Of a stretch of 64,000 nucleotides of DNA, positions 1 to 64,000 are shown one piece after another. The translations under genes and the position numbers were made by a program. This stretch comes from Chloroflexota bacterium (lineage in GTDB: Bacteria; Chloroflexota; Dehalococcoidia; Lucifugimonadales; Lucifugimonadaceae), in contig JABIFF010000003.1 of NCBI GenBank assembly GCA_018650845.1, positions 1-64,000 on the forward strand, in the 5' to 3' direction. The notes beneath the pieces were generated by a model. The model was not told where the DNA came from. It saw nothing but the letters and a program-made list of their open reading frames with translations, and did not search any database. Each line of letters begins with the position of its first letter. Position 1 is the first letter of the stretch.

Positions 1-72
1 ATTTGCAACGGCAACCTCGACTTGCCTGAGTTTGGCAAGAACTTGCTCCGGGCTATGTCCTTTTCTTGGCAT
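1..72 (-). CDS. IS3-family transposase OrfA, N-terminal fragment
   Basis: Revcomp of 72..1 reads MPRKGHSPEQVLAKLRQVEVAVAN, typical of IS3-family OrfA (MPRKxHSPEQIxAKLRQVEV). Confidence 0.75.
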   Translation of the reverse strand, partial: MPRKGHSPEQVLAKLRQVEVAVAN

Positions 73-139
73 TTCTGCCTCCCTTCGATATGTCCAGTAT
101 CTGATCTTTCAACTGGACTCGTTTGAGGGGGGCAGGTCA
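1..139 (-). mobile_element. IS3-family insertion sequence, end fragment (continues off the left edge)
   Basis: Minus strand has an OrfA-like N-terminus (72->1), preceded by a terminal sequence TGACCTGCCCCCCTCAAACGAG (revcomp of 118-139) resembling IS3-family terminal inverted repeats. Confidence 0.7.
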
Positions 140-147
140 CTACCCGA

Positions 148-855
148 ATGCTCGGTGGTGTTACCGACGCTATCGGAACAACCGTGAGTGACGCACTAGG
201 CAAGGTTGATAGAAGGTCGCTTGGTTCACTGGAGCCGTACTTCAGGCGCTTAGAAGTACGAGTTCGTTCGGGTATTACACCTGACCGATGCTGGGATCAC
301 CTCATCAAAGAATCTGGTTCAGAGTTGATGGAACGAACCATCAATATTTTCTGGGACGCTCTTACGATCGGTGGTAACCCACTAATCACAGGAAAAACAG
401 CAGCATTCTTCTCGGCAGAAATTTCTCTGCTTCGAGAAAAACGTGCTCTTGTTGCGCAAACATTCGGTTACCTAACCGTTCCGCTTCACGCGGCGATGGT
501 TGGCCTGCTGATCTTCATTGTGAACGTCATGCAATTGTTCGCAGAAAGCATGCTGTCCGATACCGAGTCAGCTGACCCAAGTGCCTCAGGCGCTCCGATT
601 CCCGACATTGCCGATTCAAGCGGATTTAATACGTTCGCAAACGTAAATTTCGAGTTCTTGAACATAATCATCACTATGGTAGTGGTAGTTTTTACCATCG
701 CGAATGCAGTGGCTCCATGGGCAGCGAGTGGGGGACACCGCATGCGTGCCGGTTACCAGATCGGTGTGATGATGGTTGTATCAGGTATTTGTATGACAAT
801 CATTCCTCCACTTTCAAGGATGATTTTCACAACAATTTCAGCCCCGGCAAACTGA
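148..855 (+). CDS. TadC/FlaJ-like type II secretion system F domain membrane protein, probably 5'-truncated by the IS
   Basis: C-terminal T2SSF-like layout (amphipathic region then TM helices); upstream boundary is the IS terminus at 139. Confidence 0.6.
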   Translation: MLGGVTDAIGTTVSDALGKVDRRSLGSLEPYFRRLEVRVRSGITPDRCWDHLIKESGSELMERTINIFWDALTIGGNPLITGKTAAFFSAEISLLREKRALVAQTFGYLTVPLHAAMVGLLIFIVNVMQLFAESMLSDTESADPSASGAPIPDIADSSGFNTFANVNFEFLNIIITMVVVVFTIANAVAPWAASGGHRMRAGYQIGVMMVVSGICMTIIPPLSRMIFTTISAPAN

Positions 856-901
856 CCGAACGGTAGCGACCGAACGGACAGGCGAGAAAGGCGAGTTCGC
901 T

Positions 902-1087
902 ATGGTCCCTCCAGATGGTGGAGATGATGGTGGTGTAGATCTCTTAGATGATATTTTCGCTGATGAAGAAAGCGAAGACTCTGCGAGATTAGCCGCGTTT
1001 GCCGACCTTGAACAACTCACGATGATTGAAGTTGCAGCCGAAACCGAAGCCGTGCTCGAAGAACTCAAGATTAGGCAGGGCGGTTAA
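902..1087 (+). CDS. small acidic hypothetical protein, overlapping the next gene by one base
   Basis: 61-aa ORF ending in TAATG overlap with the histidine kinase start. Confidence 0.55.
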   Translation: MVPPDGGDDGGVDLLDDIFADEESEDSARLAAFADLEQLTMIEVAAETEAVLEELKIRQGG

Positions 1088-2739
1088 TGGCTCCAGCTAC
1101 GAGCTCAAAGACCCGCAAGACAAAGAAGCAACGGAACAACAAATTGTCCGTTGTGAAGTCGCGTACTAAGACGAATTCGCCCAAGAACCTTATGCAGGCT
1201 CTTACTTCATCGATTCCGCAGGCGATGGCCGCTCTCGATGGCCGACGACGAATCATGTTCACCAACGCCGCGTTCGATCGAATGTTCGGCGTAAGCTCGA
1301 CAGGCGATAGACTCGCCGATTATTTCAACCCTGAAGGCCTGAAAGATGTCTTCAAACAGTGCGCTCTGACATCACGCTCGATCGAAAAGCGTGAACTCAT
1401 CGATATTCCTTCTAGTGAATCCGATCCAGAAGTCAGCTACAGCGTGACGGTCACTCCGCACTCCGATGCTAAACTCAAGTCGAAATTTCTTCTTCTTATA
1501 GATGACACAACTGAGGGTTCTGACCGCGAAGACCGAATGATCGCCAACAGCCGATTGGTTTCAGTTGGTGAAATGGCTGCCGGAGTTGCTCACGAACTGA
1601 ACAACCCGCTTACGGCTGTTCTTGGTTTCTCGCAGCTCGCTATGCGTCAGGCAACCGACGACACGCTCAAGCGTGACCTCGAATCAATTGCTGATGAAGC
1701 TGAACGTGCAGGCCGCATTGTCGACAACCTACTCACGTTTGCACGATCATCCGATACATTCCCTAACTCTCAAACACTAAATATCACTGACTCTCTTCAG
1801 AAGATCCTCGATCTCCGCGAATACGAATGCAGAGTCAACAACGTTGAAGTAGTCACCTACTTCGGCGATGAAACTCCTCTCACCCTTGCAGATGCTCACC
1901 GTATGGAGCAGGTTTTCATGAACCTGATCGGTAACAGCATCCATGCAATTGGTGAAAGCGTTGGTCATGGCACGATCACAGTTGGTGTCGTGCACGATGA
2001 AGGCCGAATTAGAGTCAGCATCACCGACGATGGACCCGGAATTTCTCCAACGAACCAGAAAAAGATATTTGAACCCTTCTTCACAACAAAGCCAATTGGC
2101 AAAGGCACAGGCCTAGGTCTCTCAATCTGTAAAGGCATCGTGGAAGACCACGGTGGCGCCATACGAGTTGAGAGTGCGGCTGGCCGTGGAACAACATTCG
2201 TAGTCGAAATTCCGATTATCGAAGTTCCTGAAGAAGTTGATGCTCCATCACCGAGCACCCCAGCACAGCCAAACAGCTACACCAAGCTGAAGATTCTGGC
2301 TGTCGACGACGAACGATCAGTAACCATGCTGCTCAACCGAGCACTGGTTGCACAAGGTCACGACGTTGATGTTGCTCACGATGGGGCTGAAGCACTCAGA
2401 ACCATCTTCCTAAACGAATACGACGCCATTCTTCTCGATGTCCGGATGCCGGGTCTCGGAGGAGCAGAAGTCTTCCGAAGTATCGAGGTATTACGCCCCG
2501 ATCTGGCGGGCCGTGTGATGTTTATCACCGGTGACACTGTTTCGCCTGACACGCGCACCTTCTTGGAGCAGACACGCGTTGATGTTCTACATAAACCGTT
2601 CAGCCTAGAAGAGCTTAGGCACAGCATGGACAAATTTGCCGTTCTGAAGGAGCAGCGACCTACAGAAGCAGAATTGTCAGGAAGACCTGATTTATCGGCC
2701 GGTCTGACAAGAATGAAATCGGCAAGAAAAGCTAGCTAA
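1087..2739 (+). CDS. hybrid sensor histidine kinase (PAS, HisKA, HATPase_c, C-terminal REC)
   Basis: GEMAAGVAHELNNPLTAVLGF H-box; N, G1 and G2 boxes; C-terminal receiver ILAVDDERSV...ILLDVRMPG. Confidence 0.93.
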   Translation: MAPATSSKTRKTKKQRNNKLSVVKSRTKTNSPKNLMQALTSSIPQAMAALDGRRRIMFTNAAFDRMFGVSSTGDRLADYFNPEGLKDVFKQCALTSRSIEKRELIDIPSSESDPEVSYSVTVTPHSDAKLKSKFLLLIDDTTEGSDREDRMIANSRLVSVGEMAAGVAHELNNPLTAVLGFSQLAMRQATDDTLKRDLESIADEAERAGRIVDNLLTFARSSDTFPNSQTLNITDSLQKILDLREYECRVNNVEVVTYFGDETPLTLADAHRMEQVFMNLIGNSIHAIGESVGHGTITVGVVHDEGRIRVSITDDGPGISPTNQKKIFEPFFTTKPIGKGTGLGLSICKGIVEDHGGAIRVESAAGRGTTFVVEIPIIEVPEEVDAPSPSTPAQPNSYTKLKILAVDDERSVTMLLNRALVAQGHDVDVAHDGAEALRTIFLNEYDAILLDVRMPGLGGAEVFRSIEVLRPDLAGRVMFITGDTVSPDTRTFLEQTRVDVLHKPFSLEELRHSMDKFAVLKEQRPTEAELSGRPDLSAGLTRMKSARKAS

Positions 2740-2805
2740 CAGCTGACACAGAGTCAGCAATACTCTGATCGTAACCACCACCCAATACCAGAGCAGAAAA
2801 TAGCC

Positions 2806-3486
2806 ATGTACCAACACGACTACTCAGTCGCAGACACTCCACAGGAATCATCACAGCCAATCAAGGTCTTCCTCATCGAAGACCACATGGTTGTGCGTGA
2901 AGGCACCCGACGATTGCTCGAGCTTGATGGCCAAGCAGCGATCATCGGTGAAGCCAGCAGTGGCGAAGACGCCATCAACGATCCAGCTCTCGGGCTGGCA
3001 GACGTTGTGATGTGCGACGTAATGCTTCCAGGTATGGATGGAATTGAGACCACCAAGGGCGTTATGGAGAAGTATCCGCACGTACGTGTGGTGATGCTCA
3101 GCTCGTTCGGTGACACTCACCTCGGCCCTGCTCTCGAAGCTGGCGCCGCAGGATATTTGCTAAAGAGAGCTTCTCAGGAAGAACTCGTACGTGCTGTGAA
3201 AGATGCTGCTCGTGGTGGATCACCATTATCACCAGCACTCAATGCGCTGCTGGTAGATCGATACCGACAGATTCAGAACCAGACAACCGACAATCAGAAC
3301 TTAACTGAACGCCAGTCGAAGGTTCTGCAGATGGTCGCAGCCGGCGAGACTACTAAAGCCATTGCCGACAACCTGTTCCTAAGCCCCGCCACCGTAAAAC
3401 GTGAGCTACGGCACGTGTTCGACGTTATGGGAGTGAGCAACCGTGCTCACGCGGTTTCCGAAGCTCAGCGTCGCGGTCTTATCTAA
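2806..3486 (+). CDS. NarL/FixJ-family response regulator (REC + LuxR HTH)
   Basis: REC motif VMCDVMLPGMDG; HTH LTERQSKVLQMVAAGETTKAIADNLFLSPATVKRELRHVFDVMGV. Confidence 0.92.
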   Translation: MYQHDYSVADTPQESSQPIKVFLIEDHMVVREGTRRLLELDGQAAIIGEASSGEDAINDPALGLADVVMCDVMLPGMDGIETTKGVMEKYPHVRVVMLSSFGDTHLGPALEAGAAGYLLKRASQEELVRAVKDAARGGSPLSPALNALLVDRYRQIQNQTTDNQNLTERQSKVLQMVAAGETTKAIADNLFLSPATVKRELRHVFDVMGVSNRAHAVSEAQRRGLI

Positions 3487-3531
3487 CCCGCACTTTCGAA
3501 ATAACGAAACGGCTAGTAAAAAGAAGTCCGT

Positions 3532-3556
3532 ACCCGCTCTGGGTGCGGGCTTTTTT
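3532..3556 (+). terminator. Rho-independent terminator after the response regulator
   Basis: cccgc-tctgggt-gcggg followed by cTTTTTT. Confidence 0.75.
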
Positions 3557-3722
3557 GCATATTGCGGTTTCTACCTAGTGACACGCGTCAGTTGATTCCG
3601 AAATACCTTTGAGCCGCACGGCTCAGCCGCGTGACCCCAGAGCATTCGCGCCGCGCCGACAGCAAGCCTAACGTTGATACCACGGTAATAAACAAGGTTT
3701 CTACGGCAAGGAATCAGACTAT

Positions 3723-4424
3723 ATGGATCACGACCAGTTCGACTTCAGCGATGAGTCAACACTGACACCGATCAACGTTCTTGTATGCGACAACGAATCT
3801 CTATTCAGAGAGATACTCGTGGCCGCACTCGACAAAGAACCTATGATCAACATTGTTGGAGCTACAGCTTCAGGAATAGAAGCTGCAGAGCTGTCTAAAC
3901 AGACGAGACCCGATGTCGTTCTAATGGACATCGAATTGGGCGAAGGCCCGAACGGCATCGTCGTTGCTAGCGACATCAAAGACGCCTTCCCGGATACGGG
4001 CATCGTTGTGCTTTCTGCACATCGAGATAAAGAGTTCCTATCAAGCTTCCTTGAAAACGGAACAGCAGGATGGTCATTCCTCCTCAAGCAAAGCATTGCT
4101 GATATCAAATCACTTGCTCGTGCAATCGAATCGGCCGCCGCAGGTCAAGTCACGATGGACCCAACAGTTATGAACGATCTGTTCCCACGCCAGCGCTCAA
4201 TCCTTGAACGCTTGACTCATGACCAGATGGAAGCCCTTATGTTCATCTCTTCCGGATACGCAGATTCTGCCATCTCAGCAGAACTTGAAATAGATGAAAA
4301 CCTTGTTGAGCCACTGCTCCAGACTATCTACGACGATCTCCACATCGACGAGAGTGAATCAGTCGACCAGCGTGTTCAGGCAACATTGCTCTACCTACAG
4401 GAAACCGCTCAGGTCTCTCAGTAG
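3723..4424 (+). CDS. response regulator, REC domain with divergent C-terminal HTH
   Basis: VLVCDNESLFREILVAAL...PDVVLMDIELGE; C-terminal helical region resembling a degenerate LuxR HTH. Confidence 0.8.
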   Translation: MDHDQFDFSDESTLTPINVLVCDNESLFREILVAALDKEPMINIVGATASGIEAAELSKQTRPDVVLMDIELGEGPNGIVVASDIKDAFPDTGIVVLSAHRDKEFLSSFLENGTAGWSFLLKQSIADIKSLARAIESAAAGQVTMDPTVMNDLFPRQRSILERLTHDQMEALMFISSGYADSAISAELEIDENLVEPLLQTIYDDLHIDESESVDQRVQATLLYLQETAQVSQ

Positions 4425-4446
4425 TATTTATTAGAACTGGTCTTCT

Positions 4447-4484
4447 AACGAAACGCCTCGGCTTATGCTGGGGCGTTTCTCGTT
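4447..4484 (+). terminator. Rho-independent-like hairpin
   Basis: aacgaaacgcc...ggcgtttctcgtt inverted repeat just after the stop at 4424. Confidence 0.6.
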
Positions 4485-4524
4485 AACTTCACCCTGTTCG
4501 AACCCAATCGGTATGCTTCGGAGC

Positions 4525-4923
4525 ATGCCTGAACTGCCGACCATTAAGAATCTTCCTGAACAACCCGACGTAATCGCACCCGACGGTTCCGAGATACGGT
4601 TTCTCGAATCGCCTAGCGATGAATCGAGCATGGTGCACGCCCGACTCCACCCCGGAACGACTACGTACGCAGTTCACCATCTAACAGTCGAAGAAAGTTG
4701 GGTTTGTGTGGGCGGAGAAGGCGAAGTGTGGCGTAAAGATTCCGAAAGCGAGTCGATTCTCAAACTTCAAAGCGGTATCGAATGCGAAATACCACTAGGA
4801 ACCACATTCCAGTTCCGAGCCAAGGGCGAACAACCGCTTGAAATCGTGATCACAACCAGCCCCCCATGGCCCGGAGATCACGAAGCAGTACGAGTCGAAG
4901 GCAAGTGGGAACCGAGCGTTTAG
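4525..4923 (+). CDS. cupin-domain protein
   Basis: HPGTTTYAVHHLTVEESWVCVGGEGEVW; ORF track start 4465 overlaps the terminator hairpin so a downstream Met is preferred. Confidence 0.7.
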   Translation: MPELPTIKNLPEQPDVIAPDGSEIRFLESPSDESSMVHARLHPGTTTYAVHHLTVEESWVCVGGEGEVWRKDSESESILKLQSGIECEIPLGTTFQFRAKGEQPLEIVITTSPPWPGDHEAVRVEGKWEPSV

Positions 4924-5040
4924 TCAGGCACTCACTCCAGCGCCAACCTTCCTCAACTGTCACCCCGATGAATATCGGGGTCAAACGCCCAAACTCCGCA
5001 CCTAACAACCCAGCCAACAACTAGCCAACAACACCCAAAT

Positions 5041-5067
5041 GTCATCCTGAATTCATTTCAGGATCTT
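5041..5067. repeat. short palindromic intergenic repeat (GTCATCCTGAA..TTCAGGATC family)
   Basis: GTCATCCTGAATTCATTTCAGGATC. Confidence 0.8.
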
Positions 5068-5296
5068 TCTCCCCCCTTGCAGCGATGCTGACGACCGGAA
5101 CCAGCGAGCACGCGCGTCCCCACACCAGATCCCTCGACTCCGCCGACTGCGCTCGGGACGAGATCGCCCGTTCCACTCCCCGGAAAACACCTAAACATTT
5201 CCTTCACATTTTCTGAACAGCTTCCACATATTCATTTTCTAATGTTGTTTGCAGGCAACCACCCCCGTCGGCGATTCCGACATGAGGTTTTAGAAA

Positions 5297-5980
5297 ATGT
5301 TCAAACGAAAAATCACACTCGGCGTTACTGCAGGACTACTCGGAGCTTTTGCTCTAGCTGGAGCAGCATTTGCTCAAGAAGGTCCAGTCGACGGCGAACA
5401 CCCACGAGACTCGATCAAAGACCGCGTCGCCGAGATTCTAGGCATCGACCGTGAAGATCTCGATTCTGCAATGAGCACAGCTCGTGACGAGCACCGCGAA
5501 GAAAAACAAGACGAACGGCTCGCCGCTCTTGTTGAAGCTGGAACTATCACTCAGGAACAGGCCGACGAGATCGACGCATGGGAAGACGCAAAGCCCGAGA
5601 TCATGGACGATCTCAAGAAGCTCGCTCGTGAGTACGGCGGAGTCAAAGGCGATCTAGCTGCCACTCTTGCAACTCTCGTAGAGCAGGAAGTAATTACTCA
5701 GGCTGAAGCCGACGAAATCACCGCTTGGACCGACGCCAAGCCAGACTATCTAGACGATCTCCGAGAAGAGATGCGCCCTGCCAGAGATAACGACCGTGAC
5801 GGAGATGGCGAACGTGATGGTCGACGTGGTCGACGTGGTCACGGACGACATCACCGTGGCGGACCTGAAGGCCGTGAACACGGTCGAGGACCCGGTGGTC
5901 CTGGCTATCAGCAGCAATCTCCTGAAGGCGGCACTGGTACATCGTTCACTCTCCCGAACGGCTCAGAACTAAACATCTAA
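5297..5980 (+). CDS. secreted protein with two LVExGxITQxQADEIxAWxDAKP repeats and a Gly/Arg/His-rich tail
   Basis: Sec signal peptide MFKRKITLGVTAGLLGAFALAGAAFA; internal repeat; YckD/DUF2680-like. Confidence 0.75.
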   Translation: MFKRKITLGVTAGLLGAFALAGAAFAQEGPVDGEHPRDSIKDRVAEILGIDREDLDSAMSTARDEHREEKQDERLAALVEAGTITQEQADEIDAWEDAKPEIMDDLKKLAREYGGVKGDLAATLATLVEQEVITQAEADEITAWTDAKPDYLDDLREEMRPARDNDRDGDGERDGRRGRRGHGRHHRGGPEGREHGRGPGGPGYQQQSPEGGTGTSFTLPNGSELNI

Positions 5981-6007
5981 GCACCCACAGCCACTAGCCT
6001 CCAACCC

Positions 6008-6040
6008 GAAACGCCCCTCATCCACCTGAGGGGCGTTTTC
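6008..6040 (+). terminator. Rho-independent terminator
   Basis: GAAACGCCCCTCA tccacc TGAGGGGCGTTTTC. Confidence 0.85.
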
Positions 6041-6203
6041 GCGCCTGTGATTCGACATCGCTAGGCTTCAGTACCGAAAGTAATCACTACTGCCAGATAC
6101 AAACCACAAAAATAAAAAGGTTTCTGGCAAACTGTTCGTGAATCTCATCGTTAGAATCGTCGAATCAAATTCGCACCTGTCATCCGGTTCAGGAACATCG
6201 CAC

Positions 6204-6890
6204 ATGGCTCAGCCTTCGAACAACAAAACTCAACGACTCCAACAGTGGTTCGATGAACGACCTCGCTGGGATCACGCCTCGTACGGCGAGTTCATGCACA
6301 TTGGTGCGAACCAGACCATTTTCCGCATTGCTCTAGAAGAGCAGGAAATTACATCTGAAACGAAGGTTCTCGACACCGCTTGTGCAGTTGGCGGTAACGC
6401 ACGTTGGATGGCTTCACTATTCGGATGTCAGGTCTACGGCAACGACATCGACGAAGATGCCCTTGCGGTAGCTCGTGATCTCGCAGAAATTGAAAACATT
6501 TCCGAACTGTGCACGTTCGTCGAAGCTCCAGTCGAAAAATTACCGTTTGAAGACGGCATGTTCGACATTGTCGTAACCACCGATATATTCGACGCCGCAG
6601 AGGTTAAGCGAGTACTTAAACCCGGCGGAAGCTTCATCGCTATTTCGCTGTTTGAAGATCCAAAGGTCACCCCGCTTCAACTAGCTGAAGCATGGGGGCT
6701 CGAACTCGAAACATCGCTCGACGTTACTGATCTAGCTTTCGCATTCAACCGTGCGAAAGAAACAGAAGCTCGCCTTCTTCACGAATCCGACCTTATCGCA
6801 GCTCGCGAACTTATCGAAATCATGAACAAGAGCATCGCCCCGTACACCCGCGGCGGCCGTCACTACATCATGCGACTCAGGAAAAAGTAG
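6204..6890 (+). CDS. class I SAM-dependent methyltransferase
   Basis: VLDTACAVGGNARWMASLFGCQVYGNDID; VLKPGGSFIAISLFEDP; start preferred at 6204 rather than 6138. Confidence 0.82.
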   Translation: MAQPSNNKTQRLQQWFDERPRWDHASYGEFMHIGANQTIFRIALEEQEITSETKVLDTACAVGGNARWMASLFGCQVYGNDIDEDALAVARDLAEIENISELCTFVEAPVEKLPFEDGMFDIVVTTDIFDAAEVKRVLKPGGSFIAISLFEDPKVTPLQLAEAWGLELETSLDVTDLAFAFNRAKETEARLLHESDLIAARELIEIMNKSIAPYTRGGRHYIMRLRKK

Positions 6891-6900
6891 CCACCACCCT

Positions 6901-7821
6901 ATGACAAATAATTCAGCTGAGCCATATCGCGGCATATACGGAATTCCAGCCATCCCGTTCAACGAAGACGAATCGCTCGACACCCGTTCGCTCGAAAGCG
7001 TTCTAGAGTTTTCAGTCGACAACGGCTGCCACGGCATCGTAATGCCTGTAATGGCGAGCGAGTATCAAGCGCTAACCGATACTGAACGGCGCACCGTGTT
7101 CGATATCACTACGAAAGTCGTGAACAATCGCATACCGACGGTAGCCGGTGTATCCGGCATCTCGAATATTCATTCGATAGAACTCGCAAAATACGCTGAA
7201 GGCGCAGGATTCGATTCTGTAATTGCTATGCCGCCCTTCAACATTTCACGGCCATCTACCGGCGAAGTTTTAAACTTTTTCGAAAAGCTCAGCGATGCCG
7301 TAAATATTCCTATTTGGATTCAGAACCACTCGCTCGGTGCGCCTCTCAGCGCAAAGCAGCTCGCCGATCTCTGCGACAACATCGAGAACGTTTCTTACAT
7401 CAAAGAAGAAACAGTATTTGCCGCACAGCTAACCACCGAACTGTTCGAACACGCTGGCGATTCGGTCAAAGGCGTGATGGGTGGAATGGGCTGTAAATTC
7501 CTAATTTCCGAGTTCAATCGGGGTATGGCAGGCAACATGCCCGCTTCTCACTTCGGCGATATCCACTCGAAGATGTGGGATCTGCTTGAAGCCGGCGATG
7601 AAGCTGGCGCTCGTGAAATCCACACTCGGATGGCGCCATTGAACAACTACGAAAGCCTCTACGGCATGAGAGCGTTCAAGGAAATTCTCTACCGTCGTGG
7701 AGTAATCACTTCGACAACCACCCGCTCACCCGGCAAAAAAGATCTCGATAAGTACGATCTGGCCGAATACGACACCCTACTGGCATCGATCGACGATCTG
7801 ATGACCTGGAAAGCCTCCTAA
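6901..7821 (+). CDS. dihydrodipicolinate synthase family (DapA-like) aldolase
   Basis: YGIPAIPFNEDESLDTRSLESVLEFSVDNGCHGIVMPVMASEYQALT...VSYIKEE. Confidence 0.88.
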   Translation: MTNNSAEPYRGIYGIPAIPFNEDESLDTRSLESVLEFSVDNGCHGIVMPVMASEYQALTDTERRTVFDITTKVVNNRIPTVAGVSGISNIHSIELAKYAEGAGFDSVIAMPPFNISRPSTGEVLNFFEKLSDAVNIPIWIQNHSLGAPLSAKQLADLCDNIENVSYIKEETVFAAQLTTELFEHAGDSVKGVMGGMGCKFLISEFNRGMAGNMPASHFGDIHSKMWDLLEAGDEAGAREIHTRMAPLNNYESLYGMRAFKEILYRRGVITSTTTRSPGKKDLDKYDLAEYDTLLASIDDLMTWKAS

Positions 7822-7825
7822 AACC

Positions 7826-9019
7826 TTGAAAATCGAAGCTATTGATCTCTTTTACGTCGCGCTCCCGAAAATTGAACGAGCAGCCGACGGTACGCAAGAT
7901 TCACTCGTAGTTCGAGTTCGAACCGACAACGGACTCGAAGGCTGGGGCGAATGCGATGCATCGCCACTAGTGTCGATGGCGGCATACGTGATGCCGATGT
8001 CACACTCGAACGTCATCAACATTCGAGAAGCACTACTTGGTGAAACTATCGATTCGCCAGAAGACGTTATTCGCCTTCGAAACAAAGCCGGCGAATACGG
8101 CCTAGATATTCAACAGCTCGACCACGCAGTAGCCGGTGCCGACATCGCTCTTTGGGACGTTTTAGGAAAACATCTCGGAGAGCCAGTTTGGAAGCTGATC
8201 GGCCACGACGCTTCGTATAAAAAACTTCCGTACGCCAGCGTTTTATTTGGTGATGATCCCGCTGAAACTCGTGCTGTTGCCGATTCCATAGTCGAACGTG
8301 ACTTTCGAGCCGCAAAATTCGGATGGGGACCTATGGGACGTGGATCACTTGCTGACGATATCGCTTTAGTACAAGCCGCTCGTGATGGACTTGGCCCCGA
8401 CGCGAAGCTAATGGTCGACGCCGGAGTTATCTGGGGCGACAACGTCGATGCAGCCTACGAACGCGCCGTCGCATTCGCAGATCTTGGCGTTACTTGGCTC
8501 GAAGAACCTCTTCGCACTGAAGAAGTGGGTGCATACAAGGAACTCAGCGACAGGGTTCGTGCCACCAACGTAAAAATTGGTGTTGCCGGTGGTGAAGGAG
8601 CCGACTTCTTCCGAGCGGCCGACGACATGATGGAGAACGCCGGACTAGACTTCGTCCAGATCGATGTCGGGCGCATCGGTGGCATCACCGAAGCCAAGCG
8701 AGTCGCCGACAAGGCGCACGAACTCGGCATCCAGTATGTGAACCACACGTTCAAGAGCCACCTATCAGTAGCGGCTTCGATTCACGTGTTCGCTGGATAC
8801 GAAGAGTTTGATCTGACCGAATACCCTGCCGGCGATTCAGCACTGATTCTTGGTCTCACCGCCCCCACTGGTATCTTCCGTGATTCAGACGGCTTCGTGC
8901 GAGCCGGTGATGAGCCGGGATTAGGCGTGGAAGTAAACCTCGACACCATTAACGAATTCCAACGCAACGTGAAAATCGAGATCGACGGCGAAGTGCTGTT
9001 CGAATCTGATCGTCCGTAG
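7826..9019 (+). CDS. enolase superfamily (mandelate racemase/muconate lactonizing enzyme-like), TTG start
   Basis: MRN/MRC barrel motifs KLMVDAGVIWG, WLEEPLRTEE, FVQIDVGRIGGITEAKRVADKAHELG, NHTFKSHLSVAASIH. Confidence 0.9.
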   Translation: MKIEAIDLFYVALPKIERAADGTQDSLVVRVRTDNGLEGWGECDASPLVSMAAYVMPMSHSNVINIREALLGETIDSPEDVIRLRNKAGEYGLDIQQLDHAVAGADIALWDVLGKHLGEPVWKLIGHDASYKKLPYASVLFGDDPAETRAVADSIVERDFRAAKFGWGPMGRGSLADDIALVQAARDGLGPDAKLMVDAGVIWGDNVDAAYERAVAFADLGVTWLEEPLRTEEVGAYKELSDRVRATNVKIGVAGGEGADFFRAADDMMENAGLDFVQIDVGRIGGITEAKRVADKAHELGIQYVNHTFKSHLSVAASIHVFAGYEEFDLTEYPAGDSALILGLTAPTGIFRDSDGFVRAGDEPGLGVEVNLDTINEFQRNVKIEIDGEVLFESDRP

Positions 9020-9177
9020 TTCAGAACCAGCGATCCGGTCTGCGCCTGCCTCAATATTTCTGTGGCAACATCCACCCTCGTCTGACCCCTTCGCCTCACA
9101 ACCAATCTCCGCTCGTCCCGCGAACCAACCGACATCCATAGTTGACGCACCCCCTCCGCGTTCATAGAATTCGTTGG

Positions 9178-9227
9178 CTAGCACTCTAAGCCCGCGACTG
9201 CTAACAGTCGGCAAGGTCGAGTGCTAA
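9178..9227. promoter_or_regulatory. CIRCE (HrcA) operator upstream of groES, with an additional half-site
   Basis: CTAGCACTC-N9-GACTGCTAA (9178-9204) plus a perfect GAGTGCTAA half-site at 9219-9227. Confidence 0.85.
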
Positions 9228-9330
9228 TCATGAAATCGGCGATATTTGAACTCAAAACAGTGTGTCCGCATTGTTCCAACATGTTCGATCAATCCGTTTT
9301 AGCGCGTGACAACTAAGGAGAAAAAACTCA

Positions 9331-9627
9331 GTGGCACTGAACCTCACACCGCTTGGTGACAGGGTAATCATCGAGCCTGCCGACGCAGAGGCACCAGCCT
9401 CAACTGGCGGAATCATCATTCCTGACACAGCAAAAGAAAAGCCCCAACAGGGCTCTGTCGTAGCAGCCGGCGCAGGCCGAACTACCGACGACGGCACTGT
9501 CGTAGACATGCCAGTTTCAGTCGGTCAGACCGTCATCTACTCGAAGTACGCAGGTACCGAGTACTCAGAAGGCGGAGTTGACTACCTCATCGTTCGAGAG
9601 AGCGACATCCTCGCAATCGTTGGATAG
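9331..9627 (+). CDS. groES: co-chaperonin GroES (GTG start)
   Basis: LTPLGDRVIIEPADAEAPASTGGIIIPDTAKEKPQQGSVVAAG...YAGTEY. Confidence 0.97.
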   Translation: MALNLTPLGDRVIIEPADAEAPASTGGIIIPDTAKEKPQQGSVVAAGAGRTTDDGTVVDMPVSVGQTVIYSKYAGTEYSEGGVDYLIVRESDILAIVG

Positions 9628-9670
9628 TTCAATCTCGAACTACCCGTCTCATTTTGGAGATATATAAGTA

Positions 9671-11305
9671 ATGGCAGCAAAAGACCTAAAGTTCAGCGAT
9701 GACGCTCGATCCCGTCTAAAAGAGGGAATCGACGTTCTAGCTGATGTATTGAAGTCGACACTCGGCCCACGCGGTCGAAACGTTATCGTCGACAAGAAAT
9801 TCGGACCTCCTCAAGTCAACTCTGACGGTGTAACCATCGCCAAAGAGATCGACCTAGAAGATCCGTTTGCAAACATGGGCGCACAGCTTCTCAAGGAAGT
9901 CTCAAAGAAGACTAACGACGACGCTGGTGATGGCACGACCACTTCAACTGTTCTCGCTCAGGCAATCATTGCTGAAGGCTTCAAGAACGTTGCAGCTGGC
10001 GCCGACCCAATGGCACTCAAGCGCGGTATGGAAATCGCAATGGCTTCGGTTCGAGAGTCGATTGCTAGCCAATCGACTCCTGTCGAAGGCTCCACTGAAA
10101 AAATCGCGAGCGTAGCGGTACTTTCATCTCACGACGATGAAATGGGCCAGCTGATTGCAAACGTAATGGAGTCAGTTGGTAAAGACGGCGTTATCACCGT
10201 TGACGAGTCAAAGTCTCTTTCATACGAGACCGAGTTCGTTGAAGGAATGCAGATCGACCGTGGTTTCCTATCTCCTTACTTTGTAACTAATCCAGAACAG
10301 CAGGAATCGGTTCTTAACGATCCTTACATTCTGATCACTTCGCAGAAGATTTCTGCAATTTCCGACCTTCTCCCAGTTCTTGAGAAGGTTCTGCAGACCA
10401 ACAAGAACATTCTTGTTGTCGCAGAAGACGTTGAGGGCGAAGCACTCGCTACTCTCGTTGTGAACAAGCTTCGTGGCACATTGAACGTCGCAGCCGTAAA
10501 GGCTCCTGGCTTCGGTGACCGCCGAAAGGCAATGCTCGAAGACATCGCCATCCTCACCGGTGGCACGGTTATCTCAGAAGAAATCGGTCGCACTATGGAC
10601 TCGGTTACTCTTGATGACCTCGGCAAGTGCAAGTCGGTCGTCGTTTCTAAGGACGAGACTACGTTTGTCGACGGTGAAGGCTCACTCGACGCTCTCGCAG
10701 GTCGTAAGGCAGAGATTGAGACACAGATCGCCGACACCTCATCTGACTACGACCGTGAGAAGCTCCAGGAGCGTCTTGCTAAGTTGTCCGGTGGTGTTGC
10801 AATCCTCAAGGTCGGTGCAGCCACCGAAATTGAAATGAAAGAGAAAAAACAGCGCATGGAAGACGCCCTATCGGCTACTCGTGCTGCTGTTGAAGAAGGA
10901 ATCGTTCCCGGCGGTGGAACAGTTCTAATCCGAGCTGCTGCTGGACTCGCTTCAGTCAAGTCAGACAACTCTGACGAGCAGACCGGTATCAACGTTCTAC
11001 GAGGCGCTCTCGTTGCTCCTATCAAGGTCATTGCTGCTAACTCCGGTTACGAAGGCGCAGTAATTCTTGAGAAGGTTGCCGATAACCCAGACAAGAACTT
11101 TGGTTTCGACGCTCACAAGGGCGAGTACGGCGACATGGTCAAAATGGGCATCATTGACCCTGCCAAGGTAACTCGTGCAGCAGTTGAAAACGCTGTTTCC
11201 GTAGCTGGAATGATCCTCACAACTGAGTCTCTGATCAGCGAGAAGGACGAGCCAATGCCAGCAATGCCGGCAGGTGGACCTCCTGGTGGAGACATGGGCT
11301 TCTAA
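9671..11305 (+). CDS. groEL: chaperonin GroEL
   Basis: [45 protein letters not shown]-terminal [10 protein letters not shown]. Confidence 0.98.
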
Positions 11306-11335
11306 ATAGCCTTTGCTTTACAAAGCAATTTGAGA

Positions 11336-11369
11336 AGAGCCGTTCCAATTTGGAGCGGCTCTTTTTTTG
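11336..11369 (+). terminator. Rho-independent terminator of groESL
   Basis: AGAGCCGTTCC AATTT GGAGCGGCTCT TTTTTTT. Confidence 0.9.
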
Positions 11370-11451
11370 TGCCGTAAACGAACTCCTTCTCCCAGCGGGA
11401 GAGGGTTGGGATGAGGGAGAATCGCCCGACTGCCAGCAGTACTCAACCCAT

Positions 11452-11478
11452 GTCATCCTGAATTCATTTTCAGGATCT
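11452..11478. repeat. short palindromic intergenic repeat, same family
   Basis: GTCATCCTGAATTCATTTTCAGGATC. Confidence 0.8.
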
Positions 11479-11621
11479 ATCGCTTACCTGAAACCACTGG
11501 CAATTCAACCAACCGCTTCCTACACCTACGATCACTCCTCTGAACGTAATACCGAATCAAGTTCAGCATGACACCCGTGTACGATGTGACCATCTACCAG
11601 CAAAAGAACACAGGAGCCACT

Positions 11622-11831
11622 ATGGAACAGCGATCGTACTCGTGCGACAAGTGCAGCGGCACCACGTACAAAACCGGCGAAATCCGAACCACAGGATCAG
11701 GACTCAGCAGGTTCCTGAACGTCCAAAACCAGAAATACCAAACTGTCTCCTGCGAAAAGTGCGGATTCACCGAACTATTCCGACTCGATGGCTCAGGCTT
11801 CGGAAACGTAGTCGACTTCTTCACGAACTAA
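11622..11831 (+). CDS. zinc-ribbon protein (two CxxC pairs)
   Basis: MEQRSYSCDKCSGTTYKTGEIRTTGSGLSRFLNVQNQKYQTVSCEKCGFTELFR; start at 11622 preferred. Confidence 0.8.
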   Translation: MEQRSYSCDKCSGTTYKTGEIRTTGSGLSRFLNVQNQKYQTVSCEKCGFTELFRLDGSGFGNVVDFFTN

Positions 11832-11884
11832 CGCCGACATTAATAGTCATTTCGTTCTCGAACCAACTGAACTAACCTCTCAGC

Positions 11885-12580
11885 ATGTTCACCAAAACCG
11901 CAAAGCAATACGACGCCGTCTACTCGTACAAGGACTACGAGAGCGAAAGCGAGCTCATTACGAAACTGATTCGTGAACGAGTGCCGGACGCCGATACCCT
12001 TCTCGACGTCGCCTGCGGAACCGGAAAACATCTCGAATACCTGAGCGAGTCTTTCACAAGCCAGGGCGTCGATCTCGACACTGAAATGCTCAAAATCGCC
12101 GAAGAACGGGTGCCAGATGTCACCCTCCACAACGGCGATATGTGCGAGTTCAACCTGAACTCAAAGTTCGATGTGGCATTGTGCCTATTTTCGTCAATCG
12201 GCTACACAAAAACCGTCGAGCGTATGGAGCAAGCCGTTGCAAACATGGCAAATCACCTGAACCCCGGCGGAATGCTTCTTGTCGAGCCGTGGCTTTCGCC
12301 TGAGGCATGGCTCGAAGGAAAAATCCATACAAACACGTACGAAACCGAGGAATTCATTGTCACCCGTATGATGGTCGCCGAGCCCATCGAACGAGGGCGG
12401 CTCGTACTCGAATACATGATCGGCGACTCCTCAGGTATATCTCACGTAACCGAAACCCACGAAATGGGCTGGTTCACCAACGACGAGTACTCAAACGCCT
12501 TCACCAAAGCCGGTCTCGAACTTGAACACCTCGAAGAAGGCCTCACAGGAAGAGGCATCTACATCGGTATAAAGCGGTAA
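11885..12580 (+). CDS. class I SAM-dependent methyltransferase
   Basis: LLDVACGTGKHLEYLSESFTSQGVDLDTEML; HLNPGGMLLVEPW. Confidence 0.88.
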   Translation: MFTKTAKQYDAVYSYKDYESESELITKLIRERVPDADTLLDVACGTGKHLEYLSESFTSQGVDLDTEMLKIAEERVPDVTLHNGDMCEFNLNSKFDVALCLFSSIGYTKTVERMEQAVANMANHLNPGGMLLVEPWLSPEAWLEGKIHTNTYETEEFIVTRMMVAEPIERGRLVLEYMIGDSSGISHVTETHEMGWFTNDEYSNAFTKAGLELEHLEEGLTGRGIYIGIKR

Positions 12581-12796
12581 GTAGTCCTAAGAACGCGCCA
12601 AACTACGTTACCAACGGTTCTGTACTCGCGTGGTCACCCCCACGTAACTTGTAGGTGACAGCCCTCTCCTACTCATAGCTCTGAACAAGCTAAACTGCAG
12701 TAAGTGACAGGCTGATCTTGCATTCAGCGGGGAACTTAACCCGCTGACCACCACCCAAATGCACGAACCGGCCTATCAGTGAGTTAGCGCAACGAT

Positions 12797-14056
12797 ATGG
12801 ATTCTTTCCGCTTTGTACACGCGGCAGATCTTCACATCGATTCACCCTTTGCGGGTGTCGGTGACGCCGATAATCGAGTAGCGACCCGTCTTCGAGAGGC
12901 AACTTATGAAGCCTTTCAGAACCTGGTCGATCTTTGCATTAACCAAAATGCCGATTTCCTTGTAATCGCTGGTGACGTTTACGATGGAGCCGATCGTTCA
13001 GTTCGAGCGCAGTTGCGATTCCGTAACGGACTCGAAAAGTTGGCTCAAGCCGGTATCCAATCATTCGTAGTTCACGGCAACCACGATCCACTCGATGGAT
13101 GGCAGTCGTCGATATCGTGGCCAGAAGGTGTTCACATCTTCGGCGCAACTCCCGAATGGAAGAATTTTGAAAAGAACGGCGAAGTCGTTGCTGCCGTTCA
13201 GGGCATGAGCTACCCAACACGCGAAGTTACCGACAACCTCGCAACCCAGTTCGCCCCGCCTGAATCAGGCAACCTATTTGCAATCGGGCTCCTGCACGCT
13301 AACGTCGGAGCCAACGCAGCGCACCCCAACTACGCACCTTGCACAGTTGAAGACCTCTCAGCATCAGGAATCGATTACTGGGCGCTGGGTCACGTGCACA
13401 CACGCCAAACTCTCAAACGTGCTGCACCTGTAATTGCCTACCCTGGCAACACACAAGGTCGGCACCCCAACGAAACTGGAGCACGAGGTGCACTGGTAGT
13501 TGATGTTGATCCTTCAGGAGCTTCACGAAGCGATTTCGTTGCTCTCGACGTTGTTCGATGGGAACGAAGCGACGTAGATATTTCTAACCTAGAGACAATT
13601 GACAGTCTCGATTCTGCGATCAGGCAGGCCACCGACAATCTCAGTGTTCAAGCTGAAGATCGTGATGTTGTGTGTCGCTTGAACATCGTTGGCAGAGGTC
13701 CTTTGCACGAACAACTCGCAGCCGATGGCGCAGTTGAGGATCTTCTCGATTCAGTTCGAAACGCCTGGAACGCTAGCGGTTCGCCGTGGGTGTGGGTTGA
13801 GAGAATTACCGACTCAACCCGACCAGCAATCGATATCGAATCTCGTGCAAAACAAGATGATTTCTTGGGAGCCACTCTAAAACGTGCTCTACTTTCATCG
13901 ATCGAATCAGATGAAATCGAACGACTAACCGAAGTCGTATCAGACGTCTACACAGGTCGACGCAACGGCCTCGATAAGCCAAGCGATGAGCAGGTTTCAG
14001 CATGGGCAGAAGAAGCCCGCTGGTACTTGGCAGAACTGTTGGAGCAGAGCAAATAG
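12797..14056 (+). CDS. metallophosphoesterase, DNA repair exonuclease SbcD/YhaO-like
   Basis: FRFVHAADLHIDSPF; LVIAGDVYDG; VVHGNHDPL; ALGHVHTRQ. Confidence 0.9.
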   Translation: MDSFRFVHAADLHIDSPFAGVGDADNRVATRLREATYEAFQNLVDLCINQNADFLVIAGDVYDGADRSVRAQLRFRNGLEKLAQAGIQSFVVHGNHDPLDGWQSSISWPEGVHIFGATPEWKNFEKNGEVVAAVQGMSYPTREVTDNLATQFAPPESGNLFAIGLLHANVGANAAHPNYAPCTVEDLSASGIDYWALGHVHTRQTLKRAAPVIAYPGNTQGRHPNETGARGALVVDVDPSGASRSDFVALDVVRWERSDVDISNLETIDSLDSAIRQATDNLSVQAEDRDVVCRLNIVGRGPLHEQLAADGAVEDLLDSVRNAWNASGSPWVWVERITDSTRPAIDIESRAKQDDFLGATLKRALLSSIESDEIERLTEVVSDVYTGRRNGLDKPSDEQVSAWAEEARWYLAELLEQSK

Positions 14057-14057
14057 C

Positions 14058-17000
14058 ATGCGCCTAACAGGAATAAACATAGAAAACTTTGGCCCGTTCG
14101 CCGGACGTGAATTCGACGATATGTCGAATCGTCTCACGCTTCTACACGGTCCAAACGAAGCTGGTAAATCGGCTCTTCGTGCGTTCTTACGCTCGACACT
14201 GTTCGGCTACGTAACGAAAGCCGATCGCGCATCGTTACGCGATCTCTTCTTCTATAACCACTTCAAGCCAGAACCTGGCTCGGGTGAAATCTCACTCGTC
14301 ACATCGTCGGACACTAATTTCAACATTCACCGACGTGATGGCAAGAAGCGTGGTGAAGTAAGCATTACCGGTGATGCAACCGGTAGCGACGATCTGCTTC
14401 GAACTTTGCTCGGCGGAATCGACGCTGAGCTGTACACGAACGTGTTCTCAATCTCGCTGAGCGAACTTCAGGTAATCGAAACCCTGAACACTGATGAGAT
14501 TCGAGACAAGATTTACTCGGTTGGACTCGGACTCGCAAACGTCTCTTTGACAGACGCGAGAAACGAACTCGATGCTGAAGTAAAGAAGCTTCGCAGCACT
14601 ACCGGTCGCGCCGGCAGAATGTCGAAGAATCAAAAATATCTCACCGAACTTCGAACCAAACTCGAGGAAACTCGAAGCGGTAGCGACGAATACGCCGCAC
14701 TATCGAACAATCTCGAACAGCTAGTCGAAAATATCGATTCGCAAACTGCCGAGCTCGAAGATATGCGCTCTGGCATCGAACGTCAGAAGACGCTCGTCAA
14801 CATTCGAAAACCGTGGGATCGCAAGACTGAGATCGATCGACAGATTTCAGAACTCCCCGATAACGACACCATTCCTGAAGATGGACAGCAGCAACTCGAC
14901 AGCTTAGTCGAGCAAAAGACTGCACTCCAATCTCAAATGGACGATGGCGATCTTCGACAGCAAGAACGAAAGACTGAATCAGAAGCAGTCGGCGTTGTTG
15001 AAGCATTTACTGATGAGCAGCACGGCGAAGAAATTCGCAAATTGCTGATGGAAACCGCCTACTACACGAAGGCAGTCACTGATCTGCCTGTAATTGAGCA
15101 GGAGCTTGAAAAAGAACAGGCTCAACTCGATCGTGATCTTGCAGAACTCGGGTGGTCGGAACAAGCAGTAAGCAAGTTCGAAACTCCGATGGATCTCCAG
15201 TCGAACCTGGAATCTGCAGGTCGTGAACTAACGACAGCTCGACGCACATATCAAGAATCTGAACTAACAGTTCAAACTCGACAAGAAGACCGCGAGACAA
15301 TGGCCGACGAGGCATTAAAACTCGCCGGTGCTCGTGATGCTCTAACTGATGTACCAACTGAAATATCTGCCGATCTCGAGAAAAAGCGAGATAGGCTCTC
15401 ACGTCTCCGTGCTGCAATAGCAGACGCTGGTTCGATTCGTTCTGAGATGAATGAAGGTCAAAAGAACCTCGCCGATGCACTTGCCCAAACCGAGACTGAA
15501 GACATTGGTGGTTTCGTAGGATCAATCCTGCTTCCGATCACTGTCATCATCGTCGGTATTGCTTCGATGGCGTGGAGCTACATGCAGGCCGAGCTCTCTG
15601 GTGGACTTGCGGGTCTACTCGGTCTCTTCGCCGGCTTCATGCTAATCTCTCGTGCTCGTGCTGCTGGTGGATTCAAAATCACCATTCGCAAGCCAGCAAT
15701 CAGTGAAGCAAAAGATGTTGCAAACGTTCAAGTTGAAGAAATTCAAGAACGACTCGACGCTGTAACCAAAGAAATTTCAGAAATCGCTAAAGAGTTCAGC
15801 ATCAGCGACACACCGAACATTCGTGACGTTGAAGAGAAGGCTGGCGAACTCGATCGCTCGCTAGATCTTCGTCGACGATTTGAATCTGTATCTCGTGAAT
15901 TCGAGACTGCTGCTGCGCGACTCGCAACTATCGACACTCGCTTAACGGAAGCGCACAGCGGGCTAGCTCTCGGAGCAAACACGCTCGCCGATGTTCAAAA
16001 TCGTTGGCAGCTGCTGCTCGAACGATCTGAGCTACGAATCGACCTCGATCCATCTCAGGCTGCAAACGTTATGGCGAGCATCCGAACGCTCAAGAGCCAG
16101 CAACGCACAACTGCAAGTCTTCGCATGCGTGTTTCACAAATGTCTGACACCGCTGGTGAAATCGACTTCCGATTATCTGAAATTCTAGAAGCTGCGAGCT
16201 TGCCAGAAGCCCCTGCACAGGCAGGAACAGAGGCACTGAAAGATCTCGCCATGCGGCTGAAGGCCCACGACGAAGCTCTTGTTCGACAATCTCAAATTGC
16301 TGCTGAAATGGAAAACTGGACTGCTGAATTCGAGACTCTCGAAACTCGGATGTCAGAATTCGACGCCAAGATAGGTTCACTCCTAGAAAAGGGTGAAACC
16401 TTCGATCATGAAGAGTTCAAGGCAACCGCTATTCAAGTTCAGGAACGACGCGAACTCGAACGAAAGCTTTCCGAGCTTCTTGAGAACACACCACTTCTGA
16501 GCAGCGATGACGGCCAGTCGTACCGCGACGATCTTGTCGGAACACCGCACGAAGAAGCTGTCGCACGTCTGCAGCAGCTTCAAGACGAAGAGAAGCGTAT
16601 GCGCTCGGTAGTCGATGGCTTACACGTCGAACAGGGCAACCTACTTCGACAGCGAAGTGAATTTGAAAAATCAGGACAGGCACTAGAACTTCACTCGAAG
16701 ATCAACATGCTTGAAGAGAAGATCGCCCGAGACGCTCAGCGCTGGGCGGTTCTGACTATCGCCCGTGACGTATTCGAGCGAACTCGTGAAGAATTCCAGC
16801 AGGAACGACAGCCAGCGCTCATGCGTTCGGCATCCAAGTACCTGTCTGATCTCACGCTCGGTCGCTACACAAGCGTCAGAGCCGTGATTGGTGAGAAAGA
16901 CCAAGACCTCGAAGTAGTCGAGGGCGAAGGCCACACCAAGCGGGCGAACGAGCTGAGCCGAGGTACTGCCGAGCAGTTATTCCTCGCTATGCGATTTGCA

Positions 17001-17279
17001 CTGATCGAGGAATACGCCAAGAACGCCGAGCCAATGCCGGTCGTGCTCGACGATATCCTCGTAAACTTCGACCCTGAGCGTGCGAAGGCAGCTTGCAAGG
17101 TCATCATGGATCTCTCGGAGCGATTCCAGGTCATCTTCCTAACGTGTCACCCCGAGACTGAAGCTATGTTCAAGTCTGTGGCACCGACCGGCAAGAAAGC
17201 TCGCTCAGAAGCAATGAGCGTCATCGAGCTAACGAGCACGGCAGCTGCCGAACGGCTCACACTCGTCGAACCTGCGTAG
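14058..17279 (+). CDS. AAA family ATPase, SbcC/YhaN-like coiled-coil protein
   Basis: N-terminal LTLLHGPNEAGKSALRAFLRSTLFGY; long coiled coil with central TM-like segment; C-terminal LSRGTAEQLFLAMRFALIEEYA...VVLDDILVNFD; start 14058 follows the SbcD stop. Confidence 0.9.
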   Translation: MRLTGINIENFGPFAGREFDDMSNRLTLLHGPNEAGKSALRAFLRSTLFGYVTKADRASLRDLFFYNHFKPEPGSGEISLVTSSDTNFNIHRRDGKKRGEVSITGDATGSDDLLRTLLGGIDAELYTNVFSISLSELQVIETLNTDEIRDKIYSVGLGLANVSLTDARNELDAEVKKLRSTTGRAGRMSKNQKYLTELRTKLEETRSGSDEYAALSNNLEQLVENIDSQTAELEDMRSGIERQKTLVNIRKPWDRKTEIDRQISELPDNDTIPEDGQQQLDSLVEQKTALQSQMDDGDLRQQERKTESEAVGVVEAFTDEQHGEEIRKLLMETAYYTKAVTDLPVIEQELEKEQAQLDRDLAELGWSEQAVSKFETPMDLQSNLESAGRELTTARRTYQESELTVQTRQEDRETMADEALKLAGARDALTDVPTEISADLEKKRDRLSRLRAAIADAGSIRSEMNEGQKNLADALAQTETEDIGGFVGSILLPITVIIVGIASMAWSYMQAELSGGLAGLLGLFAGFMLISRARAAGGFKITIRKPAISEAKDVANVQVEEIQERLDAVTKEISEIAKEFSISDTPNIRDVEEKAGELDRSLDLRRRFESVSREFETAAARLATIDTRLTEAHSGLALGANTLADVQNRWQLLLERSELRIDLDPSQAANVMASIRTLKSQQRTTASLRMRVSQMSDTAGEIDFRLSEILEAASLPEAPAQAGTEALKDLAMRLKAHDEALVRQSQIAAEMENWTAEFETLETRMSEFDAKIGSLLEKGETFDHEEFKATAIQVQERRELERKLSELLENTPLLSSDDGQSYRDDLVGTPHEEAVARLQQLQDEEKRMRSVVDGLHVEQGNLLRQRSEFEKSGQALELHSKINMLEEKIARDAQRWAVLTIARDVFERTREEFQQERQPALMRSASKYLSDLTLGRYTSVRAVIGEKDQDLEVVEGEGHTKRANELSRGTAEQLFLAMRFALIEEYAKNAEPMPVVLDDILVNFDPERAKAACKVIMDLSERFQVIFLTCHPETEAMFKSVAPTGKKARSEAMSVIELTSTAAAERLTLVEPA

Positions 17280-17284
17280 TTATC

Positions 17285-17833
17285 GTGCTTCGTCGAGACA
17301 TCCAGCTGCTTGACGTCGAGATAGTCACCGAGCGCCTAATTCTTCGTCCTATCGACCTGATCGATCTTAAGCCGATCGCTCGCGAATTCGACGAAGAGAT
17401 AACGCGCTACATGTACCCACCACCAGCGCGATCGTCGATGGACGTTGCACCGTTTATTGCGGACTCGATTGAGGGCCTGAGCAACAACACAAACCTTCAG
17501 CTCGCCGCAGTGCTCAAAGAAAATCGCAAAAAGTTTGTGGGCTGTTTAGGTCTTCACAAGCTAGCTACCGCCACGCCAGAACTCGGCATATGGATCGCCA
17601 AAGGTTTCCATAGGCAAAGGCTCGGACTGGAAGCGATCGAGGGTTTGTGCGAATGGGCAGCCGACGAAATCGAGTGCGATTATTTGCGATATCCGGTCGA
17701 CCGAGAAAACCTGCCAAGCCGCAGAATTCCTGAAACACTCGGCGGCGAAATCGAAGACGAGTACGACCGAATTACGCCCGACGGCAGGACGCTAAATATC
17801 GTCGAATATAGGATTTATCCTGAGACGATATAG
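17285..17833 (+). CDS. GNAT-family N-acetyltransferase
   Basis: TERLILRPIDLIDL...GCLGLHKLATATPELGIWIAKGFHRQRLGLEAIEGLCEWA. Confidence 0.85.
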   Translation: MLRRDIQLLDVEIVTERLILRPIDLIDLKPIAREFDEEITRYMYPPPARSSMDVAPFIADSIEGLSNNTNLQLAAVLKENRKKFVGCLGLHKLATATPELGIWIAKGFHRQRLGLEAIEGLCEWAADEIECDYLRYPVDRENLPSRRIPETLGGEIEDEYDRITPDGRTLNIVEYRIYPETI

Positions 17834-17866
17834 GTGCCATTATTCAGGGTGAATAGAAGCCTGAAA

Positions 17867-18607
17867 TTACGCTTCGTCGACGGCGCCATCGCGGTCGCCC
17901 GGGGTGACAGATAGACCCTCATAGAGCCGGGTCATTCCCTCAAGCCATTTGGCCTGAACCGCTGGGTCCCAAGCCGGATCAAAGTCAGGATATTTTGCGA
18001 GAATTCTGTCAGCCAATTCGAGCTTCACTGAGCCCGCTGGAACAACGATTTTTGAAGGCTCGGGAGCGACAACTTTTTCCGGGGGAATAGCGGCCGGAGC
18101 AGCCACTCGCTGGCGAGTCGGAGCAGCCGAAGTGCGCCCCTTGCTTGAGCCATGTCGGCCAACAAGAATTCGTTTTGAAAGCTCGATTCCCGCGGCCTGT
18201 GCAGCCCTAATAAAGAAGGCTTCACATTTCGTTAGCACCCCCTCTTTTGTGCCGAACGACCGGAACGCCTCATGGAACTGTCCCTTGCTCGCTCGTCCTA
18301 AATCTAGCTCGAACACCGGCACATAGAACCGTTCAAGAATTCGCCTTAGCAACGCACGTCTGTCATCGCCTTCCGCATGGACCAATTCTTCCAATTCGTC
18401 AGAGGGGTGACCGTCGGCATCGACAAGAGTAAGCACCTTCAAAGCGGTCATTAATTGGGTCCCAGAGCTACCCGAGAACCTCGGACCCCAAACAGTTTTA
18501 TCGATACGTCCTGGAATGCCTTCGTCTAGAAGGAATTCCAAAAAAGTTTGGAATGTCCGGTAGGGGACATATGGGGGAACTGTGGATGTTTGATCTTGAA
18601 GGGTCAT
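17867..18607 (-). CDS. DUF5343-like protein
   Basis: PPYVPYRTFQTFLEFLLDEGIPGRIDKTVWGPRFSGSSGTQLMTALKVLTLVDADG N-terminus characteristic of the family. Confidence 0.75.
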   Translation of the reverse strand: MTLQDQTSTVPPYVPYRTFQTFLEFLLDEGIPGRIDKTVWGPRFSGSSGTQLMTALKVLTLVDADGHPSDELEELVHAEGDDRRALLRRILERFYVPVFELDLGRASKGQFHEAFRSFGTKEGVLTKCEAFFIRAAQAAGIELSKRILVGRHGSSKGRTSAAPTRQRVAAPAAIPPEKVVAPEPSKIVVPAGSVKLELADRILAKYPDFDPAWDPAVQAKWLEGMTRLYEGLSVTPGDRDGAVDEA

Positions 18608-18763
18608 TTGAACTGGGAAACGGTCATTCCAAGCCGGGGCTTAGCTCACAGTATCTCCCAGCAATTCCAAAGTCAAATGTTATTTGGAATGAAGATTTCC
18701 CCGCGGGGACAGTTTATGAAACTACTTTTTGGAACGCGGAGAATACTCACATCGATTTGGAAT
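18535..18763. promoter_or_regulatory. putative operator array between DUF5343 and parB-like genes
   Basis: Repeated octamer ATTCCAAA/TTTGGAAT at 18535, 18547, ~18626 (variant), 18664, 18683, ~18726 (variant), ~18756. Confidence 0.6.
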
Positions 18764-18847
18764 GCCATGTGCAGCTAGTTTAGTTCCTACTGCTCATTCC
18801 GATTCCATAGGTATGTGAATTCGAATCCCGGCTAGCCCCGGGAATAT

Positions 18848-19768
18848 ATGAGGAAAAGCAAGTTGAAGATTCCGATAGATCAGATCTTTCCGGACCCCGA
18901 TCTGCCTCGCACAAAGCGAGCCAACGGTCGTCGTGAGAATACGCGTTCCGTGCGCTCAAAACGCGATCCGGTCGTCCTGACTACGGACAACGGTTACCTC
19001 CTTTTAGCGGGCGAGCGAAAGCTTACCGCCGCTAAAGAAGCCGGTGAAACAGCGGTCGAATGTACCGTCAAGGAAGAGGTCACTCCGCAGGAGCGTTGGG
19101 AGCTTTCTCTCGCCGAGCAGTACCACTCTTCTTTGGTGCCAGCGATGGAGCTTGGGCGCGCATTCATGGAGTACCGAGACAGTCATGAAGTGACCCAGCA
19201 AGAGCTTGCTCGAAGGACCGGAATTACCCCCGGAACTATCCACCATTACGAAAGCCTAATTCGCACCCTAGACCCGGCTCTAGGAGAGAAAGTAAACAGC
19301 GGAGAACTCACCTTTAAAGAGGCACGTTCTATCGCCGATATTGAGGACCATGTACGGCAGCGAGAAATCGCTCAGCCGTTCATCGATGGACGCCTTTCTA
19401 GCGTGCACGTTGAGCGCATTGTTGGACGCGCAAAAACGTCTGCAACTTTGTCGATAGAGGACATCATCGAAGAGGTTGTAAACGGCAAGCGAGCGCCAGA
19501 ACGCGAACCAGAACCAGCACCAGTAATTCAGCCAGCAATTCCCGTTGAAGCCGACACAGCTTTGATCGAAAATGCCGTGCTAAAAATCGCTGGCGAGCTC
19601 GACGCAATGCAGCTACAGGTGATCCCAGAATACCGACGACTAAAGCTCATCAGCAGTCTTCGAATTCTCGACAGCCGGCTCAAGTCGGCGCTAGCAAACC
19701 TTAACGGAGGTGTCGCAATAAGGCAGCCTGTTCCAAAACAGTACGCCCCAAGCAAAGTTCCGGTTTAG
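18848..19768 (+). CDS. ParB/Spo0J/KorB-like partition or regulatory protein
   Basis: ParB N domain (IPIDQIFPDPDLPRTKR...LLLAGERKLTAAKEAGETAVECTVKE) and HTH (VTQQELARRTGITPGTIHHYESLIRTLDP). Confidence 0.88.
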   Translation: MRKSKLKIPIDQIFPDPDLPRTKRANGRRENTRSVRSKRDPVVLTTDNGYLLLAGERKLTAAKEAGETAVECTVKEEVTPQERWELSLAEQYHSSLVPAMELGRAFMEYRDSHEVTQQELARRTGITPGTIHHYESLIRTLDPALGEKVNSGELTFKEARSIADIEDHVRQREIAQPFIDGRLSSVHVERIVGRAKTSATLSIEDIIEEVVNGKRAPEREPEPAPVIQPAIPVEADTALIENAVLKIAGELDAMQLQVIPEYRRLKLISSLRILDSRLKSALANLNGGVAIRQPVPKQYAPSKVPV

Positions 19769-19780
19769 ACAGCCGGAGAA

Positions 19781-20008
19781 GATCTGGAGCGCCCAACTAA
19801 CGACGGGCGCGTGACATCCAGATCGGTGTGCCACAGGCACATAAAACTGAATATCGCGTAGAGACAACAAGACGAAAAGCTGACGTTTGTGCGGACACAC
19901 AAACGTCACGCCGCTGGCATACTTCCCGGGCTCTGAAGTCGCTAGCACAGTCTCCGCTGCGAGCCCATGTGCCCCTCCAATTACGCCTCCGGAGGGGCGC
20001 ATTTTTTT
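19781..20008 (+). ncRNA. candidate structured RNA / extended 3' UTR ending in a terminator
   Basis: Series of hairpins 19781-19824, 19826-19842, 19881-19908, 19928-19966, then terminator 19966-20008; no credible ORF. Confidence 0.4.
19966..20008 (+). terminator. Rho-independent terminator
   Basis: catgtGCCCCTCCaattacgcctccGGAGGGGCgcatttttttaa. Confidence 0.85.
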
Positions 20009-20142
20009 AAAGGACATGCGGGCTTATGCACTGACCGTAACAGCTTTGGGCATTTCCGAGAACCCCCCTGCTACATCTGAACCATGCAACGAGCTCTATC
20101 CGGTAACGGGTTAGTTTTCAGATCACAGACACACCATCACTA

Positions 20143-20264
20143 TCATTCTGAACTTGATTCAGAATCACGAACAACTGGCATTATCGAGCGACTCAGCCAC
20201 CGAACGACCAACAAACTGAATTCGTTTCCAGCCCCGGCTTATTCTGAATCGAGTTCAGAATGAC
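20143..20264. repeat. inverted pair of palindromic repeats
   Basis: TCATTCTGAACTTGATTCAGAATCA (20143) and ATTCTGAATCGAGTTCAGAATGAC (20241). Confidence 0.8.
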
Positions 20265-20306
20265 TTGCCTAGACTGCAGCAAGCAAGATGGAAATCGCTC
20301 AGGTAC

Positions 20307-21146
20307 CTAAAGTCCCAAAATCCCCGCTGCGTTGTCGTGCAGAATCAGCGGACGAGCTTCATCACGAATCTCTAGTTCCTCAAACTGTTCCATCCATGTC
20401 ACCGGCGAGATGTACGGGTAGTCAGAGCCGAACAAAACCTTCTTACGCAATCGACCGCCAGCCTCAGCGATCAATTCCTTAGGAATGTAGCGAGGTGCCC
20501 AGCCAGATAAATCGATAAATACGTTCGGCTTGTGCAAAGCAACTGCAACTTGCTCCTGAATCCACGGCCATGCCGGGTGAGCCATGATGATCGTCAGATC
20601 AGGATGTCGTGCCGCAAGCGAATCGAACCCCGGAATAGGTCGAGAATATGCCAGCTCGAATCCACCACCACCAGGAGTATTCGCGCCTGCAGCTGCGTAG
20701 CCCGAATGCATGAGTACAGGGATTCCCAATTCTGCTGCCTTCGCAAACAATGGCGTAAATTCGGGATCGTCAGGAAAGAACGCCTGGTGAATCGGGTGAA
20801 GTTTCAATCCTCGTAGCCCCAACTCGGTAACTGCCCGCTCAAGCTCTTCAACCGCAGCCTGACCTTTACGTGGGTCGACCGAAGCAAACCCAAGCAAGAC
20901 GTCCGGGTGTGCAGCGACAGTCTCAGCTACATAATCGTTCGGATCAGGCAGATCGCCCGTTTCAGTTTCAGCGTCTACCGAGAAGATCACTGCCATCGTG
21001 TCGATTGCTCGATACGTTTCCACCATCTTCGCCACATCGTCGGGCTCGTCGTTCATTCGGAACATCCGACGTAGTCCAGGCTCGATGCCGTACTCAGGAA
21101 TCCCCGGCATTCGAGGAATATGTGCGTGAATGTCGATGGCTTTCAT
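20307..21146 (-). CDS. amidohydrolase-family metal-dependent hydrolase
   Basis: MKAIDIHAHIPRMPG; GLKLHPIHQAFFPDDPEFTPLFAKAAELGIPVLMHSGYAA; VLFGSDYPYISP. Confidence 0.9.
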   Translation of the reverse strand: MKAIDIHAHIPRMPGIPEYGIEPGLRRMFRMNDEPDDVAKMVETYRAIDTMAVIFSVDAETETGDLPDPNDYVAETVAAHPDVLLGFASVDPRKGQAAVEELERAVTELGLRGLKLHPIHQAFFPDDPEFTPLFAKAAELGIPVLMHSGYAAAGANTPGGGGFELAYSRPIPGFDSLAARHPDLTIIMAHPAWPWIQEQVAVALHKPNVFIDLSGWAPRYIPKELIAEAGGRLRKKVLFGSDYPYISPVTWMEQFEELEIRDEARPLILHDNAAGILGL

Positions 21147-21364
21147 TGGGCAGTCCTATTTCGACGAAACGGATCGTCGGTTCGATAGCTGAAAAAATAC
21201 GTTGGTAATCGTACGTTGTTTCGAATGGGCAAGAAGCGCATGCCCCAACTCATTAATCGCACGACACTCTTCTATTTCCGGTAATTCGCTATTGAAACTG
21301 ATATCTTTTCACCAAACATCGAAGTGGCTGTGATTGAAGTGATCCGACGAGGATATTTGCTCAA

Positions 21365-22054
21365 TTGGAAATAGTTATTTGCGACGACGATCCGAACCAG
21401 CGCGATTCAATTCGTGTGTGCTTCGAGATCGCTGCTGCCAAAAACAATTTTGCTGAGTTTGAACTTGGATCCGACGCGCTCGACTACCTCAAACAAAACA
21501 CGGCCGACCTGATATTCCTCGATATGGGACTTCCCGACATGGCAGGTCTCGATGTTTTGAAGAAGCTGCGAATCCATTCTGATTCTCCTGTGATCGTTGT
21601 CAGTGGCAACGACACCACGGAATCAGTAGCTCAAGCGCTTACCATCGGTGCCGACGACTACATCACCAAACCGTTTGAACCTATCGAGCTCATGGCGAGA
21701 GTCGAAGCGGTGACACGCAGAACGTCGGATAAAAAAGTAGAGCGATCCACGTTCTCGATAAACAACGTGATGTTCGACTTCAATCGTCGACAAGCGTCTG
21801 TCAAAGGCGAACATGTTGAACTGAATCTCACTGAGTGGGATGTACTGAAAACGCTGCTCGCAGAGCCGGGAGTGGTCGTCGATTACCAAGTTCTAAAGGA
21901 ACAAGCCTGGGGCACAAGCCAAGTTTCAGACGCAGCCGTTCATATGGCAATTCGACGGCTTCGCCAAAAGCTAAAACAGGAATCTTCAGATCAAGATGGC
22001 GAAGGCCTAATTCGGGCTCACCGCGGTATCGGATACTCGATCAGCAGCGAGTAG
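21365..22054 (+). CDS. OmpR/PhoB-family response regulator (TTG start)
   Basis: REC LIFLDMGLPDMAG...ADDYITKPFEPIEL; winged-helix C-terminus LNLTEWDVLKTLL...VHMAIRRLRQKL...RGIGYSI. Confidence 0.9.
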   Translation: MEIVICDDDPNQRDSIRVCFEIAAAKNNFAEFELGSDALDYLKQNTADLIFLDMGLPDMAGLDVLKKLRIHSDSPVIVVSGNDTTESVAQALTIGADDYITKPFEPIELMARVEAVTRRTSDKKVERSTFSINNVMFDFNRRQASVKGEHVELNLTEWDVLKTLLAEPGVVVDYQVLKEQAWGTSQVSDAAVHMAIRRLRQKLKQESSDQDGEGLIRAHRGIGYSISSE

Positions 22055-22107
22055 TTCACTTGGTGAACTAGGAATTAGCCCTACCGCGGAACCAATCGAT
22101 ACTTGCG

Positions 22108-23418
22108 TTAAGCCTTTATCTTCATCGGCAGTATTAGCGATAGTGCTGCGCCTACTGCAGCGATTATTCCGGCGAAAATAATTACGCCGTGGAATCCGTT
22201 TTCCTGATTGATGAACCCTGCGGCGATCGGCGTTAGTGAGCCAATTACCGCACCACCTGAGAACATCAGAGCAGTTCCAGAACCTTCCGATCCTTTATCG
22301 ATCATGTCCATCGCAGCCGCGTTGATGATCGGCATTACCGAGAAGAAGAACAGACCTAGAACTGCTATCAAAGCTGTCATCGCCAATCCCGAATCGAACT
22401 GTAGGAACAGGAATATCAGGATCGTCATCGAGCTCATGGCAAACGATATAACCGGCCTTCGACCAATACGATCCGAAAGGTTGCCCATGATCGGCGTCGA
22501 AATTATTCCCGCCATCGTAATAAGAGCAACGTGCAATCCGACGAACGTATCCGAGTAGTCGAGTTCTTCACGCATGTATATAACGAGGAACACCTGGAAC
22601 GAGTTGTGAATTGCCCCTCTGAGCGCGCCCAACAGAGCCATTCCGAGTACGCCACGATTACTCAACAGCTTTTTCGCTGAACCGAAATACTCTCGAAGGC
22701 TCACATCACCTTTTGATTCAGCACCCGCAGTTTTGAACTTTGCAATTACTGCAAGACCCGTCAGGAACATCGGGATCGAAATAATTACCGCAAGCCAGCG
22801 CCAGTCGATCCCATTGAACACGACCCACGAACCGATCGTTCCCGCCAAGAGGAAACCGATGATCAACGGTGAAGTGGTATTACCAATCTGTGCGCCCGTT
22901 AAATGAGCAGCCATCGCGAAACCACGTCGTTTCGGATATCTCGCAGCCAACGTTCCAAACGCCGGTGCATGCCACAGCGAAGTTCCAAAACCTACGATCG
23001 ATACTCCGATGAGCAACGTCCAGTAGACGGGCGATGCTCCGATGATGATGTAGCCGGTCCCGACGAGCAGCATCGATACGAGAAGGATCCAAGCGATCTT
23101 CTTGCGGAACATATCGGTGAGGATGCCAGCTGGAATGTTGGCGATTCCAGATGAGATCGACTGCGCTGACGACATTCCACCAATAGCAACGTCACCAAGA
23201 CCGAGAGTTGCTCGGATGCTTGGGATCATCACCAATAAGGCGCCCTGCCCAAAGTGTTTTATACCGTGCCCAGCGGAGAGGCCGTACATGAGACCCAGAC
23301 CGGGGGGCTTCGCTTCAGAATCCGAGTCGCTATCGCTTTCAGCGTCATCCTGAACTTGATTCAGGCTCTCGTCGGAAGGGCGGGGTTGGGATGTGTCGTT
23401 GTTATCTGTATTTGGCAA
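22108..23418 (-). CDS. major facilitator superfamily transporter
   Basis: 12-TM-like ORF with DRIGRRPVI motif; first ~40 codons overlap a repeat element, so true start may be Met near GLMYGLSAGHG. Confidence 0.85.
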   Translation of the reverse strand: MPNTDNNDTSQPRPSDESLNQVQDDAESDSDSDSEAKPPGLGLMYGLSAGHGIKHFGQGALLVMIPSIRATLGLGDVAIGGMSSAQSISSGIANIPAGILTDMFRKKIAWILLVSMLLVGTGYIIIGASPVYWTLLIGVSIVGFGTSLWHAPAFGTLAARYPKRRGFAMAAHLTGAQIGNTTSPLIIGFLLAGTIGSWVVFNGIDWRWLAVIISIPMFLTGLAVIAKFKTAGAESKGDVSLREYFGSAKKLLSNRGVLGMALLGALRGAIHNSFQVFLVIYMREELDYSDTFVGLHVALITMAGIISTPIMGNLSDRIGRRPVISFAMSSMTILIFLFLQFDSGLAMTALIAVLGLFFFSVMPIINAAAMDMIDKGSEGSGTALMFSGGAVIGSLTPIAAGFINQENGFHGVIIFAGIIAAVGAALSLILPMKIKA

Positions 23419-23458
23419 ATCGAGGGCAGTGTACGCCTGCCCTCGATGCTATGTGTGA

Positions 23459-24406
23459 TTACGAACCTATTCGCTCGAGCGTGCTGTGAGCAATTTCGAG
23501 CATCCACTGAGCGTTCCACGCCTTTTGATCACTTGTCGGGCCGTTGTGAACACTAACCAAATTCGCACCAATTCGAAGAACTACCATTTCGCCAATTCCA
23601 CCCTGATCAATCTTGGCAGTAAGCCAATCCTGGTCACCGCTGCGTTCCTCATCGAACTTGATTCCACCCTGATCGAACTCACTTTGGAGTAGTTCGTAGT
23701 GGGCTATCGAAGCTTCATCACCGTTCATTGCGATTAGCGCAATTGAAACCGAGTGTTCGTGAATATCGCTTGAGTACCAAGCGGTGCACATCGTGTTCAA
23801 GTTCGGGTTGTCGGCTTTTGCAGGATCTGTTGCTGAATGAGTTTTGAGTTCAAACGGCTCTGCAGGGTGAGCCAAAACGTTTTCGCAAGAGTCGGGATTG
23901 ATCACACCGTCGGCAAGAGGTAAACCATCGGAAACTTCGATATCTACAGAGTCGCTAGGATCCCTCTGAGGCTCGACTTCCAGTTCAGGAAGCTCGTGAA
24001 TCACATCTGTATCCAGCGGATCGGCGCCACCACGTGATTCGCCGTTCGGGAACAGCTCGTCATCGTTCAAGCGAGTGCCATCTGCAGGATCCATCGCCCC
24101 GTCAAGCACGACGATCATGTCGTTGTCCAAATCCCCGTCCGGAACAGCCATACCGATCGATCCCGAAGTTCCAGGATCGGTTGGCTCGATAGTCGTTGGC
24201 GAATGATCGTCCTGCGCAGCGACCTTGCCGGCAGCATCGTCACCATCGGCTACGTGCTCTATTCCACCGGGCGATTTGTTGTCAGATCCGCAAGCCGAAG
24301 CCGCAACGAGAGCTAGTGCCATGACTGACATGGCGAAGAGAGTTATAAATCGATTTTTAGTAAGCATTTTTGCAATCCTAACGAGTTTAGAAACTAGGTC
24401 TTGCAA
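23459..24406 (-). CDS. lipoprotein of unknown function
   Basis: Signal peptide with lipobox VAASAC; paralogous to 31126..31737. Confidence 0.75.
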   Translation of the reverse strand: MQDLVSKLVRIAKMLTKNRFITLFAMSVMALALVAASACGSDNKSPGGIEHVADGDDAAGKVAAQDDHSPTTIEPTDPGTSGSIGMAVPDGDLDNDMIVVLDGAMDPADGTRLNDDELFPNGESRGGADPLDTDVIHELPELEVEPQRDPSDSVDIEVSDGLPLADGVINPDSCENVLAHPAEPFELKTHSATDPAKADNPNLNTMCTAWYSSDIHEHSVSIALIAMNGDEASIAHYELLQSEFDQGGIKFDEERSGDQDWLTAKIDQGGIGEMVVLRIGANLVSVHNGPTSDQKAWNAQWMLEIAHSTLERIGS

Positions 24407-24443
24407 GGTATGACGTACGGGAATCGAGATTTGTTCCGTTAGT

Positions 24444-24518
24444 CGCGCTCGTCATCGAACGACTCGACTCCGCGTCGCAGTCTCCCCCTCTAGCTCCCCC
24501 TGTCTGGGGGAGGATCGG
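24444..24518 (+). repeat. ~75-nt two-hairpin repeat, copy a
   Basis: TCGTcatcgaACGA hairpin and CTCCCCCtgtctGGGGGAG hairpin. Confidence 0.7.
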
Positions 24519-24659
24519 TTACTAGCTCTGTGCACCATCAAATGGCTTGGGCGCTGAATAACCCTCGGCTATACTCGCGGTTCATTCCACGGCTTGCTTA
24601 GCGAAAGAGCTATGACACGCCATTCAGGGTTGGAATATTTTTTATTATCGAGGTCAGTC

Positions 24660-24950
24660 ATGCCCAAGTACGTCACACTATTTAACTTCACTGCACAGGG
24701 AATAACAGAGGTAAAAACCTCCCCAGGCCGAATGGAAGCCGCTAAAGCTGGTATCGAAGCACTCGGTGGAACATTGACCGAATTCTTGGTCACCATGGGT
24801 CGATACGACGGTGTTGTAACTTACGAACTTCCCGACGACGAAACCGCTGCAATGTTTCTACTAAAAACCGGAGCACTCGGATTCGTATCGACCGAAACGA
24901 TGCGAGCGTTCGACGTTGACGGCTTCTCAGCAATCACCGACAAGCTCTAG
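24660..24950 (+). CDS. GYD-domain protein
   Basis: MPKYVTLFNFTAQGITEVKTSPGRMEAAKAGIEALGGTLTEFLVTMGRYDGVVTYELPDDETAAMFLLKTGALGFVSTETMRAF. Confidence 0.88.
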   Translation: MPKYVTLFNFTAQGITEVKTSPGRMEAAKAGIEALGGTLTEFLVTMGRYDGVVTYELPDDETAAMFLLKTGALGFVSTETMRAFDVDGFSAITDKL

Positions 24951-24985
24951 TCGCTAGAGTTCGTTCGCTAGTTTCTAAAAGAAAA

Positions 24986-25026
24986 ATAAAACACCCCGCA
25001 AGCTCAATGCTTCGGGGTGTTTTTGT
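24986..25026 (+). terminator. Rho-independent terminator
   Basis: AACACCCCG caagctcaatgctt CGGGGTGTT TTTGTG. Confidence 0.85.
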
Positions 25027-25039
25027 GTTTGCGCCCTCG

Positions 25040-25273
25040 CTAGCCGCCGTGACTAATCACGGTCGCTGCATCGGGGTCAGGCAACGCTATCGCCGCCACA
25101 ACCAACGCAGCTGCTACAACTGCTACTACCAGCAAGAACAGTCCGTACCTCTTAAGGCGATCGTTTCGTACTGCGCTCGATCGTGCCTTCACGTTTGCGC
25201 GGTTGCGCTCTTTGCGTCGTGCTCGTTTTGTGTTTGTTGCCACTTCTATCGTCATCCCACATCTGGCTAGCAC
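25040..25273 (-). CDS. small single-TM hypothetical protein
   Basis: Basic N-terminus then YGLFLLVVAVVAAALVVAAIALP hydrophobic helix. Confidence 0.5.
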   Translation of the reverse strand: MLARCGMTIEVATNTKRARRKERNRANVKARSSAVRNDRLKRYGLFLLVVAVVAAALVVAAIALPDPDAATVISHGG

Positions 25274-25280
25274 TATTCGC

Positions 25281-25352
25281 GCTCGTCGTCGGACAACTCG
25301 GCTCTACGGCCCAAGTCTCCTACCCCAGCCCTTCCGTCCGGAAGGGAATCAC
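25281..25352 (+). repeat. ~75-nt two-hairpin repeat, copy b
   Basis: AACTCGGCTC...AGTCTCCTACCCCAG then CCCTTCCgtccGGAAGGG. Confidence 0.7.
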
Positions 25353-25552
25353 CGCGCCACACACCAGCCACTAAGTCCCTCTAGTTCATCCGCGCTTCTG
25401 TTTTGATGCAGGGAGTAGGAGGAAGGGCGCAACTGCTCGACATCCCGACCTTGCTGGAGGGATCTTCGGTGGTGAGAGGTGGCAGGGTGAGAACTGTCGG
25501 CAGGTACACTTCCCCGATCGTTGCCAACACTCTCAAACAGGAGCCCCCCACC

Positions 25553-26344
25553 ATGAACTTAGGTATCACAGGCCGCATCGCTGTCGTCACCGGCGGTAGC
25601 GAAGGTATCGGCAAAGCAGCAGCGACGATACTCGCCGAAGAAGGTGCGAACGTTGTGATCTTGGCACGAACTCAAAGCAAGCTCGACGCAGCGGTCGCCG
25701 AGATTAGTCAGACGGCAGTTGGGTCGATTCAGGCGATTGCGTGCGATGTGAGCGACGCTGGTTCGGTCGAACTGGCGTTTGATGCGATCTTGAGTGAGCA
25801 TGGCAAGATCGACATCCTTGTTAACAACGCTGGACAGGGCAATGCGAACACGTTCGACTCTTTGACTCAGGAAATCGTCGACGCCGACTACGCACTGAAG
25901 GTCCACGGAGCTATGTTCTGCTCCAAGGCTGCGCTGCCGAGCATGCAGGCGAACAAGTGGGGACGCATCATCAACATCACCACCGCTGCGGGCAAGGCGG
26001 CGGGCTACTCGACTCTGCCGACAGCGATGTCGCGGGCTGCTGGTATCGCCATGACCAAATCGATGTCGAAGGAATACGGTGTCGACAATATTTTGGTGAA
26101 CACCGTTTGTATTGGCTCGATCCGATCTGCGCAGAACATGAAGCGAGCCGAAGAAGCAGTAGCCTCGGGAGCGGTTGCCACTACTGAGGACTACTACACC
26201 GAGCGCTGCAAGGACGTCCCCGTCCTGCGAGTAGGCGAGGCTCGTGAAGCTGGTGACCTAATCGCCTATTTGGCGAGTGACCGCGCCTCCTACATCTCCG
26301 GCACAGCCATCAACATGGATGGTGGTGCTGCGCCGGTGGTTTGA
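25553..26344 (+). CDS. SDR-family oxidoreductase
   Basis: GRIAVVTGGSEGIGKAAATILAEEGANVVILAR; NNAGQGN; C-terminal YLASDRASYISGTAINMDGG; start 25553 preferred. Confidence 0.92.
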   Translation: MNLGITGRIAVVTGGSEGIGKAAATILAEEGANVVILARTQSKLDAAVAEISQTAVGSIQAIACDVSDAGSVELAFDAILSEHGKIDILVNNAGQGNANTFDSLTQEIVDADYALKVHGAMFCSKAALPSMQANKWGRIINITTAAGKAAGYSTLPTAMSRAAGIAMTKSMSKEYGVDNILVNTVCIGSIRSAQNMKRAEEAVASGAVATTEDYYTERCKDVPVLRVGEAREAGDLIAYLASDRASYISGTAINMDGGAAPVV

Positions 26345-26421
26345 GGGGGGCCAGATTGTTGTCTGGGTTGAGGGTTAGCAGGTTTGGGTGAGCGGTGAAT
26401 GGCGGCAATGAGTTGAATATC

Positions 26422-27111
26422 TCATGCGCAGCCAGACAGTTCCATAAACTGGCCAAGCCCGTAGTAATAATTACTCATTGAGTAAGGGTTCATTGTTTTA
26501 GTTCGTACAACTGTTTTCAATGAGCCCGACTCCGTATCGTAGGACGACAACCCAATGTTGAATCGCGCGTACACGCCTAGTACTTTGGATCGGGGGGGAA
26601 GAGATTGCGCTGGCATCACTACCGTGACTCTTTGAGCGGATGAACGATATCGTATCGCTTGGTACAGGGCCCGCTTCCAATCAGTCAATTTGAATTCCAC
26701 GGCCCAAAGTGCTCTTGATCGTAGATTCGACTCTTCGCTCAACATGTATTTATCTGATTTTCGGCGTACGACCCCGATCTCAGATAGCTCACACAATATT
26801 CTCGCCATTTCAGCCTGACGGATCCCAAGTGTTTCGCTCAAATAATCGCCTTCGGTGAATCTCCTAAATGACAGGTTTCCAATAACTGACGAATATTTCG
26901 GCTTTCGCAGGAGTTGACCAAGATCGACACACTTGGCGTGATCGCCATGCTGATCGGATGTTTTTCCTAATACGAGATCGGGGCGCCCTTGGGACATAGG
27001 AACCTCAAGTGCGTATGAGCCGAAAAAGTCACTATGACTTGCGTGAAACGGCGCTGAGTAGCCCTCTAAGAAACCTTCAACAAGGTCGAGTTCTGAAATC
27101 CCAATATTCAC
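26422..27111 (-). CDS. winged-HTH + PD-(D/E)XK nuclease-like protein (GTG start)
   Basis: GRPDLVLGK ... helix-turn-helix-like LSETLGIRQAEMARILCELSEIGVVRRKSDKYML ... AVEFKLTDWKRALYQAIRYRSSAQRVTVVMP. Confidence 0.55.
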   Translation of the reverse strand: MNIGISELDLVEGFLEGYSAPFHASHSDFFGSYALEVPMSQGRPDLVLGKTSDQHGDHAKCVDLGQLLRKPKYSSVIGNLSFRRFTEGDYLSETLGIRQAEMARILCELSEIGVVRRKSDKYMLSEESNLRSRALWAVEFKLTDWKRALYQAIRYRSSAQRVTVVMPAQSLPPRSKVLGVYARFNIGLSSYDTESGSLKTVVRTKTMNPYSMSNYYYGLGQFMELSGCA

Positions 27112-28298
27112 TAAATAAGATCCTCAAAATCTTCGAGAGATTCTGACATTGTGTTTAATTCTCTTCTTCCTGATTCTGCGCGGAACGTGACACCTGCCGC
27201 ATCAGCATCGTCGTATATATCGAGCGCAAGTTCAACTTTATTCTTGAGCAGGTCTATCCGATTTTGCAGGACGCCCGCGGCGACGATGTCGCTATGCAGA
27301 GCCTGTAAAACCTCCCAATGATGGAGTTGAGACTGTTGTTCGGTCCATACAACAGAACTTCCCCGCGACGCCACAAAATCTCCATCTCGAGAAGTACCTG
27401 AGATCACCCGAGTGTGCATGTTTGCATCGAACAGAGCGTCCATTTCGGGTGAAACTAAAACAGAGTTAATCAATGGCCCTGAGGAATACCTCGGATTTGC
27501 GGGACTTCCACCTGTGCTAATTTGCCAACGACGCATCGTGAATTGACGAAGTGTGTGATACCACCCTGTCGCCATAGATTGCCCTCCAACAGCCACCAGA
27601 GCCAATCCAATGAAATCAGAATAACCACAGATAACGCGATACTCATTCAACTCACTGAGTGAATAAACGAGGAAAAGAAGGTTGGTCAAAGCCACTGAAT
27701 CCGTTGCTGCAGGATAGACCATTCCGTCCCTACGGATGACTATATAAAATCCTGCAACATCCAGAGATGTTAACTCGTCTAGAAAGTTCTCGACCGCGTT
27801 AAGATCACGAAGGCATGACTCATCGATCGCAATGGTTATCAGGAGATCTTTGTTGAAGCCCCTGACCGAATGGTAGGCTGCAGATTCGCTCGCGAACGTC
27901 ATCGCTATGCGATGCCATCTGTCTGACAGCGAGTCCGTCATTATGGACGGCGATATCAGAGCTTTAACCGGCCGGAGCATCTGATAGTCGAGAGTTCTCT
28001 CTACATGAGGCCTGACGCCTGATGCATTCGATAGCTGCCCTCTTCGTAAGGGTCGCGATGGAAAATACGGATATTGGTCAAGCTTCCCGATTTTTCTGTT
28101 GTCGAAAACTGTGGCATAGAACTGCGGGTCGAAATAAATATCAGCTTGGGGATAGTCGATCGCTAGTTGGCGCATATAAGTTTCAAGCGAACCTAGCCCC
28201 ATGTCTTTTGGACTGACTACTACCCCTCCCACAGTGCCTTCGGTCAGCCCGGTTTCTATTCGATTAGTTTTCGCCCAGCCATGTTGTGCAAGAATCAT
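27111..28298 (-). CDS. hypothetical protein, possible alpha/beta (TIM-barrel-like) fold, coupled to the downstream nuclease-like gene
   Basis: 395-aa ORF; stop overlaps next GTG (TAGTG); alternating beta/alpha-like segments. Confidence 0.6.
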   Translation of the reverse strand: MILAQHGWAKTNRIETGLTEGTVGGVVVSPKDMGLGSLETYMRQLAIDYPQADIYFDPQFYATVFDNRKIGKLDQYPYFPSRPLRRGQLSNASGVRPHVERTLDYQMLRPVKALISPSIMTDSLSDRWHRIAMTFASESAAYHSVRGFNKDLLITIAIDESCLRDLNAVENFLDELTSLDVAGFYIVIRRDGMVYPAATDSVALTNLLFLVYSLSELNEYRVICGYSDFIGLALVAVGGQSMATGWYHTLRQFTMRRWQISTGGSPANPRYSSGPLINSVLVSPEMDALFDANMHTRVISGTSRDGDFVASRGSSVVWTEQQSQLHHWEVLQALHSDIVAAGVLQNRIDLLKNKVELALDIYDDADAAGVTFRAESGRRELNTMSESLEDFEDLI

Positions 28299-28340
28299 CA
28301 GTCACCTCTAAATGTAGTGTGTGCGCCTCGTGAAAATGAG

Positions 28341-29249
28341 CTAAATGTTCGCCTTGATGGCTTCGAGTTCGGCCTCGAGTTGCGAACAAGTTCTGAATCT
28401 CCGATGGGGGCGGTGTTGTAGCAACCGATTGACCAGTCGTTCTACTTCGTTTGGGACATTTGCCACGATTGATGACGGAGCAACTGGCATTTCGCCGTTT
28501 ACTATTTTTGTCACAACTTCCTTCTGACTGGAACCTTGAGTGGCAAACGGGTGACTTCCCGTAAGAGATTCATACATAACTGTGCCAAGAGCGTAAGAAT
28601 CTGAACGAAAATCCAGTGCACGGTTCGGTCGCAGAATCAATTGGTCAGGTGAGTAGTAGATCGGGGTCCCGACGTATATCCCGGAAGGTGTAATTGACTT
28701 ATCTCCCAAGTCAAAGGCTAGACCCATGTCTAACAAAACATGTTCACCTCCTGGGGAGCGCCTTACTATGTTTCCAGGTTTAATATCCCGATGAACAATT
28801 GACCTGTCCCAAAGCGAACAGATTGCGCTTGTAACGGACAGCGCCATTTCAAGAACCTGTTCAACAGGTAGGGGGCCCTGATCGGCAATTTCTTCGTTAA
28901 GAGCTCTCCCAGATAGCCATTCCTCGGAGAAAATCACGATCCGTTGACCTTGATGCTCGACAACCTGAAATGGAACCGGTCCTAGGGAGACTAGATGAGG
29001 ACTATCGATTCCACCTAAAATTTCGACTTCGCGCTCGGCCCGAGCGATAGCTTCATCATCCGAGTAGTCGTTGCCTGGAACCGAACCCAGCGCCTCCGCA
29101 CTGATCAAAATTGCTTTTACCGCACATTTTTCGCCTGAATAATTGGCCTCAAAAACGAGCTTTTGACCACCATTCAGTGGAGAACCAATCACCGACACTC
29201 CAGGGACGAGACTTTCGAGATCGGACGGTTCAAGTACAGGAAGCCTCAT
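28341..29249 (-). CDS. Ser/Thr protein kinase (Hanks-type)
   Basis: VHRDIKPGNIVRR, VLLDMGLAFDLGD, GTPIYYSPDQLIL, DSYALGTVMYESLTGSHPF. Confidence 0.92.
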   Translation of the reverse strand: MRLPVLEPSDLESLVPGVSVIGSPLNGGQKLVFEANYSGEKCAVKAILISAEALGSVPGNDYSDDEAIARAEREVEILGGIDSPHLVSLGPVPFQVVEHQGQRIVIFSEEWLSGRALNEEIADQGPLPVEQVLEMALSVTSAICSLWDRSIVHRDIKPGNIVRRSPGGEHVLLDMGLAFDLGDKSITPSGIYVGTPIYYSPDQLILRPNRALDFRSDSYALGTVMYESLTGSHPFATQGSSQKEVVTKIVNGEMPVAPSSIVANVPNEVERLVNRLLQHRPHRRFRTCSQLEAELEAIKANI

Positions 29250-29325
29250 ACCTCCATCCCGTCGACAAGAACTCTGCTACCAAACGGTCGATTCTCGCAA
29301 GCGGGTAAACGGAGCATACTTACTT

Positions 29326-30705
29326 TCAGATAACCCCCAACCGCTCCTCAACTGCGCCTAGGGCTTCGTCGATGATTGTGGTTAGGGTGTCGGTTTCGTC
29401 GGCTGTGATTGTTAGTGGTGGGGCTAGTGGGAGGATGTAGGCGGGGACTCGGATCCAGACGCCTCGTTTTCGGAGTTCTTCTGTCAGCATCGCATTTACG
29501 CCCACGGAAGCGTCGAAGTGCTCCTTGGTCTTGCGATCTTTGACGAATTCGATTCCTTGAATTAGTCCCACTCCACGCACGTCGCCGATAATAGCATGCT
29601 TTTCCTGCATTTCTACAAGCGACTCTGAAATTTGCTCACCACGCACTCTAGCGTTTTCGACCAAATTCTCTCGTTCCACAATAGCCAAATTGGCGAATGC
29701 GGCTGCGGCACCGCCGGGGTGGGCTGAGTAGGTGTACATGTGCGACCAGACCTTTTCGGGTCCTCCAGCAAAGGCGTCGGCGATCTTCTGGGTCGAGATC
29801 GATCCGCCAACCGGGAAGTAACCCGAAGTGATGCCCTTCGCGAACGACATGATGTCGGGAGTGACTCCAACGAAATCGGCACCGAACCACTCGCCAAGAC
29901 GTCCGAATCCAGTAATAACCTCATCGAAAATCAGCAGCACGCCGTACTTATCGCAAATCTCGCGAACCATAGGCCAGTAGTTGGAAGGCGGCACAACTCC
30001 GCCCAGAGGCTGCGAAACCGGTTCGCCGATAACTGCCGAAACGGACTCGGGTCCTTCGAACAAAATCGCCTTTTCGATCTCCAAAGCCGCCCGTTCACCG
30101 TTTTCTTCCGCCGACGAAGCACCGTAGGTGTCGTGGTAGTAGTGGGGCTGTCCGACCGTAACAACGTTAGCTGGCTTGGGCTGGTAATCGGTCCTTGGGA
30201 AGCCGGGATGTCCGCCGAGCCACATGGTTCCGTAGGTGCTGCCGTGGTACGAGCCCTCTCGTGAAATGACCTTGTAGCGTCCTTTGTCGCCCCTGCGCAC
30301 GTGGTACGCCTGCGCCATTTTGAGCGACGATTCGTTGGCTTCGGATCCGCCCTGGCAGAAGAACGTTCGTGAAAGATCGCCGGGAGCGATTTCAGCGAGT
30401 TTGGCTGCGAGCTGAATAGTTTTTGGAGTTGCGCCTGAGTAGACGTTCATGCTGATGGAGGTCAGCTGATCGTAGATGGCTTTTGCAATTTCCTCTCGTC
30501 CATGACCAGCGTTGCGGAAGTACATGCCGCTGATGCCGTCGATGAACTTGTTGCCCTCGACGTCGGTTACATAGATGCCTTCGGCGGACTCCATGAGAAG
30601 AGGTCCGCCCTCTTCGGCGAGGAGCGTGTGGTTCGTCATGCCCACATGCATGTGGTCGAGGACGGCTTGTCGTAGGGCTTTGGGATCGTTAGCTGCTGGG
30701 ATCAT
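29326..30705 (-). CDS. class III (omega) aminotransferase
   Basis: GISGMYFRNAGHGREEIAKAI; LLIFDEVITGFGRLGEWFGADFVGVTPDIMSFAKGITSGYFPVGG. Confidence 0.93.
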   Translation of the reverse strand: MIPAANDPKALRQAVLDHMHVGMTNHTLLAEEGGPLLMESAEGIYVTDVEGNKFIDGISGMYFRNAGHGREEIAKAIYDQLTSISMNVYSGATPKTIQLAAKLAEIAPGDLSRTFFCQGGSEANESSLKMAQAYHVRRGDKGRYKVISREGSYHGSTYGTMWLGGHPGFPRTDYQPKPANVVTVGQPHYYHDTYGASSAEENGERAALEIEKAILFEGPESVSAVIGEPVSQPLGGVVPPSNYWPMVREICDKYGVLLIFDEVITGFGRLGEWFGADFVGVTPDIMSFAKGITSGYFPVGGSISTQKIADAFAGGPEKVWSHMYTYSAHPGGAAAAFANLAIVERENLVENARVRGEQISESLVEMQEKHAIIGDVRGVGLIQGIEFVKDRKTKEHFDASVGVNAMLTEELRKRGVWIRVPAYILPLAPPLTITADETDTLTTIIDEALGAVEERLGVI

Positions 30706-30717
30706 GTTCGTTACTCG

Positions 30718-30785
30718 CGTTCGTTACTTTGTAACTCGGCTCGGGAGTCTCCTATCCCTAACCCTTTCCGTCCGGAAAGGGGACA
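30718..30785 (+). repeat. ~75-nt two-hairpin repeat, copy c
   Basis: GTTACtttGTAAC and CCCTTTCCgtccGGAAAGGG. Confidence 0.75.
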
Positions 30786-31125
30786 GTTGGTGGCTGGGGT
30801 GAGTTGCACTTCGTGGCCCTTCGACGGGGCTCAGGATGATGCGTTGCTGATTTTCTGCTGTTTGATGTGAGCGATGGTAGCTGATGATTGGTTGGTTCTG
30901 AAGGATGAATTCAGGATGACATTTGGCTGTTGTTGGCTTTTTACATTCTGCGTTTACTATCGGTTTTACTAAGATCCGATCTACATTGCGCAGGATGTGT
31001 TTTCAACGGCCGACGTGGATCGATGCAGTTTGGGGCTTTCGGATGGAACAATTGTCGATGCTAGTTCGTTGTGCTGTTAGGCGAGCGTAGAATTCGTGCG
31101 TATTTATTTAAGGTAGGGGCATGGC

Positions 31126-31737
31126 ATGTTTCGATTAGTTGGATTAGTGGCACTCGTAGCTTTGACTGCGGTGTTTGTGGCTTGCAGCAGTTCGGGCGAG
31201 GCGTCGGAGCCTGTTGTGAGTGCGATAAACCCGACTTCTGAGGCGGGTTCAGCAGCGATTTCTTCGGCTGAGATTGATCCTGCTTCATGTGCAGGGGTGC
31301 TGACTGATATGGAGGCTGAGGACGAGGGTGATATCTCGTTGTTCAGGGATTCGCTTACGGATTCAGTGAAATCTTCACAGCCGCAGATCGTATCGATGTG
31401 TTCGGCGATGTACGACACCAGTATGCCGGGTCGTGAGTTCTTGGCAGTGGTGCTAATGCAGTTCAAGTCGGATGATTCGGCGGTGGATCATTATGAGTTG
31501 ATGAAGAGTGCTTACACCGAAACTGGCGATGCGCTTTCAGAGATAAACAACGCTGACGAAGGTTTGACCGACATACTTTCGGTGTTGATCGATCAGGATG
31601 GTATTGGTCGAACGATAGTGATGCGTCAGCGGGAGTGGATGGTTACGGTGTCGGCGGGACCTAGTATGGCTGCGTCGCCGTGGAAGGTTGGCGATATCGA
31701 GGCAATCGGTCGAAGCGTGCTGGATCGGGTGAAGTAG
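31126..31737 (+). CDS. lipoprotein of unknown function, paralog of 23459..24406
   Basis: MFRLVGLVALVALTAVFVAC lipobox; shared MCxAxY, HYELxxS, IDQxGIG blocks. Confidence 0.72.
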   Translation: MFRLVGLVALVALTAVFVACSSSGEASEPVVSAINPTSEAGSAAISSAEIDPASCAGVLTDMEAEDEGDISLFRDSLTDSVKSSQPQIVSMCSAMYDTSMPGREFLAVVLMQFKSDDSAVDHYELMKSAYTETGDALSEINNADEGLTDILSVLIDQDGIGRTIVMRQREWMVTVSAGPSMAASPWKVGDIEAIGRSVLDRVK

Positions 31738-31753
31738 GGGGCGTTTTAGCTCC

Positions 31754-31828
31754 GGGCGTCGTAGAACGACTTGGTCGCACGTCGCAGTCTCCCCCTCTAG
31801 CTCCCCCTATCCGGGGGAGGACCGATCT
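31754..31828 (+). repeat. ~75-nt two-hairpin repeat, copy d
   Basis: GTCGTagaACGAC and CTCCCCCtatccGGGGGAG. Confidence 0.75.
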
Positions 31829-31837
31829 GGTTCGCGG

Positions 31838-32992
31838 CTAGGAAGCGATAACCGCGGGAATCGTGAATGTGACGGTGGTTCCGGAGTCTTTTTCACTTTC
31901 GATGTAGACCTGACCGTCGTGTAGTTCAATTATCGATTTCACGATTGTTAGGCCGAGTCCAGCTCCCGGAACTGCTCGCACATCCGCGCTGTCGACTCTG
32001 AAGAATGGCGTGAATACTTTCGAAATGTCTTCGCGAGATATTCCGGCGCCGTGGTCAGTTACTTTTACGATGAATTTATCGCCTTCGAGTCCACAAAACG
32101 CGTGAAGTGTGGATCCTGGCCAAGAATATTTCGAGGCGTTCGATAGTAGGTTCGTGACTACTTGAGCGATTCGAACTGAATCGGCGATTGCTCGATAGTT
32201 CGAACTCTCTGGAATATCGATATCAGTAACCAGCTCCTGATCGAGAGTGCGCACGTGGTGGGCGTAATCACTGGCAGTGTCGGCGACTACCTGAGGAATA
32301 TCGACGCTGGTCAGGTTTAGCTTAAAACTGTCGGTTTCAGATCCTGAAGCATCGAATAGATCGTTGATCAGAACTTCCAGTCGGCGTGCACTTCTGCCAA
32401 TAACTTCCGAATGGGCTTGAATCCGTTCTCTAGAGAGAGTTTCGGATTTTCCGTCGAGGATGTGAGCGAACGTAGTCAGACTCGTGAGTGGTGTGCGTAA
32501 TTCGTGCGAAATTTGCCCTAGGAAACTACTTCTCGCCTCGGCAGATCGCATTAACTGCACGTTGGTATCTTGAACCCTTCGACGTCTGACTTGTTCGAAC
32601 AAAATCGCCTGACGTGTCGCACGTCGTCGCACACTTATTGCATAGATGGCGAAGCTGCCCGCTCCAAGAATCACAAATATTGCGAGAGTTCTATTGGCGA
32701 GCACTTTCCACTGCTCGCCGCCGTCAGGCGACATCATTAGGCCGAAAATCGTAAGTGATGCAGTAACGACGGTGGTTACCGCAATGAAGCGAATACGCGC
32801 AGTTCGCATTGAAGCCATTACGGCAACCGCGTACGGCACGCCGGCTGCTACTCCGAGCGGAAGTGAGAGATCGAGGATGAAGAATCCGATTACGAGGATT
32901 CCTGTCCATGCGTACGCGGCTGGCCTGCCTAGAAGTCTGGACATGAGCCGCTGCCGTACCGGTTTATCTTTAGTTGTCGAATTAATCTGCAT
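31838..32992 (-). CDS. membrane sensor histidine kinase
   Basis: TM helices; FLGQISHELRTPLTSL; VTNLLSNASKYS; DHGAGISREDISKVFTPFFRV; GLGLTIVKSI. Confidence 0.92.
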   Translation of the reverse strand: MQINSTTKDKPVRQRLMSRLLGRPAAYAWTGILVIGFFILDLSLPLGVAAGVPYAVAVMASMRTARIRFIAVTTVVTASLTIFGLMMSPDGGEQWKVLANRTLAIFVILGAGSFAIYAISVRRRATRQAILFEQVRRRRVQDTNVQLMRSAEARSSFLGQISHELRTPLTSLTTFAHILDGKSETLSRERIQAHSEVIGRSARRLEVLINDLFDASGSETDSFKLNLTSVDIPQVVADTASDYAHHVRTLDQELVTDIDIPESSNYRAIADSVRIAQVVTNLLSNASKYSWPGSTLHAFCGLEGDKFIVKVTDHGAGISREDISKVFTPFFRVDSADVRAVPGAGLGLTIVKSIIELHDGQVYIESEKDSGTTVTFTIPAVIAS

Positions 32993-33405
32993 TCAGTTCA
33001 CAAGCGCGGATACATACGCACGAACGATATTCAGAGATTCTCCGAAGTGTTCGAGTTCAGCCCTAGGTGCTATTTACAGCACTTTGTCTTGTAATTTTCG
33101 CGCCGCGCAACTTGCTACAGGTTCGCGTAATCACACATTGAGTTTGCGTCTTCACTCAAGCGAAAAGATACGCACATACCAATCGTTACTATCATGATGT
33201 ACGTATAACGCGAATGTGAGATGTGTGAGGAAACATCACACGTCATACTGGCGTTTTGCCGAAACGCGCTAAGTCCTACAAATGCTTGAGTTTCTGGTGA
33301 AGGTTATTAGTTGCTCACTCGATCGAAGCGTTACTCGATTGGAAAACGAGCCGACTAATAATTCGAAGTGCACGTATTGAGAATTGGCAGTAGTGTTGAA
33401 TAACG

Positions 33406-33723
33406 ATGTTTAGATTTATTGGAAATAGACGCCCCGCAGTTGCCGGAATGATTCTCGGAACTGCTCTGGGCCTGATGATTGCAGTTGGCTACGGAGCCAC
33501 AAGTTCGTGGCTGTGTTCGGGTATCAGTAAATGCCCCGGAAGCTGGGAACCATTCGTTATCGTTTCATCGATAATTTTCTTCTTCGTACTCGTCGCAACC
33601 ATCATCGTGGCAATCATTGGAGCCAGGTTGTACAAAATCTTCGATACTTCTATCGGCGGCGAGAGGGCTTACGAGCCAAGTATCGGCACAGATATGACCG
33701 ATTCGGACGGCGAAGCGGTTTAA
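33406..33723 (+). CDS. small two-TM hypothetical membrane protein
   Basis: Two hydrophobic helices in a 105-aa ORF. Confidence 0.6.
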   Translation: MFRFIGNRRPAVAGMILGTALGLMIAVGYGATSSWLCSGISKCPGSWEPFVIVSSIIFFFVLVATIIVAIIGARLYKIFDTSIGGERAYEPSIGTDMTDSDGEAV

Positions 33724-33809
33724 TCTAACCGTCCCGGCGAGGCCTATACTCGCTCTAAATTGTCCGCATAGTTTCGCAGTTAGAGCAGTTCACACAAGAA
33801 CGTCGCGAA

Positions 33810-35360
33810 CTATTTTCCGTGTGTTATCTCCGGGCCAACTACGGCAGCCCAATCGGACGGCGTTCCGTATATCGCTGTTGTGGGGTGATATTCGGCCCAT
33901 CCATACCATTCTGTCGTGATTGAAGGTACGAATTCGAGTTGAGTTCCTTCGAGAGGCCCATCAATGGCGAGACCGGTCGAAGTCCAGAGGGTTCCGGTTT
34001 CTTGATCGGCGTAAATGTTGATCGAAGATATTTCTATTTCGAACGTAAGCGTTTGATCGCCGACAACTCGTGAATATGCTAGCCCCGAATCTCCAGTAGG
34101 CGTGTGAAATACGGCGATTGGCGCATCGGCGAGTGTGTCATTGATGACGCTTCCGTCACGATCGATCAACTGGTGCGGATACGACTTGAATTGGTCATTT
34201 ACTTCAACACCGATCATCAGTGCGTTTACTGGCAAGCGAGTGTCGTTGAAATCGCTGTCGTTACCGACGCTAGCCCCCGGGGTTATGGCTCGATATTGAG
34301 ATTGGAATCCAGTATTCCAGTCGAGCACAGTGGTGTGCGGATAGAGCCGCTGCCACTCTTCCCAAGTGGTGATCTGCATCGGCAGAAACTTTAGTCTTTC
34401 GCCGAGCAATGGACCCGAGAGCGAAAGTCCGTCTAGATGCGTCCAAAGCGTTCCTGTTTCACGATCGGTCATCGAGAAGACGCCATCGATCAGCGCCACG
34501 ACTTCGAAGTTGAGCAACTGACCGTTCACTATGGGATCGAACCCGACCCCTGAATGACAGAGAATTCAGTAGGTGACCAGCCACGGTTCACCGCCCACGG
34601 TGTCGTTGGCGATGTGGTGATACCACATCATATCGAGCGGATAGGCGCGGGCTTCGCCGTTGTTGGCTATGCCCAGAACGTAGGAAGCACTAGTTATGTT
34701 CTGCGAGGCCTCGTCGCGAGTGACGTATGCGGGTTCATCGAGTGGGATGAACTGAGTTTGGCGTGAGATAGGGCCGGGGGTAGGTCGTGGGGTTGGTGCG
34801 AGGGGCGCTATTTCTGTGGCGGTAGGTTCTGGCGTGGGTGTTGGCTCAGCTGCGGGCGCAATTGTTGGCGGTGCGATGGTTGGGCTTGACGCAACTGGGG
34901 ATAGCGGCGTCGGGGCTACCGTAGGTGATCCGGACGGAGTGGGATCGGGTTTGTGATCGGCTGGAACGGTGTTCGGTGTATCAGAGTTGGAAATCGGATT
35001 TGGCGTAGCTATCTCAGGTTCCTGCACTCCGCTATCGCTTCGGCCGGGAAGAGGGGTGACTGAGTTTGATTCTGCTTCGATAGGCGTGAGCGTTGCTGCT
35101 GGACCAAGAGTGGGTTCGACAGTGTCAATTGAACTCGAGTCTTGCGAGGAATTGGCAGTAACCGGCGTTGCCTCGGTAGTAGTGGGCGGCAATTGCCTTG
35201 CCTGTTCAACTACGGCGGTGAGCTCGGAATCGGTTGCTTGGGCGCACGATGTGATCACTGAGATTGCGAACGCGAAAATAACGAGACCTGCGACAGGTCT
35301 AAATGTGTTCTGGATATTTGAGATTTGGTATCTCATATCTACAGAATCGAATCCCCTCAC
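33810..35360 (-). CDS. DUF3179-domain lipoprotein, candidate selenoprotein with in-frame TGA at 34566-34568
   Basis: ORFs 34566..35360 and 33810..34529 are in the same frame; read-through gives ARAYPLDMMWYHHIANDTVGGEPWLVTY[TGA]ILCHSGVGFDPIVNGQLLNFEVVALIDG...DRETGTLWTHLDG, collinear with DUF3179 where TGA replaces Cys of VTYCxxC. Confidence 0.75.
34533..34550 (-). promoter_or_regulatory. candidate bacterial SECIS hairpin
   Basis: On the mRNA: UGA-N15-GGGGUCG-GGUU-CGAUCCC; 7-bp stem, loop starting with GG, loop begins 22 nt after the UGA. Confidence 0.6.
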
Positions 35361-35651
35361 GACACTTCTACTTCTTCGTTACGTTCAGTCTTGCAGTTTG
35401 GGCGTGCCATGCGCATTGGGGCTTGCCCGTGTTTTAGCAGCGTGTTGGAGTAGGTGAGACTAGATTATTTGTTACTCGATCAAAAATTTTCCCGTTTCGC
35501 CAGTTGATTACTACGCCGTTCCTCCTCGCAGTGACAATTTGGTCGTTTTACAGCAAATCGCACGTATAATCGGGCGGTTGAATTTGCAGGTTTAGGGTCA
35601 TTACGAGCTATGGCTTGATTGATCCACCCCAGAAGAGAAAAGAATTTTCGA

Positions 35652-37061
35652 ATGGCAGAAACTAGTTTCGATCTTGTTGTTATTGGTGCGGGACCCGGCG
35701 GCTACCACGCTGCGATTAGGGGCGCTCAGCTAGGCCTAAGCGTTGCGGTTGTTGAAAAAGACGATGGCACAGGCACCGGCGGACTCGGTGGAGTTTGCTT
35801 GAACTGGGGCTGTATTCCTTCAAAGTCGCTTTTGAAGAACGCCGAAGTGGTGAATCACCTTTCGCATGCCGACGAATGGGGCATCGAGGTTGGCGAGTGG
35901 TCGGCAAGCATGTCGAAGGCCGTCGATCGTTCACGCAAGGTTTCGAAGGCTCTCACCAACGGAATCGGATTCCTGTTCAAGAAGAACAAGATCACTCTCG
36001 TTCAGGGCAAGGCGACTTTGAAGTCGTCGACTCAGATCGATGTTGAGGGCGGCGAGACGCTAACTGCCAAGAATATTGTTATCGCAACGGGTGCACGAGC
36101 CCGCAGCTTGCCGGGTCTTGAGATCGACGGCGAGAACATCATCACAGCTCGGCACGCACTCGAACTTCGAGAACAGCCAGAAGCTGTCGCCATCATTGGT
36201 GCATCGGCTATCGGTTGTGAGTTCGCTTACTACTTCAACTCGTACGGCGTGAACGTCAAAATGTTCGAAATGCTCGGTCACCTCGTTCCACGCGAAGACG
36301 AAGAGGTTTCGGTTGAGCTTGAACGTCAGTTCGGTCGACAGGGAATCGAGTTTGCTACTTCTGCCAGCGTTTCAGGCGTTGAGAAGAAGGACGGTCGGCT
36401 CGCTGTTCAGTACGAAGTAGACGGCGAGAAGCAAGAATTCATCTGCGACAAGGTGCTTTTGGGTGTTGGTGTTCAGCCAAACACCGATGGCATTGGTCTT
36501 GAGAACGTTGGTATTACAACCGCAGGTCCTGGCTTCATCGAGGTCGACGGCAACATGCGAACGAACGTCAGCGGTGTTTACGCAGTTGGTGATGTGAACG
36601 GCAAGTTGATGCTTGCTCACGTTGCGTTTGACCAAGGCGTAGTGGCTGCGGAGACGATTGCGGGTCACGATGTTGAGCCTATTGAGGATTATGTAAACGT
36701 TCCTCGTTGTACTTATGCTCAGCCGCAGATCGCTTCTATCGGTCTTACTGAGGCACAGGCTCGTGAGAACGGTATTAATTTGAAGGTTGGCAAGGTGCCG
36801 TTTGCGGTTGCTGGTAAGTCGGTTGCGATCGGCGAGCCTCAAGGCTTCGTGAAGGTGCTGACGGACGATGATTCAGGTGAGGTCGTTGGGGCGCACATTA
36901 TTGGCCCTGAAGCTACCGAGTTGATCGCTGAGATTGGCATGCTGCAGATGCTTGAGGGTACGAACCTCGAGCTGCACAAGATGACTCACGCTCACCCGAC
37001 GTTGTCGGAGGCTGTGAAGGAAGCTGGAGCAGCAGTAACAAACGAAGCCATTCACTTCTAA
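35652..37061 (+). CDS. lpdA: dihydrolipoyl dehydrogenase
   Basis: VVIGAGPGGYHAAIRGAQLG; GGVCLNWGCIPSKSLL; C-terminal HAHPTLSEAVKEAG. Confidence 0.95.
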   Translation: MAETSFDLVVIGAGPGGYHAAIRGAQLGLSVAVVEKDDGTGTGGLGGVCLNWGCIPSKSLLKNAEVVNHLSHADEWGIEVGEWSASMSKAVDRSRKVSKALTNGIGFLFKKNKITLVQGKATLKSSTQIDVEGGETLTAKNIVIATGARARSLPGLEIDGENIITARHALELREQPEAVAIIGASAIGCEFAYYFNSYGVNVKMFEMLGHLVPREDEEVSVELERQFGRQGIEFATSASVSGVEKKDGRLAVQYEVDGEKQEFICDKVLLGVGVQPNTDGIGLENVGITTAGPGFIEVDGNMRTNVSGVYAVGDVNGKLMLAHVAFDQGVVAAETIAGHDVEPIEDYVNVPRCTYAQPQIASIGLTEAQARENGINLKVGKVPFAVAGKSVAIGEPQGFVKVLTDDDSGEVVGAHIIGPEATELIAEIGMLQMLEGTNLELHKMTHAHPTLSEAVKEAGAAVTNEAIHF

Positions 37062-37150
37062 GTGACTGTGGTCACGTTTTCTGCGGCATGGGTGATGTTG
37101 GCACAGTCGTTGGCATCGTGCCGCAGAGAAATGGATTGATAAATAAGAAG

Positions 37151-37184
37151 AAGCCTGAGTCGAAAGATTCAGGCTTTTTTGTTT
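37151..37184 (+). terminator. Rho-independent terminator
   Basis: AGCCTGA gtcgaaagat TCAGGCT TTTTTG. Confidence 0.85.
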
Positions 37185-37263
37185 TGGTGGATTTACAAAC
37201 TGCTTCCAAAGGGGTTTGATACGTTGTGTTTCTACGTTTCTTGTGGGTTCGCGAAGGTTGGTT

Positions 37264-38196
37264 ATGGCTAAATGTGAGAAGTGTGACCAGGACAATGCTG
37301 CAGATGCCAGTTTCTGCACATGGTGTGGGACGCCCTTGGTTCCAATGGTCGACCAAAACGTCATCCCATATCGCGATCTTGGACAGCTAATTAACCAAAC
37401 TTTTCACTTATACGGAAAGAATTTTTGGCAATTCATTCTTATCGGTCTTCCACCTCAGATATTGGGATTCCTTGCATTGCTCCTGATTCCCGATCAACCG
37501 CAAGGATTTACGTACATTTTCGAGTCTGAAGCAACGCGTGAAGCAGCATTCGAAGATTGGGCAGAAGTTGCACCACAAATGTTCTTTATCGGGATCTTAA
37601 GTGCAGTAGCAACTGTGGTTGTGCTCGGCGCTACGATCCATGCCGTAGGGAAGCAATACCTAGGTCAAACTATCGATGTGATGGCAAGTCTTCGTAAGGG
37701 TTTGTCAAAAATAATCATCCTGATAGCTGCCATGATTCTGATCTTCGTGACATTTATGATCACTGCTCCGTTCATGGTTTTCCTCATCGGAATTCCAATC
37801 GCAATTTTCTTGGTGATTTCTTGGTCGTTTGTGTTCCAGGCGATCATGATTGAAGGTAAGGGACCGATCGCCGCTCTGGGAGCCAGTTACAGCCTGGTGA
37901 AGGGGAGCAGATGGCGGATTCTGGGCATCGGAATCGTATTTTTCTTGATCAACTTTGGGACTCAGGTTCTGATCAGCATCGCAACGGGAATCGTCGACGA
38001 CTTTAGCCAGCCTCTCGCTACGGTAATTTCATCAGTCGCCTTGGCTTTGCTGGCGCCCGTAATGTTCATCAGCCTAACGGTTGTTTACTTCGACCTTCGA
38101 TCTCGAGGTGGGTGGCTGACGCTGGATTCGTTGGCGATGGATATGGGTGAAAGAGTTACTGGTTCGACAGGTTCAGAAGACTTGCGAGATATGTAG
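37264..38196 (+). CDS. zinc-ribbon-containing multi-TM membrane protein
   Basis: MAKCEKCDQDNAADASFCTWCGTPL followed by several TM helices. Confidence 0.8.
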   Translation: MAKCEKCDQDNAADASFCTWCGTPLVPMVDQNVIPYRDLGQLINQTFHLYGKNFWQFILIGLPPQILGFLALLLIPDQPQGFTYIFESEATREAAFEDWAEVAPQMFFIGILSAVATVVVLGATIHAVGKQYLGQTIDVMASLRKGLSKIIILIAAMILIFVTFMITAPFMVFLIGIPIAIFLVISWSFVFQAIMIEGKGPIAALGASYSLVKGSRWRILGIGIVFFLINFGTQVLISIATGIVDDFSQPLATVISSVALALLAPVMFISLTVVYFDLRSRGGWLTLDSLAMDMGERVTGSTGSEDLRDM

Positions 38197-38238
38197 GTTT
38201 TGTTGAGTGCTGTGCGGGCTTTTGGAGAAGCTTGAAAA

Positions 38239-38616
38239 ATGACTAAAAAGACGAAGATTACTCGGTTGTATACGGGCGATGATGCGCAGTCTCATTTCGA
38301 GAATATTGAGATAGCGATGGAAGACAATATCGTTGGTCACATCTCAAAAACTTACGGTGCAAACGGTATTGTTTTTCGAGAGACTAGCGAATCGTATGAC
38401 TACGATTTTCACGTTGCACCTGCCCGTCAGTACGTAGTGAATCTCGAAGGGGCGGTGGAGATCACCGTTGGCTCGGGCGAGAAGCGTGTTTTCGAGGCGG
38501 GTGAAGTGTTTATCTGCGAGGACACTACGGGACAGGGTCACATTTCGCGTGCGGTTAACGGTCAGGTTCGAAGGTCGTTGTTCATAACGCTGGGTGAGAT
38601 AGAAATAGCGCGCTAG
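38239..38616 (+). CDS. cupin-like protein
   Basis: FHVAPARQYVVNLEGAVEITVGSGEKRVFEAGEVFICEDTTGQGH. Confidence 0.75.
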   Translation: MTKKTKITRLYTGDDAQSHFENIEIAMEDNIVGHISKTYGANGIVFRETSESYDYDFHVAPARQYVVNLEGAVEITVGSGEKRVFEAGEVFICEDTTGQGHISRAVNGQVRRSLFITLGEIEIAR

Positions 38617-38739
38617 CGCACCCAACACCACCCTTCTTCCGAAGATCCCTCCACTTCGCTATCGCTACGGTCGGGATGTTGGATTTCGGGTGTAGAGTGC
38701 ACGCGTACATTTACTATTCCTGCATTCTGTGCAAGAAAA

Positions 38740-40242
38740 ATGCACAGTGACTCAATGACCACCAGCCAGACGCAAACACCAGAATCCCCCAATACTCCTC
38801 GAAATCCTTGGGTTCCGTTTAGCGCGCTCGCCATTCAGATAGTGACCGGCGTGGCGAGCCAGACGATGGTGTTCGTTGCTCTTGCCGAGATGGCAGGAGA
38901 CTTCGGTGTAACCCTTCGAACCATCTCATGGGTAGTGATCGTTCAGGGCCTTACTATCAGCGCAGTGATGATGCCGATGGGCAGGCTTGGCGACATCATC
39001 GGCAGGCGCAGGGTGTACCTGCTGGGACTGGTGATATTCGGACTCGGGATGGCGTCAACTGCGGCATCGCCAGTGTTCGGAATTTTGATAGGCGCACGCA
39101 TCGTGAGTGCTATCGGGAACTCGATGGTTCAATCGGTTTCAACTGCGATGACCGTTTCTTTGTTTCCTGAGAACGAACGAGGAAAAGCACTCGGGCTGCA
39201 AGCAACATTGGTGGCGACCGGGCTTGCTACAGGACCCGTTGCGGCTGGAATTTTGCTTCAGTTCTTCAGTTGGGAATCGATCTTCATAATGATCTTGGTT
39301 CCAACTGCAATTTCATTTGCACTTGGATATTTTTTACTCACCGAGAAACTGGTCAGTTCGAGTGCCCCCTCAAGCCGTCCTCCGTTCGATTGGACGGGTG
39401 CCGTTGTATCGGCGCTGATCATCGTCGTCGGCGTGGTGCTGATCAACAACCCGTTCAAGGTCTCGGCTATATCGCCAATAATGCTGGGCGGCGCAGTCGG
39501 CGTTGTTGCTCTAGTAATTTTCTTCATCAAGTGGGAGTTACGAACAGAAGCGCCGATGCTGCAGTTGAGATTGTTCAAGAATCGGCAACTTAGTCTCGGT
39601 GTGTCAGTTCGATATTTAGGCTTTCTTGGACAGACGGCTCCAACACTGCTGATGCCGATCTACCTGATCGGTGTCAGAGATCTCGAAGAAGCCGCCGCGG
39701 GTGGATTGTTGTTCCTAACCTCTATCGGCATGGGATCGGCTGCGCAGTTATCCGGGCGTTTGGGCGATCGATTCGGCGAGAGAATGTTCCAAGTATTCGG
39801 GTTCGCCATTCTCACGATTGTCGCAATTACTTACTCGACGTTCACTGCTGATACGCCGATCGGACTCGTGATGGCGATTCTTGCGCTGAACGGATTCGGA
39901 TTGGGCTCGTGGGCGGTATCGAACAACAGCGTTGTGGTCGGATCGGCTCCTCGAAACGCATTGGGTGTTGTCGGAGCATTGACGAACCTGACCAGAAATG
40001 TTGGCTCGGTCACTGGTCAGGCAGTTGCAACAACGATTGTCGCTGGTGCAATGGCGAGTCGAGGTTTCGATATTCCACTCGATGAAGTGAGTGGCAACGC
40101 CGGGGCTATTTCTACGTTTATGGCAGGCTGGCGATACGCCTATTTGACCGTCGCAGGATTTGCGATCACAAGCATGATTCTTGCCACTCTCGCAGGGTCG
40201 GTTCCTAAAGCTGATGAAGCCGAGGTTTCTAAACCTGGCTAA
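38740..40242 (+). CDS. MFS transporter (DHA2-like)
   Basis: MPMGRLGDIIGRRRVYLLGLVIFGLGM; ~14 TM segments. Confidence 0.9.
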   Translation: MHSDSMTTSQTQTPESPNTPRNPWVPFSALAIQIVTGVASQTMVFVALAEMAGDFGVTLRTISWVVIVQGLTISAVMMPMGRLGDIIGRRRVYLLGLVIFGLGMASTAASPVFGILIGARIVSAIGNSMVQSVSTAMTVSLFPENERGKALGLQATLVATGLATGPVAAGILLQFFSWESIFIMILVPTAISFALGYFLLTEKLVSSSAPSSRPPFDWTGAVVSALIIVVGVVLINNPFKVSAISPIMLGGAVGVVALVIFFIKWELRTEAPMLQLRLFKNRQLSLGVSVRYLGFLGQTAPTLLMPIYLIGVRDLEEAAAGGLLFLTSIGMGSAAQLSGRLGDRFGERMFQVFGFAILTIVAITYSTFTADTPIGLVMAILALNGFGLGSWAVSNNSVVVGSAPRNALGVVGALTNLTRNVGSVTGQAVATTIVAGAMASRGFDIPLDEVSGNAGAISTFMAGWRYAYLTVAGFAITSMILATLAGSVPKADEAEVSKPG

Positions 40243-41125
40243 CCAAAAACTCGATCGCTTTTTCGAAGGCGGCAGTTACTTCCGGGGTTTCGGCTGATTC
40301 AGGGTTGTGATCGAAGCCGTGGGGACCGTTTTCTATTGTGATGAAATCGTGCTCGACTCCGGCGGCTTTGAGCTTGGATGCCATGAGTACGGATTGCTCG
40401 TAAGGAACATCGGTGTCGTTGTTGCCGTGGAGTAGCAGCGTTGGCGGAAAATTTTCGCCTGCATTTTCTTCTGGACTGTAGGGCGAGAACCATTCAGCTT
40501 CGGAAATTGGGTTGTAGCCGCCAACTTTTTCAGCCCAATAGCCGTTTTGTCGGCACCAGAGATAGAAATCTCTTCTTCTACCATCCTGTGACCCGTCCGT
40601 AACTTCTTGGTCGCCGTTGCCTACGGCTGCATGCGCTTGTTCTTCGGTGAAGAGGTCAAATTCGTTGCGGTAGAACGGGTCGGGTTGGCTGTACCAATCG
40701 CCAACTAGGTTTCCATAGCCGTAGTAAGAAATGAGAGCTTTGGGGGCTGGTGAGATGCGGTGGCCGGTGGTGAGGGTGAGGTAACCGCCTGCGGAATGAC
40801 CGATTACGGCGAGTCGGGCTGGATCGAGATTGAATTCGACTGAGCCGGTCGTTCGCACCCACTCGATAGCGTCTTCTACATCTTCGAGTATTGCGGGGAG
40901 TTTGGTTTCGGGGGCGAGGCGATAGTCGATAGATACGACTACGAATCCGGCGTCTGTGTAGCCATCGAGGTGGGTTTCAAGGATTCGATCCCGGCTTCCC
41001 ATGATGAGGGCACCGCCGTGAATCCAGACGATTACTGGTTTTAGCGTTTCACTATTCGGTTCGGCACCGTAGACGTCGAGGTTTAGGTCGATGGTGGCGG
41101 TGGTTTTGTAGGTGCGGGTTTGCAT
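40229..41125 (-). CDS. alpha/beta hydrolase (HSL/esterase-like)
   Basis: VWIHGGALIMGSRD; VVSIDYRLAPETKLPA; VIGHSAGGYL. Confidence 0.92.
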   Translation of the reverse strand: MQTRTYKTTATIDLNLDVYGAEPNSETLKPVIVWIHGGALIMGSRDRILETHLDGYTDAGFVVVSIDYRLAPETKLPAILEDVEDAIEWVRTTGSVEFNLDPARLAVIGHSAGGYLTLTTGHRISPAPKALISYYGYGNLVGDWYSQPDPFYRNEFDLFTEEQAHAAVGNGDQEVTDGSQDGRRRDFYLWCRQNGYWAEKVGGYNPISEAEWFSPYSPEENAGENFPPTLLLHGNNDTDVPYEQSVLMASKLKAAGVEHDFITIENGPHGFDHNPESAETPEVTAAFEKAIEFLVSQV

Positions 41126-41138
41126 GTGGCGATTTTAG

Positions 41139-42284
41139 CTACATAGCGAACGGTTTTATCTTTTCGTAGGTGCCGTTGACGATTGGTTTGGCTTCTACGT
41201 GGAGCCAGTCTTCGAGGATGTCGGTGTAGAGACCTCGGAAGTCGTTGTTGAATGCAAGGTCGCCTTGCACCCAGTCTGAGGGATCGATCGACGGGTATTC
41301 GGCGTAGTGTCCGCCTGCAACTTGGTTTCCAACTACGAACGCAACTCCACCTGAGCCGTGATCGGTTCCGGTTCCGTTGTCGAGTACACGGCGGCCAAAT
41401 TCGCTGAACATCAAAACCGTTACTTCATCGCCGAGTCCATGCTCTTCTAGATCGTCAAAGAACGAGATTAGCGAGCTGGAGACGTGGCTCCAAAGATTCG
41501 ACTGAAGAGCGACTTCATCGGTGTGTGTATCGAACGAACCGTACTGAGTGTAGAAGACACGCGTACCTAGATCGGCAAAGTGAACCTGAGCGACGCCCTT
41601 AAGACTTTTGGCGAAAGGGTTATCTGGATATTCGACGTTCGACTTGTACTTGAGCGGAGCCTCTTTGAGGATGTCTGCCCCTCGCATCGCATCGAGCCCG
41701 GTCTGGCCTAGATAGTCCATAACGGTGTCGGAGCCGAGCAACGGCGTGTACATGCGACTGAAGGCGTTCAGAGCTTGCTCGCGCTGGTCGGTGCCGGCTA
41801 CTCCGGTGAGCAGTCCGTAGTTTTCGAGATCGCCTACTGAAGCAACTGGCACGCCTGGTGCTGCAAGCGCACGAGGAAGTCCGTTGCCGAAGTTGACGGC
41901 TGTAACTGGGTTGCTGCCTTCGGGGTCGAGATCTTTGATCGCTTGCCCAAGCCAGCCTTTCGAGCCGACCGTTGTTGGCTCGGCGGTGTGCCAGATATCC
42001 ATAGATCGGAAGTGAGATCGGTTAGGCGTTGGGTAGCCGATGCCGTGAACGATGGCGACTTTGCCTTGGTCGTAGAGGGTTTTCATCGGGCCCATGCCGG
42101 GGTTGAGTCCGTAGCCGCGGTCGAGCGGAATGACCTGATCGTCGGTGATGCGAATGTTGGGGCGAGAGTCTTTGTAGAAGCCGTCCTGATAGGGGACGAT
42201 GCAGTTGAGGTAGTCGTTACCGCCCGAGAGCTGTATTACTACGAGGACTTTTTCACGTTTTGCTGTAGTGGGTGGCATTGCCAC
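41139..42284 (-). CDS. DUF1501 domain protein
   Basis: VVIQLSGGNDYLNCIVPY...RSHFRSMDIWHTAEP...VTVLMFSEFGRRVLDNGTGTDHGSGGVAFVVG. Confidence 0.9.
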   Translation of the reverse strand: MAMPPTTAKREKVLVVIQLSGGNDYLNCIVPYQDGFYKDSRPNIRITDDQVIPLDRGYGLNPGMGPMKTLYDQGKVAIVHGIGYPTPNRSHFRSMDIWHTAEPTTVGSKGWLGQAIKDLDPEGSNPVTAVNFGNGLPRALAAPGVPVASVGDLENYGLLTGVAGTDQREQALNAFSRMYTPLLGSDTVMDYLGQTGLDAMRGADILKEAPLKYKSNVEYPDNPFAKSLKGVAQVHFADLGTRVFYTQYGSFDTHTDEVALQSNLWSHVSSSLISFFDDLEEHGLGDEVTVLMFSEFGRRVLDNGTGTDHGSGGVAFVVGNQVAGGHYAEYPSIDPSDWVQGDLAFNNDFRGLYTDILEDWLHVEAKPIVNGTYEKIKPFAM

Positions 42285-42458
42285 TTTTCCTTCGGTGTTT
42301 GCGATGTTGGCAGGGTTGGTTGTTGTTGGTGTGTTGTTCGTGCCCTTCGACGGGGCTCAGGATGATGTGTCGGCGGTTAGTTGGCGTGGCTGCGTTGAGG
42401 AGTTGCTGGCGCTTGGTGGTTTGATCCCGAATTTCATCGGGGTGACAGTTCCTTGAAA

Positions 42459-43472
42459 CTACTCTGTTACTCGTTGGTAGATTTGGAGGCGGTGTCTTAG
42501 AGAGTCGGTGATTATTAGCCGACCTTCGGGGTCGATTTCTATTGCTGTGGGGTCCCACAGGTAGGCTTCAATTCGGGACGATGCTTCATGCGGATCGTCG
42601 GTATCAACTTCGATGAACGGGTTGAATCTCGATCGTGCTTCAGCTTCATCGGCGTTGGCGTTCATGTATTCCTGCGCCCACGGCGAGACCGTAGCTTCGC
42701 CTCGTACTGACTGGACGAAATTCCAGTTGGAATCGAACATCTGAACGCGCTGATTGCCCCAGTCGGCGACGTATATGTATCCGTCTTGATCAACTGCGAC
42801 GTCTGAGGGTCGGTCGAACTTGCCTTCGCCTCGTCCCGACGATCCATACATATCGATGAAAACGCCGTCATTTGTGAACCGTTGGATTCGGTCGTTCCGC
42901 CAATCGGCAATGTAGATATTGTCTTGGGGGTCGGTATCGATGCCCCACGGCAAGTTGAACTCGCCGTCGCCGGTTCCTGCCGTCCCAAAGTGCGAAATGT
43001 ATTCGCCATTAGGAGTCATTCGCTGAATGCGATTGTTGAGATGATCGACCACGAGTAGGTCGCCGTTTGAAGTGAACTTTAATCCTGAGGGGCCGCTTAT
43101 CTGTCCGGGCTCGCTGCCCTGCTCACCCCATTTTGAGATGAATTCGCCATCGGGATCGTAAACAGAGATTCGGTTCAGTTCTTCGTCGGCGATGTAGACC
43201 CTGTCATCGGGTCCGTGGGTAATTGCGGTTGGGCCTGTGAACTGGCCATCGCCAGTACCGTCGCTGCCGAACTCGTGATACCAACCGTGGTTCACGTCGC
43301 AGATGCCGACACGGATGCCGAGTCGGTGCATTGGGCTGCGGTTTACGGCGAATATCCGGCCATCAGGTCTGATCGATAGATCAACGGGAATATGGAAACC
43401 TCGGCCTCCAACATCGGCTCCGAAGCCAACGGTATCGACGTAGTTAATTTTAGTTTTGGTTTGGGTAGTCAT
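42459..43472 (-). CDS. NHL-repeat/beta-propeller protein
   Basis: Repeated GDGEFNLPWGIDTDPQDNIYIADWRNDRIQRF-type units. Confidence 0.9.
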   Translation of the reverse strand: MTTQTKTKINYVDTVGFGADVGGRGFHIPVDLSIRPDGRIFAVNRSPMHRLGIRVGICDVNHGWYHEFGSDGTGDGQFTGPTAITHGPDDRVYIADEELNRISVYDPDGEFISKWGEQGSEPGQISGPSGLKFTSNGDLLVVDHLNNRIQRMTPNGEYISHFGTAGTGDGEFNLPWGIDTDPQDNIYIADWRNDRIQRFTNDGVFIDMYGSSGRGEGKFDRPSDVAVDQDGYIYVADWGNQRVQMFDSNWNFVQSVRGEATVSPWAQEYMNANADEAEARSRFNPFIEVDTDDPHEASSRIEAYLWDPTAIEIDPEGRLIITDSLRHRLQIYQRVTE

Positions 43473-43478
43473 GATGAT

Positions 43479-44909
43479 CTAGACGAATTGGTACTCACGG
43501 GTGGCGACGATGAGTTGGAGCAACGAGGCGATGGCTTCGTTTGAAGGACTGCTAGCATCGACGTTGTTAGAAGTGAACTCTTCAAGTCCGTTTCGAGTGT
43601 CATCAGCAACTTGCAAGTTACCTAGATTTTCTAGAGATGCACTAACGATTGATTTAGCAGTTGCAGAGCTACCGGCATCGACCCGGATACGATCGATCAG
43701 ATCAATAACGCCCTTTCGTGAAATATCTCCGATGATTCCACCGGCGAAATTCACTCGCATGACCATCGACCCTGTGGATATCCAATCGGCGCCGCCCATC
43801 CAGCCTTCGACGCTTGGCGGGGCGTAAATGTCTTGCCCCATAAAGCCGCTTGCAGCGATGTGATCGTAAACATCATGGGTTGGACCGTCGTAACCGCCGG
43901 AGAGTCGCAGTGTTCCTACCACGAGTTCAATCGGGCTTTTTACTCGTGCATTCCAACTTGCTTGCGATTTGAACGCATCAGACAGGAACAACGCTCGGAG
44001 CATGGCTTTGATGCTGTAGCCGGAATCGAAGTAAGCATCGGACATTACTTTGATCGCTTCAGGGTCCTTTGGCGGGAAGTGCGGCCACTGCGGAACCGGG
44101 AATTCGTCGGCTAGGAAGTAGTGATACAAGTGGCGAGCGATGAATCCAGCAGTTGCAGGATTCTTACAAATGAGATCGATGATGTCTTCGCCGTTAAAGT
44201 TTCCGGTTTCGCCCAAGAAGGTCTTTTCACCTTCGTCGTGGTCGTCCGGGTCGTACTTGAACTGCCAATTGATGTAGCCATACGGTCGCATCGTGTTGTT
44301 GCGCATTTTGAGCGCCATGTAGTCGGTATTTTCGACCGTCCAACCGGTGAAGGCTCGTGAGCACTCTTTAATATCTTCTTCGGTGTAATTTCCAACACCC
44401 ATCGAGAACAATTCGAGGATTTCACGACCGTAATTCTCGTTGATCTCGCCCTTGTGGTTGTCCTGGTTATCGAGCCACAGGATCATCGCCGGATCTTTAG
44501 AAAGCTTTAATAGGAGTTCGTCGAAACTGCCTAGACCGTACTTGCGAAACATGTCGAGCTGGGTCGACATAGCCTTGCCCTGAATGAGCTTGGTTTGGCC
44601 GGTAGCGAACACTCGATGCCAGAAAAGATTCACCTTCTCGACGAACGGTGCATCTGTGTTGACCATTTGGTAGAGCCAGTTGCCTGAGCTAGATGGTCGG
44701 GTGCGCAGATCGGACATATCGATGTGATATCGACGAATGATGTCCTGCGGCATAGACGTTGAATCTATGGCGTCGAGCAGTTGGTCGACTGCCTGCTCAT
44801 AATCAAGCTGCGCAAGATGGCTAAGCTCGGCTGAAGTGCCGCCGAAACCCGCTCGTCGCAGCAGGTGCGCAACAAGCAATTCGTCGGTACGTGATTCGGT
44901 CGTGGTCAT
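43479..44909 (-). CDS. DUF1800 domain protein
   Basis: LLRRAGFGGTSAEL...FWHRVFAT...NYGREILELFSMGVGNYTEEDIKECSRAFTGW. Confidence 0.92.
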   Translation of the reverse strand: MTTTESRTDELLVAHLLRRAGFGGTSAELSHLAQLDYEQAVDQLLDAIDSTSMPQDIIRRYHIDMSDLRTRPSSSGNWLYQMVNTDAPFVEKVNLFWHRVFATGQTKLIQGKAMSTQLDMFRKYGLGSFDELLLKLSKDPAMILWLDNQDNHKGEINENYGREILELFSMGVGNYTEEDIKECSRAFTGWTVENTDYMALKMRNNTMRPYGYINWQFKYDPDDHDEGEKTFLGETGNFNGEDIIDLICKNPATAGFIARHLYHYFLADEFPVPQWPHFPPKDPEAIKVMSDAYFDSGYSIKAMLRALFLSDAFKSQASWNARVKSPIELVVGTLRLSGGYDGPTHDVYDHIAASGFMGQDIYAPPSVEGWMGGADWISTGSMVMRVNFAGGIIGDISRKGVIDLIDRIRVDAGSSATAKSIVSASLENLGNLQVADDTRNGLEEFTSNNVDASSPSNEAIASLLQLIVATREYQFV

Positions 44910-45004
44910 TTAGGTGAATCCTCACTAAGTCTCGATGGGCGAGAGTTTAGCGGAAGATTTCACGTGCGCAAGTTGTGGCATCAGAACACAACATTCAGAC
45001 TAAA

Positions 45005-45134
45005 TGTCATTCTGAACTTGATTCAGAATCACGTTCGTTCGAATGCATATGTCTTGAGAAGGTGTGTTCGAGACGGGCAGAACAGTACGTTTATGCCAGT
45101 TGATCACTGATTCTGAATCAAGTTCAGAATGACA
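45005..45134. repeat. inverted pair of palindromic repeats
   Basis: TGTCATTCTGAACTTGATTCAGAATCACG (45005) and TGATTCTGAATCAAGTTCAGAATGACA (45108). Confidence 0.85.
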
Positions 45135-45184
45135 AGGCTCAATGGCTTGCGAATTACTTAGCCGACTACTGATTATTGATTTGC

Positions 45185-46252
45185 CTACGCGTTGGCGAAC
45201 ACAGCAACTATTTCGTCGTTTGATTGGCGCAGGATGCTGGGGTTCACGTGGAGTAGCGGTACGGACCATTCACTATTGGGCCATGTGACTACGATTTTGT
45301 TCTTACGCAAGTTGGCGACAAACTGATTTGTGTCGATTACATCATCGAGTACCAGTTCGAAGATATTTGAGCCGTTTTCGAACGTTTTTATCGAAACGTT
45401 AGGCAGCTTATTAATCTCTTCAAATAGCGATGTTGCTTTTGCGAAAGACTCAGCGAATTTTTCTTCGAAACCTTCGAAACCGTCAAGCGAAAGTCCTGCT
45501 GCTAGGTATCCAAACGGTATTCCCCCTCCAAACATTCGCCTGTCGTTGAACATTCCTTCGATGAAATCTTTTGTACCCGCAAGAATGCCGCCAAACGGTG
45601 CGCCAAAGTACTTGTAGCTGGACACATAGACGCTATCGAAGAGACTTGTGTAGTCCTTGATACTAATTCCAGTGGCGGCCGACATCATGTAGAGCCTCGC
45701 ACCGTCCAGATGAACCGGGATGCCCTCGCTGCGGCAGAGATCGGTGACAGCTTTCATTTCGTCCCAAGGCATTATCTGGCCAGCCTGCCGACGAACTGGG
45801 GTTTCGATAGAAACTGCGCCTACGGGATTCAGTACTCGACCTGTTACTGAGACTTGCAGGAGTTCTTTGAGCTCGTCGACGGTGAAATAAGGCCTGTTGG
45901 GAGCGAGCGGAGTGGCATTGATGCCGCACAGCCTTGCCAGGGCGTCTCCTTCGTCCTGATAGATGTGGCTTTGCTCTTGGAGGGCTATGCGAGCGTTCAT
46001 GCCGCAATGCTTACGAAGTCCCAGAATGTTCGCCATCGTTCCGGTCGGCATCCAGATGGCAGCTTCTTTGCCAAGTTCGGCAGCCATGCGAGTTTCGAGC
46101 TCTTCTACAGTTCCGCCGAGTGAATATTTGTCAGGCTGAAGCTTTCCTTCAGCTAGCAACTGGTTCAGACGCTCGATAGTCGATTCAGGCGTGTGCGGTT
46201 CGCCGTCACCTGAAAACACGACTGCGGTTGGGTCGGCGGCGGGGTTAGTCAT
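45185..46252 (-). CDS. threonine aldolase family (beta-eliminating lyase) protein
   Basis: FSGDGEPHTPESTIERLNQ...WMPTGTMANILGLRKHC...PVHLDGARLYMMSAATG...DSVYVSSYKYFGAPFGGILAG. Confidence 0.88.
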   Translation of the reverse strand: MTNPAADPTAVVFSGDGEPHTPESTIERLNQLLAEGKLQPDKYSLGGTVEELETRMAAELGKEAAIWMPTGTMANILGLRKHCGMNARIALQEQSHIYQDEGDALARLCGINATPLAPNRPYFTVDELKELLQVSVTGRVLNPVGAVSIETPVRRQAGQIMPWDEMKAVTDLCRSEGIPVHLDGARLYMMSAATGISIKDYTSLFDSVYVSSYKYFGAPFGGILAGTKDFIEGMFNDRRMFGGGIPFGYLAAGLSLDGFEGFEEKFAESFAKATSLFEEINKLPNVSIKTFENGSNIFELVLDDVIDTNQFVANLRKNKIVVTWPNSEWSVPLLHVNPSILRQSNDEIVAVFANA

Positions 46253-46781
46253 TGGCTTCGTTTCTGGCAGCTTGGAGCATTGCGGTTAGTTGAGTTTCGT
46301 TTACGCCAAGGGTTTTGGCGTTGGCGGCATCGGTTTCTGATTCTTCGGTGTTTCCTAGCTCGGCGTTAATGACGGCTCGATTGGCGTGAGCTTCGCCCCA
46401 GTCGGGTTTTAGCCTGATGGCTTCTGAAAAATCTTTGAGAGCGCTTTCGTACTGATTCAGCTGATAGTGCGAGTTGCCTCGGTCAAGATAGGTATCGGGA
46501 TAGGAGGGATTTAGCCGAACTGCGGTGTCGTAGTCGACTATCGCTTTGTCGAATTCGCCGTTCATGGCGTAGGCATCGGCTCGGTAGTGGTGGAGTTTTG
46601 CCGATTGCGACGATCGTGAGATTGCTTCAGTGAAGTGTTTTATGGCTTTTTCGGGGTGGCCTTCATCGACTTCACGTACGCCGTTTTTGAAGATGTTTAA
46701 AGTGCGCTCGGGCGTAGTGAGTTTGCTCTGCCGGTAGCGAGTTTTGAGATTGGCTATGAGGTTTGAGAGCGGGTTTGGCAT
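46245..46781 (-). CDS. tetratricopeptide repeat protein
   Basis: TPR units AIVDYDTAVRLNPSYPDTYLDRGNSHYQLNQYESALKDFSEAIRLKPDWGEAHANRA. Confidence 0.88.
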   Translation of the reverse strand: MPNPLSNLIANLKTRYRQSKLTTPERTLNIFKNGVREVDEGHPEKAIKHFTEAISRSSQSAKLHHYRADAYAMNGEFDKAIVDYDTAVRLNPSYPDTYLDRGNSHYQLNQYESALKDFSEAIRLKPDWGEAHANRAVINAELGNTEESETDAANAKTLGVNETQLTAMLQAARNEAND

Positions 46782-46985
46782 AGGGGGGCGATCACGCGTC
46801 CCGAGCGGAAGCCGAGGGATCTGGTGGGGATGAGTTCTGAATGGAACACATTATCAATATTGAGTTACTCGAGAGCTTTCTTGATCGATATTTGTTCGTT
46901 GTCGCTCTACCGTCGTAGGCTTCCAAGAAAGGTTTCACATCTCCGCCCCAGGTCTCTCCGCCTTGGTCGAGACGCGAGAAAACCC

Positions 46986-47540
46986 CTAGTTGTGCGTTGA
47001 ACCTTCGGGTTTGGGGTCTCGGGAGATCATTTCTAGCCAGTTGCCGTCGGGGTCTTGGAAGTAGATGGCATGGCGTGCCCACGGGTATTCGAGATCACGT
47101 TCGTAGGTTGGGCCGTAGGTTTCGATTCCTCGTGCTTCGAGCAGTTTTCGCCATTCAGGGACGCTGTCGACGACCATTGCGGCATGCGCGGAACCGGGTC
47201 GGTTGCGATCGTGCTGATCAGATCGTTTTTCGCCACGGGGTCGCATGTATTCGATGAGTTCAATCGAATGCCCATCCCCAACTCCAACGTATGCCTGGCG
47301 CATTTTTACGTTCTCGTAGCCAACAACTTCGGATATCCAGGGAGTTTCGGATATTGCCGGATCCCGCTCGATCTTGAATCCTAGGAAATCGACGTAGAAC
47401 TCGAGAGCTTTGTCGAGGTTTTCGACGATGAATCCGGTGTGGTAGATGGTTTGGATTTGAGGAGCCAACGGCACTTTCCTTCTTGATCCTGCGGTAATTT
47501 GTGGATTGGCTGAATGGTCAGCTAACGATACTGATTTCAC
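46986..47540 (-). CDS. VOC/glyoxalase family protein
   Basis: IYHTGFIVENLDKALEFYVDFLGFKIERD...HAIYFQDPDGNWLEMISRDP. Confidence 0.9.
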   Translation of the reverse strand: MKSVSLADHSANPQITAGSRRKVPLAPQIQTIYHTGFIVENLDKALEFYVDFLGFKIERDPAISETPWISEVVGYENVKMRQAYVGVGDGHSIELIEYMRPRGEKRSDQHDRNRPGSAHAAMVVDSVPEWRKLLEARGIETYGPTYERDLEYPWARHAIYFQDPDGNWLEMISRDPKPEGSTHN

Positions 47541-48394
47541 TAGATAAGCGAATTTAGGATTTCTCTCGCTCTTGTGAACATGATGAAGTGCCCTTCATCC
47601 TCGTAGAAGATGGCTTTGGCACCGGGAATGGCGTCTCGGTAGTACTCGCCCATCTGTATTGGCACGTTTTTATCAGCGGTGCCGTAGAAAAGCGAGACTG
47701 GTATTTGAATCTCAGAACAATCGAATCCCCATTTATTCATGAATACTCGAGCATCCCAGTAAGCTCCTTTTGAACCGTTTTTCGTCATCTCGCCAAGACC
47801 TTCGAAGAATCCTTCAAAACGCGGTGAATCTAGCAGGGCCAATTCAGCATCGGGCAACTGCGACCCAACCATCTTTCTGCTGAACCCCGGGCTTTTTATC
47901 ATCTTTGACATCAGTGCCACATACGGCCGAAGTAGCTGTGGTGCGAATCCGCCGACCCAGAGAATGAATCGCACCATCGACATCATGCCTTTGGTTGCGC
48001 CTTTGAAAGAAAGAGGCGAGATTCCTGCAACGATGGAGGCCGAGGTAATCCTGTCACCAAGTTCTTTTGCACAAGCAGCGACGAATGGTCCGCCAAACGA
48101 GTGTCCACAGACAGCAAACCGTTCGAACCCTAGTTCATCTGCCAGTTCGGCGATATCACGAGTCCAGCCAAGGAGCGTACGACCACGCTGAAAGTCGGAT
48201 GCACCACAGCCAGGCCTATCGACAGAAATCACGCGCACGCCTAGTTCTGTTGCGATTTCGCTATTCGGTGCGAAATCAAGTCGTGATCCTAACCAACCAT
48301 GAAAAAAAAAGACTGGCTTCCCATCTGGATCACCGTACTCTTGAAATCCGATTTGCCTTCCTTCGGAAAGTTGAACGTAGCTTGCTTGTGTCAT
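47540..48394 (-). CDS. alpha/beta hydrolase
   Basis: PVFFFHGWLGSRLDFAP; VISVDRPGCGAS; VCGHSFGGPF. Confidence 0.92.
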   Translation of the reverse strand: MTQASYVQLSEGRQIGFQEYGDPDGKPVFFFHGWLGSRLDFAPNSEIATELGVRVISVDRPGCGASDFQRGRTLLGWTRDIAELADELGFERFAVCGHSFGGPFVAACAKELGDRITSASIVAGISPLSFKGATKGMMSMVRFILWVGGFAPQLLRPYVALMSKMIKSPGFSRKMVGSQLPDAELALLDSPRFEGFFEGLGEMTKNGSKGAYWDARVFMNKWGFDCSEIQIPVSLFYGTADKNVPIQMGEYYRDAIPGAKAIFYEDEGHFIMFTRAREILNSLI

Positions 48395-48404
48395 GTTGTT
48401 CGAT

Positions 48405-49310
48405 CTAGATACGGTAGTACTTTTCAGCGTTGGTTCTGAAGAGTTTGGCTCGTTCTTCTTCAGTGAAATCCGAAGTGATTTCGTCGTAGGCGTTCCAGAC
48501 GGTTGCGTAGTCGCTAAATAGGCTGTCGACAGGGAAGTTTGAAGCGAACATGCAGCGGTCGACGCCGAGAATGTCGATCATATCGAGTACAAACGGTGCG
48601 ATCGACTCGGTGGTCCAGTTTTGATCGAGCATGCCTAGTGCGGAAATTTTTCCAGAGATGTTCTGGGCGGTTCCTAGTGCTTCGAGTCCTTTTCGCCATT
48701 CACGTAGATCGCCGGGCGTGCGGCCGATCGGCATTGCGGCGTGACCGAGCACGATTTGCACTTCGGGAATATTGTTGGCGAGTTTGGCTGCTTGCTGCAG
48801 TTGCCACGGCCAGATTTGAACTTCAAACGATCCGTTGAATTTTTCAAGTAGCTTGAACCCGGAGAGCCATTGAGGATCGCTCATAAGGTTTCCAGCTTCG
48901 GCAAAGCGGAAATTCGGCTTATCGTCGGACCAGTTGAGCATGTGGCGGATACCGCGCCAGTTGGCGTGTTCGGCATGCCTTGCCAGCGTTGCTTCTACGT
49001 TGGGATCGGAGAGATTTGCGTAGGCGATGATGGCATTTGGCATGCCTTTTGAGTTTGGATCATCGGCAACCGACTGCAGCCACGCGGTTTCGCCGACGGG
49101 ATCGGCGTTGTGGTCCCATTCAGCCTGAACGTGAACAGATTTCACCAGCGGAATGTCTTTTGCGCCTTCGTGAAGATCGCCAATTAGCCACGATTTTCGT
49201 ATTGCCGAGTAGTCGCCAACGAAGTGGTCGATGGGTTCCATGAGCCATGGGTAGGGATTGTTTTCGAGGTCCCACAGGTGGTGGTGAGTATCGATAAATG
49301 GCGGTAGCAA
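48405..49310 (-). CDS. amidohydrolase (fuconolactonase-like)
   Basis: PFIDTHHHLWDLENNPYPWL; VLGHAAMPIG; CMFASNFPVDSLFSDYATVWNA. Confidence 0.92.
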   Translation of the reverse strand: MLPPFIDTHHHLWDLENNPYPWLMEPIDHFVGDYSAIRKSWLIGDLHEGAKDIPLVKSVHVQAEWDHNADPVGETAWLQSVADDPNSKGMPNAIIAYANLSDPNVEATLARHAEHANWRGIRHMLNWSDDKPNFRFAEAGNLMSDPQWLSGFKLLEKFNGSFEVQIWPWQLQQAAKLANNIPEVQIVLGHAAMPIGRTPGDLREWRKGLEALGTAQNISGKISALGMLDQNWTTESIAPFVLDMIDILGVDRCMFASNFPVDSLFSDYATVWNAYDEITSDFTEEERAKLFRTNAEKYYRI

Positions 49311-49402
49311 CGTGTTGCGCTTTCTGAGAGATCGATTGTGGTTGGCTGAATCGCTAGTGCGTTCTTCGGTTGGTTCTTACTTGCGGCACAGTTTAGACAG
49401 TT

Positions 49403-50038
49403 GTGAGATATCTTGTTGGTCTGGCTACGTCAGTTATCGAAGGGCTTGAATTGAAAATCTCGGTGTACATTGCGACCAGCTTGGACGGGTTTATTGCTCG
49501 TTCAAACGGGAATTTGGATTGGCTTGCGGGCAGTTCGAGTGATGTGGCTGAGACGCCAGTTTCAAATACGTCTGATTCTTCATCGTCCGGCGCACCAGAA
49601 GATTACGGTTTTTGGGAGTTTTTCAACTCGATCGACACGATGGTGATGGGTCGTGGGACGTTTGAATTCGTGGCAAGCACCGGACAGTGGGTTTACGAAG
49701 GCAAGCGGGTGATTGTGCTGAGTTCGACCATGAGTTCGCACGACGTTCCGTCGAACTTGGTTGGCAAGGTTGAAATTTTGTCGATGGAGCCTGCTGATCT
49801 AGCGGAGAAACTAGCCGATGAGGGTGCGGAGCACGTTTACGTCGATGGTGGGATTACGATTCAGCGGTTTCTGCATGCAGGGCTGATCGATGAGCTAACT
49901 CTCACCCGTGCTCCAGTGCTACTCGGCACAGGAATTCCGCTGTTTGGCGAATTGGACGCTGACGTCCATCTGCGGCATGTCGAAACGAAGAGCTTCGAAA
50001 GCGGCTTCCTGCAGTCGACTTACGTAGTCGAGCGGTAG
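49403..50038 (+). CDS. dihydrofolate reductase/RibD C-terminal domain protein (true start may be TTG at 49451)
   Basis: KISVYIATSLDGFIARSNGNLDWL; DTMVMGRGTFEFV; HVYVDGGITIQRFLHAGLIDELTLTRAPVLLGTGIPLFG. Confidence 0.88.
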   Translation: MRYLVGLATSVIEGLELKISVYIATSLDGFIARSNGNLDWLAGSSSDVAETPVSNTSDSSSSGAPEDYGFWEFFNSIDTMVMGRGTFEFVASTGQWVYEGKRVIVLSSTMSSHDVPSNLVGKVEILSMEPADLAEKLADEGAEHVYVDGGITIQRFLHAGLIDELTLTRAPVLLGTGIPLFGELDADVHLRHVETKSFESGFLQSTYVVER

Positions 50039-50052
50039 TTGGGCGCTCGAAC

Positions 50053-50862
50053 TCAGCGTGCTACAGCTAAGCCACGTTCAGGTTTGAAGTCGTGGTAGTG
50101 CCGAACATGGACCATCTGGCTGTGCCGAAGCCCCGTATCGTCGGTGATGTCGACTGATCGAAACTCATCGTAAATGTCCCACTGAGAGTCTAGAACGGTA
50201 GTCACTACCCAGTAGGTTTCTTGATCGACCAACACAGTCATGGTACGAGTTTGCAATACGTAATCGCCGTTCCAGTTCTGTTCGATCTGCTGTGTCGCTG
50301 CTAGTCGAAAGACATTCCGACCACTAGCGGTTACTTCATTCGCGGATATGAGTTCGAGACCGTCCTGATCGAGGTAGTAAGCAGGTTCCGAGTTACTTGA
50401 ATCCTCGCTTATGTTGTTTGGCCAAGAAATCGATGAATTGCTGCGCGCTTCATAACCAAATGGTGATATCTCAGAATTGTCACCGTATCGAGAGACGGTA
50501 GCTCCACAACCTTTATATGACCTAGGCCCAACCATCAATGTTCGAGCTCGAGCGATGATCTTATGAACGGAGGTTCTTGCGTGAGTACCTGATTCACTTG
50601 CTGCCACATCAGTCTCTAGCTGACCGGTGTCCGAAGCCTTTGGAGCGACAGTGCCATCTTCAGGAAATAACCCGTGAAACCCCGACGAACAATCGGTGAG
50701 AGTGAGGGCATTCACCACTGGAATTCCGGATTCTGCGAATGCTGCACTTTCGCCGTCGCGTGGTCCTATTGCTTCAGGCGCGCTACAAGCTGCGAGAGCG
50801 ACGATGAAAATCGCTGCAAACACTAGCAGTTTTGATACTCGGTTAGCTTTGCGCATAACCAA
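50053..50862 (-). CDS. lipoprotein of unknown function
   Basis: VFAAIFIVALAACSAPE lipobox. Confidence 0.7.
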   Translation of the reverse strand: MVMRKANRVSKLLVFAAIFIVALAACSAPEAIGPRDGESAAFAESGIPVVNALTLTDCSSGFHGLFPEDGTVAPKASDTGQLETDVAASESGTHARTSVHKIIARARTLMVGPRSYKGCGATVSRYGDNSEISPFGYEARSNSSISWPNNISEDSSNSEPAYYLDQDGLELISANEVTASGRNVFRLAATQQIEQNWNGDYVLQTRTMTVLVDQETYWVVTTVLDSQWDIYDEFRSVDITDDTGLRHSQMVHVRHYHDFKPERGLAVAR

Positions 50863-50934
50863 AGTATTCCACTAAGGCATAACCAATCGCATGTGGGACA
50901 ACCGGCGTCACAGCGGCATATAGCCAGAGCTGAA

Positions 50935-51042
50935 CTAGAACGGTAGAACTAGGAGCTGTTGCTGAGCTTGGTATGTGACTGCCATCAAAGTCAGAATTAC
51001 CAGAATTCCGAATATTGCCGACATGGTTCTGAGCATATACAT
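50935..51042 (-). CDS. possible 35-aa membrane microprotein MYMLRTMSAIFGILVILTLMAVTYQAQQQLLVLPF
   Basis: GGAGGG immediately 5' of the ATG, single hydrophobic helix; not in the ORF track due to size. Confidence 0.3.
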   Translation of the reverse strand: MYMLRTMSAIFGILVILTLMAVTYQAQQQLLVLPF

Positions 51043-51367
51043 CCCTCCAGACTTTCATATCGGAGAGATGCAGGGCATCAGTGATTGCACGGGGGTGAGT
51101 TTCGGGAATTGCCGGTGTTGAGTAGGGGTTGGACGTCGAATTGTTCAGGTAGAACGTTTGATCCTGAACTCGTTCGACGTAGCTCAGGGCAGGCTTGAAT
51201 TCAGGATGACATTCGAACGAGGTCGTTCAGGTCGAGTCTTGGGTGAGGAAGACGGTATCTCCCTCACCCCAACCCTCTTCGCTTTCACCGGGCGTCATCG
51301 GATGACTTGGGTGCGTCGCCCGCCCCCCCCCTCTCGCAACGTAGGCTTTCGAGCGACTACCTACGTA

Positions 51368-52141
51368 CTACGGCGCTCTAAACATGTAGATCGCCCAGCC
51401 TACGGTGTCTCTTCCGTGTTTTAGGTAGGTGTCGTGTTCGCCACGTTGCTTTTCGAGTATTTCGATGGCGTCGGGGTCATCAGGATTCTCTTCAGCAAAG
51501 AGTTCAGCGGCTCTTAGGCGCAGGCCTTCGTAGCGATCCCAGTCGTTGTGATCGCTGGCAATTGCGTAGAGAAGTTTTAAGCCCGCGTTTTGGGCTATTT
51601 CTACGTTTTCCGCGTGAGTGACCATGCTGGGGGCGAAATCAGGTTCTGCCTCAATGTAACCGGGTTCAGGCTCTTTGAGCTTGTACGGTTCGCCGAGAAC
51701 CATTAACCCGCCGGGCTTCACTAGTTTCTTCAGTGCTTCGATCGTTCCAAGATGGCCGCCCCAAACCCAACTTGCACCGAGGCACATCGCTAGGTCGAAC
51801 GAACTCGGTTCGAAATCCTGTTTTGCACCGTCGCCTTCGATGAATTCGACTTTGTTTTGCAAGCCTCGTTCGGCTGCTCGTTTAGTCGATGCTTCAACTT
51901 CGTAGGGTGAGATATCGATGCCAACGCCGGTTGCGTCGTACTTTTCGATAATTCTGAGTAGCTGTTCGCCTTTTCCTGACGCGATATCAAGGACGCGGGC
52001 GTTGGGCGTGTTTTTCAGGGGCAAAAGGCTGATGAATTCATCGGTCTTCGCTTCTGAAGTGGGGTTCATTACCAGGTGGTCGGCATGAGTTACGCCGTAA
52101 TACTTCCAAATGTTCATTGTCTTGATGATGCCTTGCGGCAT
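51368..52141 (-). CDS. SAM-dependent methyltransferase
   Basis: ARVLDIASGKGEQLLRIIEKYDATGVGIDISPYEVEAS; LVKPGGLMVLGEPY. Confidence 0.9.
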   Translation of the reverse strand: MPQGIIKTMNIWKYYGVTHADHLVMNPTSEAKTDEFISLLPLKNTPNARVLDIASGKGEQLLRIIEKYDATGVGIDISPYEVEASTKRAAERGLQNKVEFIEGDGAKQDFEPSSFDLAMCLGASWVWGGHLGTIEALKKLVKPGGLMVLGEPYKLKEPEPGYIEAEPDFAPSMVTHAENVEIAQNAGLKLLYAIASDHNDWDRYEGLRLRAAELFAEENPDDPDAIEILEKQRGEHDTYLKHGRDTVGWAIYMFRAP

Positions 52142-52523
52142 CTTGTACTTCTGTGCAGTGCACGTTTAGCACGCGTTTTCATCGATACGAACTAGGTTAG
52201 CCGTTCGTGTTTCGAACGATTCTAATTCGCCTTGAATCGAGATTGCTGTGCTTTGAATTGCGGAGTCGACTTAAAAAGTTGGTCGACAGGGTCGGTAATT
52301 AGTTGATTACCGAGCGCGACGTGCACCGTGAGTTTGAAGTACTGAACATGTGGCTCAGTTTATCGATGAATTTGCGGGGTTGGTACTGGCTAGAAGTTGT
52401 TATTTTTCGCCGTATTACGATCAGTTGGGGTGGTTAGTGATCTCTGGCTGGGTTGCCGAACAAGGGGGCATGAGACGCGATCCCTCCACTACGTCGGGAA
52501 GAGGGGGGAGAACATTGCCAACC

Positions 52524-53735
52524 CTAGAGCTTGCGCAGGTCTTTTGAGGTGAGGATCAGGCCGAAGTTGAGGATGGCGTATATTGCCGTGCCAATAAGCA
52601 TCATTTCAGCGTTTCCTATGATGGTTCCGATCCAAGCACCCAAGAACCAGCCGAACATCATCGCTTGAAGCGAGAGACTGAACACTGACATAACTCTGCC
52701 AATCATTTTAGGATCGGATTGAGTTTGAAGCAGGGTGATTACTGCAGAAGCCCAGATTGGAATTGCTGCTCCGAGTAGCGCAAGTGAAAGCAGCGATAGT
52801 ATGTAGTTCGTGGATAACGCGAATACAACTGAGGCGATGATGAACATGAACGTGCTGACCAAGATCGCCGGCGACTTACGTTCAGAGTTCTTTTTCAGTG
52901 TTATCCAAAGTGCCGAAACTCCCTGCCCAACAGCCCATGCGGCGAGCATGGTGGCGAATCCGGTTTCTCCAACATCGAATCTGTCACGCGCATAAACAGG
53001 GATGATTGGCACAAGAGTTGCGTTGAAGATGATGGAGAACGCGAGAATCACGAGTCGCAGTAGTACCGGGTTAGATTTTATGTATTTGAGACCGTCTTTT
53101 ATCTCTTGAAGTGCAGAGGTATCTTTCGCTGGTTTTGGCTCTGATTTCGGCAGTCGGAACGAGAAGTACAGACTGACTATGTAGAGAGCTATTAGCGCGA
53201 CGAACGGCGATCCCAAGCCGTAAGCAGCTATCAGGAACCCACCGGTTAGCGGGCCGATTGCGCGAGCCAAACTGCCAGCTAGAGTTCCCATCGAGTTGCC
53301 AGCTTGCAACGATTCTTTCGGCACGTAGTTCATCACGAGCGATTGCATTGCCGGCATTCCCATTGCCAACACAGCGCTCGAAACCACCGACAAAACCACG
53401 ATCTGCCACAGCGTTACTGTGCCAGATACGACTACTACTGCAGTTAGAACTGCTAGCAACAGCAGAATCGCTCTCTCCCAGATCAAAATCACTCGTCCGC
53501 CGAGCCGATCGACCATCACTCCGGCGTATAGGCCGATGATGATTGCGGGAACTACTCGAAGCCCGGTTGCAGCTCCGACCCAGATTTGTGATGCACCGAG
53601 TTCAAGAATTAGCCACGATTGCGCCATGATGCGCAGTTCGACCCCGTTAAGGTTGGCGAAGTTGCTGAGTAAGAGCGCACGGAAAGGTTGGTTCGACAGC
53701 AGTTTTACTGCCGGAATTTGGCGGAAGTTGGTCAA
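52524..53735 (-). CDS. MFS transporter
   Basis: 12-TM-like; FANLNGVELRIMAQSWLILELGAS. Confidence 0.9.
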   Translation of the reverse strand: MTNFRQIPAVKLLSNQPFRALLLSNFANLNGVELRIMAQSWLILELGASQIWVGAATGLRVVPAIIIGLYAGVMVDRLGGRVILIWERAILLLLAVLTAVVVVSGTVTLWQIVVLSVVSSAVLAMGMPAMQSLVMNYVPKESLQAGNSMGTLAGSLARAIGPLTGGFLIAAYGLGSPFVALIALYIVSLYFSFRLPKSEPKPAKDTSALQEIKDGLKYIKSNPVLLRLVILAFSIIFNATLVPIIPVYARDRFDVGETGFATMLAAWAVGQGVSALWITLKKNSERKSPAILVSTFMFIIASVVFALSTNYILSLLSLALLGAAIPIWASAVITLLQTQSDPKMIGRVMSVFSLSLQAMMFGWFLGAWIGTIIGNAEMMLIGTAIYAILNFGLILTSKDLRKL

Positions 53736-53858
53736 ATGGTTTTAAGGTCAGCCTGCAGTTACTTACGAAACACAGACGCTGCAATGGGGGAGAAAGATCC
53801 TGAAACTAGTTCAGGATGACATTGTTGGGAATCAGATTATCGGTTGATATAACTATTT

Positions 53859-54029
53859 TCTGCGAGCCAATAGCGACCCAATGATTTGTGGGGCTGCCGT
53901 TTCTCCGGGCGTGCTATCGCACTTGGTCGATCGTCGCATTTCACCTTCCCTTAGTCCCTTCCATCTAGGAAGGGAGGATGTTTAGTCTGCTCTGCGAGCC
54001 AATAGCGACCCAATGATTTGTGGGGCTGC
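53859..54029. repeat. 39-bp exact direct repeats (53859-53897 and 53991-54029) flanking a two-hairpin repeat element
   Basis: TCTGCGAGCCAATAGCGACCCAATGATTTGTGGGGCTGC present twice with 132-bp period. Confidence 0.92.
53898..53990 (+). repeat. two-hairpin repeat, copy e, inserted between 39-bp duplications
   Basis: GTGCtatcGCAC and TCCCTTCCatctaGGAAGGGA. Confidence 0.75.
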
Positions 54030-54539
54030 TTCGATTGCTCGTTCTCGGATTTGTTCTGGGGTTAGGCTGCCGATTGGGTGCTGGATTAGCGCGAATGGGT
54101 AGTCGGGAATTCCGCCTAGATTCGCCATTGCCTGTGCGCCCGATTCGAACGGTTCAGTGCAAATTGCGATAGCCGGAACGCCGAGAGCTTCGAGCTTGAG
54201 TGAGTCGTACACACTGGACGACGAGCAACTTCCTCAGTCGCCGTTGGCTAGTAGCGCCACATCGACTTCTTGAGAAAAATCGCTCAGGAAATCTGGCTCG
54301 GCAGGTCGAGAGGCATCGCCCTTGTTTACTCGGTGCGCACTAGCGACTTCGAATCGCTCTGCAAGCACGTCGTAAACAGCATCGAGAAGATTTGCTGCGT
54401 TGAGCTTGTCGTTAGTCAAAAGACCAATTCTTTTGCCGGCTAACGATTCTGGTCGATCAGCCATTCCATCGGTCGCAATCGACTGCGGCGCAGTTGGATC
54501 GAGTACTCGAATCGTGTTTTTGCTCATATCAGTCGCCAT
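53982..54539 (-). CDS. UGSC family (seleno)protein with in-frame TGA at 54234-54236
   Basis: ORFs 54234..54539 and 53982..54212 share a frame; read-through gives VALLANGD[TGA]GSCSSSSVYDSLKLEALGVPAIAICTEPF. Confidence 0.85.
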
Positions 54540-54582
54540 CTAAAGCCCCCGTATTTCTTCTGTATGACTGGGTGGCGTCATA

Positions 54583-55671
54583 TTACTCTTTTGAATCGAT
54601 TATTCGGGTAACAATCTTGGATCGTGAACCAAGTGACCACGGTGGAATCACTGCGCTCCATGCACCACCAGCGCCACCTACTACGATAGGAATTGCCGAT
54701 TCTGGGCTGTCTAGAACGCTGATTAGTTCGTCGCCGTTATCAGGATCGAGCTTTGCGTTATTGTCTTTTTGTGCCCCACTCGGAAGCCCCATAGCGATCC
54801 ACTCTGAAGCAGGTTTTCGAGCGTTTTCGTAGAGGTATTTTCCAACTTGCTCTTTTTGCCATCCGGCTTCGGTGAAGTGAGCTGCGTGTTCAGGACAGAT
54901 GACCAATATGACTTGTTTTACTCCGGGACCCATCGGATAGAGCCGCTGCGCGAACGCATCGAGAATTCCTTCGGGAGTGCTAGCTTCGTGTTCGCCAAAT
55001 TGCGTTCCGCTAAGACCTGAAACGACCGTTACAGCGCTTTCACCGGCTGCGATGCCACGTGTTTCGTGCAGCGGTTCCCACGGGAGTACGGCTTCATTCT
55101 CGGCGACACACCACGTGTACTTTCCGGGGTGGCCTAGCGTTGCTTTATCGAGGCCATCGTTGCTATTCGTACCAACCACGTTTTGAACTATTAGCCTGAC
55201 TGCTCGACCGATGGTGGCGTTGGAACGATGACCGGGACCAAACGCTGAAACACCAGAGTTGATCTCGATTTCTTCAGTGATAGGTCCGTTTACGATCAGC
55301 ATGATCGCCGCGCCCATTGTTGAAACAGTAATGCCGTGAAGGTTGAACTCTGGCTGCATTATCGCTTCTACGGCCGCTACAACAACCGGCATGTATTCCG
55401 GCTTGCACCCTGCCATCACAGCGTTAATCGCAGCCTTCTCAGCAGTGATTACTGCACCTTTGACCGGTTCGATGCCGAGTATGGCGTCGGGGGCTAGCTT
55501 TGCGCCTTCGAGCATTGCAGAAACCGCTTCAGGCGTTGGTGGCACTACGGGTAGTCCGTCGGACCAACCGTTTTCGAAGTAGGTTTCGATGGCTTCAAGT
55601 GCGCCAGGCAGTTCGAGGGAGTCGGAAGTGAGGCGAGTTGAACTCGTCATGCGGGACAGCTGCTTTCTCAA
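54583..55671 (-). CDS. conserved protein upstream of and probably co-transcribed with the UGSC gene
   Basis: 361+-aa ORF, same strand, 43-nt gap; FENGWSDGLPVVPPTPEAVSAMLEG...LGIEPVKGAVITAEKAAINAVMAGC. Confidence 0.8.
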   Translation of the reverse strand: MRKQLSRMTSSTRLTSDSLELPGALEAIETYFENGWSDGLPVVPPTPEAVSAMLEGAKLAPDAILGIEPVKGAVITAEKAAINAVMAGCKPEYMPVVVAAVEAIMQPEFNLHGITVSTMGAAIMLIVNGPITEEIEINSGVSAFGPGHRSNATIGRAVRLIVQNVVGTNSNDGLDKATLGHPGKYTWCVAENEAVLPWEPLHETRGIAAGESAVTVVSGLSGTQFGEHEASTPEGILDAFAQRLYPMGPGVKQVILVICPEHAAHFTEAGWQKEQVGKYLYENARKPASEWIAMGLPSGAQKDNNAKLDPDNGDELISVLDSPESAIPIVVGGAGGAWSAVIPPWSLGSRSKIVTRIIDSKE

Positions 55672-55734
55672 TTGATACTTGCAGCAGAACTTAGCAGAAA
55701 ACGCCCGTACGAACGTCGTGGAGGAGGAGAAGAA

Positions 55735-58158
55735 TTACTTCTTCTTTCCCCCCTTGCCACGCTTCTTTTTAGAAGATGATTCCTCTTCGTCAGAGTCATC
55801 ACTGATTACGGGTTCTTCAGGAGCTGAGTCGGTGACCACTGGCTCGTCTGAACTTGAGTCGTTATTGGACGACTTCTTGTCACGTTTCTTCGAGCTCTTC
55901 TTCTTCTTTGAAGTAGGCTCTTCAGCTACAGGCTCAGTAACGACTGGCTCTACTACTACAGGGGCCACCACTACCGGTTCGTCCACTACAGGAGCATCGA
56001 CAACCGGTGCAGGTGCGTCGTTAGTCGGAGTGACAGGAGCAGGAGGCGCTGGTGGCGTGGTTTCTTCAGAACCATCGTCGCCTTCATCGCCACTATCGTC
56101 ATGGTCGCCTGAACTGTCGTCGCCTGAGTCCTGCTCAGAAGGAGTGTCTTCAACTGCCGGAGCTTCTGGCACATCTTCAACAACAGGCTCTACAGCTTTC
56201 GGTTCTTCAACTACTGGGGGCGCAGTTGGAGTCGAGTTGCTGTTGCTAGTTGAACCAGAGTTGCCAGAGTTGCCGTTATTCGACTTCTCAGATTTGTCGT
56301 CGTCAGAATCATCGGAATCCGACTTGTCAGATTTATTTCCGCTGTTGCCGTTTTCAGACTGATCATCAGATCCGTTATCGTCATTTTCGTCAGCCTGGTC
56401 GTCAGAACTGTCGTCGCCTGAGTCCTGCTCAGAAGGTGTGTCTTCAACTACTGGAGCTTCTGGAACATCTTCTACAACAGGCTCTACAACTATCGGCTCT
56501 TCAACTACAGGTGGTGCAGGTGGAGGCGTGTTGCCATTGCTGTTGCCGTTGCCGTTGCCAGAGTTCGAGTTACCGGACTTGCCGTTGTTCGACTTATCAG
56601 ACTTGTCTTCTTCAGAGTCATCGGAATCCGACTTGTCAGATTCAGGAGCCGAAACTGGCTCGCCGCTCTTCGAATCGTTCTTATCTGATTTCTTGTCGTC
56701 GTCGTCAGACTTAGGAGCAGGCTTGTTGCTCTTAGCTGGCTTCTCGTCAGATTTAGGCGTTTCTTCATCTGAGTCCTGCTCAGAAGGAGAATCTTCGACA
56801 ACAGGCTCTACTGGTGCTGGAGGCGTTGATTCATCGGACGGAGGTGGTGTCGACGAAGACGAGTTATCGCTTCCGCCGTTGCCCTTGCCATTGCCGTTGT
56901 TTCCTGAGTTCGACTTGTCGCCAGACTTAGGATCGCCCTTATCTGAGTTCTTATCGTCGTCAGATTTAGGAGCAGGCTTGTTGCTCTTAGAATCGTTCTT
57001 GCCTGAGTTCTTATCGTCGTCGTCTGATTTAGGAGCAGGCTTGTCGTTCTTTGAATCGTTCTTGCCTGAGTTCTTATCGTCGTCGTCTGAATCCTGGTCA
57101 GATTCTTCGTTCTTAGAATCGTCTTTGGAATTCTTGCCCTTATTGTCGTTTTTCGCACCAGGCTTATTGGCATTCGGACCATGGCCATCGGCAAAGTTAG
57201 TGGCGACTATGATGATTTCATCGTCATCTGAACCATCATCCTGACCATCGTCAGTTGATTCGTCATTGTCGTCATCTGAAGATTTATTGCCGCTGTCTGA
57301 AGATCGGCCACGGGAATTATCCTGAGATTTTCCGTTCTTAGAATCGTCTTCGTCTAAATCTGATTCGTCCACAGCATCAGAATCGTCCTCGTCATCCTGA
57401 TCCTGATCGTCAGATGAATCTTCTTCAGACTCGTTGGAGATGGCCTCAGGCGTGGGTGGTGCATGAGACACGGGTGGAGTGTCAGTGTTGCTGCCAGAGT
57501 TGCTTGAACCCTGTCCTGACGCAAAATCGTCTGACTGAGATGAGTCGTTATCGCCTGAACCAGCGGAGTCATCTGTAGTCGAGCCGGAAGAGAATCCAGA
57601 GCCGAAGCCGCCGGTTGAACCGCCCGACCTGCCTGAATTAGATGCTTCACCTGAGGCTGACGCCAATGCGCTGATTCCATTGGCGGAACCAGTAGATGCT
57701 GTAGCGATCAGATTAGCGATAGAAGATGCAAGACCCTGTTGTTCGTCAGTTTCTGCGCTTCCGATGCTCACACCAGATTTTTCGGTGTTGAGCGTAATTC
57801 GCTGGTCATCCATGTTGGACGCCCGAATAACTTCCGTGATGACGGAAGCCAGATCGGCACCACCGACGCTAAGTTCCGGGCCAGTGCCAAACTTCGAATT
57901 CAGTGCATTTGAGTTCTCTTCGAACGATGCAATGAGCTGAGAGTTGTAGCTAGATCCGGTTTCGGAACGTACTGCGCTGTCACCGGCGATCCGCAATATA
58001 GGAGAGCAGGCGGTGAGAATAGCGAGAAACACGATTGCCAAAGACGCAAGACTGAGCTTTGACAGTTTCGATGTAGGTTGAACAGCAGATTCGAACGACA
58101 TCAGAGTGTTACTGATGGCCGCTCCGCCGTTTATCTGAGTTGTATTACGTATACCCAT
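55735..58158 (-). CDS. large low-complexity Asp/Ser-rich exported (lipo)protein with Lys-rich C-terminus
   Basis: ASLAIVFLAILTACSP lipobox; hundreds of D/S/K/N residues, repeated KSDDDDKNSGKNDSK and EDTPSEQDSGDDSS units; terminal KKKRGKGGKKK. Confidence 0.8.
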   Translation of the reverse strand: MGIRNTTQINGGAAISNTLMSFESAVQPTSKLSKLSLASLAIVFLAILTACSPILRIAGDSAVRSETGSSYNSQLIASFEENSNALNSKFGTGPELSVGGADLASVITEVIRASNMDDQRITLNTEKSGVSIGSAETDEQQGLASSIANLIATASTGSANGISALASASGEASNSGRSGGSTGGFGSGFSSGSTTDDSAGSGDNDSSQSDDFASGQGSSNSGSNTDTPPVSHAPPTPEAISNESEEDSSDDQDQDDEDDSDAVDESDLDEDDSKNGKSQDNSRGRSSDSGNKSSDDDNDESTDDGQDDGSDDDEIIIVATNFADGHGPNANKPGAKNDNKGKNSKDDSKNEESDQDSDDDDKNSGKNDSKNDKPAPKSDDDDKNSGKNDSKSNKPAPKSDDDKNSDKGDPKSGDKSNSGNNGNGKGNGGSDNSSSSTPPPSDESTPPAPVEPVVEDSPSEQDSDEETPKSDEKPAKSNKPAPKSDDDDKKSDKNDSKSGEPVSAPESDKSDSDDSEEDKSDKSNNGKSGNSNSGNGNGNSNGNTPPPAPPVVEEPIVVEPVVEDVPEAPVVEDTPSEQDSGDDSSDDQADENDDNGSDDQSENGNSGNKSDKSDSDDSDDDKSEKSNNGNSGNSGSTSNSNSTPTAPPVVEEPKAVEPVVEDVPEAPAVEDTPSEQDSGDDSSGDHDDSGDEGDDGSEETTPPAPPAPVTPTNDAPAPVVDAPVVDEPVVVAPVVVEPVVTEPVAEEPTSKKKKSSKKRDKKSSNNDSSSDEPVVTDSAPEEPVISDDSDEEESSSKKKRGKGGKKK

Positions 58159-58637
58159 AACTTAATTCGCACTGAAGATCTTGCCGTAGATCGTGCCGAG
58201 GTGTTTGGTGGCCCTCGACCTGTGCTGTAATCAACAATGCACCGCTGCTACCCCCGTAAAACCCCCAAGCGAAAGTCAAAATCACGTCGCGAATGGCTCA
58301 TTCGGCGATACTTACGGCTCGCGCTAAGTGAGTGCTAGCACGCACATGCGCTCTGGTAATTGCCCAGTTGGTTTGGGCAAGGTGTGGGCCAGGTGGGTGG
58401 AAAAAAGCTGTTTTTTTCAGGCGCGGGTTGTGGGGGAAGATTTGCAAAGGTGTGCGCAGGGATTGCGACGCAAATCTTTTCATCAATTAGCAGTTCAACT
58501 TCAGTACGAATTAGGACTTTTTACCAGTTAAAACCGCAATTAAGACAAAATACCTTCCGCACACTTTGGGCACAGGAAAGGTTGCAATCGAACACCGTAC
58601 TAAGGTGACTCAGGCGTATGAAGAAGAGCTATAGAGG

Positions 58638-58961
58638 CTAGTCGGCGTGGAAAACTTCTCGCCATTGGATCATGTTTTGATCGGGGTGAGCGCCATCGGG
58701 TAGTTGGAAGAATGGCGACATATCGTCTTGCCACTTCTGGTTTACGTCTTCTTTTGCCATTCCTGCGATTGATGCCTCGTGGGACTCGTCGCATTCAACA
58801 TAGCCAAAGAGCGTGCCGTCTTCTCGGAAGAAGATCGTGTAGTTGCGCCAGCCGGTTCGAACTAAAGCTTCCGACATTTCTGGCCAGATGTCGTCGTGTC
58901 GTTGTTTGTACTCTTCGACCATTTCGGGGTGAATTTTCATCTCGAATCCAACTCGTTGCAT
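58638..58961 (-). CDS. L-rhamnose mutarotase family protein
   Basis: MQRVGFEMKIHPEMVEEYKQRHDDIWPEMSEALVRTGWRNYTIFFREDGTLFGYVE. Confidence 0.93.
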   Translation of the reverse strand: MQRVGFEMKIHPEMVEEYKQRHDDIWPEMSEALVRTGWRNYTIFFREDGTLFGYVECDESHEASIAGMAKEDVNQKWQDDMSPFFQLPDGAHPDQNMIQWREVFHAD

Positions 58962-59076
58962 GTCGCTGCTCCTCGTATTTATGAATTTTTAGATGCCGCA
59001 GAGTGTAGGCTATGCGCCCATCTAGCGCAGCCCGCCACGCCCGATAAAGGGTAATTTTCAGTTGGAGAGAGCACGA

Positions 59077-59415
59077 ATGTCGAAGTCGATTGCACAGGTT
59101 TTGGATCTAGTAGACGATCCAAAGATCATCGCCGAGTACGAGGAGTACCACCGTAATGTGTGGCCCGAGGTTCTCGAAGCCCTTAAAGGAATTGGAATTG
59201 AACGAATGGAGATTTTCCGCAGTGGAAATCACCTATTCATGTACTGCACGGTTCCTGACGATTTCGACCCTCGACGTGACTTTCAAAGCTATACGGCTTC
59301 GAAGCGTGCTGAGGAGTGGAATGATCTGATGTCGACGTATCAGCAGAAGGTTCCGCAGGCCGCTGAGGACGACTGGTGGTACCCGATGTCGTTAGCGTTT
59401 GATTCGGAGTGGTAG
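59077..59415 (+). CDS. L-rhamnose mutarotase family protein (divergent paralog)
   Basis: QVLDLVDDPKIIAEYEEYHRNVWPEVLEALKGIGIERMEIFRSGNHLFMYCTV. Confidence 0.88.
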   Translation: MSKSIAQVLDLVDDPKIIAEYEEYHRNVWPEVLEALKGIGIERMEIFRSGNHLFMYCTVPDDFDPRRDFQSYTASKRAEEWNDLMSTYQQKVPQAAEDDWWYPMSLAFDSEW

Positions 59416-59524
59416 GAGTGAGGATGGATCCTGAAGTGACGATTGCAGGTAGTCGCCTATTTGATCCTGAAAATGAATTCAGGATGACATTGATTGATTT
59501 CGTCGACTTTGGTTGAATCTAGCT

Positions 59525-59941
59525 ATGAAATTATTCGATCGAGCGTGGGTTTGGGCCGTTCTTGCCATCGCCTGGATGGGCTTGATCTACGCGCTTTCTG
59601 ATCGACCGGGCGGTGACTACAAGGGCGCTGCTGAAGCGACTTCGTGGTTACCTTTCGCTACTACGGTCGCCCACATTGGCCTCTATTTCATCCTTAGTTT
59701 GTTCGTTCTACGCACTTTCGTGCTGCTACGCCCGGTTACAACCCCGCTCATTGCCTACTCGACAATCTTCGTGGCGCTCATCTACGGAATACTCGACGAA
59801 ATTCACCAGTCGAACGTAGAAGGCAGGGCAAGTGAGGTCATCGACGTCGTTGCAGATGTTTTCGGAGCGGTGCTTGTAGTGGTATTTTGGTTTCTATTAC
59901 GTACATATCGAGCGAAATCTAATCCCGATTCGAACGATTAG
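59525..59941 (+). CDS. VanZ-family membrane protein
   Basis: ALSDRPGGD...AHIGLYFILSLFVLRTF...YGILDEIHQSNVEGRASEVIDVVADVFGA. Confidence 0.88.
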   Translation: MKLFDRAWVWAVLAIAWMGLIYALSDRPGGDYKGAAEATSWLPFATTVAHIGLYFILSLFVLRTFVLLRPVTTPLIAYSTIFVALIYGILDEIHQSNVEGRASEVIDVVADVFGAVLVVVFWFLLRTYRAKSNPDSND

Positions 59942-59958
59942 TTGGGCAAGTAGGAAAC

Positions 59959-60291
59959 ATGCCAATTAAGGAAGCAGAAGATCTCTGGCCTACAGGCCCT
60001 GAGGTTCTAGCCACTCTCGAAGAAGCCGTCCAGATGGCTGAAGAGATCGCCGCGCCCCCTGCCGAACGCTGGGTCGCCCGCACTATCAGCGACAAGTTGA
60101 TCCCAAGCCTCTACAACGCTCGAACTTATCTCGAAGTAGGACAACTGCAGTCGCCAGAAATTCGACTAGGCATTTTGAACGCTAGGCTAGAAGCCGGTGA
60201 ACTAGCGAATTCCGACTCTCGATACGCCCCGCTCTACTCGAAAATTCGAGTGCTCGCAGAAGAAGCCGAGATCGCCACAAAAATGAGCTAA
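59959..60291 (+). CDS. hypothetical protein
   Basis: 110-aa ORF in a tightly packed + strand run. Confidence 0.6.
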   Translation: MPIKEAEDLWPTGPEVLATLEEAVQMAEEIAAPPAERWVARTISDKLIPSLYNARTYLEVGQLQSPEIRLGILNARLEAGELANSDSRYAPLYSKIRVLAEEAEIATKMS

Positions 60292-60359
60292 CGATTGCCC
60301 GTTCTTTGGGTAACGTCGGTGCTCGAATTGGCATTTGAACATGCTAGGATGGGGGCACT

Positions 60360-60887
60360 TTGAAGTCCCCTACCGACACCGATTCGTTTTTATCTGAAGA
60401 TGGCCGTGTTGAGGTCGTTTTTGATCTCGATGAACTGGCCGATTCGAACATTGAGCTCGTGATGAAATCTGCTGTTGCAGGTTTAGATTCTGAGCAGTTT
60501 GAAGGTCCTGATCACATCACGGTGATGATCACCGGCGACGAACGAATCAGAGAGTTGAATCGGGATTTTAAGGGTGAGGACGAGATAACCGATGTTCTGT
60601 CGTTTAATGTAGAAGACGACGAGAACGATTCTGGTGATGACGAGTGGCCCGAAATGGGCGATTCATCTGAATCGGAAGAAGAGCCAAATAGGCTCGGTGA
60701 CATCGCAATTTCGCTTCCTCAGGTGGTTCGACAGGCAGCTGAGAACGGTAAATCGGCGGATCGAGAGCTTGCGATGCTTACGATACACGGAGTTCTTCAT
60801 CTTCTCGGGTACGATCATGCCGAGATTGACGAAGAAAAGGTAATGTTTGGCAAGACCGACGTGGTTTTGGCGAAACTTAACTTGTAA
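60360..60887 (+). CDS. ybeY: endoribonuclease YbeY (TTG start)
   Basis: Signature HGVLHLLGYDHAEIDEEKVM; TDVLSFNVE; LGDIAIS. Confidence 0.93.
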   Translation: MKSPTDTDSFLSEDGRVEVVFDLDELADSNIELVMKSAVAGLDSEQFEGPDHITVMITGDERIRELNRDFKGEDEITDVLSFNVEDDENDSGDDEWPEMGDSSESEEEPNRLGDIAISLPQVVRQAAENGKSADRELAMLTIHGVLHLLGYDHAEIDEEKVMFGKTDVVLAKLNL

Positions 60888-60900
60888 GACTGGTACTGAA

Positions 60901-62553
60901 GTGACGAATAGCCAGGTTTTTTATAGGAAATGGCGCCCTACTCGTTTCGACGAAGTGGCTGGGCAGCAACACGTCACAAATACACTCAAACGAGCGATTA
61001 CGACCGACCACGTTTCACACGCATATTTGTTCACAGGTCCACGTGGCGTCGGTAAAACCTCTACCGCCAGAATTCTTGCCAAGGCACTGAATTCCGAAAT
61101 TACTCCCGACGGCGAGCCAGTTACCGATTCTGAGGTTTCAATAGCGATCGACGAAGGTCGCTACATGGATCTCATCGAGATCGACGGTGCCTCGAATCGT
61201 GGAATTAACGACATTCGTGACCTTCGCGACAACGTCCAGTTCCTACCTGCCGATGGCAAGTACAAGGTCTACATCATCGACGAAGTGCACATGCTCACTT
61301 CTGCCGCGTTCAATGCACTTTTGAAGACTCTCGAAGAGCCGCCACCTCGCATTGTGATGATTCTGGCGACTACCGAAGCTTCCGCACTTCCTGCAACGAT
61401 TATTAGTCGTTGCCAACGATTTGATTTCAAGCGACTTTCGAACGACGACGTTATCGAACGGTTGATCGAGGTTTGCGAGGCAGAAGAGATCGAAGCAGAG
61501 CCTGCGGTTCTCGAAATGATCGCACGGACTGCCTGGGGTTCGCTTCGTGATGCCGAAAACCTGCTCGAACAGCTATTTGTTTCGTACGGTCAAGCCGATG
61601 AAGACGGAGTTCCTTCTGAGATAACCGAATCTCAGGCACGAGAACTATTGGGACTTGGCGACACCGCGACAGCCACTGAGCTGGCTACGGCATTGCTTGG
61701 CAAGGATGCAGCAGCGGCTTTGACGGTGATCAATCGAGAGGCACAACGTGGTGCCGATCTTCGAGCGTTACGTTCCGGTGCGGTCGACGCACTGCGCGTG
61801 GCATTGCTGATGAAGGCCGGTGTTGAGGATTCGATTACACAAGGTTCTGAGTTCGCTGAAACGATGTCGGCAGCGGCTCGACCGGCACGACTCAACACGA
61901 TTCTGCACATACTGACAGCATTGGGTCAGGCCGACATGAAGGCCAACTCATCGTCACCACTGCCGCTTGAGCTTGCTGTTTTGAAGGCGACTACGAAGCC
62001 TGTTGCAGCGGTTGCGGCTTCAACGGCACCAGCGTCTTCCGGTGCTGCTCCTGCCCGTCCTGCGGCTGCACCGCAAGCACAGCAGGCTTCCGAACCTGAT
62101 CGTCCTGAAGATGCACCTCCTGCCCCTCGCAAGGATCTTTCACCTGCCGAGGCGAAGTGGGACAAGGTGATGTGGGCGATGCGGCGTACTAAGAACCGCA
62201 AGTACGTTGTGGGTCCTATTCTTCGAAACGTCGAAGTGCCCGAGCCTGAGGGTGGAAAAATTTCGCTTCGCTTCAAGAGCAACGCCTTGAAGAAGAATTT
62301 CATGGAAGAGATGGGCGATAAGCGTTCGCGAGAAGCCCTGAAGACTGCGATTACCGATGCGTACGGTTCTGAGCTTGAACTGGAAGTTCGCTCACCGCAC
62401 GAGGTTGCCGAGGATGAAGCAAAGGCAAACGGTGGCAACGGCGGTAGCCAGCCAACTTCCACTGCCCAAGAGAGCGCAATGGTGCGAGCAGCTATGGCCA
62501 TGGGCGCCAAAGTAGTGGTCGAAGACGCTGCCGATGGCGATTCGCAGGACTAG
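60901..62553 (+). CDS. dnaX: DNA polymerase III subunit gamma/tau (GTG start preferred)
   Basis: QVFYRKWRPTRFDEVAGQQHVTNTLKRAI; GPRGVGKTSTARILAKALN; YIIDEVHMLTSAAFNALLKTLEEPP. Confidence 0.95.
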   Translation: MTNSQVFYRKWRPTRFDEVAGQQHVTNTLKRAITTDHVSHAYLFTGPRGVGKTSTARILAKALNSEITPDGEPVTDSEVSIAIDEGRYMDLIEIDGASNRGINDIRDLRDNVQFLPADGKYKVYIIDEVHMLTSAAFNALLKTLEEPPPRIVMILATTEASALPATIISRCQRFDFKRLSNDDVIERLIEVCEAEEIEAEPAVLEMIARTAWGSLRDAENLLEQLFVSYGQADEDGVPSEITESQARELLGLGDTATATELATALLGKDAAAALTVINREAQRGADLRALRSGAVDALRVALLMKAGVEDSITQGSEFAETMSAAARPARLNTILHILTALGQADMKANSSSPLPLELAVLKATTKPVAAVAASTAPASSGAAPARPAAAPQAQQASEPDRPEDAPPAPRKDLSPAEAKWDKVMWAMRRTKNRKYVVGPILRNVEVPEPEGGKISLRFKSNALKKNFMEEMGDKRSREALKTAITDAYGSELELEVRSPHEVAEDEAKANGGNGGSQPTSTAQESAMVRAAMAMGAKVVVEDAADGDSQD

Positions 62554-62695
62554 GGCGATACTCTTCGTCATCCCGGGTTCTCGAACACGCTGGTAACCCC
62601 GTATCATTGTCGGATTCAAATTTCTTCGCTCTGCTCTTGGCCAAAATAATCTACGGTCGAGAACTAGGCGATCTGGATAATCAGGATTCAATTCG

Positions 62696-63004
62696 ATGAT
62701 GAACAAGAACATGCTCAAGCAGGCTCAGCAGATGCAGGCCCGACTTGCGGCAGTACAGGAAGAAATCGCCGTAGCCCGAACTGAAGCTTCAGTTGGTGGC
62801 GGAATGGTTAGCGTGTCGGTTATCGGCGGCTCAAAGGTCGAATCGATCACTATCGATCCAGAAGTAGTCGACCCAGAAGACGTTGAAATGCTTCAGGATC
62901 TGATTCTCGCTGCTGTAAACGAAGCCATGGACACAGCTCAGAAGCTTGCAAACGACAAGATGGGCGAAATCACCGGCGGCATGAACATTCCGGGTCTGAT
63001 GTAA
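62696..63004 (+). CDS. YbaB/EbfC nucleoid-associated protein
   Basis: MLKQAQQMQARLAAVQEEIA...DPEDVEMLQDLILAAVNEAMDTAQKLANDKMGEITGGMNIPGL; between dnaX and recR. Confidence 0.95.
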   Translation: MMNKNMLKQAQQMQARLAAVQEEIAVARTEASVGGGMVSVSVIGGSKVESITIDPEVVDPEDVEMLQDLILAAVNEAMDTAQKLANDKMGEITGGMNIPGLM

Positions 63005-63075
63005 CCAGTCTCTTAGCCGGAGTCGTTTCCAAAACCAACGAATCTGAATTTCTAGGAAATTCTCGAAAAGAGCCT

Positions 63076-63720
63076 ATGGCCCCATCCGAAATCGCACCTT
63101 CTGCCGCGCCGCCAGTCGCCCGACTGATCGAGGCGTTTCACAGGTTGCCCGGCATTGGGCCTAAAAGCGCCCAGCGACTCACGTATCACCTGATTCGCAT
63201 GCCTCTGGAAGAGGCTGAAGAATTCGCAGCTGCAATTCTCGGGATCAAAGAGCGAGTCGTTCTTTGTGACACATGTGCAAACATCGCTGAGGCGGCGGAG
63301 TGCACGATTTGCGGCGATCTGCAACGCGACGACTCCAGAATTTGTGTGGTTGAAGAACCGCTCGATGTAGTAGCTGTTGAACGTGCACGCGTCTACTCCG
63401 GCAAGTACCACGTGCTTCACGGTGTCATATCGCCAGTGAACGGAATTGGGCCTAACGACCTCAAATTACGCGAGCTACTTGAGCGCTTGCGTGATGGAAC
63501 GGTTACTGAAGTGATCGTTGCCACGAATCCGAATCTTGAGGGCGAAGCGACTGCGATGTACATACAGCAGTTGATAGGGCCGCTTGGCGTGAAGGTCACT
63601 CGGTTGGCTCGTGGATTACCTAGCGGATCAGACATCGAGTACGCCGACGATTCGACGCTTGCTCATGCGCTCGAGAGTCGCGCTGAAATTCCTCAGCGTA
63701 AGACCGACTCGCAAGAGTAG
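63076..63720 (+). CDS. recR: recombination protein RecR
   Basis: LIEAFHRLPGIGPKSAQRLTYHLI; zinc finger CDTCANIAEAAECTIC; Toprim ICVVEEPLDVVAVERA. Confidence 0.97.
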   Translation: MAPSEIAPSAAPPVARLIEAFHRLPGIGPKSAQRLTYHLIRMPLEEAEEFAAAILGIKERVVLCDTCANIAEAAECTICGDLQRDDSRICVVEEPLDVVAVERARVYSGKYHVLHGVISPVNGIGPNDLKLRELLERLRDGTVTEVIVATNPNLEGEATAMYIQQLIGPLGVKVTRLARGLPSGSDIEYADDSTLAHALESRAEIPQRKTDSQE

Positions 63721-63840
63721 GGCTCGCGCGTAGACGTGCTAGCTACACGGAAGCTACACGGTAACGAAGCCGGTTTATCTCCGTTGCGTATCGCATATAC
63801 CTACACGGTTACAGCGGTTCTGATGGATCCGTTTGAGTTT

Positions 63841-63881
63841 GCTACACGGTAGCCGGTACACCGTTTCCGTGTAGCTTTTTT
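63841..63881 (+). terminator. Rho-independent terminator after recR, built from a repeated CTACACGG motif
   Basis: GCTACACGG ... CCGTGTAGC TTTTTT 9-bp stem. Confidence 0.85.
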
Positions 63882-64000
63882 GATTCCTTGCACACCCGCT
63901 ATCCCGACTATCAGCGGAGGGATTCGGGACAGGATAGCCAGGCTGATCTCACCAGAGTTCGCCCACGTAGCGAGTGCCCAATGACAAAGCTGGGGTTGGC

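Follow-up and report, generated by a model that had tools for sequence, protein, structure and literature searches.

A DUF3179 gene in a marine SAR202 bacterium almost certainly encodes a genuine selenoprotein, as judged by comparative evidence: an in-frame UGA at a conserved cysteine position, a covarying SECIS-type hairpin just downstream, purifying selection on both sides of the codon and a full selenocysteine machinery in the host. The gene lies in a 64-kb stretch of DNA (the window) on contig C8. The assembly totals 2.48 Mb in 24 contigs and is 87% complete. Among named relatives, Candidatus Lucifugimonas marina JH1073 (SAR202, Dehalococcoidia, Chloroflexota) is the nearest, a cultured isolate whose genome is complete (PMC10444878). 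A term search of the main text of that paper found no mention of selenium, and no paper that links SAR202 with selenoproteins turned up in the literature searched.

The supposition of an earlier note on this sequence that DUF3179 selenoproteins had not been described is wrong at the family level. DUF3179 is listed as a predicted selenoprotein family with the motif UxxC/T (PMC9312934 Table 1; PMC13188914), and the prediction is credited to Zhang and Gladyshev 2007, from the Olavius algarvensis Delta 1 symbiont (PMC13188914). The SAR202 gene is a new member of this predicted family and not a new family. It shares with the previously predicted DUF3179 selenoprotein the Pfam family (PF11376) and Sec at the UxxC position, but comes from a different host phylum, Chloroflexota, belongs to a distinct, all-Sec clade with mostly Y-U-I-x-C-x-S-G-V/I-G-F/Y, appears to be a lipoprotein with a degenerate second repeat, and has a hairpin register of its own with a 4-nt loop. 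The SECIS evidence for it is unusually complete. The SECIS covariation and the all-Sec clade bring strong comparative evidence to a family listed in reviews as predicted only, and place a DUF3179 selenoprotein in SAR202, marine bacteria that are ubiquitous in the ocean.

Gene architecture

The gene and its features, all on the minus strand, are as follows.

33810..35360 (-): complete gene of a predicted DUF3179 selenoprotein, with 516 codons before the TAG stop (read-through of the open frames; PF11376, 224 bits)
35360 or 35336 (-): alternative starts, GTG or internal ATG, respectively
35240..35336 (-): N-terminal signal segment with lipobox-like VITS-C, likely lipoprotein (from the translation, not a signal-peptide program)
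After the signal segment, to about 34780 (-): Pro/Thr-rich linker (from the translation)
34287..34742 (-): first DUF3179 repeat, with UxxC; predicted Rieske-like beta fold (PF11376 match and model, pLDDT 87.7)
34566..34568 (-): in-frame UGA, predicted selenocysteine 265, aligned with the first Cys of the invariant CxxC
34533..34550 (-): SECIS hairpin, 7-bp stem (34550-34544 with 34539-34533) and GGUU loop (34543-34540), the loop starting 22 nt after UGA
33822..34238 (-): second DUF3179 repeat, UxxC lost (HTPTG), about 27-30% identical to the first

Routine ORF calling breaks the gene into two frames, 34566-35360 (264 aa) and 33810-34529 (239 aa when begun at the first GTG downstream). As the earlier note had observed, the two are in the same frame and separated solely by TGA 34568-34566. 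The read-through product has 516 aa with UGA as residue 265 in the context VTY-U-ILCHSGVGFDP. In a Pfam search it matched DUF3179 at 224 bits (cut-off 27) in two stretches with the UGA inside the domain, and either half alone also matched. The alignment bears out the family consensus given in the earlier note, by which the TGA falls on the first Cys of the DUF3179 CxxC, and the 31 non-UGA homologues used for the tree all have Cys there. The C-terminal part consists of two DUF3179 repeats in tandem, with U/CxxC only in the first, while the N-terminus resembles a lipoprotein signal, VITS-C being lipobox-like; this layout of signal segment and Pro/Thr-rich linker recurs in orthologues. NCBIfam held no model naming the gene (a spurious weak match only), and a PDB sequence search found no relative.

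A GTG start at 34529 would allow the UGA to be a real stop between two separate, split proteins. However, such a stop would interrupt a conserved domain within its CxxC, the downstream start would omit the highly conserved UILCHSGVGFDPI, and the Cys homologues are single unsplit genes, which makes this explanation very unlikely.

A dihydrolipoamide dehydrogenase gene (35619-37061, plus strand) lies divergently to the selenoprotein gene, an arrangement conserved in four genomes (its own, JH1073 and two other relatives; loci L093, L094 and L097). Since this neighbour is transcribed apart from the selenoprotein gene, no functional inference is drawn from it.

The SECIS hairpin

The hairpin GGGGUCG-GGUU-CGAUCCC begins 15 nt after UGA, with a folding energy of -10.2 kcal/mol alone and -15.3 kcal/mol with an additional lower stem, and folds with z = -2.6 relative to dinucleotide shuffles. 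Its sequence is unlike that of the E. coli fdhF SECIS. It resembles the bSECIS consensus in its G-starting 4-nt loop, 7-bp stem and 22-nt spacing, the geometry proposed in the earlier note, and also in its energy. It falls within all limits of the bSECIS model, namely a stem of 4-16 bp, a loop of 3-9 nt with G within its first two positions, a distance of 16-37 nt from UGA and MFE <= -7.5 (PMC13188914). As a control for chance, the 64-kb window was searched for pairs of open frames, of at least 60 and at least 50 codons, with nothing but TGA between them; among 37 such pairs, the DUF3179 site was the only one with a SECIS-like hairpin of <= -7.5 kcal/mol.

The hairpin sequence is partly constrained by the conserved GVGFDP codons, a constraint for which synonymous recoding controls. 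In the clade of the window gene, the stem joins +16 to +22 (counted from UGA) to +27 to +33, and the tetraloop starts with G; all seven pairs are present in 20/21 sequences, compared with a mean of 0.74 and a maximum of 5 over 1000 trials with synonymous codons drawn from the same loci. Paralogues with W-U-P-L-C use another register, in which +14 to +20 are paired to +26 to +32 around a 5-nt loop whose first two positions include a G, and 24 of 25 have a perfect stem against 0.50 expected. Cys homologues, on the other hand, have a perfect stem in only 1/29 and 0/29 cases at the window-clade and paralogue registers, respectively. Moreover, compensatory pair changes amount to 6 double-sided cells in the window clade and 17 in the paralogue class, matched by 0/500 shuffles, and this covariation signal collapses once the register is slid. 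A later phylum-wide sample had the perfect hairpin in 4/4 UGA genes and 0/25 Cys genes. Fold energy relative to synonymous recoding likewise separated UGA from Cys genes (Mann-Whitney p = 1.6e-5, an optimistic value given relatedness).

Selenocysteine machinery of the host

The host genome encodes the full set of tRNA-Sec (UCA anticodon), SelA (428 bits; 516 bits against the equivalog model), SelB (330-350 bits) and SelD (368 bits), so that the sel genes named in the earlier note as a check have all been found. Because SelA is nearly universal in the order (172/197 genomes), co-occurrence with the machinery is by itself weak evidence. In G325 (83% complete), which is among the 20 genomes that carry window-clade genes, no SelA scored above the cut-off.

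That reassignment of the code or suppression makes this UGA a Trp or Cys codon instead is very unlikely: TGA terminates four further long open frames within the window, which is consistent with TGA still being an ordinary stop, the hairpin agrees with the SECIS model, and the Sec machinery is complete. The sequence itself shows the UGA at the conserved Cys, the SECIS, the machinery and purifying selection, while Sec insertion, export and a redox or metal function are inferences. Ribosomes would reach UGA 265, where SelB-GTP with Sec-tRNA(Sec) would bind the covarying hairpin just downstream and Sec would be inserted. The full-length protein might then be exported and lipidated at the lipobox Cys, with the Pro/Thr-rich linker holding it outside the membrane. 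The Sec-Ile-Leu-Cys motif, in a loop of the predicted Rieske-like beta domain, would form either a selenenylsulfide redox centre, which is modestly preferred, or a metal/Fe-S ligand set together with a conserved His 17 residues upstream.

Two tRNA-Sec matches with identical scores sit at the ends of contigs C3 and C17 (loci L007, 1497-1594, and L008, 1-98), which suggests that these contigs abut or overlap at tRNA-Sec; the two matches are probably one gene in an assembly overlap. The SelD gene (C21:78185-79111) has an in-frame TGA and thus probably encodes a selenoprotein itself. It is located about 4 kb from one of the DUF3179 selenoprotein genes on the same contig.

Conservation of the UGA across the order

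The read-through protein was searched against 197 genomes of the order, and the window clade was recruited by protein similarity, irrespective of TGA. The search gave 20 window-clade genes including the window's own, all with TGA, the other 19 having 41-74% identity to the window protein. A maximum-likelihood tree built from 88 DUF3179 genes groups 21 of them in the window clade, all Sec and with support 100/100; a second large group, mostly W-U-P-L-C, also has Sec, and almost every gene of the classical CPLC group has Cys. Sampling outside the window clade was partly chosen for TGA, so the Sec/Cys ratio of the family is not readable from the tree. Two clade-like members from other classes of the phylum have the UGA and a 7-bp hairpin, as read by eye.

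Orthologues carry the UGA at the identical codon and do not show the random stops that, in the earlier note, would have spoken against a selenoprotein. Some matches of the order search list extra stops; among these, the TAG listed for two loci (L072, L073) is probably the gene end overrun by the alignment, because the stop-to-stop segment and the listed frame are equally long, and a third (L082) looks frameshifted, with two segments. The same UGA is present in the complete isolate genome of JH1073 (CP046147.1), which excludes a sequencing error, and this cultured strain makes Sec insertion open to direct testing. Relative to JH1073 and a second relative of the same genus, dN/dS falls from 0.095-0.12 upstream of the UGA to 0.026-0.043 downstream of it, indicating that the downstream part is under protein-level purifying selection. 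That the TGA is a nonsense mutation in a pseudogene or an assembly mistake, as a draft metagenome-type assembly in 24 contigs at 87% completeness might suggest, is extremely improbable given the UGA in 21/21 clade genes and in the isolate, the strong selection downstream and the covarying hairpin.

Within the window's own genome, three of four DUF3179 genes have UGA at the motif. The two besides the window gene, C21:82881-83771 (VTWUPLC) and C12:218776-219645 (VSWUPIC), have it at the same Cys, the latter protein being very divergent with an imperfect hairpin in the paralogue register. The single Cys-type copy (CPLC) is on C13. Cys-type and Sec-type DUF3179 of the same genomes have the domain and the motif position in common, but the Cys type has Cys instead of Sec and no SECIS hairpin.

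Predicted fold and possible function

A full-length AlphaFold model was poor (pLDDT 52), and the fold search based on it was set aside in favour of a single-repeat model built on both repeats (pLDDT 87.7, pTM 0.84). The best 33 PDB fold matches of the latter all had the Rieske fold (ferredoxins, NirD, Rieske oxygenases), with probabilities up to 1.00 and TM-scores (by target) up to 0.58, but E-values of 0.08 or weaker. The predicted Rieske-like fold offers a first testable idea of DUF3179 function.

Instead of forming a thiol-redox pair, the UxxC might belong to a metal site (His-x16-Sec-x2-Cys) within a Rieske-like fold, a reading we regard as possible but doubtful. Besides the fold matches, it draws on conservation among the 88 homologues (His 97%, both motif Cys/Sec positions 100%) and on spacing: DUF3179 has His-x16-[U/C]-x2-C where Rieske proteins have CxH-x16-CxxH, the His-x16-C spacing being equal, and shares with Rieske [2Fe-2S] ferredoxins and NirD the predicted fold and a CPxx...FDxxxG-like second box. 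However, that second box is [U/C]xxC and not CxxH, and the first-box Cys is absent, so that H-x16-U-x2-C departs from the Rieske ligand pattern CxH-x15-17-CxxH. Sequence profiles likewise give no detectable homology: hhalign of DUF3179 against the Rieske profile yielded a probability under 1%, and a Pfam search with the protein no Rieske match. Furthermore, NirD proteins have the same fold and are not known to carry a cluster. Owing to the lack of profile homology and of the first Rieske Cys, DUF3179 is not classed as a Rieske protein.

A selenenylsulfide redox motif is modestly favoured over a rebuilt metal site, since thiol-redox motifs of the UxxC type are frequent among known selenoproteins, with many UxxC entries in the selenoprotein table of PMC9312934. 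A more far-reaching proposal, which we consider unlikely, would make DUF3179 a divergent Rieske-fold domain with His-x16-Sec-x2-Cys as a rebuilt cluster site and Sec as a metal/Fe-S ligand. On this view the protein would be an exported lipoprotein for electron transfer, and the SAR202 clade would be one without any observed replacement of Sec by Cys. As a side observation, another genome of the order (G296, 3.4 Mb) has 59 Rieske-domain matches, an apparent large paralogue expansion.
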